Source of the DNA: Desulfopila aestuarii DSM 18488
Lineage (GTDB): Bacteria; Desulfobacterota; Desulfobulbia; Desulfobulbales; Desulfocapsaceae
Length of the DNA: 54,026 bases
Direction of reading: 5' to 3'
Assembly (NCBI GenBank): GCA_945863875.1
Contig: CAMBBS010000031.1
Coordinates: forward strand, 1-54,026
Under the pieces are notes generated by a model. That model was not told the origin of the DNA and made no database searches. It saw nothing but the letters and a program-made list of their open reading frames with translations. This document shows, piece after piece, positions 1-54,026 of this stretch (the stretch's first letter is position 1; the number at the start of each line of letters is the position of its first letter). The position numbers and the translations under genes are program-made.

Positions 1-954
1 TAAAAACATAGTTTGAATTCCAGAGGTCTGGAGAGCGACCAGGCAGATAGGTATAGAGCTGATAAAAACACCGATAACTGGAATGAAGCTGCAGAAAAAA
101 ACGATTACTGAAAGAAAGACCACATGTTCGCCGATCCCAAGTATTGATACACCTATTGCGGTCAAGATGCTGTTAATAGTGGCAACAATAAACTGAGCTT
201 CGAGCGCTCTCCCGAGTACATGGGAGAAGTCGCGTATATCATCGGCGACACTCAGGTAGATGAAGCGAAGCTTGGTATTTTCTAACTCTCGCACACTTAC
301 CGCAAGTCTCGGTAGATCAAGAACAATGAGAAAGGAAAAGAGTAAAGAAAGGAGAAAAGTTGAGCCCACCGTGGCAATTTTTCCACCAATATTTCCTAAA
401 GTGCTAAGGAGACGGTTGACAGATTCAATGCCGCCGGATTCCTCCCCCACCGTAAGTACCTGCTGGAGCATGGCGCGGGTTGGTGAATAAGCAAGGTCTT
501 TTCTTTCTACCACCGGTTTGGTACTTTCCGGCTCTTCGAGGATTAATTCCGGAAACACTTCAGCAAGAAGCGGATATTTGTTGCTGAATTCGACAATCTC
601 CTGATCCGCCCGGCTGAGATAGGAGGAAAACTGGCTCACAAAGAGTTCCGTCTGGACTTTGACTTTGGGCACAAGGAATACACCGGCAATGCCAAGTATG
701 GTCAGTAAACAAATTGCTACAAGAACTGCTCGAACAGTCCTGTTTTTGAGGTATTTCTCTAATCTATTTACCCCGTTTACCTGGATTTTAGAAAAAACAA
801 AGGTGAGAAAAAGCAAAAGAAAGAAGGAGCGAAGCAGAAAGATCAAACCAATCAACGTCCCCCAAACCATGATGATCGCAAAATGGTGGAAAATGCGATC
901 CCAGGGATGTGGTAAAGAGCTGAAAGGCGGCAGGTTTGTTTTTATCGAAGGCAT
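1..954 (-). CDS. AI-2E family transporter (PerM/UPF0118), 3' end cut by window edge
   Basis: I translated this frame by hand from the minus strand. It begins MPSIKTNLPPFSS and runs open to the window edge (about 318 residues visible). An early hydrophobic pair of segments (about residues 25-50 and 75-95) is followed by a soluble loop and then hydrophobic segments typical of the AI-2E/PerM membrane protein family, including LLSLLFSFLIVLDLPRL and the F(I/V)P-V-I-G type segment near the cut end (FFCSFIPVIGVF). Members are multi-pass inner-membrane proteins; some export autoinducer-2 or Na+/H+, but the substrate cannot be told here. The start is the first ATG of the open frame; no strong Shine-Dalgarno precedes it. 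A second, unlinked AI-2E protein lies at 12.5 kb. The C-terminus is missing only because of the window boundary. Confidence 0.8.
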   Translation of the reverse strand, partial: MPSIKTNLPPFSSLPHPWDRIFHHFAIIMVWGTLIGLIFLLRSFFLLLFLTFVFSKIQVNGVNRLEKYLKNRTVRAVLVAICLLTILGIAGVFLVPKVKVQTELFVSQFSSYLSRADQEIVEFSNKYPLLAEVFPELILEEPESTKPVVERKDLAYSPTRAMLQQVLTVGEESGGIESVNRLLSTLGNIGGKIATVGSTFLLSLLFSFLIVLDLPRLAVSVRELENTKLRFIYLSVADDIRDFSHVLGRALEAQFIVATINSILTAIGVSILGIGEHVVFLSVIVFFCSFIPVIGVFISSIPICLVALQTSGIQTMFL

Positions 955-1099
955 ATGGGTGTATTTAAACGAACGACTCTGAGGTACATAGTTTTTTTCG
1001 TAACATCGTTAATAATTTTAACTATTATCCCAATGTAGCTGATGCCGGGCTAGAGTTTAGGGAAGAAAAAATTGATAGAGATAGGTTCAGCCTATCTCA

Positions 1100-2068
1100 T
1101 TATGCAAGAATTTCCATGACTAAAAAGGCAGTGTATCCTATATAGCTGGCCAGCAGTACTGTAGCCTCAAGACGATTGATCCGGCCCGGCCCTCTAAAAC
1201 CGAAGCAGAAGACAAAAAGGAGGAACGTCAGAATGGTCATTGTCATTACATCCCTGGATAGAACTTCCGGGGCAACAGTTGCGGGATGAATCGCCGCGGC
1301 GACTCCGACCACTGCCAGCGTATTGAAAAGGTTGGATCCAAGTATATTGCCTAAAGCAATGTCGTGTTCTCCCTTGCGGGCCGCTATCAACGAAGAAGCT
1401 AATTCTGGAAGAGATGTGCCTAGAGCCACTATTGTCAAGCCGATGATCAAATCACTGACGCCAAAGCCATGAGCTATTTCTACCGCCCCCCAGACAAGGA
1501 TGCGAGAACTGACAATCAACAAAACCAAACCTACAACAAGCCAAAGTAAAGATTGCCTTAAAGGGACAGTATGTGCATCAAGTTCCTTTACAACTTCAAG
1601 ACCTAAGGCATCAGCACGTTGCCTGAATCCTTGAAAGATAGTCCAGGCAACAAGCCCCCCGAAAACCGCCAACAAGCACCAGGCATCGATTCGCGAAAGT
1701 TGGCCATCCAAGAGTTGAAATGCGGCAAATCCGGTAACGACAAGCAGGATAGGCAGTTCTTTCCGTAACACACCAGAGTGGACAGCTATTGGACTAATCA
1801 AAGCAGTCAGACCCAAGATCAAGGCGATATTGGTAATATTGGACCCGTAAGCGTTGCCGAATGCCAGGCTTGGGTTTTCCTGCAGAGCGGCCAATGCCGA
1901 AACGATCATTTCGGGGGCCGATGTACCAAATCCGACAATCACCATGCCGATAAGCAACGGCGGCATGCCAAAATGCCGTGCCGAGGCGGCCGATCCTTCC
2001 ACAAAACGGTCGGCACTCCAAACCAGCATTAATAAACTGACAACAACTGCGACACATGCAAGCGCCAT
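1100..2068 (-). CDS. Calcium/sodium antiporter (CaCA family, YrbG type)
   Basis: The 322-residue product is a multi-pass inner-membrane cation exchanger. Two inverted repeats each carry the family's ion-binding alpha motif: GFGTSAPE near residues 46-53 in the first half and ALGTSLPE near residues 215-222 in the second, each followed by a GN-x-x-GSN segment (GNAYGSNITN and GNILGSNLFN). Ten hydrophobic stretches are spread over the length, and the size matches the roughly 320-residue YrbG-type bacterial exchangers. It would use the Na+ gradient to extrude Ca2+; the true cation preference is inferred from family only. The gene stands alone between the AI-2E gene and a non-coding stretch, so no operon partner is evident. 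The ATG chosen opens directly on the first membrane segment. Confidence 0.9.
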   Translation of the reverse strand: MALACVAVVVSLLMLVWSADRFVEGSAASARHFGMPPLLIGMVIVGFGTSAPEMIVSALAALQENPSLAFGNAYGSNITNIALILGLTALISPIAVHSGVLRKELPILLVVTGFAAFQLLDGQLSRIDAWCLLAVFGGLVAWTIFQGFRQRADALGLEVVKELDAHTVPLRQSLLWLVVGLVLLIVSSRILVWGAVEIAHGFGVSDLIIGLTIVALGTSLPELASSLIAARKGEHDIALGNILGSNLFNTLAVVGVAAAIHPATVAPEVLSRDVMTMTILTFLLFVFCFGFRGPGRINRLEATVLLASYIGYTAFLVMEILA

Positions 2069-2578
2069 GAAATGAACTCCGAAAACAATTCTGGTTGAAA
2101 TTGTACGACTATAAACTGCATTAAATTTAATCCCAGGATAAATACCTTGATTTTCACCTGCTATTCACACCCAATCTATAAAATTGTCAAGCTCTGAACT
2201 GGCGAAAAATTCGGGAGTATGTGTAATGCTGAGCCCCATTAGCAGGCCCAAAGGAGAAATCGTGAAGAACAAAAGATATGCGGAATGAAAATCGGTCAGA
2301 TAGTACGGAAGGTATCTCGTTGACACTGTTTAATGGGGGGAGATCGGTACTCCAATGGGAGAAACAGAGTTGAACATGTTGATTCATTTTTTTTCCATTT
2401 GTTGCTCTCCTAAGTTAATGTTTGTTGTCAAAGATTAAAGCCCTGTTTGGTTCGATGAGCGAAGTCATAAGTACCCATTCTCTGGTAGACTAGAAGAACC
2501 CTTACAAAGAGCTATCTGACCAGATGGCCCCAAAAATAAACCGCCGGCACAATGTTAACTTTATGCCGGCGGTATCGA
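2069..2578. other. Non-coding stretch between antiporter and Tim44-domain gene
   Basis: About 510 bases without a convincing gene. A 66-codon minus-strand frame (2187-2387) has no recognisable domain and no good ribosome site, so I treat it as chance. The stretch must contain the antiporter promoter near its left end, and it holds the Tim44-gene terminator at its right end. Nothing else is recognised. Confidence 0.6.
2531..2573 (-). terminator. Rho-independent terminator of the Tim44-domain gene
   Basis: On the minus strand a 10-bp perfect stem (ACCGCCGGCA paired with TGCCGGCGGT) with a 14-base AT-rich loop is followed by TTTATTTTT. It begins five bases after the stop codon of the Tim44-domain gene. 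Confidence 0.8.
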
Positions 2579-3505
2579 TCAGCGTTCTTTTAAGCCTTCT
2601 AGCCTCCAATCCTGAGTACCGGTAGCTCTAGCCCAGGTCCACTCCTCTCGGAACTTGACTGGGTTGGTCATGCTGCCGGAAACCAGTTCACCGCTCTTGT
2701 CATCGACTGTGTAATCAAGAAGATTGGCGGTAAACAGCACTGTGACGAAGTCCTCACGACCGTCACTGCCGGCTTGAATGATCTCAACTCCGCGAACGGC
2801 AATGGATTCTAATTTGTTGATATGGCCATTGCTGCGCATTTCAGTAAAATGTTCTTCATACTCCTGGGCCAGCTGCTCTCCGAGGAGATGGTGATAAGAA
2901 TCAAGCTCGCGGCGCATCCATCCGGCCTGCACTTTGAAAAAGACGTCGGAGGCTATTTCTATAAAATACGTCGGATCGAAATCCCTGTCGGCCCGCTTGA
3001 TCTGGTTTATGCCATCACCCACCAAATTTTCACCGATAATCAGTGGAGGCGGTGGCCGGGTGATAGTATCATTGCCTCCACCAAAGGTGTTGGATGGCTG
3101 AACTCCCTGTCGGGAGTATATAGGGACAGGTACCTCCTTGCCTTGTCGGGTTTTGGCAAATCTCCTGTAGAGGAAGAAAGCTACGCCGCCGAGAATCAAC
3201 AAGGGTAGAATTCCCATGCCGGAGCCTCCACCTCCGAACATCGAGCCAAAAAGCATTCCGCCGATAGCACCGCCGAGAAGGCCACCCATCATGCCTCGCC
3301 CGAAACCACCGCCGGTTGCAGAGGCACCTGCTGGAGCACTCGCTGGAGCTTTGCTGGGGCTTGAACTGAAGGATTTTCCACCCAACTTGGAGCGGGCATC
3401 AGCATAATCGGTCATCAGCCCACCTTCAATGAGGGTGAACGCGATAAGCATCAAAAAAATCGGTGCGAATCTCTTCCATAATATTGTCATAGTCCTTTTT
3501 TTCAT
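2579..3505 (-). CDS. Tim44-domain secreted/membrane protein
   Basis: From the internal ATG giving MKKRTMTILWKRF the product is 308 residues; an ATG eleven codons upstream would also keep the frame. The N-terminus has basic residues and a hydrophobic stretch (FLMLIAFTLIEGG) like a signal peptide. A Ser/Ala/Pro linker (SFSSSPSKAPASAPAG) and a glycine-rich run with GGLLGGAIGGMLFGSMFGGG follow, then one hydrophobic helix (ILPLLILGGVAFFLYRRF). The C-terminal half (about residues 150-305) matches the Tim44-like fold of bacterial proteins: DPTYFIEIASDVFFKVQAGW, then VRGVEIIQAGSDG and FREEWTWAR. Bacterial Tim44-domain proteins are associated with membranes, but the role is unknown. The gene is monocistronic, with its own terminator. 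Confidence 0.85.
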   Translation of the reverse strand: MKKRTMTILWKRFAPIFLMLIAFTLIEGGLMTDYADARSKLGGKSFSSSPSKAPASAPAGASATGGGFGRGMMGGLLGGAIGGMLFGSMFGGGGSGMGILPLLILGGVAFFLYRRFAKTRQGKEVPVPIYSRQGVQPSNTFGGGNDTITRPPPPLIIGENLVGDGINQIKRADRDFDPTYFIEIASDVFFKVQAGWMRRELDSYHHLLGEQLAQEYEEHFTEMRSNGHINKLESIAVRGVEIIQAGSDGREDFVTVLFTANLLDYTVDDKSGELVSGSMTNPVKFREEWTWARATGTQDWRLEGLKER

Positions 3506-3795
3506 CTCCATTTCTAATTTTTGGTTGTCAGCCATCAAAGCAAGTTGACAGGTTGTTGTTCTTCAGATGCATGCACAGTGCTATTATCACCACTGAGTGC
3601 TTTGAAAAGGCTAAAACATCAAACCCCAAGGCCATTCTTCCTCATCCGATCTATCAAGATAACCAGAAGAGTATTTTATAACAAATAGATAATAGTAGGC
3701 ATCAGATTCGATTAAATCGAAAATGCATTTACCTTGCCATTTATTGGTTAAAGGCAAAAAAGGAGAGTGTCATCTGAACCTTGAGGACGGATCTA

Positions 3796-3811
3796 GTGTT
3801 TACTTGCATAA
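3796..3811 (+). repeat. IS630 left terminal inverted repeat
   Basis: GTGTTTACTTGCATAA, identical to the reverse complement of the right end over 16 bases and preceded by the TA target dinucleotide. Confidence 0.9.
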
Positions 3812-3863
3812 TTAAACGATATGATACAGATTTCTTTCATCCCCTATGTGAAAGGAGTCGCTT

Positions 3864-4936
3864 ATGCCTAGAAAAGCCCCACCTCCGCCATGCAATGAAA
3901 AAGATCGCCAGACTCTCCGGGAATGGGCGGCCAGCAGAAGTATGGAGGCCCGTTTGGTTGAACGAGCACAAATGATTTGCAAGCTTCTTGACGGAGAATC
4001 CGTCAGCAAAGTCGCCAGCGATCTTAAAGTACGTCCGAATACGATCATTGACTGGCGCAACCGCTTTGCTGTTCAAGGAATTACCGGACTATATGATCGG
4101 CCACGTTCCGGCAAGCCGCCAAAATATGACGAAGATTTTCGCGCACGCGTTTTAAAAACATTGAAACAGCCTCCACCACGCGGCCAATCCTGCTGGGACG
4201 GCCCGGCAGTTGCCAGGCATCTTGGTGCATCCGCTGATGCAGTTTGGCGTGTACTTCGTAAACAAAACATTTGTCTGGCCCGACAACGAAGCTGGTGCGT
4301 CAGCACTGATCCAGAGTTTGCACCAAAAGCCGCCGATATTGTCGGACTGTATCTAGCCCCGCCTGAAAAAGCTCTGGTGATCTCGGTGGATGAAAAGCCA
4401 AGCATTCAGGCGTTGGAGCGAGCCACCGGTTATGTTTGCACTAGCAACGGAAAGTTGTGCGCGGACTCAAGAGTACCTATAAACGACATGGTACCTTGAA
4501 TCTTTTTGCAGCGCTGAACGTGGCCAAGGGCGTCATTCATACGCAGATCACAGAATTCAAGAGACGGGTGGAATTTTTGGCGTTCATGGATCAGGTGCTC
4601 TTGGAATTACCAGGCAGTAATGAGAAAGAAATTCATGTCATTCTCGACAATTATTGTATTCACAAACGCAATGACGAATGGCTGGCGCTACACCCGAACG
4701 TCAGATTTCATTTTACACCGACTTCTGCAAGTTGGCTAAACCAAGTGGAGATATGGTTTGGAATCCTCTCCCGCAAAGCTTTGAAGAATGCCAGTTTTAA
4801 AAGCGTAAATGAACTATGTGCAGACATCGAAGCCTTTGTCCAAGCGTATCAAGTGAACGCCAAACCATTTGTGTGGCACAAGCGAGAGGTAGAGGGCTCA
4901 CAGCCGAGAAATACTATCTCAAATTTATGCAAGTAA
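3864..4936 (+). pseudogene. IS630-family transposase, frameshifted
   Basis: The first frame (3864-4499) starts MPRKAPPPPC after a good AAAGGAG ribosome site and carries the helix-turn-helix (VSKVASDLKVRPNTIIDWRN) and the first catalytic Asp in ISVDEKPSIQAL. The second frame continues MRGLKSTYKRHGTLNLF... with the second Asp in ILDNYCIHK and the terminal Glu in SWLNQVEIWFG, giving a full DDE set. The frames join around 4449-4457. There GGAAAGTTGTGCGC reads GK-L-C-A, whereas one more A (GGAAAAG) would restore TSNGKVVRGLKST, the usual family sequence. I therefore see a one-base deletion in an A-run. There is no A6/A7 slippery heptamer, so programmed frameshifting is unlikely. Confidence 0.88.
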
Positions 4937-4940
4937 ACAC
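4925..4940 (-). repeat. IS630 right terminal inverted repeat
   Basis: Reverse complement of the left repeat over 16 bases, followed by the TA target dinucleotide. It contains the transposase stop codon TAA. Confidence 0.9.
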
Positions 4941-4942
4941 TA

Positions 4943-5445
4943 GGAGTGTTGAATGAACCTCAAACTGCAGAAACTCTACTGTTTCCATGCATTGGAAAAG
5001 ATTTTTTTGTTGAGAACAACTGGCATCATCAGTTTCGCTTAAGAAGCGATTTCGATAAAGTTCGTGAGGATCAAGATTTTTCTATGAGGTAGGACAAAAA
5101 GGATTTGGTAACTGGCGGCACGGAAGAATATCAGGAAATCTTATATCAAGCTTGACTGTCAACCGAATATTAGGCATGAATATTAGACATATAAAAGTCT
5201 TGTGACGTAGAGGGCTTCAACTTTCCAAGTGAGCGAGTTGTAGAACGCGCTAATGAATATTCGTACGCATCCGCAAGTAGTCAAGATATCGCAACGATCC
5301 AAACGGAACTATGTTTGACAGAGATGGCGGCAAGTAAGCCAGCAACGAGTAGCCTAACCAATTGCTTTTGGATTAGTAACATCTTGAACGGATACCGCGG
5401 TGCTGACGAAGTCAACACCGGGCTGGCCCGTAGGAGAGACCTCGC
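4943..5445. other. Non-coding stretch between IS630 and the ZIP transporter
   Basis: About 500 bases with stop codons in all frames. Visible features are a 13-bp tandem repeat (GAATATTAGGCAT then GAATATTAGACAT, 5165-5190) and a short hairpin just upstream of the transporter (GGTGCTGAC gaa GTCAACACC, one mismatch, 5399-5419). The transporter promoter presumably lies here, but I cannot place it with confidence. Confidence 0.5.
5165..5190 (+). repeat. 13-bp tandem repeat, two copies
   Basis: GAATATTAGGCAT is followed directly by GAATATTAGACAT, 12 of 13 bases identical. It sits in AT-rich non-coding DNA. It may be a paired protein-binding site or chance. Confidence 0.4.
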
Positions 5446-6342
5446 ATGAGAGACGTATGGATTGCCTTTGGATTGACGCTGTTCGCCGGAATGGCGACTG
5501 CGATTGGAAGCGTCATCGCGTTCACGGCGAAGAGAACGGACTATCGTTTTCTCTCGGTAGCAACAGGATTCTCGGCGGGGGTTATGTTATATGTGTCTTT
5601 CGTGGAGATTTATGCCAAGGGTGTCGATTCGCTAGTGGAACGCTTCGGCGAGACTGGAGCACACTGGATCAACGCTAGTTCTTTTTTTGGCGGAATGCTG
5701 CTGATCGGGCTGATTGACAACCTGATCCCGGCCGCGGAGAATCCGCACGAAATCCACTCGGAGGCGGAAACTCTGCCATTGCACGATCCTTCGGCGCGGG
5801 CTCCCGATTTCGATGCCTTGTCAAAGTCGGAGGCCGGATATCCGAACACACACGATCACCGCGCGCATCACAAGCTCCTGCGCATGGGGCTGTTCACAGC
5901 ACTAGCTATTGGAATTCACAACTTCCCGGAAGGATTGGCTACCTTTCTCGCCGCGCTCCAGGACCCGAGCCTCGGAGTGGCCATCGCCATCGCCATCGCC
6001 TTGCATAACATACCTGAAGGCATAAGCGTTTCAGTCCCCATTTTCTACGCCACCGGCAGCCGGAAGAAGGCGTTCCTCTACTCAACTCTCAGCGGCCTGG
6101 CTGAACCCATAGGGGCAATCATCGCATATGCCGCGATCCGGTTCTTCCTCGGTGGCAACAGTGGGGCGATTCCTCCGGAAATCATGGGGATCCTTTTCGG
6201 CGGCGTGGCAGGCATCATGGTGTATATCAGCCTCGATGAGTTACTGCCCACGAGCCGCGCCTACGGTAAAGGGCACGATAGTATCTTTGGATTGGTTGCA
6301 GGCATGCTGGTGATGGCCCTCAGCTTGTTGTTGATGAAGTAG
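5446..6342 (+). CDS. zupT: ZIP-family divalent metal transporter (ZupT-like)
   Basis: The 298-residue inner-membrane protein takes up Zn2+ and related divalent metals. It shows the family hallmarks: [15 protein letters not shown] in an early helix, a His-rich cytoplasmic loop (THDHRAHHK, about residues 133-141), the metal-site helix [11 protein letters not shown] (about residues 163-173) and the paired [14 protein letters not shown] (about residues 185-199). The late segment [14 protein letters not shown] is also typical of ZupT. The length is slightly longer than E. coli ZupT (257) because of the acidic/His loop. The start is supported by GGAGAG a few bases upstream. The gene stands alone within the mobile-looking 4-8.4 kb stretch, so acquisition with the neighbouring integrase element is possible but not shown. 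Confidence 0.92.
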
Positions 6343-6707
6343 CAGCCAATCTGGGCCAACCAGCGGCTTCTGCGTACGGGATACCGCCCATCGGAGAACA
6401 GTGATGTTGAAATTGCCAGACAGAATCTATCGATTTCAGAAAACCAACAAAACTGAAGACTGCTACTGTATCTTCTTCCAGATGAGACCTCGAACTTATT
6501 CTCGATTAATGTGGGCTCAGGTTGATATTATTGCGGGTCCGGGTGTTTATCCTTGCTGATATGAATGTCACGAAGTCTTGGAGGAGTTCTTTGCCTCCGG
6601 TTGTTCGAGTGGTATGCCGAGGAATGTTCGAAATCGGCAACAAAGAAGATCTAACGAAAAAATACACAGAGGGACAAAACACCGTCAACCTGAATGATAC
6701 GGTGAAT

Positions 6708-6751
6708 ACCGATCGAATATCGATCCAATATCGATCAAATATCGATGATAC
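6708..6751 (+). repeat. Four tandem 11-bp ATCGAT-containing units
   Basis: ACCGATCGAAT, ATCGATCCAAT, ATCGATCAAAT and ATCGATGATAC follow each other without gaps. The 11-bp period places the ATCGAT cores on one face of the helix, as in iterons or operator arrays. No replication protein is encoded nearby. Confidence 0.7.
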
Positions 6752-6800
6752 ACTGCAAGCTGTATATTGGGAAATATATACAAATGCTCTGTTGCAACAG

Positions 6801-7005
6801 CGCAACTTTTAGGCGCTGGAAACAAGTTAAAAGTTGCGTGTCCTGAAAGTGAGAGTTGCGTTGTGGTTGCGAGCCATGTTGCGGCGCAAATCCTCAACAA
6901 TATTGAGGTAGGCGACAACGGTTTCACTTTCGTTGCTAAGAGAGTTGCGTCGTTTAGGGTGATGGTTGCGCAGTTGCGTTGCATAGTATCGCAACTACGC
7001 AACTG
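6801..7005. repeat. Cluster of GTTGCG / CGCAAC words forming inverted repeats
   Basis: GTTGCG occurs seven times and its complement CGCAAC three times in about 205 bases. Two outer pairs form clear hairpins: CGCAACTTTT (6801-6810) with AAAAGTTGCG (6829-6838), and CAGTTGCG (6971-6978) with CGCAACTG (6998-7005). No gene explains the pattern. Confidence 0.65.
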
Positions 7006-7235
7006 TTCAAAGTTAAATGAGTTCAATTCCCCGGTCGGCTGCATCTTCCTTCGTTAAGAATAAAGAATCTCATTACTGCTATAACTGTCAGCGTTAACCT
7101 GAAAATGCTAAAATTTCCGTCTTATAAAAATGCTGTTTTTTCTCCAGCGGAAGTACAAATTTCCAAAAGGCAATTTATTGCATTTTCACGAGGACGCTGA
7201 AAACCTTCTTGATCAGCACGGTCTTTCCCAGCTCA

Positions 7236-8420
7236 TCAGCTTTCGGTTTTCAGCTTATCCAGATAGTCCGCCCACGCCTGCATCATCCTCTTTCGTTCAG
7301 GCAAAAACTCAGCATAGTTATATGCCGCCCGAACACTGTTTCGCTCAGAGTGCGCAAGTTGCCGCTCTATAGCATCACGATTCCATCCTTGCTCGTTTAA
7401 CAATGTGCTGGCCATACTCCTAAATCCGTGACCGCTCATTTCATCTTTACCATAATCCATACGGCGCAGGGCCGACAGAACAGCATTTTCGCTCATCGGC
7501 CTTAAACCTGTTCTTGGACTTGGAAAGACATACTTCCCTTTGCCTGTCAACGGTTGGAGTTCACACAAAACAACCATTGCTTGCCGTGACAATGGAACTA
7601 TATGAAGAACACCGGCCTTCATTTTCTCGCCAGGAATACGCCACTCTGACGCCTCAATGTTGATCTCTGCCCATTCAGCATGTCGCAACTCGCCGGGACG
7701 AACAAAAACCAAAGGCGCAAGGCGCAATGCGCACCTGGTGACAATGCTGCCCTTATAACCATCGATTGATCGAAGCAGACCTACAATTTCTTTTGGATCG
7801 GTAATTGTTGCCATGTGTCTGCCACAGGCAGGAGGGATAGCTCCCCGCAAATCGCCGGAAGGGTCACGGTCAGCACGGCCTGTTGCAACAGCATACCTGA
7901 AAACCTGTCCGCAAACCTGGTGTGTTCGGTGAGCTGTTTCGATGGTTCCCTTGCCCTCAATCCTTCTCAGTACCGCCAACAATTCTGGCGGAATGATTTC
8001 TCTGATCGCTTTTGCCCCTATCCATGGAAAAACATAAAGCTCAAGCCGTCGAAGAAGTTTGCTGGCATGACTGTCCTTCCAAGTGTGTAAGTTTCTATTG
8101 TGCCATTCGCGGGCAATTACCTCAAAGGTCTCAGCTTCTTGAGTATCAGCCGTCTTCTGTGCTTTTTTTGCATCAGCAGGATCGACACCATTCGCCAGCA
8201 ACGCCCTTGCCTGATCACGCCGCTGTCTGGCTGTTGCCAGGCTCACATCTGGATATACCCCGAAGGCAAGAGTCTTCTGCTTGCCGTCGAACCGATACGA
8301 CCAACGCCAATATTTCGATCCGGTCGGCCTGATCTCAAGATACAAACCCCGCCCATCAGAAATTTTTTTCACCTTACCTTCAGCCTTCGTTTGCCTTACT
8401 GCCAAGTCACTCAGAGCCAT
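7236..8420 (-). CDS. Tyrosine recombinase / P4-type integrase
   Basis: The 394-residue protein is a site-specific recombinase of the P4/CP4-57 integrase group. The N-terminal arm-binding domain begins MALSDLAVRQTKAEGKVKKISDGRGLYLEI, the characteristic DUF4102-like opening with the GLYLEIRPTGSKYWRWSYR segment. A SAM-like core-binding domain follows (about residues 100-185). The catalytic domain shows the Arg in VRPGELRHAEW, the His-x-x-Arg pair in SGHGFRSMAST, the second His in QLAHSERN and the nucleophilic Tyr in RAAYNYAEFLPERKRMM. A strong GGGAGG ribosome site supports the start. It lies just downstream of tRNA-Met and in the same orientation, the usual position of an integrase whose element recombined at a tRNA 3' end. 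No excisionase or second attachment site was found. Confidence 0.93.
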   Translation of the reverse strand: MALSDLAVRQTKAEGKVKKISDGRGLYLEIRPTGSKYWRWSYRFDGKQKTLAFGVYPDVSLATARQRRDQARALLANGVDPADAKKAQKTADTQEAETFEVIAREWHNRNLHTWKDSHASKLLRRLELYVFPWIGAKAIREIIPPELLAVLRRIEGKGTIETAHRTHQVCGQVFRYAVATGRADRDPSGDLRGAIPPACGRHMATITDPKEIVGLLRSIDGYKGSIVTRCALRLAPLVFVRPGELRHAEWAEINIEASEWRIPGEKMKAGVLHIVPLSRQAMVVLCELQPLTGKGKYVFPSPRTGLRPMSENAVLSALRRMDYGKDEMSGHGFRSMASTLLNEQGWNRDAIERQLAHSERNSVRAAYNYAEFLPERKRMMQAWADYLDKLKTES

Positions 8421-8422
8421 TT

Positions 8423-8473
8423 TGTTGGTACCTCCCTTTTAATGATCATCATGTACCAACAGATATACCAACA
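8423..8473. promoter_or_regulatory. Three TACCAACA / TGTTGGTA sites before the integrase gene
   Basis: TGTTGGTA overlaps the integrase ribosome-site region at 8423-8430. TACCAACA recurs at 8454-8461 and 8466-8473, the last two 12 bases apart. Such clusters next to an integrase gene are often arm-type or excisionase/autoregulation sites; that role is inferred. Confidence 0.4.
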
Positions 8474-8630
8474 AAAAGAGTGGATTTCAATAGACGACAC
8501 CAAACACCAATGAACGACGAAAAGGTAGAGAGAGCAGACAGTCACCACATATCAAACGACAAGAAAACAGCATATCAGCTGAAAATCACAACATAATAAA
8601 GACTACAATAGACGACTATAGATGCTGTAG

Positions 8631-8673
8631 AAAACAAAAAAGGCCAGTTCTGGGAAATCCCAAAAACTGGCCT
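8631..8673 (-). terminator. Rho-independent terminator after tRNA-Met
   Basis: On the minus strand AGGCCAGTT pairs with AACTGGCCT (9 bp) around an inner TGGGATTTCCCA fold, followed by TTTTTGTTTT. It begins about a dozen bases after the tRNA CCA end. Confidence 0.8.
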
Positions 8674-8684
8674 AAATATGTAAA

Positions 8685-8761
8685 TGGTGGCGATGCAGGG
8701 AATCGAACCCCGGACACTGCGGATATGAGCCGCATGCTCTAACCATCTGAGCTACATCGCC
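8685..8761 (-). tRNA. tRNA-Met (CAU), encoded CCA
   Basis: The 77-base gene reads GGCGATG (acceptor), TAGCTCAGATGGTTAGAGC (D arm), an anticodon arm TGCGG-CTCATAT-CCGCA with anticodon CAU, a TTCGATTC-type T loop and CATCGCC-A-CCA at the 3' end. The acceptor strands pair perfectly over 7 bp, which excludes initiator tRNA (that has a 1-72 mismatch). Elongator Met is favoured over Ile-lysidine CAU by its resemblance to known elongators, but that distinction is not certain. The integrase next door suggests that the 3' half serves as an attachment site. Confidence 0.92.
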
Positions 8762-8778
8762 ATGGTATAAGGCGAAGA

Positions 8779-8807
8779 AAATTACCTTATTGCCGCATCT
8801 CTGTCAA
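8779..8807 (-). promoter_or_regulatory. Likely sigma-70 promoter of tRNA-Met
   Basis: On the minus strand a perfect TTGACA is followed 17 bases later by TAATTT, ending about 18 bases before the tRNA 5' end. The spacing is ideal; the -10 match is only partial. Confidence 0.5.
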
Positions 8808-8850
8808 TATTTTTCAGACACTAATTTCAAAAATGATCGCATCAAACGAC

Positions 8851-8876
8851 AAAAGGTCCCGAAAACGGGACCTTTT
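8851..8876. terminator. Terminator after groEL (symmetrical)
   Basis: AAAAGGTCCCG and CGGGACCTTTT form an 11-bp perfect stem around a four-base loop, with T-runs on either strand. It lies about 45 bases past the groEL stop and can act in both directions. Confidence 0.8.
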
Positions 8877-8920
8877 GTTTACTGCTCAATCTTACCAATC
8901 AGAAAATGATCGGCGATTTC

Positions 8921-10609
<1,689 letters not shown>

Positions 10610-10653
10610 TTAATCTGTACAAATAAACTTTATCCAAAATCGAGAATCTTTTT

Positions 10654-10941
10654 TTACTCTATGATTCCGAGAATATCGTCTTCACGCATAATGAGGTAAT
10701 CTTCCCCATCAAGCTTCACATCGGTACCGCCATATTTAGAAAACAGCACGCGGTCTCCGGCTTTTACCTGCAGGGCAACTCTTTCGCCTTTATCATTTGT
10801 CTTGCCTGGTCCTACGGATATAACTTTTCCCTCTGCCGGTTTTTCCTTGGCACTATCAGGGATAATGATACCACCTGCGGTTTTTGCTTCTTCAGCAAGT
10901 CTCTTCACCAAAAGACGATCATTCAATGGACGAATTTTCAT
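10654..10941 (-). CDS. groES: Co-chaperonin GroES (Hsp10)
   Basis: The 95-residue cap protein forms the heptameric lid on GroEL. It begins [14 protein letters not shown], and the mobile loop [19 protein letters not shown] (about residues 17-35) contains the hydrophobic III tripeptide that docks on GroEL. The [34 protein letters not shown]-terminal half is canonical. The AGGAGG ribosome site nine bases before the ATG is strong. It is the first gene of the groESL operon; a long leader with a heat-shock-like promoter lies upstream. Confidence 0.99.
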
Positions 10942-11029
10942 TACTACCTCCTAACTGTACTAATTAATTGTTTCGAAAAAAAAAAGGGCCCATCGATTAT
11001 ATGTTTACATGGAATCCCAACGTTGTAAG

Positions 11030-11048
11030 CTGCCTGTGTATCAGGCAG
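11030..11048. other. Small hairpin in groESL leader
   Basis: CTGCCTG pairs with CAGGCAG around five bases. It has no T-run, so it is not an obvious terminator. It sits between the predicted promoter and groES and would be in the untranslated leader. Confidence 0.4.
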
Positions 11049-11068
11049 GTGTATCAAACTGCGCAAGA

Positions 11069-11096
11069 ATATAGGGTTTGATTTTTAAAAATCAAG
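11069..11096 (-). promoter_or_regulatory. Candidate heat-shock (sigma-32-like) promoter for groESL, with palindrome
   Basis: On the minus strand CTTGATT, a 13-base spacer and CCCTATAT resemble the sigma-32 pattern (CTTGAAA, 11-15 bases, CCCCATNT). The -35 side overlaps a perfect 18-bp palindrome TTGATTTTTAAAAATCAA. No CIRCE (TTAGCACTC-N9-GAGTGCTAA) is visible, so HrcA control is not supported. Confidence 0.5.
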
Positions 11097-11106
11097 GGCG
11101 CTCTTC

Positions 11107-11160
11107 AAAAAAAACAGGACGGGTTCGGCGGCTTTGACAGGACAAGATAACACCGCCGAA
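11107..11160 (-). terminator. Terminator after ilvE
   Basis: On the minus strand TTCGGCGG pairs with CCGCCGAA (8 bp, 21-base loop), and TTTTTTTT follows after a short spacer. It lies directly past the ilvE stop and before the groESL promoter. Confidence 0.6.
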
Positions 11161-11177
11161 TGATTGATTATTTTTCG

Positions 11178-12260
11178 TTACACGACACGAACAACCCAGT
11201 TAAATGGATCGGCCTGATAACCGTTCTGAATAGCCTGCAGCGCCTGCGATAATCTGGCCGACAACTCTCCGGTTTGGTTGTTGTTAATCACATAACTGCG
11301 GTCTTTATAAAAGAACTCGCCGACCGGGGAAATGACCGCCGCGGTACCCGTGCCAAACGCTTCCCGCAGGCGCCCTTTTTCATTCGCTTCGAGCACTTCA
11401 TCGATAGAAATTGCTCTTTCGACAACATCCACCCCCCAGCTGGAGGCAAGTTTAAGCACCGAATCCCGGGTAAGCCCTCCGAGAATCGACCCTTCCAATG
11501 GCGGAGTTATCAACTGGTCGTCGATTTTAAAGAAAATATTACTCGTCCCCACCTCTTCAACATATTTATGCTCGCAGGCATCCAGCCACAATACCTGTGA
11601 GCATCCGGCTTTTTTGGCAATCTCCGACATATAGAGCGAGGCCGCGTAGTTCCCTGCGGTTTTCGCACTGCCGACACCGCCTTTCACCGCCCGGGCATAC
11701 TCATCACTGACATAGATCCTGGTGGGCTTACACCCTTCCGCGTAATAATCCCCGACAGGACATAAAATTATATAAAAATAATAGACACCGGACGCTTTAA
11801 CGCCAATGGTCGGTTCGACGGCGATCATCGTCGGCCGGATATAAAGCGTCGCACCGGGTGCTGTCGGCACCCAATCTTTTTCCAGATAAATCAACGCCCT
11901 GAGCACCTTGACCATTTTTTCAGCCGAAATTCGCGGCATACACATGCGTAGCGCGGAATTGTTCATACGCTCAAAATTGTCTTTGGGCCGAAACAAGAGC
12001 AGCTGATTGTCTTTCCCCCGATACGCCTTGAGACCTTCAAATATAGCCTGTCCATAATGAAAAACCATGGCAGCAGGGCTGAGCGTAAAATCCTGAAAAG
12101 GACATATTTTTCTGTCATGCCAGCCATTCTCCCGGTCCCATTTCATCAGAAACATGTGGTCCGTAAAATGCACACCAAAACCAAGGTTGTCGGGGGATGG
12201 TTTTTCTTTCCGTTTATCTGCCTTCACTTTTTCCAGCGCGACTTCAAGGTCTTCCCACAT
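11178..12260 (-). CDS. ilvE: Branched-chain amino acid aminotransferase
   Basis: The 360-residue cytosolic PLP enzyme interconverts leucine, isoleucine and valine with their 2-oxo acids using 2-oxoglutarate/glutamate. It is of the longer BCAT type II family, like eukaryotic and many bacterial BCATs: GVHFTDHMFLMKWD near the N-terminus, FHYGQAIFEGLKAYRG (about residues 67-82), the PLP lysine in GGVGSAKTAGNYAAS, and the C-terminal EVGTSNIFFK and EAFGTGTAAVISPV phosphate-binding segments. The size matches the family (about 355-365). The start places the conserved N-terminal helix properly. It is monocistronic, with its own terminator. Confidence 0.96.
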   Translation of the reverse strand: MWEDLEVALEKVKADKRKEKPSPDNLGFGVHFTDHMFLMKWDRENGWHDRKICPFQDFTLSPAAMVFHYGQAIFEGLKAYRGKDNQLLLFRPKDNFERMNNSALRMCMPRISAEKMVKVLRALIYLEKDWVPTAPGATLYIRPTMIAVEPTIGVKASGVYYFYIILCPVGDYYAEGCKPTRIYVSDEYARAVKGGVGSAKTAGNYAASLYMSEIAKKAGCSQVLWLDACEHKYVEEVGTSNIFFKIDDQLITPPLEGSILGGLTRDSVLKLASSWGVDVVERAISIDEVLEANEKGRLREAFGTGTAAVISPVGEFFYKDRSYVINNNQTGELSARLSQALQAIQNGYQADPFNWVVRVV

Positions 12261-12530
12261 TCTATCAATCTCCTCAATACACTAATTTTTGCACTTATTT
12301 TTCTTTGCTTAATTCAACGAAGGATATATACTTTTGGCTACCGTTTGAGCAGCAACATCACTCCAGGCCTTGCCGTTTTGGCAGGCCAGAATACCTTAGC
12401 TGCGGGTTTCATTGCAACGCAATTTCATTTTCCCTGCCAACCCTGATAAATAGAACGCTCTCACATGCCCATCGACATGGGCACAAGCGCCTGTAACAGA
12501 CCAATCCTGCGAGACCAAAAAAGAACAGCG

Positions 12531-13628
12531 ATGAGTAACACCCCATCAACACTTCAGTTTAACAACCAGCCGCCCAGCTCGGCGAGTGTGAAATACTTTC
12601 TCTTGGTATTCATAATTTCGATTTTTTTCTTTGGCCGCATACTCTGGCCATTCTGGTCTATTCTCGTGCTGTCGTTCCTGCTGACCAATCTCTTTCGACC
12701 GATTTACTGCTTCATCTGCAGAAAGCTGCCGGACTCGGTGGCCTCAGCTCTCACCTGTCTTTTGATCATCGCTATCGTGATCATCCCTCTGGTTTTTTTT
12801 ATTTTCGCCCTTACCGACGAAGCGCTTAACCTCTACAGCTGGGGAAGAGACAGCCGCGTCGGGTTGAAACTGCAGGTTTTTCTGCAGGAAAGTCCCTTCG
12901 TCCTGCAAATTGAGAAGCAGTTACGGGAGGTCGGATTTCGGTTTAATCCTTCCCAGGTAACGGAGACTTTTTCTTATCTTGTGAAAAACGGCGGCTTGCT
13001 GCTTTATAACCAGGCCAGCGGCTGGGCGGCAAATATTCTGCAGTTTCTCTTTCTCTTTTTTATCATGATCCTGGTTATCTTTTTTCTCCTGATGGATCAA
13101 CCAAAACTCATTGACTATATGATCCGCCTCTCTCCTCTCCCGGAAGACGAAAACCATCTGCTGATAAATAAATTTCATCAAATAGCCAACGCGATTCTCA
13201 AAGGAAACGGCATCTGCGGCCTGATCCAGGGTATTCTCGGTGGAGCCGTCTTTTCCATCATGGGCCTCAATTCCCCCCTGCTCTGGGGCTCTATTATGGC
13301 AGTTCTCGCTTTCCTGCCGATTTTCGGCATAGGCCTGGTAATGGTTCCGACTGCATTATTTCTAGCGCTCACCAACCGAATGACTGAAGGTATCTTTCTG
13401 TTTATCTTCTATATTTTTCTTTCAGGAACCATGGAGTATATCGTCAAACCAAAAATGGTCGGCACCCAGGTAAAAATGCACACCCTGCTGGTGTTTCTTT
13501 CAATCATCGGCGGCCTGAGCGTGTACGGCATTCTCGGCATCATCTATGGCCCGCTGATCATAACCGCTTTTCTCACCCTCTCGGATATCTATCTCAAAAG
13601 ATACGACCAGCGCATTCAACGTATGTAA
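12531..13628 (+). CDS. AI-2E family transporter (PerM/UPF0118)
   Basis: The 365-residue multi-pass membrane protein shows the family layout. Three N-terminal helices begin at VKYFLLVFIISIFFFG, a soluble amphipathic region follows (about residues 115-175), and then come the conserved C-terminal helices with ALPIFG-like AFLPIFGIGLVMVPTAL, the polar MEYIVKPKMVGTQVKMHTLLVF segment and GIIYGPLIITAFLTL. That IVKPK...HTLLVFLSIIGG signature is diagnostic of AI-2E/PerM proteins. An ATG 22 codons upstream would also fit, but MSNTPSTLQ gives a more usual N-terminus; neither start has a strong ribosome site. Substrate is unknown. It has no operon partner. Confidence 0.9.
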   Translation: MSNTPSTLQFNNQPPSSASVKYFLLVFIISIFFFGRILWPFWSILVLSFLLTNLFRPIYCFICRKLPDSVASALTCLLIIAIVIIPLVFFIFALTDEALNLYSWGRDSRVGLKLQVFLQESPFVLQIEKQLREVGFRFNPSQVTETFSYLVKNGGLLLYNQASGWAANILQFLFLFFIMILVIFFLLMDQPKLIDYMIRLSPLPEDENHLLINKFHQIANAILKGNGICGLIQGILGGAVFSIMGLNSPLLWGSIMAVLAFLPIFGIGLVMVPTALFLALTNRMTEGIFLFIFYIFLSGTMEYIVKPKMVGTQVKMHTLLVFLSIIGGLSVYGILGIIYGPLIITAFLTLSDIYLKRYDQRIQRM

Positions 13629-13680
13629 CGCAGACAAAATTCCTCAACCCGGGCGGACGCCTTAGGAGCTGTTACGAAAT

Positions 13681-13736
13681 AACCCGGCCACTTTCACCCA
13701 TTGCATTACGGCTCCTCAGGCCGTTCCGGGTTTTCC
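13681..13736 (+). terminator. Possible terminator after the AI-2E gene
   Basis: AACCCGG pairs with CCGGGTT across a long, imperfect loop, followed by TTCC TTTG. It lies between convergent genes. The large loop makes the call weak. Confidence 0.35.
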
Positions 13737-13765
13737 TTTGGCCATGTTATTTTTTTGACAACGGC

Positions 13766-15073
13766 TTAAGCAAAGTCAATGGGAATGACATCCCAACACG
13801 TCACCATCTCCCTGGACCAGGTAACGACACGGGCTTTGGCATCCTGGGAGACGATAATGCCCAGGACATCCTGGAGCTTATGACAGAGATAATAGAGCGA
13901 CCGGTGCCGTGTGCCGACGCTCTCAACCAGCTCCACCCGTCTTCGGAGCGCCTCCGGGTCAAGGGCCAGAGCGACACTCCCACCCACCTCCATCGTACCC
14001 TGGATGATACCGCCAAAACCAATGAGTTCAAGTCCCTCGGTGGTCACCACGGCACCGTCCACGCCTGTCAATCGAGCAATAAAACGGGCAAACTTGAACA
14101 TCCGCTCATCGAGCTGGGCCAGTTCTTCCGTTTGCAGAGAGACATAATCCTTCCATCCGGCCTGATAATCAGACCCATAGAGCCGGCCGCAGTTTCTCGC
14201 CAGAACCTCCATGATCTGCAGGACGATTCTTCTCAGCTGGTTGCGGGCCCCATCATCGGCAAAACGATATTTAAGATCGATATAGGGATTATTCCGGACC
14301 ACAAGTTTCTCCATCCCGGCGGGAAAAGAGATGATCGCTCCACCATGACCTGATCGGCGCATCGTACTGATAACATGCTTAAAAAATTGTAGATAGAGGA
14401 TAGGGACAAAAGTGGGATCGATCTGCGCCCACTCATGCCGCCCTATACTCTGGTTTTGTTCATGCAGCAGGGCCAGCTTCGTGCGCACCCGACCAAACCT
14501 CTCAGCGACCCATTGCGACTGAAAAACATTAGTCGAAGGAGAAATAATATTTCCACCAGTCAACTGGGCAAGTATGTCCAGCCCTCGACAGACAATCAGG
14601 CGTCCCGAGCCCACGACATTAATACCAAGGGCCGAGGGCAGGGGAGTTGCCTGCTTACTGCCGCCATGAATGAGATGCATCCATTTCGAGCCGGAATGGA
14701 TCAACCCCCAGATCTGCAACCCTTCTGATAGACTGTAGCGTATACCGATGAGTGAATTATTATAATCCGTTGATGGCCCAAGCTTTAAAAGTTCGTACTC
14801 GTTATAGGGCCTCGGCTCCGAAAAGACCAAGGTAAACAACCCTTTTGATTCGCCTTGTCCACCCAGATCAATATCTTCCGGCTCACAGAGCATGATCCTG
14901 AAACGAAGCCCGCGCGCCTCCTCCTGCATCTGGCTTACCTGATAACAGGTGGACACAAGCTCTTCCAGAACATCAAAATCAGGCAGTTTGATATAACTCT
15001 CCGTACCCCTGCCACCGATTCGCCAGAGAGAAAGAAGTTCAAATACCAGATCTTTTGGATACTTATGCGTCAT
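13766..15073 (-). CDS. DisA_N-like diadenylate cyclase with sensor-like N-terminal region (DACNV type)
   Basis: The C-terminal third (about residues 322-420) matches the DAC/DisA_N fold that makes cyclic di-AMP from two ATP. The catalytic Asp-Gly-Ala is present in TGVDGAVVTTEGLELIGFGG (D339-G340-A341) and the ATP-binding RHR in ESVGTRHRSLYYLCHKL (R389-H390-R391), followed by the typical DVLGIIVSQDAKARVVTW strands. The first 320 residues match no domain I can name; proteins of this layout have been described as having a probable sensor region fused to DAC (DACNV group). There is no membrane segment, so it is likely cytosolic. It lies downstream of the YkgJ/CheW-HDAC/NtrC set on the same strand but 245 bases away, so co-transcription is uncertain. 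Activity is inferred from motifs only. Confidence 0.75.
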   Translation of the reverse strand: MTHKYPKDLVFELLSLWRIGGRGTESYIKLPDFDVLEELVSTCYQVSQMQEEARGLRFRIMLCEPEDIDLGGQGESKGLFTLVFSEPRPYNEYELLKLGPSTDYNNSLIGIRYSLSEGLQIWGLIHSGSKWMHLIHGGSKQATPLPSALGINVVGSGRLIVCRGLDILAQLTGGNIISPSTNVFQSQWVAERFGRVRTKLALLHEQNQSIGRHEWAQIDPTFVPILYLQFFKHVISTMRRSGHGGAIISFPAGMEKLVVRNNPYIDLKYRFADDGARNQLRRIVLQIMEVLARNCGRLYGSDYQAGWKDYVSLQTEELAQLDERMFKFARFIARLTGVDGAVVTTEGLELIGFGGIIQGTMEVGGSVALALDPEALRRRVELVESVGTRHRSLYYLCHKLQDVLGIIVSQDAKARVVTWSREMVTCWDVIPIDFA

Positions 15074-15318
15074 AGGATGCGAAATTTAAGAAATATAAAG
15101 GACCATCAATTTCCACAAATGATGGAAATCACCAGGACATTGCAGGAGGGGCGGTACACCTTGCAACGTGTTGCAGGCAAGGAAGATATTCACGCGTTAT
15201 TGGTCGCGGAATCAACTGTACATCGTCTCTGAATTGCAAATAATAAGAGATTACAAGAAACAAGGAAACTCTTTTGTTGCAGAATCGACCATTTCCCAGA
15301 GCACACACGCCCCGGATG

Positions 15319-15747
15319 TCACTTCAACGGCAAACCATAACTGTCCTGGCCGAGCAGATGAATGGCGCTGTCCCCGCCAAAAAGCTGGAGAAAACTGTCA
15401 TCCGCCAGATTACACCGAAACCCGCGGCAGGTCTTCGGACGGTAGTGATACAGTTTGCAATAATACTTGTCGTTCCGGTGTTCCAGAAAGACACACCCCT
15501 TGTCATCGGGATGGATCATATACACCTTGCCTTTGCTCTTGGCCTCGACGGTTGCCGCCTCAAGACCCTGCGCACGAATGGCGGCCATGTTGACATCTAC
15601 GCCGACATGGCCACCCATTTTTGATATAAAATCAACCTCATCAGGTTGCAGGACTATCTTTCTGTACTTCTTGCAGCAGGTGCCGCATTGACGGCACTCC
15701 GTAAAAATCGTCCGCAGCGCATCTTCATCGACATGATTTTCAGACAT
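15319..15747 (-). CDS. YkgJ-family cysteine-cluster protein
   Basis: The 142-residue cytosolic protein has the YkgJ/UPF0153 cysteine pattern: FTECRQCGTCCKKY (C18, C21, C24, C25), GCVFLEH, YYCKLYHYRPKTCRGFRC. These cysteines are thought to bind Zn or an Fe-S cluster; the biochemical role of the family is unknown. The start is nine bases after the stop of the CheW-HDAC chimera on the same strand, with AGGAGGGG-like sequence in between, so the two are very likely co-transcribed and translationally coupled. Confidence 0.88.
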   Translation of the reverse strand: MSENHVDEDALRTIFTECRQCGTCCKKYRKIVLQPDEVDFISKMGGHVGVDVNMAAIRAQGLEAATVEAKSKGKVYMIHPDDKGCVFLEHRNDKYYCKLYHYRPKTCRGFRCNLADDSFLQLFGGDSAIHLLGQDSYGLPLK

Positions 15748-15756
15748 TTTCCCCTC

Positions 15757-17283
15757 CTATTGTAAGGTCCAATAATTGCGTAATGGATGATTTTTGATAA
15801 GTTGATTGGCACGTTCGGAAAAGAACACGCCGATACGGTCCGGCCGCGTCGTCAAAAGACTCTCACAAGTCGTCAGAACACAGGCCTCGAGAGAAACAGG
15901 ATTATATCCGCCTTCAAGGACCATCAGCAGCCGGTTGCCACAGGTGTCCTGGGCATACTGCTTGAGCATCGACGTAACCAGCCCGTACCATTCCGTAGAG
16001 AGCAGGGTACCGCTGATCGTCTCGTCCTTATGGCCGTCGTAGCCGGCGGAGACGAGGATTATCTGGGGCAGGTACTGTTCCACCACACTCTGCAGGATAC
16101 GGCCGAGCAAAAAGGTATATTCCGCATCACCAAACTGGGCAAACACCGGAATATTAATGGTATAACCCTCGCCTTTGCCCTCACCGACCTCCGTCATCTC
16201 GCCGGAAAAGGGAAAAATTCCCCGCTGGTGCAGGGAAATGAATAAAACCTCGTCGGTATCGAAAAAAAACTTCCTGCGTGCCGTTGCCATGACGGATGGA
16301 TTTTTACACATTCCCATGGACATAATCTCATTTTCTGGAATCGTTTCGATCGTTGTCACCTCATCGACGATGATCCCCACCGCGCATTCGTCGCTGGTAA
16401 GCACGAGAATCCTGGAATTTTCACCCATAGACTCTTCGCCGATCAGACCGGCGCCGCGCAAAATCCGCCCGGCCTTCAAGACCGGAATGGTCCGCCCTCT
16501 CAGGGTCAGGGTGCCGTCGATATCCCCGTGTTTAAAAATATCCTCAAGGGACCCACTGAAACTGGGGTCTTCTTCTGCAACTTCTCGTTGATACATATGT
16601 TTTTCGGCATCGAAAAAGGTTATTTCCTGGGTACACTCGACCGGTATGCCAAACGATTGTCCGGCAAAATTGAACACCACATAACGAAGGTATTTTGTTT
16701 CTTTTTTATTGTTTTTTTCGTCCTGCAGCGTCTCGCCGATCTTCTCCAGCTCAAGGGATTTTCCGAAAAAGAGGCAATTGAGATCCAGGAGTTCCACCGT
16801 TCTCCGGTCCTTTTTTGTTTGAATAAGGGCAGAGATGATCTTGTCGTCGGTCTGCAGGGCGCCATCGATTTTGCGGACATCGGCCACGCTTGCGGCAAAC
16901 ACTTCCTTGATCTCGTCAAAAAGCAATCCGTGGCGTCGATGAAAGAGTTTGACCACAGCAACCAATGCCCCCGCATCGTACTCCTTATCTGCCAGTCCAA
17001 GCCGTTTCTTCAGATTAATGATCGGAATGGTATCCTCGCGCAGATGCATGATCCCTTCGACGAAGTCAACGCTGGCCGGGAGCTGTCGTATCGTGCCGGT
17101 TATCGGCGTTGCTTCCGTGACGCTTTCTGCCCGGATTGCAATCTCCAGGCCTTGCGCCTTGTCGAGTAAAAAAGATGCAAACAAACTTGCCAGTGACAGT
17201 CCGCACCACAGTCGGATTTTTTTATCGAATAGAAAAATGTTCTCATGCTTATGCCGGATTCTGGGAAAAATACCTGTTAACAT
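15757..17283 (-). CDS. Chimeric protein: two CheW domains fused to a C-terminal half of a histone-deacetylase fold
   Basis: The 508-residue frame joins unrelated parts. Residues about 40-172 and 198-335 are CheW-like domains: VDFVEGIMHLREDTIPIINLKKRL, then YVVFNFAGQSFGIPVECTQEI and GRTIPVLKAGRIL with VGIIVDEVTTIETIP. From about residue 338 the sequence switches to the arginase/deacetylase fold: DTDEVLFISLHQRGIFPFSG, IILVSAGYDGHKDE with metal ligand D416, and VLEGGYNPVSLEAC with Y460. The N-terminal half of a deacetylase is absent, including the His-His pair and the Asp-x-His metal ligands (DxHHGNGT region), so catalysis is not expected. The start has a strong AAGGAAGG site. The junction lies where CheW should end and where the deacetylase lacks its first half, as an in-frame deletion would leave. 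It follows the NtrC gene by 226 bases. Confidence 0.85.
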   Translation of the reverse strand: MLTGIFPRIRHKHENIFLFDKKIRLWCGLSLASLFASFLLDKAQGLEIAIRAESVTEATPITGTIRQLPASVDFVEGIMHLREDTIPIINLKKRLGLADKEYDAGALVAVVKLFHRRHGLLFDEIKEVFAASVADVRKIDGALQTDDKIISALIQTKKDRRTVELLDLNCLFFGKSLELEKIGETLQDEKNNKKETKYLRYVVFNFAGQSFGIPVECTQEITFFDAEKHMYQREVAEEDPSFSGSLEDIFKHGDIDGTLTLRGRTIPVLKAGRILRGAGLIGEESMGENSRILVLTSDECAVGIIVDEVTTIETIPENEIMSMGMCKNPSVMATARRKFFFDTDEVLFISLHQRGIFPFSGEMTEVGEGKGEGYTINIPVFAQFGDAEYTFLLGRILQSVVEQYLPQIILVSAGYDGHKDETISGTLLSTEWYGLVTSMLKQYAQDTCGNRLLMVLEGGYNPVSLEACVLTTCESLLTTRPDRIGVFFSERANQLIKNHPLRNYWTLQ

Positions 17284-17509
17284 TTGCAGACGCCTTCCTT
17301 TTTCGCGTAATGAGCAGCATTAACCGTGCCAGTCGGCTCACTGCCTCTTAGAATAGCTTTATCTTTATATTTTCTTCATCTTACGACATGAACAGGAAAA
17401 AGGACGGACAAGGAAAAAGCCGCAACAGCTGTCCATAAAAGTGAACAATTCATCTTTTTTGTACAGGAAGGAGGGAGGCCCGGCTGTCGAGACGGCAGGA
17501 ATACCGTCG

Positions 17510-18892
17510 TCAGGAGAAAGACATGCGGTATTTTTCAAGGAGCTGATACAGACGGGTTCTGGAAATCCCGGAGAGCCGGACGGCCTCGGTAACATTACCT
17601 CCGGCGACACCCTTCAGGTCGCAGAGATAATCAAGTTCGCACTTTGTTTTGTAGGCAGCCCAGGTCGGCACAACCTTTCCTGTCGCATCCGCCGGCAAGG
17701 CATTTCTCGCCTTCACCCCGGCCCGAGCCTGCTGGATCCGGAAAATTTCCGGGAGATGGATGGCAAAACAGGTTGGCCCCAAAAGCGGATTGGTGAACAC
17801 CTGCTCCATAATCTGGTACAATTCCCGAACATTGCCCGGCCAGTCGTAGGCCAGAAGGGCCTCGGTGAAATCAGCAGCGACACCTTTTATTTCCAGCCCA
17901 TAACGTCGGCACAGCTTGGCGATGAAATACGGAACAAGCTCAGGGACATCTTCTTGCCGGCTTTTCAATTCCGGCAGCTCGATGCTATACGCCTGCAACC
18001 AGAAGAGAAGATCATGTCTGAAGCTTTTCTGAGCGACACATTGCTGCAAATCTCTGTTGGTGGCGGCAACAACGCGAAAATCGCTGTACATCTGCTGTGT
18101 TGAGCCGACCGGCCGGTATTCGTGTTCCTGGAGAAGACGCAGGAATGTTTTCAGGATATTCAGCGGGAGCTCGCCGACTTCATCGAGAAAAAGGGTACCG
18201 CCGTGGGCATGTTTGACGAGGCCGTCCTGCGTCGAATCAGCATTGGTAAATGCTCCTTTCATGTAGCCGAGCAGCGCATTCTCGATAAGGGTTTCCGCGA
18301 GAGAGGCGCAATCGACAACGACAAAATTTTTCTCGGCCCGTCGGCTGTTTTCATGGATGGCCCTGGCGAAGCGCTCCTTACCGGTACCGGTGACGCCGCT
18401 CACCAGCACACTCACGTCGGAAGATGACGCCCGGGCAAGCTGGTCGAGACATTTCCTCATAGCCGGACCGCGGCCGATTATGGCATCCCGCTTCAGGGCA
18501 ACGGGGACCGCCGTGACCTTCTGTTTCTCCCTTCTGTACTGCGGGACACGGGTCAACTGCAGGGAGAGCTCTCTGACCACATAGGGCTTTTCGATATAGC
18601 TCCAGGCACCGCTGACTATGGCCTTTTCGGCGCCATCCGCTTCGCCCTGACCAGTGACAATAATGACTTCCGGCTTGGAGGCACAGGCCGTAATGGTCGG
18701 GAGATACTCCAGTCCATTGCCGTCCGGCAGCTGCACATCAAGGAGAACGATATCAAAGGGTATCTGCCGCAACAGAGCAAGCCCGGTTGCCAGCGTCGCA
18801 GCCGACGCAGCATCATGGCCACCTGCCGCCAACTGCTCCAGGAGCATGTCCGCCAACACACCATCATCGTCAATGACTAAAATTTTTGCCAT
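17510..18892 (-). CDS. Sigma-54-dependent response regulator (NtrC family)
   Basis: The 460-residue activator has a receiver domain (residues 1-115, MAKILVIDDDG, phosphoacceptor in IVLLDVQLPDGNG, K in YIEKPY). An AAA+ domain follows (about residues 140-370), with Walker A GVTGTGKERFA, Walker B GGTLFLDEVGELP, and the sensor/arginine region YDWPGNVRELYQIMEQ. The Fis-type helix-turn-helix is at the end (GNVTEAVRLSGISRTRLYQLLEKY). It would drive sigma-54 RNA polymerase at enhancers. The sigma-54 contact loop reads GAFTNA rather than GAFTGA, an unusual change. The ATG lies inside the end of the preceding receiver gene (23-base overlap), so both belong to one operon with the broken kinase upstream. 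Confidence 0.95.
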   Translation of the reverse strand: MAKILVIDDDGVLADMLLEQLAAGGHDAASAATLATGLALLRQIPFDIVLLDVQLPDGNGLEYLPTITACASKPEVIIVTGQGEADGAEKAIVSGAWSYIEKPYVVRELSLQLTRVPQYRREKQKVTAVPVALKRDAIIGRGPAMRKCLDQLARASSSDVSVLVSGVTGTGKERFARAIHENSRRAEKNFVVVDCASLAETLIENALLGYMKGAFTNADSTQDGLVKHAHGGTLFLDEVGELPLNILKTFLRLLQEHEYRPVGSTQQMYSDFRVVAATNRDLQQCVAQKSFRHDLLFWLQAYSIELPELKSRQEDVPELVPYFIAKLCRRYGLEIKGVAADFTEALLAYDWPGNVRELYQIMEQVFTNPLLGPTCFAIHLPEIFRIQQARAGVKARNALPADATGKVVPTWAAYKTKCELDYLCDLKGVAGGNVTEAVRLSGISRTRLYQLLEKYRMSFS

Positions 18893-19241
18893 GCTCCAGT
18901 ACCTTGCGAATAACCTGATAGAGTTTTTCCTGCTTGACGGGTTTAAGCAGCAGCTCTTTAACCCCTGACCGTTTCACCCGGTCTCGGGTAAAATTTTCAC
19001 TGTGCCCGGTCAGAATGATAATCGGAATATCGGCGCGTTGGCCTAAAAATTCCCGCGCCAGTTCGGCACCGGTCATGTCGGGCATAAGCATATCGCTGAT
19101 AACCAGATCACAGCAGTGCAGGTCCAGGCGAAAGTGTGTTACTGCGGCGATACTGCTGGTAAACATCGTTACATCCTTGCCTGCCTTCAGCAGGATGATT
19201 CGCAGCACCTCGGCGACAGGAGCTTCGTCATCAACAATCAT
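18870..19241 (-). CDS. Single-domain response regulator (receiver)
   Basis: The 123-residue protein is a stand-alone CheY-like receiver: MIVDDEAPVAEVL acidic pocket, phosphoacceptor Asp in DLVISDMLMPDMTG (about residue 50), conserved Thr in IIILTGHSEN and Lys in LLLKPVKQEKL. It would relay phosphate from the adjoining sensor kinase. It lies seven bases after the kinase reading frame and overlaps the NtrC gene, forming the order kinase, receiver, NtrC. As the kinase is broken, its phosphate source is in doubt. Confidence 0.93.
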   Translation of the reverse strand: MIVDDEAPVAEVLRIILLKAGKDVTMFTSSIAAVTHFRLDLHCCDLVISDMLMPDMTGAELAREFLGQRADIPIIILTGHSENFTRDRVKRSGVKELLLKPVKQEKLYQVIRKVLEHGKNFSH

Positions 19242-19248
19242 TATTCGT

Positions 19249-20950
19249 TCATTGCCGCCTGCTTCGGCGGACGCTTTTGCTTTTTTTGTCTACTTTCCTG
19301 CCATCGGCGGCCAGATAGACATGAACGGTTATCCCGACGCCAACCGTACTGGTAATCTTGATTTCGCCCTTATGCTTTTGCAGGATGCCATGGACAACCG
19401 CCAGCCCCAGCCCCGTCCCCTGCTCCTTTTTTTTCGTGGTAAAAAACGGATCAAAGATCTTCTCCAGGGTCTCTTTGTCAATGCCGCAGCCGGTATCACT
19501 GACCCCAAGGTCAAGAAGGACATCCGACCCATGCGGCACAACACTCTTGCCGACAGGTTGATCAGCTGCTTTTCTCTCAGAAAGTCTTATGGTAATGCGA
19601 CCATGCTCATCACCTATAGCCTGCCTGGCGTTGGTGCAGAGATTGATCAGCACCTGATATCTGCCCCGAGTCGGCAAAAATTGAACGACAGGAATTGTCT
19701 ATGTCGTGCTCCAGTTCAATTGTCGCCGGCAGAGATGGCCGCAGCAGTTTAATAACCTCCTTGACGATATACTGCAGCTTAAACAGACGGAATTGACCAT
19801 AACATTCCGTCCGGCTGAAGGTGAGGATCTGTTTCACCGGATCGACCGCTCGATCCCCCCCGGCGATCACCTGCTCGAGATCTTTTCTCGCCGGATGATC
19901 CGGGGAGAACCGCCCCTTGGCAATTACGGCGTAACCGATCATGGCGGATAATATATTATTGAAGTCATGGGCAATCCCTCCGGCGAGGATGCCCAGCGCT
20001 TCCATTTTCATTCCCTGATGCAGCTGCTGCTCGAGAAGTTCCTCCCGGGTCACGTCACGCTTTAAGGCAACATAATTGATAATTGCCCCGGCACTGTCCA
20101 GAACGGGAGAAATCGTCGTCTCCTCTTTGATCAGGGTGCCGTCTTTTTTTCGGTTGGTCAGCCGACCCCGCCAGGCCTGTTTATTCGTCAGAACCTGCCA
20201 CATCGATTTGTAAAACTTCTGGTCATGGACGCCGCTCTGCAGAAAATTGAGATCTTTACCGATCGCTTCCTGCCGACTATAGCCGCTGGTTGCCTCAAAG
20301 GCCGGATTAACATATTATATTTCCGCTTTACTGTCGGCAATAACCACCGACTCCGAGACCTGTTCAATTGCCGCCATGAGACGGTTTTTCTCCAGGGCAT
20401 TGCGCAGGTATTGCGCGACATCGCGTGCCACATGGACAAACTGATGCAGGTTCTCATCCTGAATGGTAACAATATCCGGCAGGGCATCGACGGTGGTCTC
20501 CCACTCCCGCTTCGCCAGAAAAATCTGTTTTTGCGTGCTTTTTTCTCCGATCAGATCAGTTATCACGGTCAAGGTGAGAACCACCGAGGTGAGCCTGCCG
20601 CCGGGATCGGATATCGGCCGGAGCATGGCCCGAAACCACTCCATTCGTGCAATACCAGGCAGATGGAGACCAAAATCAAATTGCACACCGTTACATTGAG
20701 CGCCACCTTTTATACTTATCCGAATTTTATTGAGGGGAAACCCTTCGCTTTATTCAGGAAATCCTCCGGCGTCCACGAGCTGCAGATCAAGGTCCGCCAT
20801 ACTGCGGCCGATGAGTCCTCCCACCGGCTGCCCCAGCAGTTTTTCCGAGAGACTGTTACAGGCGGTTACCACCGATTCGACATCAAAAACGATGGTCGCC
20901 ATGCCGATATTTCGAAGAAAACTTGGTAACGTATTCTGATGAGAGTTCAT
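19249..20950 (-). pseudogene. PAS-containing sensor histidine kinase, broken by two stops and a frameshift
   Basis: Three pieces read as one kinase of about 567 codons. The start MNSHQNTLPSFLRNIGMATIVFD and two or three PAS-like repeats (MATIVFDVESVVTAC, then AALPDIVTIQDENLHQFVHVA, then VVIADSKAEI-stop-YVNPAFEATSGYSRQEA) lead into a HisKA domain (ALGILAGGIAHDFNNILSAM) and an ATPase domain (VSDTGCGIDKETLEKIFDPFF, GTGLGLAVVHGIL). TAA stops interrupt the same frame at 20750-20752 and 20315-20317. Between 19656 and 19661 two bases appear lost: CAGATATCAGGTG for an expected CAGATATATCAGGTG, giving DSGQIYQVLINL. The histidine and ATP site survive but cannot be made as one chain. The downstream response regulators are intact. 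Confidence 0.85.
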
Positions 20951-21254
20951 TCAAGGTGATAGAATTTTCGTTTTAAAAGGACAATCAATGCTGGTTTTCG
21001 CTTTATATGCACCCAGATTGTATGCCTGGGGGCACGAATTTTGGAATAAATATTATCTATTTCCCTCGATAGAGGAAAATTTCGAGAAAAATTCCAAACA
21101 ACGGCTTGCCTACAATTTGGTCGTAAAATGACAATAGTTCCTTCTGCTATGGCCGTTTTTATGTTATCATTTCTTCATCTTAATCCGCTGACGCAAAACA
21201 AGAGGATAGTCTCAATACTAACGCAGTGGAATCATCTCTAACAGAGGAAAAAAA
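20951..21254. other. Divergent intergenic region, kinase relic / universal stress protein
   Basis: About 300 bases, AT-rich. It holds a sigma-54-like promoter pointing toward the stress gene (21031-21045) and imperfect AT hairpins (around 21060-21100). A GAGGA ribosome site lies before the stress gene. Nothing else is seen. Confidence 0.5.
21030..21045 (+). promoter_or_regulatory. Candidate sigma-54 (-24/-12) promoter upstream of usp
   Basis: GGGCACGAATTTTGGA matches the sigma-54 pattern TGGCACG-N4-TTGC(A) except at the first base and the -12 C. It would give a leader of about 200 bases before the stress gene. An NtrC-type activator is encoded next door, which fits but proves nothing. Confidence 0.35.
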
Positions 21255-21647
21255 ATGCAGATTCTGGTAGGCTACCGAGGGACCAACGTTGGACAAGATT
21301 TACTCGCTCTGGCGATACGACACGCCAAGGCCTTTGATGCGAAAATTCATTTGGTCACCTCTTTGCCGGGGGGAGAAAAAACAACGAAAAAGAAGGTCTC
21401 CGAGGCAGAAGAAAACCTTGTTCAGGCCGGAAAAATCCTTGAGGAACAGGGCATACCCTACGAAACACACCTCCTGATCAGGAACAAAACCGCCGGCGAA
21501 GATATTGTCCTCTTTGCGGTGGACAATCATTGTGATGAAATTATTATCGGCGTAAAAAGCAGGTCTAAAATCGGCAAGATCCTCTTCGGTCAAACGGCCC
21601 AGCATGTCATCCTGAAGGCAACCTGCCCCGTCGTTTCGGTAAAATAA
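21255..21647 (+). CDS. Universal stress protein (UspA family)
   Basis: The 130-residue single-domain cytosolic protein starts MQILVGYRGTNVGQDLLALAIRHAKAF and ends with the family's nucleotide-binding stretch IIIGVKSRSKIGKILFGQTAQHVI and CPVVSVK. The glycine spacing of the ATP-binding UspA group (G-x2-G-x9-G-S/T) is only partly kept, so ATP binding is uncertain. UspA proteins help survival in growth arrest and stress. It is a single gene, with a GAGGA ribosome site and a possible sigma-54 promoter upstream. Confidence 0.9.
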   Translation: MQILVGYRGTNVGQDLLALAIRHAKAFDAKIHLVTSLPGGEKTTKKKVSEAEENLVQAGKILEEQGIPYETHLLIRNKTAGEDIVLFAVDNHCDEIIIGVKSRSKIGKILFGQTAQHVILKATCPVVSVK

Positions 21648-21732
21648 TGCAGGCACCACCAGCATAAAGTGATCTCTTGACGGGGACATTCTTCATCCCC
21701 TCTTCTGCCGATGCTACAGTCCTTTTCTCTTC

Positions 21733-22962
21733 TCAGGCGTCTGTCGGCAGGTGTTTAACCGGATTTTTCCGGTACCTGTCGCTCTGCTTGCCGTTCAGGT
21801 AGATCGCTTCGAGGTAGGATAATTTTCTCGGCAGCTGTGCCGGGGCGCATCGAGCCACCAGGAAGGTCGCTGTTTGACCTGGTGCTATCCGCCCAAAATC
21901 TTCAAGGCCAAGTAATTCGGCACCGTTGCTGGTCGCACAGCGTACGGTTTCCGCCAGGCTGTAGCCGGCTTTCTTATAGAGCTTCATCTCGTCGACCATC
22001 GATTCTCCGTGCAGCACGCCGAGGCTACCGGCATCGGTGCCCAGGGCGACCTTCACACCCAGTTCCCTGGCTATGGCCAGCTGCTCCAGCTGATGGTTGA
22101 GATTTTTTTCAATGACCAGCCTATCGGCACCGGCCTTGGCGAAAGTGACATTGGCCGCATAGGCCTTCATGGTAAAGAGGGTCGGCACCCAGAAGGTTCC
22201 CTTTTCGGCCAGCAGCTGGAGATTTTCCCGGCCCATGAAAAAGCCATGCTCAATGGAGTGGCAGCCACCCTGCACGGCCAGCCGAACCGGCTCTCTGCCG
22301 TTGGCATGGACCATCACCTTTTTGCCCCGCTGTTGTGCGGCAGCCACCAGCTCGGCTATCTCTCTTGCACTAAACTGCGGCGGGGTCTCCCGGCCAAAGA
22401 CTTCCAGACTGTTTAACCCCGAATTGACCAGTTTCACCTGATCGATTGGATCATTTTCTTTGGCGTATGCAGCAGCCAGACTTTCCCCTTCCGCCGGATG
22501 CCTGCCGATAAGCCCGCCGTAGCGGCCCTTTTGGTGCCAGGCCCGACCAGCGACTTTCAGTACCATCTCTGCAGGCATGTCCCGTTCCGATCGGTAGCAC
22601 AGGGCGAAGCCGCCACGATCGCCGCCATCACGCACGGCGAGTACCCCATGGGAGAACAAATAATGCAGATGCTGCTTAATAAGCGGCCGCAGCTCCTCGT
22701 ATCCCGCGGCCAGCTGCCACTCCCGTGTCTTGTGATCGATGGTCCCAGACATGAACAGATGAACATGGCTGTCGACAAGAGGGGGCAAAAGAGTGCAGTT
22801 GGACAAATCGGTAAACGCACAGGCGGCCGGCACACTCTCCGGCGTGTACTGTTCTATTGCGGCAAATCGGCCGTCAACGATCTTCAGCAGCACTTTCTCT
22901 CGTATCGGACCCCCGCTGCCGTCAAGCAGCCAGCCGGCGAGAATATATGTCGTCGCACTCAT
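21733..22962 (-). CDS. Amidohydrolase-family metal-dependent hydrolase
   Basis: The 409-residue protein has the amidohydrolase TIM-barrel metal set: HxH in LVDSHVHLF, the barrel Lys in DQVKLVNSG (likely carboxylated), His in KVMVHANGRE, His in HSIEHGFFMG and Asp in LGTDAGSLGV, within the usual small beta-sandwich ends (ILAGWLLDGSG, ARCAPAQLPRKLSYLEAIYLNGK). It resembles imidazolonepropionase-like and prolidase-like members, but the substrate cannot be assigned. It lies 26 bases after the cation antiporter on the same strand and is the last gene of a lipocalin-antiporter-amidohydrolase operon. No signal peptide is seen. Confidence 0.9.
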   Translation of the reverse strand: MSATTYILAGWLLDGSGGPIREKVLLKIVDGRFAAIEQYTPESVPAACAFTDLSNCTLLPPLVDSHVHLFMSGTIDHKTREWQLAAGYEELRPLIKQHLHYLFSHGVLAVRDGGDRGGFALCYRSERDMPAEMVLKVAGRAWHQKGRYGGLIGRHPAEGESLAAAYAKENDPIDQVKLVNSGLNSLEVFGRETPPQFSAREIAELVAAAQQRGKKVMVHANGREPVRLAVQGGCHSIEHGFFMGRENLQLLAEKGTFWVPTLFTMKAYAANVTFAKAGADRLVIEKNLNHQLEQLAIARELGVKVALGTDAGSLGVLHGESMVDEMKLYKKAGYSLAETVRCATSNGAELLGLEDFGRIAPGQTATFLVARCAPAQLPRKLSYLEAIYLNGKQSDRYRKNPVKHLPTDA

Positions 22963-22988
22963 AGTCGTACCCTTCTTTTATGATCTTT

Positions 22989-24821
22989 TCATACTGCAGG
23001 AAACAGGGCAATCACTGCCCACCCCGACTCGGGACGCACCCGGTCATTGCCTCCCCTGATTGTAACTCTTCCCTTCGTATCAATGACAAAGAGCTGCACG
23101 ATCTGCTCCCCCACCTGCTCGATAAACATCTCGAAGGTGAACTGTTCCGTGAATGTGCTGGTCCTGATCTCTCCCCCGGCGGTGAGCGCATCGAACAGAA
23201 ACTGATACGTGATATCACTGCCGAAAAGCACATTTCCCTTTCTCTCTGTCGGTACCCCCATCTCTTTATCATCCTGCTCCTCGCCCCGGTTCGACTGGAG
23301 CATATACACACTGTTGCGTCCAAGTTCCATACGGTAGTGCATGAGGGCGGCAATATTCTCACTCTCATAGGGCGACAGGGCGAGCATCCGGCCGATGCCT
23401 GCCAGATGCATGTACCGATCGATATGCCCGGAAAGAGGATTGCCGTGATAGGTCTCTAGGTTTTCACTTATGGCCTTCCTGATATTCTCTGAACCGGTGT
23501 CGGCGAGAAGCACCTTGACGCCATTTTCGGCCAGTGCCTTGGCAATTTTCCTCGCCACAAGATTAGCGCCAACGATGAGAAAACCCCGGGGTTCGGGCAG
23601 GGCGACGCCCAGCCAGCGGGCTATCGGTCGAGCCGTAGTGCTCTGCAGCAGGACGGTGCCGATAATGACGGTAAAGGTCAGAGGGATGAGAAAGCGGGCA
23701 TCGGCAAAACCGATCTGTTCAAGCTTGATGGCAAAGAGCGAGGCGATCGAGGCGGCAACAATACCCCGGGGGGCAATCCAGGCCAGGAGATACCGTTCGG
23801 GCAAGGAGAGCTGTGAACCGAGAGTGGAAAACAGTACATTCAACGGCCTGGCCAGAAATTGCACCGCCAGGAAAACCAGCACCGCTGCCCAGCCGATCTC
23901 CTGCAGGGAGGCTATATCAAGACGCGCCGCCAGCATGAGAAAGAGCAGGGAGATAAGCAGCACGCTCAGGCTCTCCTTAAACTCGAGAATCTCTTCCAGA
24001 TCGACGCCCGGCATGTTGGCCAGCCACATTCCCAGGACCGTGACCGCAACCAGGCCGGATTCCGCCTGCAGGGTATCGGCCAGCACAAAGGAGAAGAATA
24101 CCAGGCCAAGGGTGGTGACGTTCTGGAGGAATTCGGGTAACCAGTGATTGCGCAGCACGAGACCAAAGCAATACCCGCAGCCAACACCGATACAGCCACC
24201 GACAACAATGATCCCGGCAAAGGTGAGAAGGGTATTTCCCCAGGCCTGCTGCCCGCCGGCTGAGATGATAAATTCATAGACAAGAACGGCAAGAGACGCC
24301 CCGATCGGATCAATGACGATCCCTTCCCAGCGGAGGATATTGGCCACCGGGGCCGTCGGCCGCACCGTGCGTAACAGCGGGGCGATGACCGTCGGCCCGG
24401 TTACGACGGTAATCGCTCCGAAAAGAAAGGCCAGTTCCCAGGAAATACCAATGGCAAAGCGGGCGGCAACGGTGGTGATCAGCCAGGTGATAACCAGGCC
24501 GAAAGAGAGCATGTTCCGCACCACCGACTGAAGTCCTGGAATTTCCCTGAATTTCAGGGTCAAACTGCCTTCAAAGAGAACGATCGCCACACTGAGCGAA
24601 ACGAAAGGAAAAAACAGATCGCCCATGAGCTGTTCCGGGTCGAAGATCTGCAATACCGGGCCGGCAATGATCCCGGCGAGGAGCAGAAAAATAATTGCCG
24701 GCAGCCTCACCCGCCAGGCAAGCCACTGGCAGAAGGTGCAAACGGCAAAGGAGCTGGCGATAATAATGAGTGTTTCCTGGTTGTTCAAATGTTTCGCCTC
24801 CGGCTCCGGCAAAAGCGTCAA
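22989..24821 (-). CDS. Cation:proton antiporter (CPA1, NhaP type) with TrkA-N-like domain
   Basis: The 610-residue protein has about twelve membrane segments (residues 15-410) with motifs of CPA1 antiporters: RLPAIIFLLLAGIIAGP, LFEGSLTLKFREI, AITVVTGPTVIAPLLR and IVIDPIGASLAVLVYE with the transport Asp, and AWIAPRGIVAASIASLFA. After about residue 415 comes a nucleotide-binding-like TrkA-N/RCK region (RGFLIVGANLVARKIAKAL, VKVLLADTGSENI) and a further soluble part. It should exchange Na+ or K+ for H+ at the inner membrane. Its start overlaps the lipocalin stop by four bases, so the genes are coupled. Confidence 0.93.
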   Translation of the reverse strand: MTLLPEPEAKHLNNQETLIIIASSFAVCTFCQWLAWRVRLPAIIFLLLAGIIAGPVLQIFDPEQLMGDLFFPFVSLSVAIVLFEGSLTLKFREIPGLQSVVRNMLSFGLVITWLITTVAARFAIGISWELAFLFGAITVVTGPTVIAPLLRTVRPTAPVANILRWEGIVIDPIGASLAVLVYEFIISAGGQQAWGNTLLTFAGIIVVGGCIGVGCGYCFGLVLRNHWLPEFLQNVTTLGLVFFSFVLADTLQAESGLVAVTVLGMWLANMPGVDLEEILEFKESLSVLLISLLFLMLAARLDIASLQEIGWAAVLVFLAVQFLARPLNVLFSTLGSQLSLPERYLLAWIAPRGIVAASIASLFAIKLEQIGFADARFLIPLTFTVIIGTVLLQSTTARPIARWLGVALPEPRGFLIVGANLVARKIAKALAENGVKVLLADTGSENIRKAISENLETYHGNPLSGHIDRYMHLAGIGRMLALSPYESENIAALMHYRMELGRNSVYMLQSNRGEEQDDKEMGVPTERKGNVLFGSDITYQFLFDALTAGGEIRTSTFTEQFTFEMFIEQVGEQIVQLFVIDTKGRVTIRGGNDRVRPESGWAVIALFPAV

Positions 24822-25330
24822 AGAGCAGAAACAAAAATGAGCTTCTCCACGGCAAAGCCGAGATCCCGTGCCCGCTCAAGCAGCATCGTCCGGGTTGCGG
24901 CATCCAGATCACCTTGTCTGGCAAGGAGCCAGAGATAGTTTCTATTTGGCCCGCAGACAAGGGCATACTGATAGGCACTCTGATCCAGGGCGACAACCAC
25001 ATACGAGCCGTAAAAAGGTCCAAAAAAACTCACCTGCAGATAGCCCAGATCAGGTGACTGAACAAAGCGTGCCTTTCCCTCGGCGGTCTTCCATTGTCCT
25101 TTTACTGCGTCGTACCCCCGGTTGATCACTTTGACGCTGCCGTCTTCGTTCAGGCTGTACTCCGCCGTCACACGCGTCAAACCACGTTCAAATGAATGAT
25201 CCAGCCGGGCAATCTCATGCCAGGTGCCGAGGTAACGCTGCAGAGAAAAATCCTCGACAGGCTGAATACCATCCGGCAGCCCAACACAGCCGCTGAGGAG
25301 CAAAGAAAGCAAGACATAGAGGTTTTTCAT
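24818..25330 (-). CDS. blc: Bacterial lipocalin lipoprotein (Blc type)
   Basis: The 170-residue protein begins MKNLYVLLSLLLSGC, a lipoprotein signal with lipobox LLSGC, so it is likely anchored to the outer membrane. The lipocalin fold is shown by YLGTWHEIARLDHSFERGL (the GxW block 1), AEYSLNEDGSVKVINRGYD, GKARFVQSPDLGYLQVSFFGPFYGSYVVVALD and the third block YALVCGPNRNYLWLLAR. Blc proteins bind fatty acids and lysophospholipids. The gene leads an operon with the antiporter (four-base overlap). Confidence 0.95.
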   Translation of the reverse strand: MKNLYVLLSLLLSGCVGLPDGIQPVEDFSLQRYLGTWHEIARLDHSFERGLTRVTAEYSLNEDGSVKVINRGYDAVKGQWKTAEGKARFVQSPDLGYLQVSFFGPFYGSYVVVALDQSAYQYALVCGPNRNYLWLLARQGDLDAATRTMLLERARDLGFAVEKLIFVSAL

Positions 25331-25582
25331 CGGCTTGTCCCGGCAAAAAAGAGTGATTCTTATGATTTATCGTGCCAGCCTCACACTATATGCAGTTGTG
25401 GTAAAAATGGCCAGTACCGTAAGCAGTATTGACGGGTAGCATTTTTTTTCGTGCCTGAAAACATGGTGCACGGTCATCTTCATTGACGGTTTTTCGTGAA
25501 ATTATCTTCTTTTCGATCTTGCAACCCTGAAAATATGCAGCATATAATATCCCAGTGGGAAGAAAATCTCTACTGGTAGAGA

Positions 25583-25842
25583 GTCAACTACCCCGTCCTG
25601 AAGGACGGAGCTTGTGCAAGCAAGTTCCTCTGTTGACCAGCCACAGCCAGGGCCGCAAGGCGAACGGGCTACGTTAAGAAAGAACAGAGAGGCACTCTGG
25701 AATGCTCCACCGGCTCCAGGCTCTGCGACAAGTGGTTCAACAGGTTGAAGGGGTTAAGCCGGTGGTGCTGGTACAAAACCTCTCATTACCATTGCCCAGG
25801 TGGTTTTTACTCGCGAAAGCGAAGAATTTTAAAGGTAACTTT
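25583..25842 (+). ncRNA. Omega-RNA (HEARO-type) of IscB
   Basis: The region directly before iscB carries the HEARO-like opening GTCAACTACCCCGTCC. GTCAAC (25583-25588) pairs with GTTGAC (25632-25637), enclosing the hairpins CCGTCC-tgaa-GGACGG (25593-25608) and GCTTG-tg-CAAGC (25610-25621). A long helix pairs CCACCGGCT (25707-25715) with AGCCGGTGG (25757-25765). CAGAG-aggca-CTCTG (25685-25699) and a GAAA-capped hairpin TCGC-gaaa-GCGA (25811-25822) complete it. In active systems this RNA binds IscB and carries a guide at its 5' end, here the bases just left of 25583. The stems are fully paired, so the RNA looks better preserved than the protein. Confidence 0.75.
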
Positions 25843-25844
25843 CA

Positions 25845-26556
25845 ATGCAGCATCTGTTGGTCATAGACAAAAACAAAATGTTTTTGATACCTTGTCATCC
25901 GGCAAGGGCCGGAAAGCTTACTCACCGGGGACAGGCCATGAGAAATACTCTGCTCTGTCGAAGGCAGATAAGACGAAGCCGGCCCAAGAGAAAAACCAGC
26001 TGTCGTCAGCCTCGGTTTCAGAACCGCACAAGACCTCAAGGCTGGAGAGCCCCATCTCTTCTCTCCAGGGTGGATAATGTTTTTACCTGGGCGAAGCGTC
26101 TCATCAACTTTGCTCCAGCATCCGGGATGGTCGTTGATCTTTGTAAACGGTTCATCGGAATTCTTGCCCGAGCCAAAGCACCGATAAAGGATGGTGCCGC
26201 AATCAATTCGATTCGATATGCCACCGGCAACAGGTTGCAGGCATTCGGCCTGCAGCTTTCCCTCTGGTCCGGAGGAAGAACCAAGCATAACCGGACGAAC
26301 CAAAGCTGCGAAAAATTTCATTGGCTTGCTGCCGTTTGTGGCGGTGCAACAGGCGGGCGTGTCCATATTCCGCCGGGACTGCTACCTCGCAGTGTTTCTG
26401 CTGCTGGCAGAGGATCACCTCGGATGTGCCGGGTGGATAACTATGGTTTTCCTCGAACGTCAGCGAAAGCAAGAAGAGTTGTCAATGGATGTAATACATG
26501 GGATTTCATGGAAACATTGCTCTCTTTTGCAGCGTGCCGATGGTTGCAACTACTAA
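25845..26556 (+). pseudogene. iscB: IscB-like RNA-guided nuclease gene, internally deleted and frameshifted
   Basis: The frame opens MQHLLVIDKNKMFLIPCHPARAGKL, the PLMP-type start of IscB/RRXRR proteins, after an AAAGG ribosome site. It then jumps to the bridge-helix region THRGQAMRNTLLCRRQIRRS with RPKRKTSCRQPRFQNRTRPQ, missing RuvC-I (the IDPGS block), joint near 25917-25922. A second jump (about 26130-26150) removes the HNH domain and resumes at ILARAKAPIKDGAAINS. The RuvC-III motif reads FHWLAAVCGG where family members have HWLDA, so that catalytic Asp is also lost. SPRMCRVDNYGFPR follows. The true C-terminus (VIHGISWKHCSLLQRADGCNY) is in another frame, after a third deletion near 26470-26490. 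The uninterrupted 238-codon frame is thus partly artefactual. No nuclease activity is expected. Confidence 0.85.
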
Positions 26557-26564
26557 CTTAGGAG

Positions 26565-26611
26565 ACAGCGTGGATACCGCCTCCACCTGAAGGAAGAGGT
26601 ATCCACGCTGT
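26565..26611 (+). repeat. 14-bp perfect hairpin at right end of the IscB element
   Basis: ACAGCGTGGATACC (26565-26578) pairs exactly with GGTATCCACGCTGT (26598-26611) around 19 bases. It lies nine bases after the iscB stop and eight before the next gene. It is probably the right-end hairpin of the element, though as a transcript it could also act as a leader structure or attenuator. Confidence 0.7.
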
Positions 26612-26619
26612 AATTTTAG

Positions 26620-28185
26620 ATGAGAAAAAGATCGGTACTTGTACGGAATGCCGTCGAGGCAGATGTCCCCGCCATAGTCGAAGTGGCCGCCAGGGCGTAT
26701 TCCAGGTGGTCCTCCGAACAACTGGCCAACGAGCGCAACTATCGGATGCAGATCACGGCCTTTCCGGAAGGGCAGTTCGTCGCGGTGAAAGACGATAAGA
26801 TCGTCGGTTACTGTTCCAGCCTCATAGTCTATCTCGATGACGACTCGCCCTGGTACGCCCACGGCGAAATCACCGGTTTCGGCAGTTTTTCCACCCACAA
26901 CCCTTCCGGCAACACCCTCTACGGTGCCGATATCGCCGTCGACCCGGATTACCAGGGACAGGGGATCTCAAAAAAACTCTATGCGGCGAGAAAAGCACTG
27001 CTGCGACGACACAACCTGAAACAGATGATTGCCGGCGGCCGTATCCCCGGATATGGCGAGTATCGCGGAAAAATGAGCGCCAAAGAGTATGTGGCCAAGG
27101 TTCTCAAAGGTGAATTACATGACAGGGCCCTCAATGCCCATATCCGCGCGGGATACGAAATTCGCGGTGTACATTACGGCTACATCGATGACGAGCAGTC
27201 TCTTGGCTATTCCACCCATCTGGTCATGCCCAACCCCAGGCATAATGCCAACAAACGGGCGGTGGCCGGACAACCCATCAAAAGAACCCTCAGGCGGGCC
27301 CGCATCTGCGCCGTGCAGTACGAAATGAGGAAAATACGCAACTGGGAGGAGTTGTGCGAACAGGTGGAATATTTCGTCGATACGGCGGATTTATACGACA
27401 GTCACCTGGTTATTTTCCCAGAACTGTTTATCGCCCAGATGCTCTGCACCTTCGACCGGAATATACCTCTGCCGGAACTGGTATCGCAGCTTGCCGACCT
27501 GCATGCCCAGTATATCGACTTATTCACCGGCCTGGCAACAAGCCGTCAGATACTCATCGTCGCCGGCTCCGTGCCGGTGCGTCAGCCGGACGGCAGCATC
27601 CGCAACACGGCCCACCTCTTTTCCCCGATGGGCAATGTCTACACCCAGGAAAAGCTGCACCTGACCCCGGCGGAAACGACCTACTGGGGCATGTGCCAGG
27701 GAGAAGGCCTGAAAGTTTTCGAAACCCATCTCGGCAGAATTGCCATTCTCATCTGTTATGATATTGAATTTCCAGAACTTTCAAGAATGCTTGTCGATGC
27801 CGGTGTCGATCTGATCGTCGTTCCTTTTGCCACGGACGAACGCAAGTCTTACCAGCGGGTACGCTACTGCGCCCAGGCGCGGGCCGTGGAAAACACCATC
27901 TATGTCGTGCTGGCGGGAAATGTCGGCGCCCTGCCGCGCAGCCCGGCGATGTCGCTCAATTTCGGGCAGGCGGCGGTTCTGACGCCATCGGATTTCGCCT
28001 TCCCGCTTAATGGCATTGCCGCCGAAGGGATCATCAACACCCAGACAGTGGTGATAACCGATATCGACCTCGGGGCCCTGGAGGTCGAGCGGGAAGTGGG
28101 CAATGTCCGGCCACTTATCGATCGGCGCCCGGATATCTACTTCATTCAGAGCAGGATCAAGATAGAAAAGTGCAAGGTCAGCTAA
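26620..28185 (+). CDS. Fusion: GNAT acetyltransferase domain + carbon-nitrogen hydrolase (nitrilase) domain
   Basis: Residues 1-215 form a GNAT fold: VLVRNAVEADVPAIVEVAARAY, then GADIAVDPDYQGQGISKKLY with the acetyl-CoA loop, and LNAHIRAGYEIRG. Residues about 226-515 form a nitrilase-type hydrolase with the catalytic triad Glu (VIFPELFIAQ), Lys (YTQEKLHLTP) and Cys (ILICYDIEFPELSR). Fusions of this layout are known in bacteria; reported or predicted substrates are amides, but none is assigned here. The only in-frame start is the ATG straight after TAG, which fits the GNAT opening. There is no recognisable ribosome site, since the IscB-element hairpin ends eight bases before it; the insertion may have removed the native leader. 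Confidence 0.92.
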   Translation: MRKRSVLVRNAVEADVPAIVEVAARAYSRWSSEQLANERNYRMQITAFPEGQFVAVKDDKIVGYCSSLIVYLDDDSPWYAHGEITGFGSFSTHNPSGNTLYGADIAVDPDYQGQGISKKLYAARKALLRRHNLKQMIAGGRIPGYGEYRGKMSAKEYVAKVLKGELHDRALNAHIRAGYEIRGVHYGYIDDEQSLGYSTHLVMPNPRHNANKRAVAGQPIKRTLRRARICAVQYEMRKIRNWEELCEQVEYFVDTADLYDSHLVIFPELFIAQMLCTFDRNIPLPELVSQLADLHAQYIDLFTGLATSRQILIVAGSVPVRQPDGSIRNTAHLFSPMGNVYTQEKLHLTPAETTYWGMCQGEGLKVFETHLGRIAILICYDIEFPELSRMLVDAGVDLIVVPFATDERKSYQRVRYCAQARAVENTIYVVLAGNVGALPRSPAMSLNFGQAAVLTPSDFAFPLNGIAAEGIINTQTVVITDIDLGALEVEREVGNVRPLIDRRPDIYFIQSRIKIEKCKVS

Positions 28186-28215
28186 AGCGGCGGCAGCCTG
28201 GAATACCGCTCTGTT

Positions 28216-28253
28216 GAGAGTGCAGAGCAGGCATTAAGCTATTCTGCACTCTC
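28216..28253. terminator. Shared hairpin between convergent genes
   Basis: GAGAGTGCAGA and TCTGCACTCTC form an 11-bp perfect stem with a 16-base loop between the stops of the GNAT-nitrilase and ferritin genes. It has no T-run, so efficiency is uncertain. Confidence 0.5.
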
Positions 28254-28284
28254 GTTGATGACTGAGAAACTCGCTTCTTCTGGA

Positions 28285-28830
28285 TTATGCAGCCGCCTTG
28301 GCCGCTGCCTCCACCCCTTTACTGAAATCGGTAGGAATGGTCGCCGCCCGGGCTGATAATTCCCGGTCGAGCATTAACAGGGCATGGACGTTGTCGCCGA
28401 TCAGTTTCAGCTGGGCGATAATATCATTATCATTTTCTTCTTCTTCCACCTGCTCGGTGATATACCACTCGAGAAAAATCTGCGTTGCATGGTCCTTTTT
28501 GCTGATCGCCAGTTCCATGAGATCGTTGATCGAACTGGTTATGTATTGCTCATGGGCCAGAGTCTGGGTAAACATGTCGAGCTGCGAGGCAAACTCCGCA
28601 GGAGGGGCCTTGATCGCTTCGAGCTTGACCTCCTCGCCCTGGCGCTGCACATATTCATAGAGTTTCATGGCGTGGAACATCTCCTCGTGGTATTGCACCA
28701 TGAACCAGTTGGCAAAACCTTTCAAGCCTGTTTTATTGGAACAGGCCGACATCGACATGTACAGATAGGCGGAATACATCTCTCTGTTTATCTGATCATT
28801 CAGGGCCTGGGCCATCTTTTTATTGAGCAT
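28285..28830 (-). CDS. ftn: Ferritin (FtnA type)
   Basis: The 181-residue four-helix protein forms the 24-subunit iron-storage cage. The diiron centre residues are visible: Glu in NREMYSAYLYMSMSACSN, Glu-x-x-His in QYHEEMFHAMKLYEYV, then Glu in LAHEQYITSSIN and Glu/Gln in YITEQVEEEENDNDI. The C-terminal extension is Ala-rich (EAAAKAAA), slightly longer than usual. It lacks the haem-binding Met of bacterioferritin, consistent with FtnA. It oxidises Fe2+ and stores Fe3+ in the cytosol, protecting against oxidative stress. It is a single gene. Confidence 0.96.
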   Translation of the reverse strand: MLNKKMAQALNDQINREMYSAYLYMSMSACSNKTGLKGFANWFMVQYHEEMFHAMKLYEYVQRQGEEVKLEAIKAPPAEFASQLDMFTQTLAHEQYITSSINDLMELAISKKDHATQIFLEWYITEQVEEEENDNDIIAQLKLIGDNVHALLMLDRELSARAATIPTDFSKGVEAAAKAAA

Positions 28831-29021
28831 GGAATTCTCCTTTTATTATTATAGATAAAGAGTAACTGACTGACAATAATGGTAAGCATAAAGCGACCAC
28901 GGGCAACCTGACTCGTCATCGATTTTCATCCACGCAGCTGTAAACGCCTGCCACGGCCAAAGAGATAACATTTCGCCGGTGCACGCTTACGCAGGCAATT
29001 AAACCTGCAGGAAAAAAATAC

Positions 29022-32000
29022 TCACTGCCGTTTTCTTTTTGCGCCCAGTTTTTCCATCTCGGCGAGATATTGTTCGGATCTGTCAAGATAGAAGGCCAGC
29101 GGTTTGGAAAAGTTTTTGCCGACCAGCCCATCGACAAAGACCTGGCTTATCTCCTGCTGCCGGTTGAGGACCAGCTGCGAACGATAGAAGATCAGCCATT
29201 CTTCCCGGGACATCCTCTGTAGAATAATATCCAGGGCCTTTCGAGCTCGCGGCTGATACATCCAGAAATACATAAGATCGAGGGCATTGACGATAATAAA
29301 CCGTTCCTGCTCCCTGGCCTCATAGTTGAGGGTCTGCATCATCATCTTCGGCGACTGAAGCATCTCGAGGACATCTTCCTCGGGAAATTGCAGGTCCAAA
29401 CGCGAAAATACGGCAAACAGTTGGGAAATCTTTGTCTGGTACGCCGCGAGCCGCGCCCGGATATTGATCTGCCGGTCGGCCAGGCCCTCGATAACCCCGG
29501 CAACACAGTCCGAGGCAAATTTGGAAATAATTGCCGCCCATTTCTGCAAAATTCCCGAGGTATCCGGTATGCCGCTCAGCTGGAGGACCAGCCCAACCGT
29601 CGAATTCAAGACAATGGCCATGGGAATGGCCAGAATGGAACGGAAAAAATTGCCGACCGCAGCCGTCTTCGGCAGGCCGCGGAAGGTATTATGTGTGGAA
29701 ATATAGATACCGTTGGCAAGTCCCATGACCGAATAGAGAAGGACCGGATTGGTGGCCGTCGTAATGCCGAAACCCCGGTCGAGGAGCAGGGTTTTCACCA
29801 GATAATCCAGAAGCGGTACGGAAAAACCGGTATACAGCAGGGAATCGGCAATACGGCTCCAGCTGACCAGGGAGTTCCATGGCAGCAGCGGCGAACGCCG
29901 CAGCCCGCCCCCACCGAGAACCGACTGGATAATATTGCGTGCTCCGGTGATGCTGAACCAGATAAAGGCCCCAAGGTAAGCAAGCAGCCACCAGTCCTTG
30001 GTCAGGCTGAAGGTAAGAAAGGCCGGGATAAAGCCAAGCAAAACCTTCAGACTGTTTTTCAGGTTGGTATTGAGATATTTCCACGGATGCTTCAGGCGCT
30101 CCCTCATCCTTCTCTCGATAAACACCTTGCCGTTTTCGCCGTTTCGCCCCAGTCCGCCGAGGGTCGCCACATTTCCGGTCTTTTGCGGATGAACCAAAAA
30201 ACCATCAAGGCTCCAGTCCCACCAACGACAATCAACCGCGTCTCTCCAGAACAGCAGCTTCGATAAAACACTTTTTTTTCGGCACATTGCCGAACTGTCG
30301 TGGGTGCGTATGTGGGCATTATGCGTCAGCAGGGCGGTGACCGGAATGAGTGACCGTTTCTTTCTGGCGATCCCTTCGCGGACGGCTTTTTTCGCCCTGG
30401 CCGGCAGGGTATCGAGCACCACCAGCCCCATGCCATGCTGATGTTCCGCCAGGCCGGTCGACCCTGAACCGATCCGAGACCCCAGGGTGCGTTTTTTGTA
30501 ATAGTTATGGAACCTCTCCAGATTATATAGAATATCCATCAACTGTGATTTTCTTTCCTGCATCTGTTGATATTCCCGGCCAAGCGTTGCTCCCTCCTCT
30601 TTGTCCGCAGGCAACATTTCCAGATGCTTTTTCAGGCAGAGTCGCTGTTCTTCATAATCCCAGATAATGGCGCGAATAACCCTCTTGAGGTTGATAACAT
30701 TGTCTTCATTGAGGGCTTTCTGGAGATCGCTGATCAGGCTGTAATACTGCTCGGGACTTTTCACATCCACCGCCTCGCCGTCATGGCGCCCTTCACTGAT
30801 GCCGACGCCGGAGGTTATGCCGTGGGCCGCATCTTTGAGATTATAGGCCTCGATATGACTGATCATTCCCTCACAGGAATAGAGCAATTCCAGGGTATCC
30901 TGGACGGACAGGTTGCTGAGATTTAAGGTAAACTGTGAACTGGAATGTAAAGACAACAGCCTGCGCAGCTGTTGATCGAGACTGTGCCTGAGTAATTCCG
31001 GGGTGTCTGGGCTATCCTGGATATCCTCGGGCTTGGCGGGGTTATGGACCTCCGCATTGCGCGAGGGCAGCAGAAACCTGTCGATTATGGTTTCCACCGA
31101 CAAATCGTGCAACTGGGCAATACGCAAAGAGATGCGTTTTTTTGTCTCCTCGCCCGGTCTTTCCTGATTCCTCTGAAGGTCATGAATTTCTTTATGAATA
31201 AAATCCATAACCGCGTTATGGATAAATCTGCCAAAATGGAGCACCGAGGGCTGACCAACGCCGACGAACCGGAGGAAATCGTCCTGCTGCAGCGGTTCAA
31301 GCGACAGCTCAAGATCTTGGTTAAGGTCCAGACGATGCCTAGCATTAAAGACCTCGAATATTTCGAAAACATATTTTTGCTGATAGTTCGAGACGAGACG
31401 CCCTTCCTGCATCAGCTCGATCACCGCCTCTTCCTGGAGAAATTTGAGAAAGGAGCGATTATCGTTAAACCCATGGGGTTCCCAGGTAAACCGAACATAT
31501 TTATTGTGAAAACGAGACGACATTTCAATGCCGACCTGCACCCGGACATCGAGTATGGCACTGGCCTCAATCAGCTCTTCAATGACATCATGGCTGACAT
31601 AGTTGTAATACACCACGGTGAGATGGCGGATACCTTTGATCCAGGCGTCCATCACCAGATGCGTCGGTGATTTTCGTCCCTTGGTATTCGCATCGTGTAC
31701 ATGATCGTCGAAGGCGCACTGGTTCCACTCTTCCGGCATTTCCAGGAGATGATATCTGGCCAGTTCCGCCCGCACGACTCGCGGATTGCCGGTGGAAACC
31801 ATGCGAAAATCATGCGCCAGCTTCAATTGACGCAATTCATTGTCACGGGCACGCAACAGATCTTTCATGATCTGCAGCAGGACACGGGCGGTATTTTTCT
31901 GGAAAAAGGTGGTCGAGGTGAGAAACACCTCGTCACGCAGGGAGCGTAGCAGCTTGATCCGATCCCCGGCAACGCCCTTTTCAAAAGAGCCGAGCAGGCC

Positions 32001-32192
32001 GGCAATGGCGTAGGCTATGCGTAAGCCGCGGGGTGCGGCCATTTCCTTGATGCCATGCGGGTGCATATGCTCGACGAGCAGAGAACGCAGATCCTTTGAT
32101 TTGCCGCCTCGTTCCAGCACGTCTTTGACAACACTGAGCAGCTGGTAATCGTTTTTATCGAAAAATATCGCCGCTGGTTTTTTATCCATCAT
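29022..32192 (-). CDS. Large membrane protein with degenerate PHP-like domain, unknown function
   Basis: I do not recognise this 1056-residue protein as a named family. Residues about 160-240 follow the PHP phosphoesterase pattern: FDDHVHDANTKGRKSPTHLV (motif I Asp-x-His-x-His-like), ILDVRVQVGIEMSSRF (motif III Glu), but motif II (usually TDHN) reads VVYYNYVS, so metal ligands are missing. The middle (250-640) is charged and helical, with a zinc-like HSSSQ/CEGM pattern only by chance. Four or more hydrophobic segments (about residues 712-730, 733-750, 785-803, 812-832, 848-872) place it in the inner membrane. A cytosolic C-terminal part follows. The start is MMDKKPAAIFFDKND; the second Met could serve as well. 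It has no operon partner: ferritin starts 191 bases away. Confidence 0.75.
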   Translation of the reverse strand: MMDKKPAAIFFDKNDYQLLSVVKDVLERGGKSKDLRSLLVEHMHPHGIKEMAAPRGLRIAYAIAGLLGSFEKGVAGDRIKLLRSLRDEVFLTSTTFFQKNTARVLLQIMKDLLRARDNELRQLKLAHDFRMVSTGNPRVVRAELARYHLLEMPEEWNQCAFDDHVHDANTKGRKSPTHLVMDAWIKGIRHLTVVYYNYVSHDVIEELIEASAILDVRVQVGIEMSSRFHNKYVRFTWEPHGFNDNRSFLKFLQEEAVIELMQEGRLVSNYQQKYVFEIFEVFNARHRLDLNQDLELSLEPLQQDDFLRFVGVGQPSVLHFGRFIHNAVMDFIHKEIHDLQRNQERPGEETKKRISLRIAQLHDLSVETIIDRFLLPSRNAEVHNPAKPEDIQDSPDTPELLRHSLDQQLRRLLSLHSSSQFTLNLSNLSVQDTLELLYSCEGMISHIEAYNLKDAAHGITSGVGISEGRHDGEAVDVKSPEQYYSLISDLQKALNEDNVINLKRVIRAIIWDYEEQRLCLKKHLEMLPADKEEGATLGREYQQMQERKSQLMDILYNLERFHNYYKKRTLGSRIGSGSTGLAEHQHGMGLVVLDTLPARAKKAVREGIARKKRSLIPVTALLTHNAHIRTHDSSAMCRKKSVLSKLLFWRDAVDCRWWDWSLDGFLVHPQKTGNVATLGGLGRNGENGKVFIERRMRERLKHPWKYLNTNLKNSLKVLLGFIPAFLTFSLTKDWWLLAYLGAFIWFSITGARNIIQSVLGGGGLRRSPLLPWNSLVSWSRIADSLLYTGFSVPLLDYLVKTLLLDRGFGITTATNPVLLYSVMGLANGIYISTHNTFRGLPKTAAVGNFFRSILAIPMAIVLNSTVGLVLQLSGIPDTSGILQKWAAIISKFASDCVAGVIEGLADRQINIRARLAAYQTKISQLFAVFSRLDLQFPEEDVLEMLQSPKMMMQTLNYEAREQERFIIVNALDLMYFWMYQPRARKALDIILQRMSREEWLIFYRSQLVLNRQQEISQVFVDGLVGKNFSKPLAFYLDRSEQYLAEMEKLGAKRKRQ

Positions 32193-32457
32193 TTGCCGAC
32201 AAGCTCCAGTATCCTGTAAAGTGCATACTTACTACGGTCTTGCCACGGCAAAGACGATGCCGAAAATCCCGAGGAAAGACAGGTAATCTGCTGTACATTA
32301 AGCCTATCCTGTTTTACCATCTCAGACAATGACAGATGAAGAATAACAGTGTAATTTTTACATTTTCGCGTGAATTCCGGGATGCTGTTCAGTAACCGCA
32401 AGGGGACAGGGGTCTCAATATTCAGATAACTTCAGAACTTAAAGAGAGAATTTCACC

Positions 32458-33666
32458 ATGACAGCCGGTAAAAAAATGGTTCCGACAAGGCCCGCAGGAC
32501 AGGGCGAGATGACAGATCACACGGGAATACTCGCAAAAACCTGGCCGCAAAGGGACCAAAGCACGGCGACCACCATCAACCCACCCCTTTACAAAGGCTC
32601 GACCGTCCTCTTTGATAACTATGGCGAGATGCTGAAGGTCGGCCGCCACGAATACCAAGGAATCACCTACGGCACAGACAGACTGCCGACCCAGCGGCAA
32701 TTTGAAGAGGCGATGCGAGAGCTTGAAGGAGGAGCAGTGACCAGGGTCTTCCAATCGGGCATTGCCGCCATCCAGACCGCGCTGCTGGCCTTTACCAAAA
32801 GCGGCGATCATATCCTGGTCTGTGATAACGCCTACGGGCCGGGCCAGCGATTCTGCCAAAAGGTGCTGAACAAATATAATATCGATTGTACCCTTATACC
32901 GCCCAGCGTCGGGGCGGATATTGCCGAATACATCAGGCCCAACACCGTCTTGATCCTTCTTGAATCGCCCGGCTCAATTACCTTTGAAATCCAGGACATT
33001 CCGGCAATCACCGCCATCGCCCGGCAGAGAAATATCATCACACTGCTCGATGCCACCTGGGCCACGCCGCTCTATATGCAGCCTTTTGCCCTTGGCGTCG
33101 ACGTCTCCATCCATTCGGTGACCAAATATATATGCGGCTATTCCGATGTGCTGGCCGGAACAGTGACGGTCAATGAACGGTACAGCCACACCTTTGACAG
33201 CTTTTACAAACTGATGGAAATTTATACCCCGGGAGAAGAATGTTATCTGGCCCTGCGTGGCCTGCATTCCCTTGCGACCAGACTGCGACAACACGAACAG
33301 TCGGCACTGACCATTGCCAGGTGGCTGCAGACCGTACCGGTCGTCGACAATGTTCTCCACCCGGCCCTGCCCTGCCATCCGCAACACCATCTCTGGCAGC
33401 GTGATTTCCAAGGCTCCTCGGGACTTTTCTCTTTCACCTTCCATCACGACTATGCCGATGCCGAGCTTGCCGCCTTTATCGACTCGCTGCAGCTGTTCCG
33501 CCTGGGCTATAGCTGGGGCGGCTATGCAAGTCTGCTTACCGCGGCCAAGGTCAACCGGACCATCCCGTCAAAATACGACGGTAAAACCATTGTCCGCCTC
33601 AGTATCGGCCTGGAAAACTGCGACGATCTTATCAACGATCTTGCGCAAGGTTTCACCCTGCTATAA
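32458..33666 (+). CDS. Cystathionine beta-lyase-like PLP enzyme (Cys/Met metabolism family)
   Basis: The 402-residue cytosolic enzyme belongs to the MetC/MetB PLP family: GSTVLFDNYGEM, the FQSGIAAIQTALLAF cofactor-phosphate segment, LLDATWATPLYMQPFALG with the PLP-ring Asp, and SIHSVTKYICGYSDVLAG with the Schiff-base Lys. Similarity is strongest to proteobacterial cystathionine beta-lyases (YGTDRLPTQ, GYSWGGYASLL), which split cystathionine to homocysteine, pyruvate and ammonia; substrate could also be cysteine-like. A start at the internal ATG (MTDHTGILAKTW, 32509) is possible, with similar support. hgcA begins 19 bases after its stop, so lyase, hgcA and hgcB look like one transcript. Confidence 0.9.
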   Translation: MTAGKKMVPTRPAGQGEMTDHTGILAKTWPQRDQSTATTINPPLYKGSTVLFDNYGEMLKVGRHEYQGITYGTDRLPTQRQFEEAMRELEGGAVTRVFQSGIAAIQTALLAFTKSGDHILVCDNAYGPGQRFCQKVLNKYNIDCTLIPPSVGADIAEYIRPNTVLILLESPGSITFEIQDIPAITAIARQRNIITLLDATWATPLYMQPFALGVDVSIHSVTKYICGYSDVLAGTVTVNERYSHTFDSFYKLMEIYTPGEECYLALRGLHSLATRLRQHEQSALTIARWLQTVPVVDNVLHPALPCHPQHHLWQRDFQGSSGLFSFTFHHDYADAELAAFIDSLQLFRLGYSWGGYASLLTAAKVNRTIPSKYDGKTIVRLSIGLENCDDLINDLAQGFTLL

Positions 33667-33685
33667 TTATACCAAAGAGGTTATC

Positions 33686-34876
33686 GTGACTGCATTGCCA
33701 GGACTGAAGATTGTCCCCCTGCCGCGTATTAATGAGACTGGGTGCCGCCCCCCGGCGCCTCTGCAGGCGCCGCAAGAGGTACCCGACGCCCCCTGCTGAG
33801 GCCCGAAGCCGCCTCCACGGTCCAGTGGATACGCCCGCGCCGGTTATGTTATTTATCCCTTTGTTGAGGACTTTCTCAATACGCCGATTGGCCCGGTACC
33901 ACGGGTTACCACCTCTCTGTCCATCCGCGATGGTCTTGGTACTCTGGGTGCGAGAACCGGCTTTACCCGAAATAATTACAGTATGACCCCCGGTCTCTAC
34001 TGCATCGGCACTCCCGGCCAGAACGCCCCGGTTCTCGTTACTGCCAACTACAAATTGACCTTCGACGCGCTGCGCAAGGAACTTGCCGAGATCCCCGCCT
34101 GGCTCCTCGTCATTGATACGCGCGGTATTAATGTCTGGTGTGCGGCGGGAAAAAAGACCTTTACCGCGGAAGAAATTGCCTACCAGGTACAAAACGCTCA
34201 GCTCGACCGGCTGGTCAGTCACCGGGAATTGATCCTGCCCCAGCTCGCCGCCCCCGGGGTAGCCATCCGTGAACTGAAGAAACTGTGCGGCTTCACCGGT
34301 CGCTTCGGACCGATTCTCGCCTCGATGTTGCCAAAATTCCTGCAGACCGGCAAAGAGGATGAAACGATGCGCACAGTAACGTTTTCCCTAGAAGAACGGG
34401 CCGTGCTCATCCCGCTGGAAGTCTGCATGCTGTGGAAAAAACTGCTCATGGCCCTGACAGTTTTTTTCCTGGTGTCAGGGATCTCGCCAGAGGTTTTTTC
34501 CTTTGCCGCGGGACTGGCTAGAAGCACCACACTGCTTCTAGCCACCCTTACGGCAATCCTTGCCGGGGCGGTGCTTACGCCCCTGCTGCTGCCCTGGATA
34601 CCCTTTCGTCAGTTCTGGTTAAAAGGCGCTTTAGCCGGAGGTCTTGCCGCCCTGCTGTTTTTGTTTGCTGCGGACGCCAAGCTGCATGGGGTTGAACAGC
34701 TTGCCCTGTGGCTGTGGATCACCGGCTGTTCCGCCTTTCTCGCCATGAACTTCACCGGCTGCACCCCCTTCACCTCCCTTTCCGGGGTGGAAAAAGAACT
34801 GCGCCGAGGCCTGCCATTGCAGATAGCTGCGGCAGCGCTGGCCCTGCTGTGCTGGGTGGCCGGTCCTTTTATGTAA
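33686..34876 (+). CDS. hgcA: HgcA, corrinoid mercury methyltransferase, with in-frame UGA (probable selenocysteine)
   Basis: Read from GTG (AAAGAGG site five bases upstream) the product is 396 residues with one internal UGA at codon 38. The core is HgcA: PVLVTANYKLTFDALRKEL, the cap helix INVWCAAGKKTFTAEE with the cobalt-coordinating Cys (C152), SHRELILPQLAAPGVAIRELKK, GFTGRFGPI, and about five C-terminal membrane segments (residues 245-396). It transfers a methyl group to Hg(II) with HgcB as electron donor, at the inner membrane. After the UGA the frame reads GPKPPPRSSGYARAGYVIYPF and PIGPVPRVTTSL, which resembles HgcA N-termini, yet has no ATG, GTG or TTG until codon 100. Readthrough, most simply as Cys-Sec, is therefore needed for a full protein. 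Alternative: a new nonsense mutation. Confidence 0.85.
33797..33799 (+). other. In-frame UGA codon of hgcA, candidate selenocysteine
   Basis: TGC-TGA-GGC places the UGA directly after a Cys codon and before Gly-Pro-Lys-Pro-Pro-Pro, giving a potential Cys-Sec pair at residues 37-38. HgcA-like proteins often have a Cys pair near the N-terminus (from memory), which Sec would replace. It is the only internal UGA in the gene. Confidence 0.6.
33814..33829 (+). promoter_or_regulatory. Candidate bacterial SECIS hairpin in hgcA
   Basis: TCCAC pairs with GTGGA around the loop GGTCCA, 14 bases after the UGA; 19 bases separate the UGA from the loop. E. coli fdhF SECIS has a short stem with loop AGGUCU about 17 bases after its UGA. 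Both loops contain GGUC, the part contacted by SelB. The stem is only five pairs, so this is supportive and not conclusive. Confidence 0.5.
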
Positions 34877-34890
34877 AGTGGAGATGGATT

Positions 34891-35184
34891 ATGAAAGATT
34901 TCAGATATCTTGACGAAACAGCAATTTTGAGTTTATCCGAGGAAAAGTGTATCGGCTGCGGCAATTGCCGGCTGGTCTGTCCGCACCGTATCTTCAGAGT
35001 GCGGCATGGCAAGGCCGAAATTACCGACCCGAACGCCTGCATGGAATGCGGCGCCTGCGCAACAAACTGCCCGGCGGGCGCCATCTATGTCAACCCGGAT
35101 GACGGCTGCGGCTGTGCCGCCTATATCATCAACAGCTGGATCGCCAGGGTTTTCGGTAAGACTCCCTCCGGCTGCGGCTGCTGA
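34891..35184 (+). CDS. hgcB: HgcB, 2[4Fe-4S] ferredoxin partner of HgcA
   Basis: The 97-residue cytosolic ferredoxin carries two cluster motifs, CIGCGNCRLVCP (C20, C23, C26, C30) and CMECGACATNCP (C50, C53, C56, C60). Next comes the HgcB-specific segment NPDDGCGCAAYIINSW with C73 and C75, and a C-terminal SGCGC pair (C95, C97) that may bind Hg(II). It reduces the HgcA corrinoid. The ATG follows GGAG and lies 14 bases past the hgcA stop. Together hgcA and hgcB are the accepted marker of mercury-methylating ability. Confidence 0.95.
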   Translation: MKDFRYLDETAILSLSEEKCIGCGNCRLVCPHRIFRVRHGKAEITDPNACMECGACATNCPAGAIYVNPDDGCGCAAYIINSWIARVFGKTPSGCGC

Positions 35185-35344
35185 GCTTTATCGACAAAAG
35201 GCCGAATCAACACAAAAGTATAGCGTCTTTTTGACCCATTCTGTATTCATAGACGCACCATCGGTGATATTTTCATAATAACAGCTGTTCTTCCGGCTAT
35301 TTCCTGCTGGCCGGAGATGCCCATACAACGACAACCCACGGACA

Positions 35345-37720
35345 ATGACCCAGACAATCGTCATAAGCAGCGGTAAAGGCGGCGTCGGCAAGACGAACAT
35401 CAGCGTCAATACCGCCATCGAACTCGCCCAGCGCCATTACCGGACGTGCCTCTTCGATGCGGACCTTGGACTGGCCAATGTCAATATCCTTTTGGGAATC
35501 CAGCCGGAAAACACCCTCGATAATTATATCTTCGGCGACAAAAATCTAGACGAGATCATCCTGCCGACAAAATTCGGCATAGATGTCATCCCGGGAAGTT
35601 CGGGAATTGAAAAAATGGCCAATCTGGCGCAACAGGACATCGCCGATCTTGTCGCCGCCTTCGCACAGATACGCGGCTATGATTATTTCCTCATCGACAC
35701 CTCTTCGGGTATCTCCAGAGGAGTCATCGCCTTTTGCCTTGCCGGCAGCCAGACGATCATCGTCATTACCGCCGAAGCCACTTCCCTTACCGATGCCTAC
35801 GCCCTTTTGAAGGTGATGGCTTGCAATAACTACAAAGGGACAGTAAAGATCCTCGTCAACAAGAGCCCCAGTGTTCCCGAGGCAAAAGAGACCTATCTGC
35901 GTTTTAAAGATGTCGTCAGCCGGCACCTGAAAATCGACATCAGTCCGGCCGGGCTAATTCTCAACGATCCGAATATCGAGACGTCGATCACCCGGCAACA
36001 GCCAGCCCTGCTCCTCTACCCCGACTCCCTTGCCTGCCAGTGTATCCGGGCAATGGTCTCCAATCTCCTCAAAAGCGGCACGGGTCCGCATCAGGAGGAT
36101 GATCTCAATGAGTTCTGGCAACGTTATTTCGATTATGCCCTTCAGGATCTGACCCTGCCGGAAAACCCCGGCAGGAAGAAGACACCGAAAAGGTCTTTTC
36201 AGCTGCTCAGCCCGGCAAGGGCATGCGAGGGCCGCGACCATGCAGGGGGTGACAAAAAGATTCCCGAGAGCACGCCGGAACATATCAGCCCTTTTGTTGA
36301 AGGGGATGGCATCTTTGCACTCGCCAGCCTCCCCATCCCCACCCCACTGCTGGCAAAGGCCCTGGCACTGCAGGCTAAAGGACAATTGACCGAGGAGAAA
36401 CTCCTCGATTTTTTTTGCTGCGAGCCCGTCCTCATGGTCATGGCCATGAAACTGATCAACGGATCGGCCACCGGCACCGACCGGATCAGACGAGTAACCA
36501 CGCGACGGTGGATTATGGAGGAGCTGGGGGCGGAGGTACTGACAAATCTCCTGCACACGGCAACCATGCAGAGGGGCCTGCAGCTGCGAAGCTCCGGGGA
36601 AACGGCCAAATTATCGACCGGTTTTTGGGTCCATAGCTGTACATGTGCCGTTCTGGCAAAAAATATCGCCGAAATGACCGCCTACCCCTTTCCTGAAGAG
36701 GCCTTTCTTGCCGGACTCATCCACGATATCGGCAGACTGGCCCTGCAAACCGATTACCCGGCGGTGTATAGACAATTTTCCGAGAACTTTGGCCATGACG
36801 CAGCACTTCTTGAGCTGGAGCGGCGGATCTTCACCACCAGCCATGCCGAAATTGCGGCAAAAGCCCTCAGAACCTGGCAGCTGGATAGTTTTCTGGTCGA
36901 TGCCGTTCAGTATCATACCGAGCCTTTTTCGAGAATTGTCACCGCCTTTAGCCTGGTGCAGATAGTCTCTCTGGCCTGCCGACTGGCTGAGCCGCCGATC
37001 GGGGAACTCGAGGCAGATAAACTCGGCGAGGCACTTTTCGGACTTTCAGCCGCTCAACGGCAAAGCCTGGTTGCCAATGCGCGTGAAAAAACACGGCGGC
37101 TTGCCGACCGATTGGATATTCCACTTGCCGCGGAGCTGGACGACAACAAAAGAGCGGAGACCGAGAGCCACTTTCGGCAGCAGGCAAGGGAATACGCCCT
37201 GCTGCAGAGTGCGCTGCCCGGCACACCCGTCGCCAGAAAACTTCCGGAAATCCTCCGCAGTCTTTTTTATGCCTGCGACATTCTCTTTGGTATACGACCG
37301 GTCCTTTGTCTGCTGCCGGATCGCCGGCTCGGGGTGTTAAAGGGCAGAGGGTATCCGGGCTGTGTTGGCTGGGAAACGCTTGCCGACATACAATTTTCTT
37401 TACAATGGGAAAAAAGCCTGATCGTACAAGCTTTTCTTTCCGGGCAACTAAAGATAGTGCCTAAAGAAGACAGGGATAGGCTGCCCCTGGCCGACCAGCA
37501 GTTATTTCGAGCCTTTGGCGCCGATGAATGTGTCTGTGTGCCAATGATTGCCGAGGGAATGAACCACGGTATTATCGTGTTTGGCCTGCAAAAAAACCAA
37601 CGTGCAAAGATCGATTCTTTGCGTAATAGACTGGAGCAATTCGGCGCTCAGGCGGCCGGATTTTTTTGCAGTTTACCGGATTTAAAAATTACGGAAAATA
37701 AAACCAATCGCCTTCCTTGA
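35345..37720 (+). CDS. MinD/FlhG-like ATPase fused to HDOD and GAF-like domains
   Basis: The 791-residue protein starts with a MinD/ParA-type ATPase (residues 1-260: Walker A SSGKGGVGKTN, FDADLGLANVNILLG, switch DTSSGISRGVIAF). It continues with an HDOD signalling domain (about residues 315-560, QAKGQLTEEKLLDFFCCEPVLMVMAMKLI, GLIHDIGRLAL with the degenerate HD site, SHAEIAAKALRTW). It ends with a GAF-like region (about 610-770, RSLFYACDILFGIRPVLCLL). MinD-FlhG ATPases regulate flagella number or cell poles; HDOD proteins mediate signalling. I know no standard name for this combination. It lies 160 bases after hgcB on the same strand with no clear terminator between, and leads into the kinase cluster. 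Confidence 0.85.
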   Translation: MTQTIVISSGKGGVGKTNISVNTAIELAQRHYRTCLFDADLGLANVNILLGIQPENTLDNYIFGDKNLDEIILPTKFGIDVIPGSSGIEKMANLAQQDIADLVAAFAQIRGYDYFLIDTSSGISRGVIAFCLAGSQTIIVITAEATSLTDAYALLKVMACNNYKGTVKILVNKSPSVPEAKETYLRFKDVVSRHLKIDISPAGLILNDPNIETSITRQQPALLLYPDSLACQCIRAMVSNLLKSGTGPHQEDDLNEFWQRYFDYALQDLTLPENPGRKKTPKRSFQLLSPARACEGRDHAGGDKKIPESTPEHISPFVEGDGIFALASLPIPTPLLAKALALQAKGQLTEEKLLDFFCCEPVLMVMAMKLINGSATGTDRIRRVTTRRWIMEELGAEVLTNLLHTATMQRGLQLRSSGETAKLSTGFWVHSCTCAVLAKNIAEMTAYPFPEEAFLAGLIHDIGRLALQTDYPAVYRQFSENFGHDAALLELERRIFTTSHAEIAAKALRTWQLDSFLVDAVQYHTEPFSRIVTAFSLVQIVSLACRLAEPPIGELEADKLGEALFGLSAAQRQSLVANAREKTRRLADRLDIPLAAELDDNKRAETESHFRQQAREYALLQSALPGTPVARKLPEILRSLFYACDILFGIRPVLCLLPDRRLGVLKGRGYPGCVGWETLADIQFSLQWEKSLIVQAFLSGQLKIVPKEDRDRLPLADQQLFRAFGADECVCVPMIAEGMNHGIIVFGLQKNQRAKIDSLRNRLEQFGAQAAGFFCSLPDLKITENKTNRLP

Positions 37721-38069
37721 CAAACACCCGGCATACCATATACACTTTGTCAATAAAAAGTGATTGAAAATTTTTTGAATAATGGTAACAAGGAACAGAT
37801 ACATTGTCATACTACGCATATGGCTTTGAATTTTTTCGTTTTCTGGAAAATAAAATTAAAAATTATCGAAAGACGTGGTTGGTCTTGCCCCGAGAAAAAG
37901 AACGATTTTCCAGTACCCCTCGCAGGCTGTTTTTTCGCTGAGGGGTACGTGCGTTACGGCACTCACCCTCTCGACCCCGTCTTTTTACATCTAGCCCCGG
38001 TAAACGGGAAACAAGCCAAGACTATTTTGTGCCTCCTTGCGGGGTATAAGTGCTACCAGGTCGGAGTCA
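37721..38069 (+). other. Structured leader before HDOD kinase
   Basis: About 350 bases without a gene. It contains a strong hairpin GTACCCCTC (37913-37921) with GAGGGGTAC (37940-37948), a smaller GTGC/GCAC hairpin (37949-37962) and CCCG-gtaaa-CGGG (37996-38008). The tail AAACAAGCC ... GTGCTACCAGGTCGG vaguely recalls the c-di-GMP-I (GEMM) riboswitch, but key conserved bases are not all there. A folded regulatory leader is possible. Confidence 0.35.
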
Positions 38070-40259
38070 ATGAGCAGCAAGGATAACGTTTATTCCCGCA
38101 TACAGCAGTCTGGCAATCTGCCGACCTTGCCGGCAATTCTCCTCAAGTTACTCGCCGCGTGCGACAAAGACGACACACCGATGTCTGAAATTGCCGCCAT
38201 CATAAACAACGATCCCGTTCTGAGTTGCAAAGTTCTGCAACTTGTCAATTCAGCATATTATGGTTTTCGCTATTCTTTTACAGGCATGGATAAGGCGGTT
38301 GTTTATCTCGGCGCAAATACGCTGAAAAACATCGCGGTAACCATGTCGGTACACCAGGTGTTTGAGCGGAAACGCTTTAAAAACGTCGGCTGTTTTACTA
38401 TCAATGTGTTCTGGTACCAGTCCCTCATGTGCGCCACCCTGGCCAGACGAATTGCCCAGAAAATCGGCTTTGCCGGCATGGATGAGGCGTATCTCTCCGG
38501 CCTTCTCCATAATATCGGCCGACTGCTGCTGATTTCAACCTTCCCCAAAGAGCATGAATCAATCCTCGCCCAGCCGGAAGATGGCCTCAATACCCTCTGG
38601 GCCGAGACGCAGCACCTCGGTGTGACCCATTGTGAAATCGGCTCCTGGCTGATACAAGAATGGCACATGAGCTCGGTGATGGCCGACGCCGTCCGGTATC
38701 ACCACGAGCCTCTGGAAAAAATCAAAGAAGCGTTTCCTCTGGTCAAGATCGTTTATCTCGCCAATCTTCTCAATGAAAACAGCGACGATGTAGAGAACAT
38801 CCCTGCTATCGATGGCCTGCTGGCCGGGCTGCAGCACAGCGATATGCAGACGATAGTCGAAGGAGCGGCGGAAGAGGTTGAACAGATTGCCGCAAGTCTG
38901 GAAATCATCGTGCAGAAGCCCCCCGAAACAGACAATGTTCCAGTGATATCTGTTGTCGCCGATGAGACAGAGGCCCAAGAAGATGCCCTGCAAGGGGATC
39001 TCAAGGCCCGTATAAAAAATATTTCCCTGCTGTCGAACTTTCTTCTCAGCCTGGCCCAGGCCGGCGATATCGCCGGGATTATTGCCGCATGCGAGCAGGC
39101 CATGCGGATTCTCTTCAATATAGAGAAGGTCCTGTTTTTCTTAACTGATCCAGGGAACATCCTGCTCAAGGGGCAGACCTCCTCGGCGAACAGTCTGCAG
39201 CAGACCAGCCGGGGCCTGACCCTCACCTTGCAGCAAAGCTCGAGCCTCATCGTCAAAACCTGCCAGGACATGTCGATGGCCTATCTGACGGCCGAAAAAT
39301 CGATGGACAATCTCGCCGACACGCAGATTCTCACCATCCTGCAGAGCAGTGCCGTTCTTCTTGTCCCGCTCGTTGCCGATCATAAACCGGCGGGAGTCAT
39401 TCTACTTGGCCTGCCTCAGGATGTGCATACCCTTTCAGCAAGTGACCAAAAACTCGTGCAGGTTGTCGCACAGCAGACGGGACTGTGCCTGCAGCTGGAA
39501 AGAATGAAGGAACAACGAGCCGCCGAATTAGAAGCCGAGCGGCGGGCCACGGTATCGCTGACAGCGAGAAAGGTTGCCCATGAGATCAACAATCCACTGG
39601 GTATCATCAGTAATTATATCACCTCAATAAAGCTGAAGCTGGCGGAAGATGAAGTTGTCAAGAACGAGCTGACCGTTATTGATGAAGAAATCCATCGAAT
39701 TTCCATGATGATCAGGCAACTGGATCTGTTCTCACAGGATTCCAAATACAGTTTTGCCTTTACTGATGTCAATGCGACCATTGCGGATATTATTCAGCTT
39801 ATTAAAGCCGCCCAATTCGCCAGGCCGGAAATCCGCATTTTCTTTGCACCAGACGAAAGTCTGCACCATATTTTGACAGCCAAGGACGCCCTCAAGCAGA
39901 TTTTAATCAACCTGCTCAAAAATAGTGCTGAAGCGATGACCGGCGGTGGCAGTATAACAGTTACGACAAAGCAGGCCACCGAAGAGAGGCTCGTCGGCGG
40001 TGAGGGTGTTGAGATTGGTGTCGCGGATACCGGACCGGGTTTGCCGGAATCGGTATCCGCCAGACTCTATTCTCCATTTGTCACGACAAAACCAAAAGGA
40101 CACTCGGGGCTCGGTCTTTCGATAGTTCATAAAATCGTCAAAGATCTTGGCGGCTCACTCTCCTGCACAAGCAGTCCGACAAACGGGACCCGTTTTTCAA
40201 TTTTTCTGCCCAACTCGGCCCCGGATGAGTTGAGACAAACGAGAATGCGACAGACATGA
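38070..40259 (+). CDS. HDOD-GAF-type sensor histidine kinase
   Basis: Starting at ATG (GGAG three to four bases upstream) the protein has 729 residues. The HDOD domain (about residues 10-205) shows NLPTLPAILLKLLAACDKDD, NDPVLSCKVLQLVNSAYYG and LLHNIGRLLLI. A GAF-like region follows (about 310-470, LNIEKVLFFLTDPG... LLLGLPQDV). Then a HisKA with the phosphoacceptor His (ARKVAHEINNPLGIISNY) and an ATPase (DALKQILINLLKNSAEAM, GVADTGPGLPESVSARLYSPF, GHSGLGLSIVHKIV). It is probably cytosolic. Its stop overlaps the start of the next hybrid kinase by four bases, so the two work together. The upstream MinD-HDOD protein shares the HDOD theme. Confidence 0.92.
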   Translation: MSSKDNVYSRIQQSGNLPTLPAILLKLLAACDKDDTPMSEIAAIINNDPVLSCKVLQLVNSAYYGFRYSFTGMDKAVVYLGANTLKNIAVTMSVHQVFERKRFKNVGCFTINVFWYQSLMCATLARRIAQKIGFAGMDEAYLSGLLHNIGRLLLISTFPKEHESILAQPEDGLNTLWAETQHLGVTHCEIGSWLIQEWHMSSVMADAVRYHHEPLEKIKEAFPLVKIVYLANLLNENSDDVENIPAIDGLLAGLQHSDMQTIVEGAAEEVEQIAASLEIIVQKPPETDNVPVISVVADETEAQEDALQGDLKARIKNISLLSNFLLSLAQAGDIAGIIAACEQAMRILFNIEKVLFFLTDPGNILLKGQTSSANSLQQTSRGLTLTLQQSSSLIVKTCQDMSMAYLTAEKSMDNLADTQILTILQSSAVLLVPLVADHKPAGVILLGLPQDVHTLSASDQKLVQVVAQQTGLCLQLERMKEQRAAELEAERRATVSLTARKVAHEINNPLGIISNYITSIKLKLAEDEVVKNELTVIDEEIHRISMMIRQLDLFSQDSKYSFAFTDVNATIADIIQLIKAAQFARPEIRIFFAPDESLHHILTAKDALKQILINLLKNSAEAMTGGGSITVTTKQATEERLVGGEGVEIGVADTGPGLPESVSARLYSPFVTTKPKGHSGLGLSIVHKIVKDLGGSLSCTSSPTNGTRFSIFLPNSAPDELRQTRMRQT

Positions 40260-42163
40260 AATCAAATATTCTTCTGGTTGACGATGAACCACGCTTTATT
40301 GACAGCCTGCATAGTATATTGCAGCATTTCAACTATAACTGCACCAAGGCAACCACCGGAACAGAGGCCATCGAACACCTGAAAACCAATCAATTCGACC
40401 TGGCCCTCCTTGATGTCGGACTGCCCGATATCTGCGGCTGCAGCATTGTAGAATTTATCAAAACCTCGAACATACCCACCGCCGCCGTCATGCTCACCGG
40501 CATCAGTACCGTTGAAACGGCGGTCAAGGCAATGAAACTTGGCGCCTATGATTTTCTCCGAAAACCAATCAATCACGAAATTCTGCTCAGCACCATAGAC
40601 AAGGCCCTGCAGCACAATACTCTGGAAAACCAGCTGCAGGTCAGTGAACAAAGATTTGAGACCCTCTCCGAAGCGGCCTGGGAAGGGATAGTCATTCACG
40701 AAGATCTGAGAATCATCGAAGCAAACGATCAGTTTCTGAAGATGTTCGGTTATAACCGTGCAGAGCTGTCGCAAGGCTTATTCCTGCAAGAAATATTTGC
40801 CCCGGCCTCACTCGATATGGCCCATCAGTTCCTTGACCAGAAGCTCAACGGCCACTGTGAAGTAACCGGCATGCGCAAAGACGGCTCGGAGTTTTTTACG
40901 GAGATCAAGGCACGCCCCATACAGTATCTGAAAAAACCGCGACAGGTTTGTGTCATCAGGGACATTTCGGAAAGAGTCCGGGCCATGGAAGACAAGCTCA
41001 CCCTGCAAAAGAAGCTGGCCAAAGCCAACAAGCTCAGCGCCCTGGGATTAATGGCCGGATCCGTCGCCCATGACCTGAACAACATCCTGTCGGGAATTGT
41101 CAGTTATCCAGACCTCCTGCTGTTGCAGATGAAGGAATCCGACAAGTATTATGAACAGATCAAGAAAATACAGGCGGCGGGTAAGCGGGCGGCGGCCGTC
41201 GTTTCTGATCTGGTAACCATCGCCAGGGGTGGCGCCTCGACAAAGACGGTGGAAAATATCAACGATATTATTCTCAATCATCTCAGTTCGATCGAACACC
41301 TTGAACGGCTGGCAAACTTTCCACAGGCGGCCATCCAGACCAAACTGCATAAAAACCTGCACAACACCTGCTGTTCCGAACAGCACCTGCATAAAATTCT
41401 ATTGAACTTGATCGGCAATTCCCTTGAGGTGCTTGGTGCTCAAGGCAAGATTCAGATATCGACCGACAACTGCACGTTCCTGCATCCCATGGCGATCAAT
41501 GAACCGGAAGCGCAGGCAAGTGATTATATCAAATTGATCGTTTCAGATAATGGCCCCGGCATCAAAAAGGAGCATATCGACTCCATATTCGATCCCTTCT
41601 ACACCACCAAGGTGATGGGCAAAAGCGGTACAGGTCTTGGCCTGTCAATTGTCTGGAATATTGTCCAGGACCATAATGGCTGGATCGAGATCAAAGACAA
41701 CAAGCCCGGGGCAGTTTTCGAGATTTACCTGCCCGCCAGCCATGATGCGGTCTGCCCGATGCAGGATATCCCGACGGCGGATTCCTTGCGGGGCAACGGT
41801 GAAACCATACTGCTCATTGACGATCAATTGGAACAAAACGAAATTATCGGTAAAGCTCTCCAGAAAATGGGCTATGTCACCTACTCGGTCACCAGCGGCG
41901 AGGAAGGGATCGCCTTCCTGCAATCACAACCAGTTGATCTTGTTTTGCTTGACATGATGATGGGCGATGGGCTTAACGGGCGGGAAACATATGAAAAAAT
42001 GCTCGGAATCCAGCCCCGGCAAAAAGCAATTGTCATCACCGGCTATGCCAAGAGTGAAGAGATTACCAAAGCAAAAAAACTTGGTGTCTCCGAATTTATT
42101 GAAAAACCGGTGACAATTTCCAAGATCGGCATGGCTATCAAGCAGTCTCTTGCCTGCAACTGA
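40256..42163 (+). CDS. Hybrid histidine kinase: REC-PAS-HisKA-ATPase-REC
   Basis: The 635-residue cytosolic protein contains an N-terminal receiver (NILLVDDEPR, LALLDVGLPD, RKPINHE), a PAS domain (about residues 130-245, GIVIHEDLRIIEANDQFLKMFGY), and a HisKA with phosphoacceptor His (ALGLMAGSVAHDLNNILSGI). The ATPase (IVSDNGPGIKKEHIDSIFDPF, GTGLGLSIVWNIV) and a C-terminal receiver (ILLIDDQLEQNEIIGK, VLLDMMMGDGLNGRE, EKPVTISK) complete it. The N-terminal receiver presumably takes phosphate from the preceding kinase, forming a relay. It overlaps that gene by four bases. PilZ follows after 33 bases. Confidence 0.95.
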   Translation: MKSNILLVDDEPRFIDSLHSILQHFNYNCTKATTGTEAIEHLKTNQFDLALLDVGLPDICGCSIVEFIKTSNIPTAAVMLTGISTVETAVKAMKLGAYDFLRKPINHEILLSTIDKALQHNTLENQLQVSEQRFETLSEAAWEGIVIHEDLRIIEANDQFLKMFGYNRAELSQGLFLQEIFAPASLDMAHQFLDQKLNGHCEVTGMRKDGSEFFTEIKARPIQYLKKPRQVCVIRDISERVRAMEDKLTLQKKLAKANKLSALGLMAGSVAHDLNNILSGIVSYPDLLLLQMKESDKYYEQIKKIQAAGKRAAAVVSDLVTIARGGASTKTVENINDIILNHLSSIEHLERLANFPQAAIQTKLHKNLHNTCCSEQHLHKILLNLIGNSLEVLGAQGKIQISTDNCTFLHPMAINEPEAQASDYIKLIVSDNGPGIKKEHIDSIFDPFYTTKVMGKSGTGLGLSIVWNIVQDHNGWIEIKDNKPGAVFEIYLPASHDAVCPMQDIPTADSLRGNGETILLIDDQLEQNEIIGKALQKMGYVTYSVTSGEEGIAFLQSQPVDLVLLDMMMGDGLNGRETYEKMLGIQPRQKAIVITGYAKSEEITKAKKLGVSEFIEKPVTISKIGMAIKQSLACN

Positions 42164-42196
42164 TCCAATGTTCCCATAGAGGACGATGATTTACCG

Positions 42197-42523
42197 ATGA
42201 CACGAGAAAAAAGAGCCTATACCCGCATCACCCTCGATATACCCGCCAGTCTTTGCCTATATCACATGGAAACCTCCCATCTCGGGGCGATCACTAATAT
42301 CAGCCTCGGCGGCTGCTTTTTCCCCTTTGACGGCGAACTGCCGGTGGGCGAAAAATGCGACGTAACCATTACCGTCGGCGAGGGGCTGCATACCGAGAAA
42401 GTCGCCGTCGGCGGGACGATTGTCAGGCAGGATGCGCAAGGCGTCGGTATCAGCTTCACGAACACTACCCCGGCCTGCAGACTGCAGCTGGAGAAAATCA
42501 TCTCCCGCGAAACGGCGTTGTAA
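42197..42523 (+). CDS. PilZ-domain protein (c-di-GMP effector candidate)
   Basis: The 108-residue single-domain protein has the PilZ c-di-GMP binding motif at the start (REKRAYTRI, the RxxxR box) and NISLGGCFF in place of the D/N-x-S-x-x-G box. Binding of c-di-GMP is likely but not shown. It is the third gene of the kinase cluster on the same strand, so the kinases may feed into c-di-GMP-linked output such as motility or biofilm. Confidence 0.9.
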   Translation: MTREKRAYTRITLDIPASLCLYHMETSHLGAITNISLGGCFFPFDGELPVGEKCDVTITVGEGLHTEKVAVGGTIVRQDAQGVGISFTNTTPACRLQLEKIISRETAL

Positions 42524-42580
42524 CTGGCAATCATTTTTTCACGGCGGGTGCATACTCCCTCTCGGTCAGGATCACTGCTA

Positions 42581-43027
42581 TCAGCGATAGCTTGTGCGCG
42601 GTTGCGCGGAATAGCCAAACGATATACCGGCAGCCCCCGGCGGTACCGCCAGGGTTTGCTGAAAAGTGCGCTCTGTCCTCCATGAATCGGCAACACGATA
42701 TCCGGAAGAATAGACCATCTTCCACTGCAATACCGTCCCGGCTGCATCAAGAAACAGCAGGTGAACATCGAGTGAATCAACCGCCCAGCTATAATCGACA
42801 TCGCCACCCACGGTTATAGAGCCTTCCGCCAGGCGATAACTGTATGCCACCGTTAAAGCGTTCCGGCTGAAACTGCCCTGCCCGGCTCCCTTTTCATCAA
42901 ACAGAATCCGCTCATCAGCCGGAACAAACCGTCCCACCCCGGCACAACCGACCAGCCCGAATGCAATCAGGAGAAGCAGATACAAAACAGTTTTTTTATT
43001 AAGCAGTACATGCAGTATTTTTTTCAT
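42581..43027 (-). CDS. Lipoprotein of unknown function
   Basis: The start is ATG with GAGGTG just upstream, giving 148 residues. It opens [30 protein letters not shown], a lipoprotein signal with lipobox LVGC. The mature part (about 120 residues) is beta-rich ([46 protein letters not shown]), with no recognised family. It is a single gene on the opposite strand to its neighbours. Confidence 0.75.
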
Positions 43028-43150
43028 ACTCACCTCTTATGCTGGTTATCTTCGGTGCTTCGTAGTACTACTTTAAACACTGTACCCGAAAAAACACGCT
43101 GCCGAAGAACCAAGAGTTTTGATACCGCCATCAGCAAAGGGAGAGCGGCA

Positions 43151-44194
43151 ATGAACAATATGAAGGCGCTGGTCAAGTCAAAAAAAGAGCCCGGGCTGTG
43201 GCTTGAAGAAGTTCCTGTTCCGGTTCCCGGCAAGAGTGAAGTATTGATCAAGATTTGCCGGACGGCCATCTGCGGTACGGATGTGCACATCTACAACTGG
43301 GACAGCTGGGCCCGGCAGACCATCCCGGTACCGATGCCAATCGGCCATGAATTTGTCGGCATAATCGCCGAGGTGGGCGACAACGTCTTTGACTTCAAAC
43401 CGGGCGACCTGGTCTCCGGCGAGGGCCATCTGGTCTGCGGCCACTGCCGCAACTGCCTGGCCGGTCGACGCCACCTCTGCATGCATACCAGCGGCGTCGG
43501 CGTCAATCGCCAGGGCGCCTTTGCCGAATACCTCTCTCTCCCGGTGACCAATGTCTGGTTCTGCGATGCGTCCATCCCTCTTGATATCCTCGCCTGTTTC
43601 GATCCGCTCGGCAACGCGGTGCATACCGCGCTGTCTTTTGATATACTGGGTGAAGACGTCCTGATTACCGGTGCCGGCCCCATCGGCTGCATGGCGGCGG
43701 CCATCGCCAGGCATGGTGGGGCGCGTCAGGTGGTGGTCAGTGATGTCAACCCCTATCGGCTGCAGCTGGCAAAGACGGTGGGTGCGACCCGGGTGGTCGA
43801 TGTGACCAGGGAAAAAATCAGCGATATCCAGCAAGAGCTGGGCATGAAAGAGGGCTTCGACGTGGCCATGGAGATGTCCGGCAACCCGGCGGCCCTCGAT
43901 TCGATTCTGGACAATGTCTGCCACGGCGCAAAAATTGCCCTGCTTGGCATCATGCCGCAGAATACCCCGGTTGACTGGAACAAGGTGGTGTTCAACGGCT
44001 TGACCATCAAGGGCATCTATGGCCGGGAGATGTTTGAGACCTGGTATAAAATGACCGCGATGCTCCAGTCCGGACTCGACATTTCGCCGCTTATCACCCA
44101 TTCCTTTCATTATACCGAGTATTTAAAAGGCTTTGAGGTCATGCGCTCCGGGCAATCGGGCAAGGTGATCCTCAACTGGGACGAAAAGGAGTAG
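43151..44194 (+). CDS. tdh: L-threonine 3-dehydrogenase
   Basis: The 347-residue zinc alcohol-dehydrogenase family protein oxidises threonine with NAD+ to 2-amino-3-oxobutyrate. Zinc ligands are seen in [17 protein letters not shown] and [12 protein letters not shown], structural-zinc cysteines in [19 protein letters not shown], the Rossmann turn in [19 protein letters not shown] and [13 protein letters not shown], a Tdh signature. The start has GGGAG upstream (AAAGGGAGAGCGGCAATG); a longer upstream frame without it is unlikely. kbl starts three bases after the stop, a classic tdh-kbl operon. Confidence 0.97.
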
Positions 44195-44197
44195 ACT

Positions 44198-45421
44198 ATG
44201 CCACTGGAACAATTAGACAAAGCCCTGCAACAAGAACTCATCGACCTGCACAATGAAGGACGGGCCAAACCACCGGAACGGGTCATTACCGGCTATCTGC
44301 CGCCGGCCGGTAGACGTGGCCCCCGCTATACCTTGCAGGGGGAGGACAAACAGTTTCTCCGGATGAATTCCAACGCCTACCTCTCCCTTGCCAATCATCC
44401 GCAACTGATCGCCGCCGCCGATAGGGCGACCCATGCCTGCGGTGTCGGGCCGGGCGCGGTCCGGTTTATCGACGGCACATTTATTTATCATACCGGGCTT
44501 GAACAGCGTATCGCCCGCTTTGTTGATAAACCGGCGGCGAAAATCTTCAACTCCGCCTATACCGCCAACTGCGGCCTGGCCCTGACCATCGGCAACAAGG
44601 CCACATACTGGATTGGCGACCAGCTCAACCACAATTCGATCATCCGGGCCATGCGTATCGCCGGCGTGCCCAGCGGCCATAAAGGCATCTACGCCCACAA
44701 CGACATGGACGCCCTGCGCCGATGTCTCGATGCGGTTGGCAAAAATATTGACCGGGTCGTGGTGATTTTTGACGGCATCTTCAGTATGCGCGGAGATTTT
44801 GCGCCGATCGACGCCATATTGAAAATAGCCAGTGATTACGGCGACAGGTTTCGCGACGGGGTCATCATTGTGGTCGACGACTCCCACGGTCTCGGCGCTT
44901 ATGGCGCTACCGGCCGGGGAACCGCCGAATTTTCCGGCGGCAGCCCGGATATCATCATTGGTACCTTCGGCAAGGCCTTCGGGGTCAATGGCGGTTTTAT
45001 CGCGGCAAGCGCAACGGTCGTGGAAACAGTGAGACAAAAGGCGGATACCTATATCTACACCAACCCCTTAAGTGTCGCCGATTGTGCCGCGGCAACCACC
45101 GCCCTTGATATCTGCGACAGCGACGAAGGCCTACAGCTGCTGAAAAATCTCCGCCGGCGCACCGAGCAGTTCAGAAACGGCCTGGAACGGCTCGGTCTGG
45201 AATCGATACCCGGCCCCCATCCGGTGGTGCCGGTCATGGTCCGGGACACGGCAAAAACCCATGCCTTGGTCAGACATCTCTATGACCATGGCATCCTGGT
45301 CGTCGGCCTGACCTTCCCGGTTGTACCGAAAGGTGACGAGTCGATGCGCTTTCAGATCAACGCCGCGCATACCGCTGCGGATATCGACTATGTGCTGGAG
45401 GTCTTGGGAAAAGATATCTGA
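44198..45421 (+). CDS. kbl: Glycine C-acetyltransferase (2-amino-3-ketobutyrate CoA ligase)
   Basis: The 407-residue PLP enzyme splits 2-amino-3-oxobutyrate with CoA into glycine and acetyl-CoA, completing threonine catabolism begun by tdh. Family features: NSNAYLSLANHPQLI, DGTFIYHTGLEQRIARF, IVVDDSHGLGAYGATGRG with the PLP-ring Asp, and IIGTFGKAFGVNGGFIAAS with the Schiff-base Lys, plus MRFQINAAHT near the end. Length matches alpha-oxoamine synthases. It lies three bases after tdh. FTCD converges on it. Confidence 0.96.
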   Translation: MPLEQLDKALQQELIDLHNEGRAKPPERVITGYLPPAGRRGPRYTLQGEDKQFLRMNSNAYLSLANHPQLIAAADRATHACGVGPGAVRFIDGTFIYHTGLEQRIARFVDKPAAKIFNSAYTANCGLALTIGNKATYWIGDQLNHNSIIRAMRIAGVPSGHKGIYAHNDMDALRRCLDAVGKNIDRVVVIFDGIFSMRGDFAPIDAILKIASDYGDRFRDGVIIVVDDSHGLGAYGATGRGTAEFSGGSPDIIIGTFGKAFGVNGGFIAASATVVETVRQKADTYIYTNPLSVADCAAATTALDICDSDEGLQLLKNLRRRTEQFRNGLERLGLESIPGPHPVVPVMVRDTAKTHALVRHLYDHGILVVGLTFPVVPKGDESMRFQINAAHTAADIDYVLEVLGKDI

Positions 45422-45455
45422 TCCAGCCGAGGCAACATTGAACGAATTGCTGATA

Positions 45456-47081
45456 CTAAAATTTCTGCATCGACTTTAAAATCTGCAGAATCTCATCACA
45501 GTTTTTTCCAGCGCGGCCAACTATCTCCTCCGCCTCCCGGAGAACGGCCTCCTTATAGGCGGGATCCTCTATATCGACCATATTGATCAGGACATTCTGA
45601 TAAGCGCCCCAGATGCCGGTTTCCAGCGCCCGTGCACCCACCAGGGTGTCGGAACTGGAGGCCGGATTGCCATATTCCGCCACCTCATGGAGACTGTCCC
45701 AGGCCGTATCCCCCAGGCGCATGGTCATCAGCGGCACCTGAATGGCGGTCTTCAGCCCGGCCTGCATACAGTCGTTGCGGGCGGCTTTTTCCTCCTCGGT
45801 GTTCTGCACCATACGCACCCCGGCCATATACTCATTGAAGGCCGAGGTGTCGGCATCGATCATCGGAATAAGCCGGCGGGTCAGCTCGTGCAGGACGGGA
45901 ATGGCCTTTTGCATATGCGGCTGCACCGTTTCAAATTTTCGCACCCCGTAGGTAAGCTTGGCGACCATGGCGCCAAGGGCGACACCGATCGCGGCCACTG
46001 CCGCCGAGGCCGAGCCGCCGCCCGGTGCCGAACTGCGGGCGGCTATTTCTTCGATAAAGCCGCGCACCGTCGATCCGGCCAGGGGTTCAATCGGTTTTTC
46101 GACGACGCGGTACTCGATGATCTTCTCCTCGGGGATAAATTGCGCCACCGAATTGAGGCCGAGCCGTTCAATGGCCAGCCGTATCTTCTGATCCTCTTCA
46201 TAGAGGAACAGATTTTCCCGCTCGATATAGTAATCCGCCGCCATCAGCAGCGGTTCTAGCGGCACGAGGCCGACAATCTCCGAGCCGGCCACCCCGACGT
46301 TCAGGGCCGCGGCTTCCTTTTTCACCTCCTCAAAGAGGACATGCATGGGGGTGATTGTATAATCGAGGAGATTGACGGTCACCTGGGCCATATTATATTC
46401 CTGCACGAACCAGCCCATCCCTTTCACCTCGCCCAGACGGCCGGGCTCATCGTCTCCCCGGCCGGCCTCGCGCAGATTCAAGGCGATACGGTGGGCCTGG
46501 TTCGGTGTGCCGAGGATATTGACATTATAGGCAACGAGAAAATTACGGGCGCCGGTGGCGGTAATACCCCAGGTCGGCACAAAGTCGGCCGGACCATAAT
46601 CCGGCCGCCATTTCCGGTCTTTCAGGCGTGCCGCCAGGCCTTCATACTCTCCCTGGCGCAGGTCGGGAAGTGTTCGTCGATATTCCTGAGCCGCCGCAGC
46701 TTCATAAAGGTAGAACGGTACCCCCAGTTCCTCCGCCGCCATTTCGGCAAAGCGCTTCGAAATCTCGACGCATTCCTCCATCGTCACGCCGGCCACCGGG
46801 ATAAAGGGACAGACATCCATGGCACCGAAGCGGGGATGCTCCCCGGTGTGTTTACGCATATCTATCCGTTCCGCAGCCACGTGGGCGGCGGCAAGCGCCC
46901 CCGCGACGACACTGTCTGGATCCCCGACAAAGGTGAAGACAGTTCGATTGGTCGATTTTCCGGCATCGACATCAAGCAGGGTGCACCCTTTGGTCGTTTC
47001 AATGGCCCGGCTGATCGCCGCGATGGTTTCGTCGTTTCTTCCTTCAGAAAAATTCGGCACACATTCTACTATCTTTTTCAT
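45456..47081 (-). CDS. ftcD: Bifunctional glutamate formiminotransferase / formiminotetrahydrofolate cyclodeaminase
   Basis: The 541-residue cytosolic enzyme passes the formimino group of N-formiminoglutamate to tetrahydrofolate, then cyclises it to 5,10-methenyl-THF and ammonia. The N-terminal transferase domain (about residues 1-325) opens KKIVECVPNFSEGRN and contains RKHTGEHPRFGAMDVCPFIP. The cyclodeaminase domain (about 345-541) has EEIAARSSAPGGGSASAAVAA. The fusion resembles mammalian FTCD. It overlaps the upstream hutI by four bases, so it is the last gene of the hutU-hutI-ftcD operon. Confidence 0.96.
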   Translation of the reverse strand: MKKIVECVPNFSEGRNDETIAAISRAIETTKGCTLLDVDAGKSTNRTVFTFVGDPDSVVAGALAAAHVAAERIDMRKHTGEHPRFGAMDVCPFIPVAGVTMEECVEISKRFAEMAAEELGVPFYLYEAAAAQEYRRTLPDLRQGEYEGLAARLKDRKWRPDYGPADFVPTWGITATGARNFLVAYNVNILGTPNQAHRIALNLREAGRGDDEPGRLGEVKGMGWFVQEYNMAQVTVNLLDYTITPMHVLFEEVKKEAAALNVGVAGSEIVGLVPLEPLLMAADYYIERENLFLYEEDQKIRLAIERLGLNSVAQFIPEEKIIEYRVVEKPIEPLAGSTVRGFIEEIAARSSAPGGGSASAAVAAIGVALGAMVAKLTYGVRKFETVQPHMQKAIPVLHELTRRLIPMIDADTSAFNEYMAGVRMVQNTEEEKAARNDCMQAGLKTAIQVPLMTMRLGDTAWDSLHEVAEYGNPASSSDTLVGARALETGIWGAYQNVLINMVDIEDPAYKEAVLREAEEIVGRAGKNCDEILQILKSMQKF

Positions 47082-48337
47082 GGCGTTCTCCTTATCTCTT
47101 GTCCCTTCTTATATACCTTCTCAACAGAGGACACACCGGCATGATAGGCAAGAATGGCCGGCGTAGCTCCGGCCAGCAGAAGAAAATCCGCCTGCTTGCC
47201 TTGATCCAGACTGCCGGCCTTCGCCGCCATGTTGATGGCATAGGCCGCGTTCAAGGTCGCCCCGGTCAGCGCCTCGGCCGGAGTCATGTGCATATTGAGT
47301 ACGGCAAGGCCAATGACAAACTGCATCGATTCGGTAAAACTTGAGCCGGGGTTACAATCGGTGGCAAGCGCAACGGGCACATCGTTTTCAATCATCAGCC
47401 TGGCCCGGGCATAGTTCTTTCTCAGACTGTAGGCGGTGGCCGGCAGGAGGGTGGCGATCACCCCGGCCCGGGCCATGGCCTTGATGTTCTCCGCACTTGC
47501 CGCAAGCAGATGATCGGCCGAACAGGCGCGCAGTTCCGCAGCCAGCCGGGCCCCGCCAAGATCGTTCACCTCATCGGCATGGATTTTCACCCCCAGGCCG
47601 TGTGCCTGCGCAGCCTGCAGCATGCGGCGGCTCTGCTCTATGGAAAAGACTCCGGTCTCGCAGAACACATCGCAGAAACGGGCAATGTTCTGCTTTTTGA
47701 CCTGCGGCAGCATCTCGTCAATGAGCAGGCTGACGAAGGCGTCGGGATCTGTTTTATACTTTTCGGGGACGGCATGGGCGCCGAGAAAGGTGGCGACGAT
47801 ATCCACAGGACTTTCCGTCGCCACCCGGCCGATGACCCGGAGCATCTTCAGCTCGTTTTCCGTGTCCAGCCCATAGCCGCTTTTTATCTCCAGACTGGTG
47901 GTGCCGAGGCTGAGCGCCGTGCACACATGGCCCAGGGTATTGGCAAAGAGCTCTTCTTCGCTGGCTGCGGCCACCGCCCGCACCGAGGAGAGAATGCCAC
48001 CGCCCTGCCGGAGTATCTCCAGATACGGCGTCCCCGCCAGGCGCAGGGCAAATTCTTCTTCGCGAAGGGCGGCAAAACACATGTGCGTGTGCGGATCGAC
48101 AAAGCCCGGGACCATGCATCTGCCGCCGCAGTCAATTTCTTCCAGTTCCCCGGCCCCCTTTCCCTTAGCCGCGGCGCGCACCTGTTTCTCATCGCCGACG
48201 GCGGCAATCAGCCCGTCTTCGACCAGCAGGGCGCCGTTGTTGAAATGGGCCAGCTCGCCCTGGGCAATGCCCGCCAAGGGCAGGCCCCTATCCACCGGGC
48301 TGCATATCGCCGTGTTGTGAAAGAGTTGTTGTGTCAT
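47078..48337 (-). CDS. hutI: Imidazolonepropionase
   Basis: From ATG after AAAGGAG the product is 419 residues (a longer frame upstream runs into hutU and is not needed). It opens 4-imidazolone-5-propanoate to N-formimino-L-glutamate. Amidohydrolase metal ligands are seen in VPGFVDPHTHMCFA (HTH), GVKIHADEVNDLGG, CSADHLLAA and ALATDCNPGSSFTES. It is the third step of histidine breakdown. It lies 16 bases after hutU and overlaps ftcD by four, an operon arrangement. Confidence 0.96.
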   Translation of the reverse strand: MTQQLFHNTAICSPVDRGLPLAGIAQGELAHFNNGALLVEDGLIAAVGDEKQVRAAAKGKGAGELEEIDCGGRCMVPGFVDPHTHMCFAALREEEFALRLAGTPYLEILRQGGGILSSVRAVAAASEEELFANTLGHVCTALSLGTTSLEIKSGYGLDTENELKMLRVIGRVATESPVDIVATFLGAHAVPEKYKTDPDAFVSLLIDEMLPQVKKQNIARFCDVFCETGVFSIEQSRRMLQAAQAHGLGVKIHADEVNDLGGARLAAELRACSADHLLAASAENIKAMARAGVIATLLPATAYSLRKNYARARLMIENDVPVALATDCNPGSSFTESMQFVIGLAVLNMHMTPAEALTGATLNAAYAINMAAKAGSLDQGKQADFLLLAGATPAILAYHAGVSSVEKVYKKGQEIRRTP

Positions 48338-48353
48338 AATCCGACAGACTCCT

Positions 48354-50387
48354 TTACTTATCCAGTTGCGAAAAAAGACCCTGCACCGCTTCCGCCAGCC
48401 GCGTCGCATCGGTCTGAAAGGGGATGGTGATCTGATCACCGTTGTCATTGTCGCGGTTGTAGGCCATGGCCACTTGCATGGCGTTCGGGTTTCTCGCCCA
48501 GTTGCGCCGGGCGACCCCGCCCATGACATCCCAGGACATGGCGCTGCGCAGGATTTCGTCCACCCGCTCGCTGCCGTCCAGGACCATGCCGAAACCGCCG
48601 TTGATCGCCTTGCCTATGCCCGTTCCTCCGCCGTTGTGCAGGGCGACCATGGACATGCCCCGGGCGGCGTTACCGGCAAAACAGTGCGTGGCCATATCGG
48701 CACAGACGTTACTGCCGTCGTAAATATTGGCGGTCTCCCTGAACGGCGAATCGGTGCCGCCTGGATCGTGGTGATCGCGGCCGAGCATGACCGGGCCGAT
48801 CTCGCCGTTACGCACCATTGCATTGAATTTCAGGGCAATGGTCGTGCGTCCCGCCGCATCGGAGTAGAGAATGCGTGCCTGGCTGCCGACCACCAGCCGG
48901 TTGGCCTTGGCTTCCTTAATCCAGATATAGTTGTCGCGATCCTCCGGCCTGCGTGTTGGGTCGATACAGGACATCGCCGTTTGGTCGGTTTTATCGAGGT
49001 CTTTCGCCCGGCCGCTGAGACAGACCCAGCGAAAGGGACCGTAGCCGTAGTCAAAGATCGGCCCCATGATATCCTCAAAATACGAGGGAAAGACAAAACC
49101 GTCCTTGGCATCAACGCCGTTTTTCACCACCTCGGTCACCCCGGCATCAAAGACCGCTTTCAAGAAAGCATTGCCGTAGTCAAAGAAGTAGGCCCCCTGG
49201 TGCGACAGCTTTTCTATGGCGGCATAGTGCCGGCGCAGGCTCTTGTTGACGAGTGATTTGAAGGTCGTCCGGTCGCTGGCCAGCAAGCGGGTCCGCTCGG
49301 CGAAATCAATGCCCTGCGGGCAATAGCCGCCATCGTAGACGACATGGCAGGAGGTCTGGTCGGACAGCAGGTCGACCGGGAACTCTTTTTCCGCCAGATA
49401 TTCGAGCAGATCAACGACATTGCCATGGTAGGCAATGGAGATGCTTTCCTTGGCCGCACGACTCTCTTCGGCAAGCTGCAGGATCTCGGCCAGATCGCTG
49501 GAGACGACATCGACCCAGCTCTGCCGCCTACGGGTTTCGATGCGCGACATATCAACTTCGGCGGTAATGGACACGGCCCCGGCGATCTTTGCCGCCTTGG
49601 GCTGCGCCCCGCTCATGCCGCCAAGGCCGGAGGTGACAAAGAGCAGCCCGGCCAGATCACCCTCTGCCGCCACGCCGCACATCTTCCGGCCGCCATTGAG
49701 CAGGGTGTTGTAGGTGCCGTGGACAATCCCCTGGGGACCGATATACATCCAGCCTCCAGCGGTCATCTGGCCATAGGAGGAAACGCCCATCTGCGCGGCG
49801 ATTTCCCAGTCATCCGGGTTATCGTAGAGGCCGACCATCAAGCCGTTGGTGATGATCACCCGCGGTTGATCCGGGCTGGAGCGAAAAAGTCCCAGCGGGT
49901 GGCCCGACTGCATGACCAGGGTCTGCTGGTCGGTCATCACCTGCAGGTATTTCTTGATCAACCGCAGCTGCATCCAGTTCTGGCAGACACTGCCGGTCTC
50001 GCCGTAGGTTACCAGTTCATAGGGATAGAGGGCGACGTCGAAATCGAGATTGTTGTCGATCATCAGCTGGAAGGCCTTGCCGGCCAGACAGTTGCCGGCA
50101 TACTCGTCGATTGGTCTGGCCTTGATCGGGCCATGGGGACGAAAGCGGTAGCCGTAGATCCGCCCTCTCGTTTTCAACTCGTGGAGAAATTCCGGGAGAA
50201 GGAGGTGATGGTGCTGTTCCGGAATATAGCGCAGAGCGTTTTTCAGGGCGGTTTCGGTCTGGCTCCTGGTCAAGCGAAAACCGCGATCCGGCGCCCGCCG
50301 AATGGTCGGCTGAAATTCTTCCTGTTCCGGCAGCTCATCATCGAGTCGAATCTTCATCACCTCGGCAATCCGCGCATTATTCAACAT
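48354..50387 (-). CDS. hutU: Urocanate hydratase
   Basis: The 677-residue NAD+-dependent enzyme converts urocanate to imidazolonepropionate. It is the long type of urocanase (about 670 residues): MTAGGWMYIGPQGIVHGTYNT, the NAD-binding FVTSGLGGMSGAQPKAAKIA, YDGGYCPQGIDFAERTRLL and DHHDPGGTDSPFRETANIYDGS. A start four codons upstream is possible, but the ATG giving MLNNARIAEV has GAGGAG spaced properly. It is the first gene of hutU-hutI-ftcD, divergent from hutH across an operator region. Confidence 0.96.
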   Translation of the reverse strand: MLNNARIAEVMKIRLDDELPEQEEFQPTIRRAPDRGFRLTRSQTETALKNALRYIPEQHHHLLLPEFLHELKTRGRIYGYRFRPHGPIKARPIDEYAGNCLAGKAFQLMIDNNLDFDVALYPYELVTYGETGSVCQNWMQLRLIKKYLQVMTDQQTLVMQSGHPLGLFRSSPDQPRVIITNGLMVGLYDNPDDWEIAAQMGVSSYGQMTAGGWMYIGPQGIVHGTYNTLLNGGRKMCGVAAEGDLAGLLFVTSGLGGMSGAQPKAAKIAGAVSITAEVDMSRIETRRRQSWVDVVSSDLAEILQLAEESRAAKESISIAYHGNVVDLLEYLAEKEFPVDLLSDQTSCHVVYDGGYCPQGIDFAERTRLLASDRTTFKSLVNKSLRRHYAAIEKLSHQGAYFFDYGNAFLKAVFDAGVTEVVKNGVDAKDGFVFPSYFEDIMGPIFDYGYGPFRWVCLSGRAKDLDKTDQTAMSCIDPTRRPEDRDNYIWIKEAKANRLVVGSQARILYSDAAGRTTIALKFNAMVRNGEIGPVMLGRDHHDPGGTDSPFRETANIYDGSNVCADMATHCFAGNAARGMSMVALHNGGGTGIGKAINGGFGMVLDGSERVDEILRSAMSWDVMGGVARRNWARNPNAMQVAMAYNRDNDNGDQITIPFQTDATRLAEAVQGLFSQLDK

Positions 50388-50465
50388 AGCTCTCCTCATT
50401 TCCTGTTTTCAGATGATCCATTTTGTTGGCAAGAATAATTTTCGCACTAGAGTACCATGCAGGAT

Positions 50466-50477
50466 TTGTATATACAA
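50466..50477. promoter_or_regulatory. HutC-type operator palindrome between hutU and hutH
   Basis: TTGTATATACAA is a perfect 12-bp palindrome matching the operator (TGTATATACA core) known for HutC-like repressors. Half-site-like TTTTGTATGG (50482) and GTCTATACAATC (50522) lie nearby, so both divergent arms can be controlled. The repressor is encoded at the end of the hutH arm. Confidence 0.7.
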
Positions 50478-50628
50478 GTTGTTTTGTATGGGCAATTTTG
50501 ACTTGATTTAAGGCAAATATGTCTATACAATCAACATCACCCGCTCAACAAAAAAATATTTTCCTGCGCGGTAGAACAGCTACACAACCAGGACGCATAC
50601 GCCCGCCCCCTTCACAGGAGAGAAGATA

Positions 50629-52164
50629 ATGATCCCCGAGATAGAAATCGACCCAGGCAAACTCAGCCTCGCCCAACTTCGTCACATCGCCAAGGCACCG
50701 GTCAGAGTACACTTGGCCAAAAGCTGCACTGCAAAAATCGATGCCTCGGTGGCAACCGTCAGAGATGTCATCAAACAGGGGCGGGTCATTTACGGCATCA
50801 ATACCGGCTTTGGTCTCTTGGCCAGCACGATTATTCCGGTCGAGGAACTCGAACATCTGCAGCGCTCCATTGTCCTGTCCCATGCTGCGGGCGTCGGGGC
50901 CTTCATGAAGGAATCGACGGTCCGGCTGATGATGGTGCTGAAAATCAACAGCCTGGCCCGGGGCTATTCCGGCATACGGCTCGAGGTGATCGACGCCCTG
51001 ATCCAGCTGGTCAACGCCGAGGTCTATCCGTGCATTCCGCAGAAAGGTTCGGTCGGCGCCTCCGGTGACCTCGCCCCGCTCGCCCATATGAGCACCGTGC
51101 TCCTCGGCGAAGGGGAGGCCTTTCATCAGGGACAAAAAGTCACCGGCCTCGAAGGCTTGCAGCGCGCCGGTTTATTGCCGATCACCCTCGGGCCCAAGGA
51201 AGGTCTCGCCCTGCTCAACGGCACCCAGGCCTCCACCGCCTTTGCCCTGGAAGGACTGTTTGCCGCCGAAGAGCTGTTCGCCACCGCCATGGTTTCCGGC
51301 AGTTTAAGCGTCGATGCGGCGCAGGGCAGTCGCCGGCCTTTCGATCCGCTGGTGCACGAGGTGCGCGGCCACCAAAGCCAGATCGATGCCGCCGCCTGCT
51401 ATCGGATGCTCCTTGATCACAGTGAAATCGAAATTTCCCACCTCGGCTGCGAGGCGGTGCAGGACCCCTATTCCCTGCGCTGCCAGCCCCAGGTCATGGG
51501 CGCCTGCCTGACCCAGATCCGCAACGCGGCCGAGGTCATCGGTGTTGAGGCGAACGCCGTCTCCGACAATCCCCTGGTCTTTTCCAGGGAAAACGACATC
51601 ATCTCCGGCGGCAACTTCCACGCCGAACCGATTGCCATGGTCGCCGACAACCTGGCCCTGGCCATTGCCGAGATCGGCGCCCTGTCCGAGCGACGAATGG
51701 CCCTGCTCATCGATAGCCATATGTCCAAGCTGCCGCCCTTTCTCGTCGAAAAAGGCGGTCTCAACTCCGGTTTCATGATCGCCCAGGTGACCGCGGCGGC
51801 CCTGGCCAGCGAAAACAAATCCCTGGCCCATCCGGCATCCGTCGACAGCCTGCCGACCTCGGCCAACCAGGAAGACCACGTCTCCATGGCCACCTTTGCC
51901 GCCAGGCGACTGTCGGAAATGGCCGAGAATACCGCCGGGGTCCTGGCCATCGAGCTGCTCGCCGCCTGCCAGGGCGTCGACTTCCGCGCACCGCTGAAGA
52001 CCTCGCCAAAGCTGGAGGAAGCAAAAGGTCTTGTCCGCGCAGTAGTGCCCTTTTACGATCAGGACCGGTATTTTGCCCCGGATATCCAAAAGGCCCAGGG
52101 GCTCGTCCAGGCCGGGGCCTTTAATTATCTGGTCGGCCCCGACCTGCTGCCGAGCTTTGCGTGA
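50629..52164 (+). CDS. hutH: Histidine ammonia-lyase
   Basis: The 511-residue enzyme deaminates L-histidine to trans-urocanate, the first step. The autocatalytic MIO cofactor tripeptide Ala-Ser-Gly is in [15 protein letters not shown] (about residues 142-156). [24 protein letters not shown] and [16 protein letters not shown] are further family motifs. An AGGAGAG site precedes the ATG. hutC begins at its stop (four-base overlap), so regulator and enzyme share the transcript. Confidence 0.97.
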
Positions 52165-52925
52165 AGACAGTCATGAGGGATAACGCAACGAATAGCCAGG
52201 CCCGACCCCTCTACCAGCAGGTAAAGGAATATATCCTTGAAAAAATAAACAGCGGCATGCTGCAGACCGGCATGCAGATAGAGTCCGAGGCGGAGCTGGT
52301 CAGCGCCCTGGGATTTTCCAGGATGACGGTCAACCGAGCCCTGCGCGAACTCACCGCCGAAGGACGACTGACGCGCATCCAGGGACGGGGCACCTTTGTC
52401 GCAGAAAAAAAGGTCCAGTCATCCCTGCTGGAGATTCACGCCATCGATAAAGAGATTCGGGCCCGGGGCGGCACCTATTCATGTACAGTCCACCTGCTCC
52501 AGGAAGAAAAGGCTAAACCGTCGATTGCCGCCTCGATGGGACTGGCACCCTACTCTCAGGTTTTCCACTCAATCATCGTCCACAAAGACAACGATGTACC
52601 TATTCAGCTCGGCTGCAGATACATAAACCCTCAAGTTGCACCCCACTTCCTTGAGCAGGATTTCACAAAATGTACGGTGAGTGACTATCTATTGAGCCTT
52701 GCTCCAGTGAGCGCCGTGGAGCATGTGGTTGAGGCTTTGATTCCAGACTCGTGGATACGGGATCTTCTGGGGATAAATGGTTCCGAACCTTGTCTTGCCC
52801 TCTACCGAAAGACTTGGGTTGACGACAAGATTGCTACTCACAGCAGTTTCTACTACCCCGGTTCACGCTACACTTTGGGTGGAAAGTTTGTCCCATCATC
52901 AGTCGGGAGCATTGGGATCATATGA
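52161..52925 (+). CDS. hutC: Histidine-utilisation repressor HutC (GntR family, UTRA)
   Basis: The 254-residue repressor has a GntR winged helix (about residues 15-85, [60 protein letters not shown]) and a UTRA effector domain (about 95-245, [41 protein letters not shown]). It probably senses urocanate and represses the hut genes at the palindrome. The start is GTG overlapping the hutH stop; ATG four codons later is equally possible. From about residue 150 on, base composition falls and codon use looks unlike the first half, as though the C-terminal half came from another source. Confidence 0.9.
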
Positions 52926-52936
52926 CCAACCTGGCC

Positions 52937-53358
52937 TTACTCAACCCAAGGGTTGAGCAAGGCAACACCGCTCACTTCCATATCGGTAGTGTTTTCCGTT
53001 ACAACTGTCAGGTCGTAAGAAATTCCTGTAGCCGCAATTTGCCCATCAATTGCGGGCAAGGCTTTGCCTAATTTTTCAGAATGTGCTTGAATTCGGCCCC
53101 AGATAGGAGCAGTTTGCAGGTCAAAATTAATTATTCTGTTTTCGAATCGTTCGTGAAGGTCATAATTTACCCACTGGTGGAGCTTGTCCTTTTTTTGCTT
53201 TTGGCTAATTTTTCGATTCCTTTATGGATTTCACCGATAGTTAATACGCTGATAAACAATTTGTTTTCTTCAACTTTTGATACCCATTCAACGACTTTGG
53301 GGCTGGGAGATTGTTTAATGAGTTCTGAAATCACACAGGTGTCCAGCAGGTAATTCAT
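52937..53358 (-). pseudogene. vapC: VapC-like PIN toxin, frameshifted in an A-run
   Basis: The frame starts MNYLLDTCVISELIKQSP with the first PIN Asp, then LTIGEIHKGIEKL with the Glu. At about 53190-53196 a run of seven A (coding strand) shifts it into SKKRTSSTSG-stop. One more A would restore KKKDKLHQWVNYD, and the rest of a VapC follows in that frame: INFDLQTAPIWGRI, LPAIDGQIAATG with the third acidic residue, LTVVTENTTDME and a stop after NPWVE at 52937. A full toxin would have 140 residues. It overlaps the antitoxin by four bases. A loss of function, or a homopolymer that slips, are both possible. Confidence 0.85.
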
Positions 53359-53609
53359 AACTCTAAATCCCTCGGAGTTTCCTTGCTTCTGGTGAGGTCG
53401 AGATTTTCTTCTGCGAGGGGAGAGGTCTGAAAAAAATTCACCAAACTGACTTTTGGTTTTATTAATTTTTTATATTCGTCGATTGAGAGCACAACGACCG
53501 CATCCTTGCCGTGTTTGGTCACGATCTGCGGACCGTTATGTTGCGCTTTATCAACTAAATTGCTGAACTTGTTCTTAGCATCCTGCAGTGGCCAATGGTT
53601 TTCTATCAT
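53355..53609 (-). CDS. Phd/YefM-family antitoxin
   Basis: The 84-residue protein opens MIENHWPLQDAKNKFSNLVDKAQ, the Phd/YefM DNA-binding fold (WPLQDAKNKFSNLV), followed by GPQIVTKHGKDAVVVLSIDEYKKL. The C-terminal third would wrap the toxin. It is translationally coupled to the VapC-like toxin (four-base overlap). As a type II antitoxin it should repress its own promoter. The toxin partner is frameshifted, so the pair may be inactive. Confidence 0.92.
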   Translation of the reverse strand: MIENHWPLQDAKNKFSNLVDKAQHNGPQIVTKHGKDAVVVLSIDEYKKLIKPKVSLVNFFQTSPLAEENLDLTRSKETPRDLEL

Positions 53610-53697
53610 AGCGACACCTTTCCGGGAGTTATTCTGTCCAGTCTTTCTAGGATAGATACCTTGGCTTGATTGGTGTCAATTTTTTTTGGAAACGCTA

Positions 53698-53790
53698 CCT
53701 GCGCCATGGATACGAGAGATTGCGGAAATCAACGGTTCCGAACCCTGCCTTGCGCTGTATCCAAGCACCTGGGTGGGGCATAGCCCATAG
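53698..53790 (+). pseudogene. Remnant of a hutC-like gene
   Basis: The frame [20 protein letters not shown] then YPSTWVGHSP-stop matches HutC's [19 protein letters not shown] then YRKTWVDDK (52747-52840) over about 30 codons, with many synonymous differences. It has no start or N-terminal half. It is a leftover from a duplicated or replaced hutC. Confidence 0.75.
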
Positions 53791-53838
53791 CCGTCAAGCT
53801 AACGGATAACTTATTGAATGCACTAATTTATTTTGACA

Positions 53839-53878
53839 CGACAAAGCCTTTGGGGCTTGAACCCCAAAAGCTTTGTCG
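53839..53878. terminator. Long hairpin, possible terminator
   Basis: CGACAAAGCcTTTGGGG pairs with CCCCAAAaGCTTTGTCG (one mismatch) around six bases. It lacks a long T-run. Confidence 0.45.
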
Positions 53879-53902
53879 CCTCATAATGGCTCCCCTGTTT
53901 GG

Positions 53903-53948
53903 GTCGGCTATTTCATTGAAACTTGGATAATAGCCGACTTTTATTTTT
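53903..53948 (+). terminator. Rho-independent terminator
   Basis: GTCGGCTATT pairs exactly with AATAGCCGAC over 10 bp with a 16-base loop, followed by TTTTATTTTT. It points rightward and would end transcripts reading from the hut side. Confidence 0.75.
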
Positions 53949-54022
53949 GTTTCATTACTTCGGATAAGTATACCATATTTCTGACAGGAGAGCTTAGAGT
54001 TTATTCACCATTAGGAGATTAA

Positions 54023-54026
54023 ATGA
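54023..54026 (+). CDS. First codon of a further gene at the window edge
   Basis: AGGAGATTAAATGA places an ATG five to six bases after a strong AGGAG site, right at the end of the window. Only the start codon and one more base are visible, so nothing can be said of the product. Confidence 0.4.

Follow-up and report, generated by a model that had tools for sequence, protein, structure and literature searches.

A probable selenocysteine-containing HgcA encoded through an in-frame UGA codon in Desulfopila aestuarii DSM 18488

The HgcAB protein pair makes methylmercury. According to PMC11588087, HgcA combines a domain that binds cobalamin with a membrane domain of five helices, HgcB carries two [4Fe-4S] motifs, and Cys93 of HgcA and Cys73, Cys94, and Cys95 of HgcB appear to be crucial for activity. 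The same paper mentions that there may be selenoproteins among the homologues of hgcA and hgcB. Table 1 of PMC13188914 lists both HgcA (NF040863, motif CU) and HgcB (NF040864, motif GVGU) as selenoproteins; the HgcA entry is credited there to references 61 and 63, the latter being Haft and Gwadz 2023 (J Bacteriol 205:e0025922). Selenoprotein HgcA is already in print, and the gene that we describe here is a further member. Its predicted product resembles the selenocysteine (Sec)-containing HgcA of that table in family, in the Cys-Sec motif, and in being encoded with a UGA codon. The partner ferredoxin has a Sec form in the same table, with GVGU, whereas the HgcB encoded next to our gene is a Cys form, with GCGC.

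The gene lies in a stretch of 54,026 nt, which was analyzed as a whole and which we call the window. The encoded protein scored 406.9 bits against the NF040863 HgcA profile (cutoff, 275) over residues 71 to 395, a match that leaves residue 38 outside. The motif NVWCAAGK, with its Cys, is present at residues 149 to 156, and we take Cys152 within it to be the corrinoid-binding cap-helix Cys of HgcA. The gene is directly adjoined by hgcB (Table 1). By sequence comparison, the gene is hgcA, and it encodes a predicted mercury-methylating protein.

Table 1. Positions of the features discussed, numbered along the window unless another coordinate system is given
Feature	Position	Strand	Basis or remark
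Cystathionine beta-lyase, upstream neighbor	32458..33666	+	TIGR01324, 408 bits vs cutoff of 365.9
AAAGAGG, probable ribosome-binding site, 5 nt before GTG	33674..33680	+	Read from sequence
hgcA, 396 aa with UGA codon 38 read as Sec	33686..34876	+	GTG start, TAA stop; NF040863
In-frame UGA, Sec38, directly after Cys37	33797..33799	+	Sequence and alignment with relatives
SECIS-like hairpin UCCAC-GGUCCA-GUGGA; loop at 33819-33824, 19 nt after UGA	33814..33829	+	Fold and comparison
Cys152 of NVWCAAGK	34139..34141	+	Invariant across alignments
hgcB ferredoxin, Cys form	34891..35184	+	NF040864, 105.1 bits vs cutoff of 99
selC*-like tRNA-Cys (GCA)	L013 1501-1590 = G000:C30:43537-43626	-	RF01852, over cutoff

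A first, sequence-only reading of the window had described a GTG start with a ribosome-binding site, the GTG standing 19 bases past the upstream gene, and a UGA at codon 38 directly after a Cys codon, and both descriptions hold (Table 1). It had also claimed that the 61 codons after the UGA are open and contain no ATG, GTG, or TTG. This is correct as well, as the first such codon past the UGA is codon 100 (ATG at 33983). Codon 38 is the single in-frame UGA in hgcA, and from there the frame is open to the TAA at 34876.

We consider it very probable, on the grounds of sequence comparison, that this gene encodes a selenoprotein HgcA in which UGA38 specifies selenocysteine. The sequence-only reading had called the product a probable selenocysteine HgcA, and this proposal gains support from the HgcA identity of the gene, an aligned Cys in homologues, a conserved hairpin, and the presence of selA, selB, and selD. 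The reading frame, the conservation of the UGA and of the hairpin, the homologues with Cys, and the sel genes are what we observe, and from them we infer the recoding itself. According to this model, the ribosome would start HgcA at the GTG, and SelB, in complex with selenocysteyl-tRNA and anchored by a hairpin 19 nt downstream, would insert selenocysteine at UGA38. Translation would then proceed to the corrinoid domain and, beyond it, the membrane helices.

We looked for relatives of this gene with a pattern scan of one genome per species across 84,980 species, and 11 were found. The titles of their genomes read Desulfobulbaceae, Desulfopila, Desulforhopalus, Desulfoarculaceae, Desulfocapsaceae, Desulfobacterales, or just Proteobacteria. 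All 11 have C-UGA-G-P at the identical position, with conserved residues on both sides. The UGA is shared by the hgcA of a cultured relative, Desulfopila sp. IMCC35006 (L004).

The sequence-only reading had proposed a search of the genome for selA, selB, and selC. The first two are present, as one selA (618 bits) and one selB over the cutoff (353.4 bits), and a selC with a UCA anticodon was not found in the assembly. There are also two selD matches, and each of them holds one TGA. This suggests that the genome probably encodes other selenoproteins. The search for a UCA tRNA-Sec in this assembly, by RF01852, an anticodon-arm pattern, blastn, and ARAGORN, was negative; with RF01852, 150 of the 475 candidates from the first look were scored. 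The anticodon-arm pattern gave one match, a number equal to that of the reversed control, and ARAGORN sees no tRNA at that place. When a relative's tRNA-Sec locus was used as the blastn query, only its glyQ side matched, on a contig of this genome without a tRNA.

The surroundings of tRNA-Sec in related genomes offer an explanation. The assembly does contain glyQ, near position 5885 of contig C64, but the place beside it that tRNA-Sec takes in relatives is filled by another gene. In all six relatives examined, an acyltransferase gene (PF01553 in L079; recognized by similar N-termini) precedes tRNA-Sec, and the best match to this neighbor in our genome reaches only 24%. A tRNA-Sec hit of 70 to 73 bits was obtained in 10 of 11 genomes of the same genus, the one miss being a genome that is 56% complete. 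The assembly that contains the window consists of 93 contigs and is 98.5% complete. Because the usual neighbor gene also seems to be missing and the tRNA is found in 10 of the 11 same-genus genomes, an assembly gap is the likeliest explanation: the stretch with tRNA-Sec is probably missing from the assembly, perhaps with a rearrangement involved.

The lack of a UCA tRNA-Sec in the assembly also favors another decoding, in which a selC*-type tRNA-Cys would read UGA38 as cysteine. PMC7609411, in its account of Desulfobacterales, describes selC* tRNA-Cys that can have an opal anticodon and that occurs with a second selB (selB*) and with cysS*, and our genome does carry a selC*-like tRNA (L013), the sole RF01852 hit over the cutoff. 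We nevertheless find cysteine decoding very unlikely. The L013 tRNA resembles the selC* tRNA-Cys of PMC7609411 in combining a tRNA-Sec-like body with a GCA anticodon, and with this anticodon it should not read UGA; we therefore rejected it as the decoder of the hgcA UGA and regard it as selC*-like. Only one selB in the genome is over the cutoff. Ordinary tRNA-SeC with a tca anticodon is present in the genomes of 9 of the 11 pattern-scan relatives, which share some genomes with the same-genus set; in one of the other two the only hit is truncated by the end of a contig, and the last has none over the cutoff. Selenocysteine thus remains our reading of UGA38. As a separate observation, the selC*-like tRNA has a selD gene roughly 0.8 kb away, and similar tRNAs occur in L049 and L050.

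To place the UGA among HgcA proteins at large, we turned to whole-genome searches. Of 395 genomes drawn from the phylum, 125 contained a match to HgcA, as did 145 of 257 from the class. Among the 125 from the phylum, 42 were read with UGA at the site, and G047, G266, and G287 have a TGA within the HgcA match in addition to these 42. We assembled 189 hgcA entries: the window, the 11 pattern-scan loci, 57 genome-search loci (the window again among them), and 120 loci picked by hand, mainly class rows without TGA plus phylum rows of both kinds. Class-search rows with TGA that had no locus were left out, except G599. Removal of 12 duplicates and of 10 entries that failed the motif search, none of which had UGA at the Sec site when read by eye, left 167 distinct loci for classification. 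Seventy-nine loci were flagged with U, and 8 of these flags were dropped. In seven of them the TGA is an upstream stop that falls outside the accepted range. The eighth, L255, was dropped by eye, as its second TGA is barely in range, has no adjacent Cys, and is followed by a start codon 5 codons on.

In this nonrandom sample, UGA stands at the Sec site in 71 of the 167 loci. The nearest homologues without UGA have CCGP there (APCCGPKPGPP in L143 and EPCCGPPPGPP in L152), with a Cys exactly opposite the UGA, which makes this a classic Cys/Sec pair. The sequence-only reading had asked for an alignment showing Cys or UGA at position 38 of homologues, and this is what we observe. More distant HgcA proteins have other Cys arrangements, or no Cys, at the site. 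One Cys-Cys hgcA (L168, G608:C65) carries a TAG codon in frame within its corrinoid domain, away from the Sec site, which marks a broken gene or an error.

These comparisons bear on the possibility that UGA38 is a true stop, with active HgcA made from the ATG at codon 100 or with the gene decaying. An open reading frame from 33983 does exist. However, residues conserved in relatives (GPKPPPRSS, PFV, and GPVPRV) lie between the UGA and codon 100 and so before the first downstream start, the UGA occupies one aligned site in 71 loci, and the frame past it is intact and scores above the HgcA cutoff. A stop at codon 38 is therefore extremely improbable. The lack of downstream starts is special to the hgcA of the window, as a start codon is found within 40 codons past the UGA in 61 of the 71 UGA loci.

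The selenocysteine reading also calls for a SECIS-like hairpin. The bacterial SECIS (bSECIS) model set out in PMC13188914 has a loop of 3 to 9 nt with G in its first two positions, a stem of 4 to 16 bp, a distance of 16 to 37 nt from the UGA, and an energy of at most -7.5 kcal/mol. A hairpin with the loop GGUCCA, 19 bases past the UGA, had been noted in the sequence-only reading; it is present, has a 5-bp stem, and fits the geometry of the model. On its own it reaches -6.4 kcal/mol, short of the limit of -7.5 kcal/mol, whereas values of -10.6 to -13.7 kcal/mol are obtained when 36 to 45 nt including the hairpin are folded. When 50 or 60 nt of the window are folded, the hairpin is not part of the minimum-free-energy structure (-14.9 with it versus -17.0 without it). 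When 18 loci of the window's type were folded one sequence at a time, another structure was likewise often ahead of the hairpin. Within the window's hgcA, 3.5% of other positions hold a hairpin as good (-6.4 kcal/mol) in the range of 17 to 20 nt. Since the hairpin of the window is modest alone and is not the best structure in a longer fold, it is the comparative evidence that carries the case for selenocysteine.

We compared hairpins at or below -6 kcal/mol in the bSECIS range of 16 to 37 nt and found them in 62 of the 71 UGA loci. Of 18,460 control windows from later parts of these genes, 14.8% have such a hairpin, as have 4 of 59 Cys loci. With the range narrowed to 17 to 20 nt, a choice made post hoc, the corresponding values are 60 of 71, 3.3%, and 1 of 59. 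Cys-Cys HgcA proteins such as those of L143 and L152 match most of the same profile as the HgcA of the window and have the same corrinoid motif. They differ from it in the Cys at the Sec place and in the rarity of the hairpin.

Base pairing in the stem points in the same direction. Pairs were counted in two groups that differ in their stems, and both display paired changes: the window's group, with 18 of the 32 loci that have the UGA 64 residues before PGLY (same loop register as one another), and a second group, with 22 of the other 39 UGA loci. The covariation score was 0.235 in the window's group, against a shuffled mean of 0.066, and was reached by none of 500 shuffles; in the second group it was 0.255 against 0.153 and was reached by 1 of 500, the shuffles ignoring relatedness in both cases. 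Two of the five pair measures are weaker: for further pair types, 112 and 355 of 500 shuffles in the two groups did as well as the real alignment, and for pairs with changes on both sides, 23 and 40 of 500 did. The outer stem pair in the window's group of 18 is GC in 8 loci, UA in 6, CG in 1, and GU in 1 and is unpaired in 2.

Codon choice under the loop is also narrow. Among the 32 loci with the UGA 64 residues before PGLY, the codon for Arg45 is CGG in 31 of 31 cases of Arg, compared with 126 of 443 Arg codons further along those same genes, and the next codon is TCC in 26 of 27 cases of Ser. A scan of the window for frames split by TGA and followed by a bSECIS-like hairpin returned 8 candidates, hgcA included. 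The frame after the TGA is by far the longest in hgcA, at 358 codons, with 63 to 129 codons in the other seven. Given this length and the recurrence in 71 of 167 loci, we conclude that the pattern of UGA plus hairpin is more than chance. A sequencing error for TGC or TGT, which the Cys at this site in the nearest non-UGA homologues might suggest, is hardly credible, since the same TGA appears in assemblies of other species and the hairpin, frequent where the codon is TGA, is seldom seen where it encodes Cys.

Not all of the UGA loci have the Cys-Sec order seen in the window. The residues at the site are CU in 62 of the 71, UC in 4 (L191, L192, L244, and L247; TUC in three and GUC in one), and U without an adjacent Cys in 5 (L194, L200, L207, L236, and L238; GUS in two and GUG, LUG, and LUA in one each). 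A hairpin at or below -6 kcal/mol follows the UGA in 8 of these 9 UC and lone-U loci, and the value for L192 is -5.0 kcal/mol. The HgcA row in the table of PMC13188914 gives CU only, whereas our set also has the four UC and five lone-U loci. One assembly, G311, contains both a Cys-type hgcA (L104) and a Sec-type hgcA (L207); its listed contamination is 6%, and it is maybe a mixture.

The sequence-only reading had proposed that the pair would be a redox or Hg-binding site, and such a role is plausible. Our best guess is that Cys37-Sec38 sits on a flexible N-terminal arm, where it would act as a ligand for soft metals or as a redox pair. In this scheme it would capture Hg(II) and pass the ion on, either to the methyl-cobalamin site or to HgcB, and the Cys-Cys pair of ordinary HgcA would do likewise. 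In AlphaFold models of 12 sequences, block means were below 30 for the first 70 residues, and residue 38 of the window's HgcA could not be placed in its model (mean pLDDT, 48.4). The natural Cys and Sec versions of HgcA provide a way to probe the role of the N-terminal pair. For mercury surveys, annotation that ends hgcA at the UGA should leave the gene truncated or overlooked.

We also examined whether the neighboring ferredoxin varies with HgcA. The HgcB of the window has GCGC instead of the usual GVGC, with both Cys residues encoded by Cys codons, and its gene contains no in-frame UGA before the stop. The GxGC motif was readable by motif search in the hgcB of 138 of the 167 loci. GCGC is found in 28 of the 29 readable loci with the window's type of Sec-HgcA, and in one further locus, L161, where the N-terminus of hgcA is broken off by stops. 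GEGC occurs in 15 loci, and all 15 are beside an HgcA without a CC or CU pair. GVGC stands beside HgcA of the Sec (30 loci), CC (41), single-Cys (14), and no-Cys (8) types.

This tracking of the HgcA type by the HgcB motif may reflect shared descent only. A more tentative idea, which we think rather unlikely, is that the Cys/Sec site near the HgcA N-terminus would work as one functional unit with the GxGC site of HgcB. The two would make up a thiol-selenol relay, evolving as a set, by which Hg(II), a methyl-Hg product, or electrons would pass from one protein to the other. The tracking and the UC and lone-U variants of HgcA possibly go beyond the published Sec-HgcA. GVGU was found in 1 of the 138 readable hgcB genes (L167). 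Elsewhere in the ferredoxin, the hgcB of L253 has an in-frame TGA near the C-terminus (PPDUSDGCG), at a place where many other HgcB proteins have Cys.
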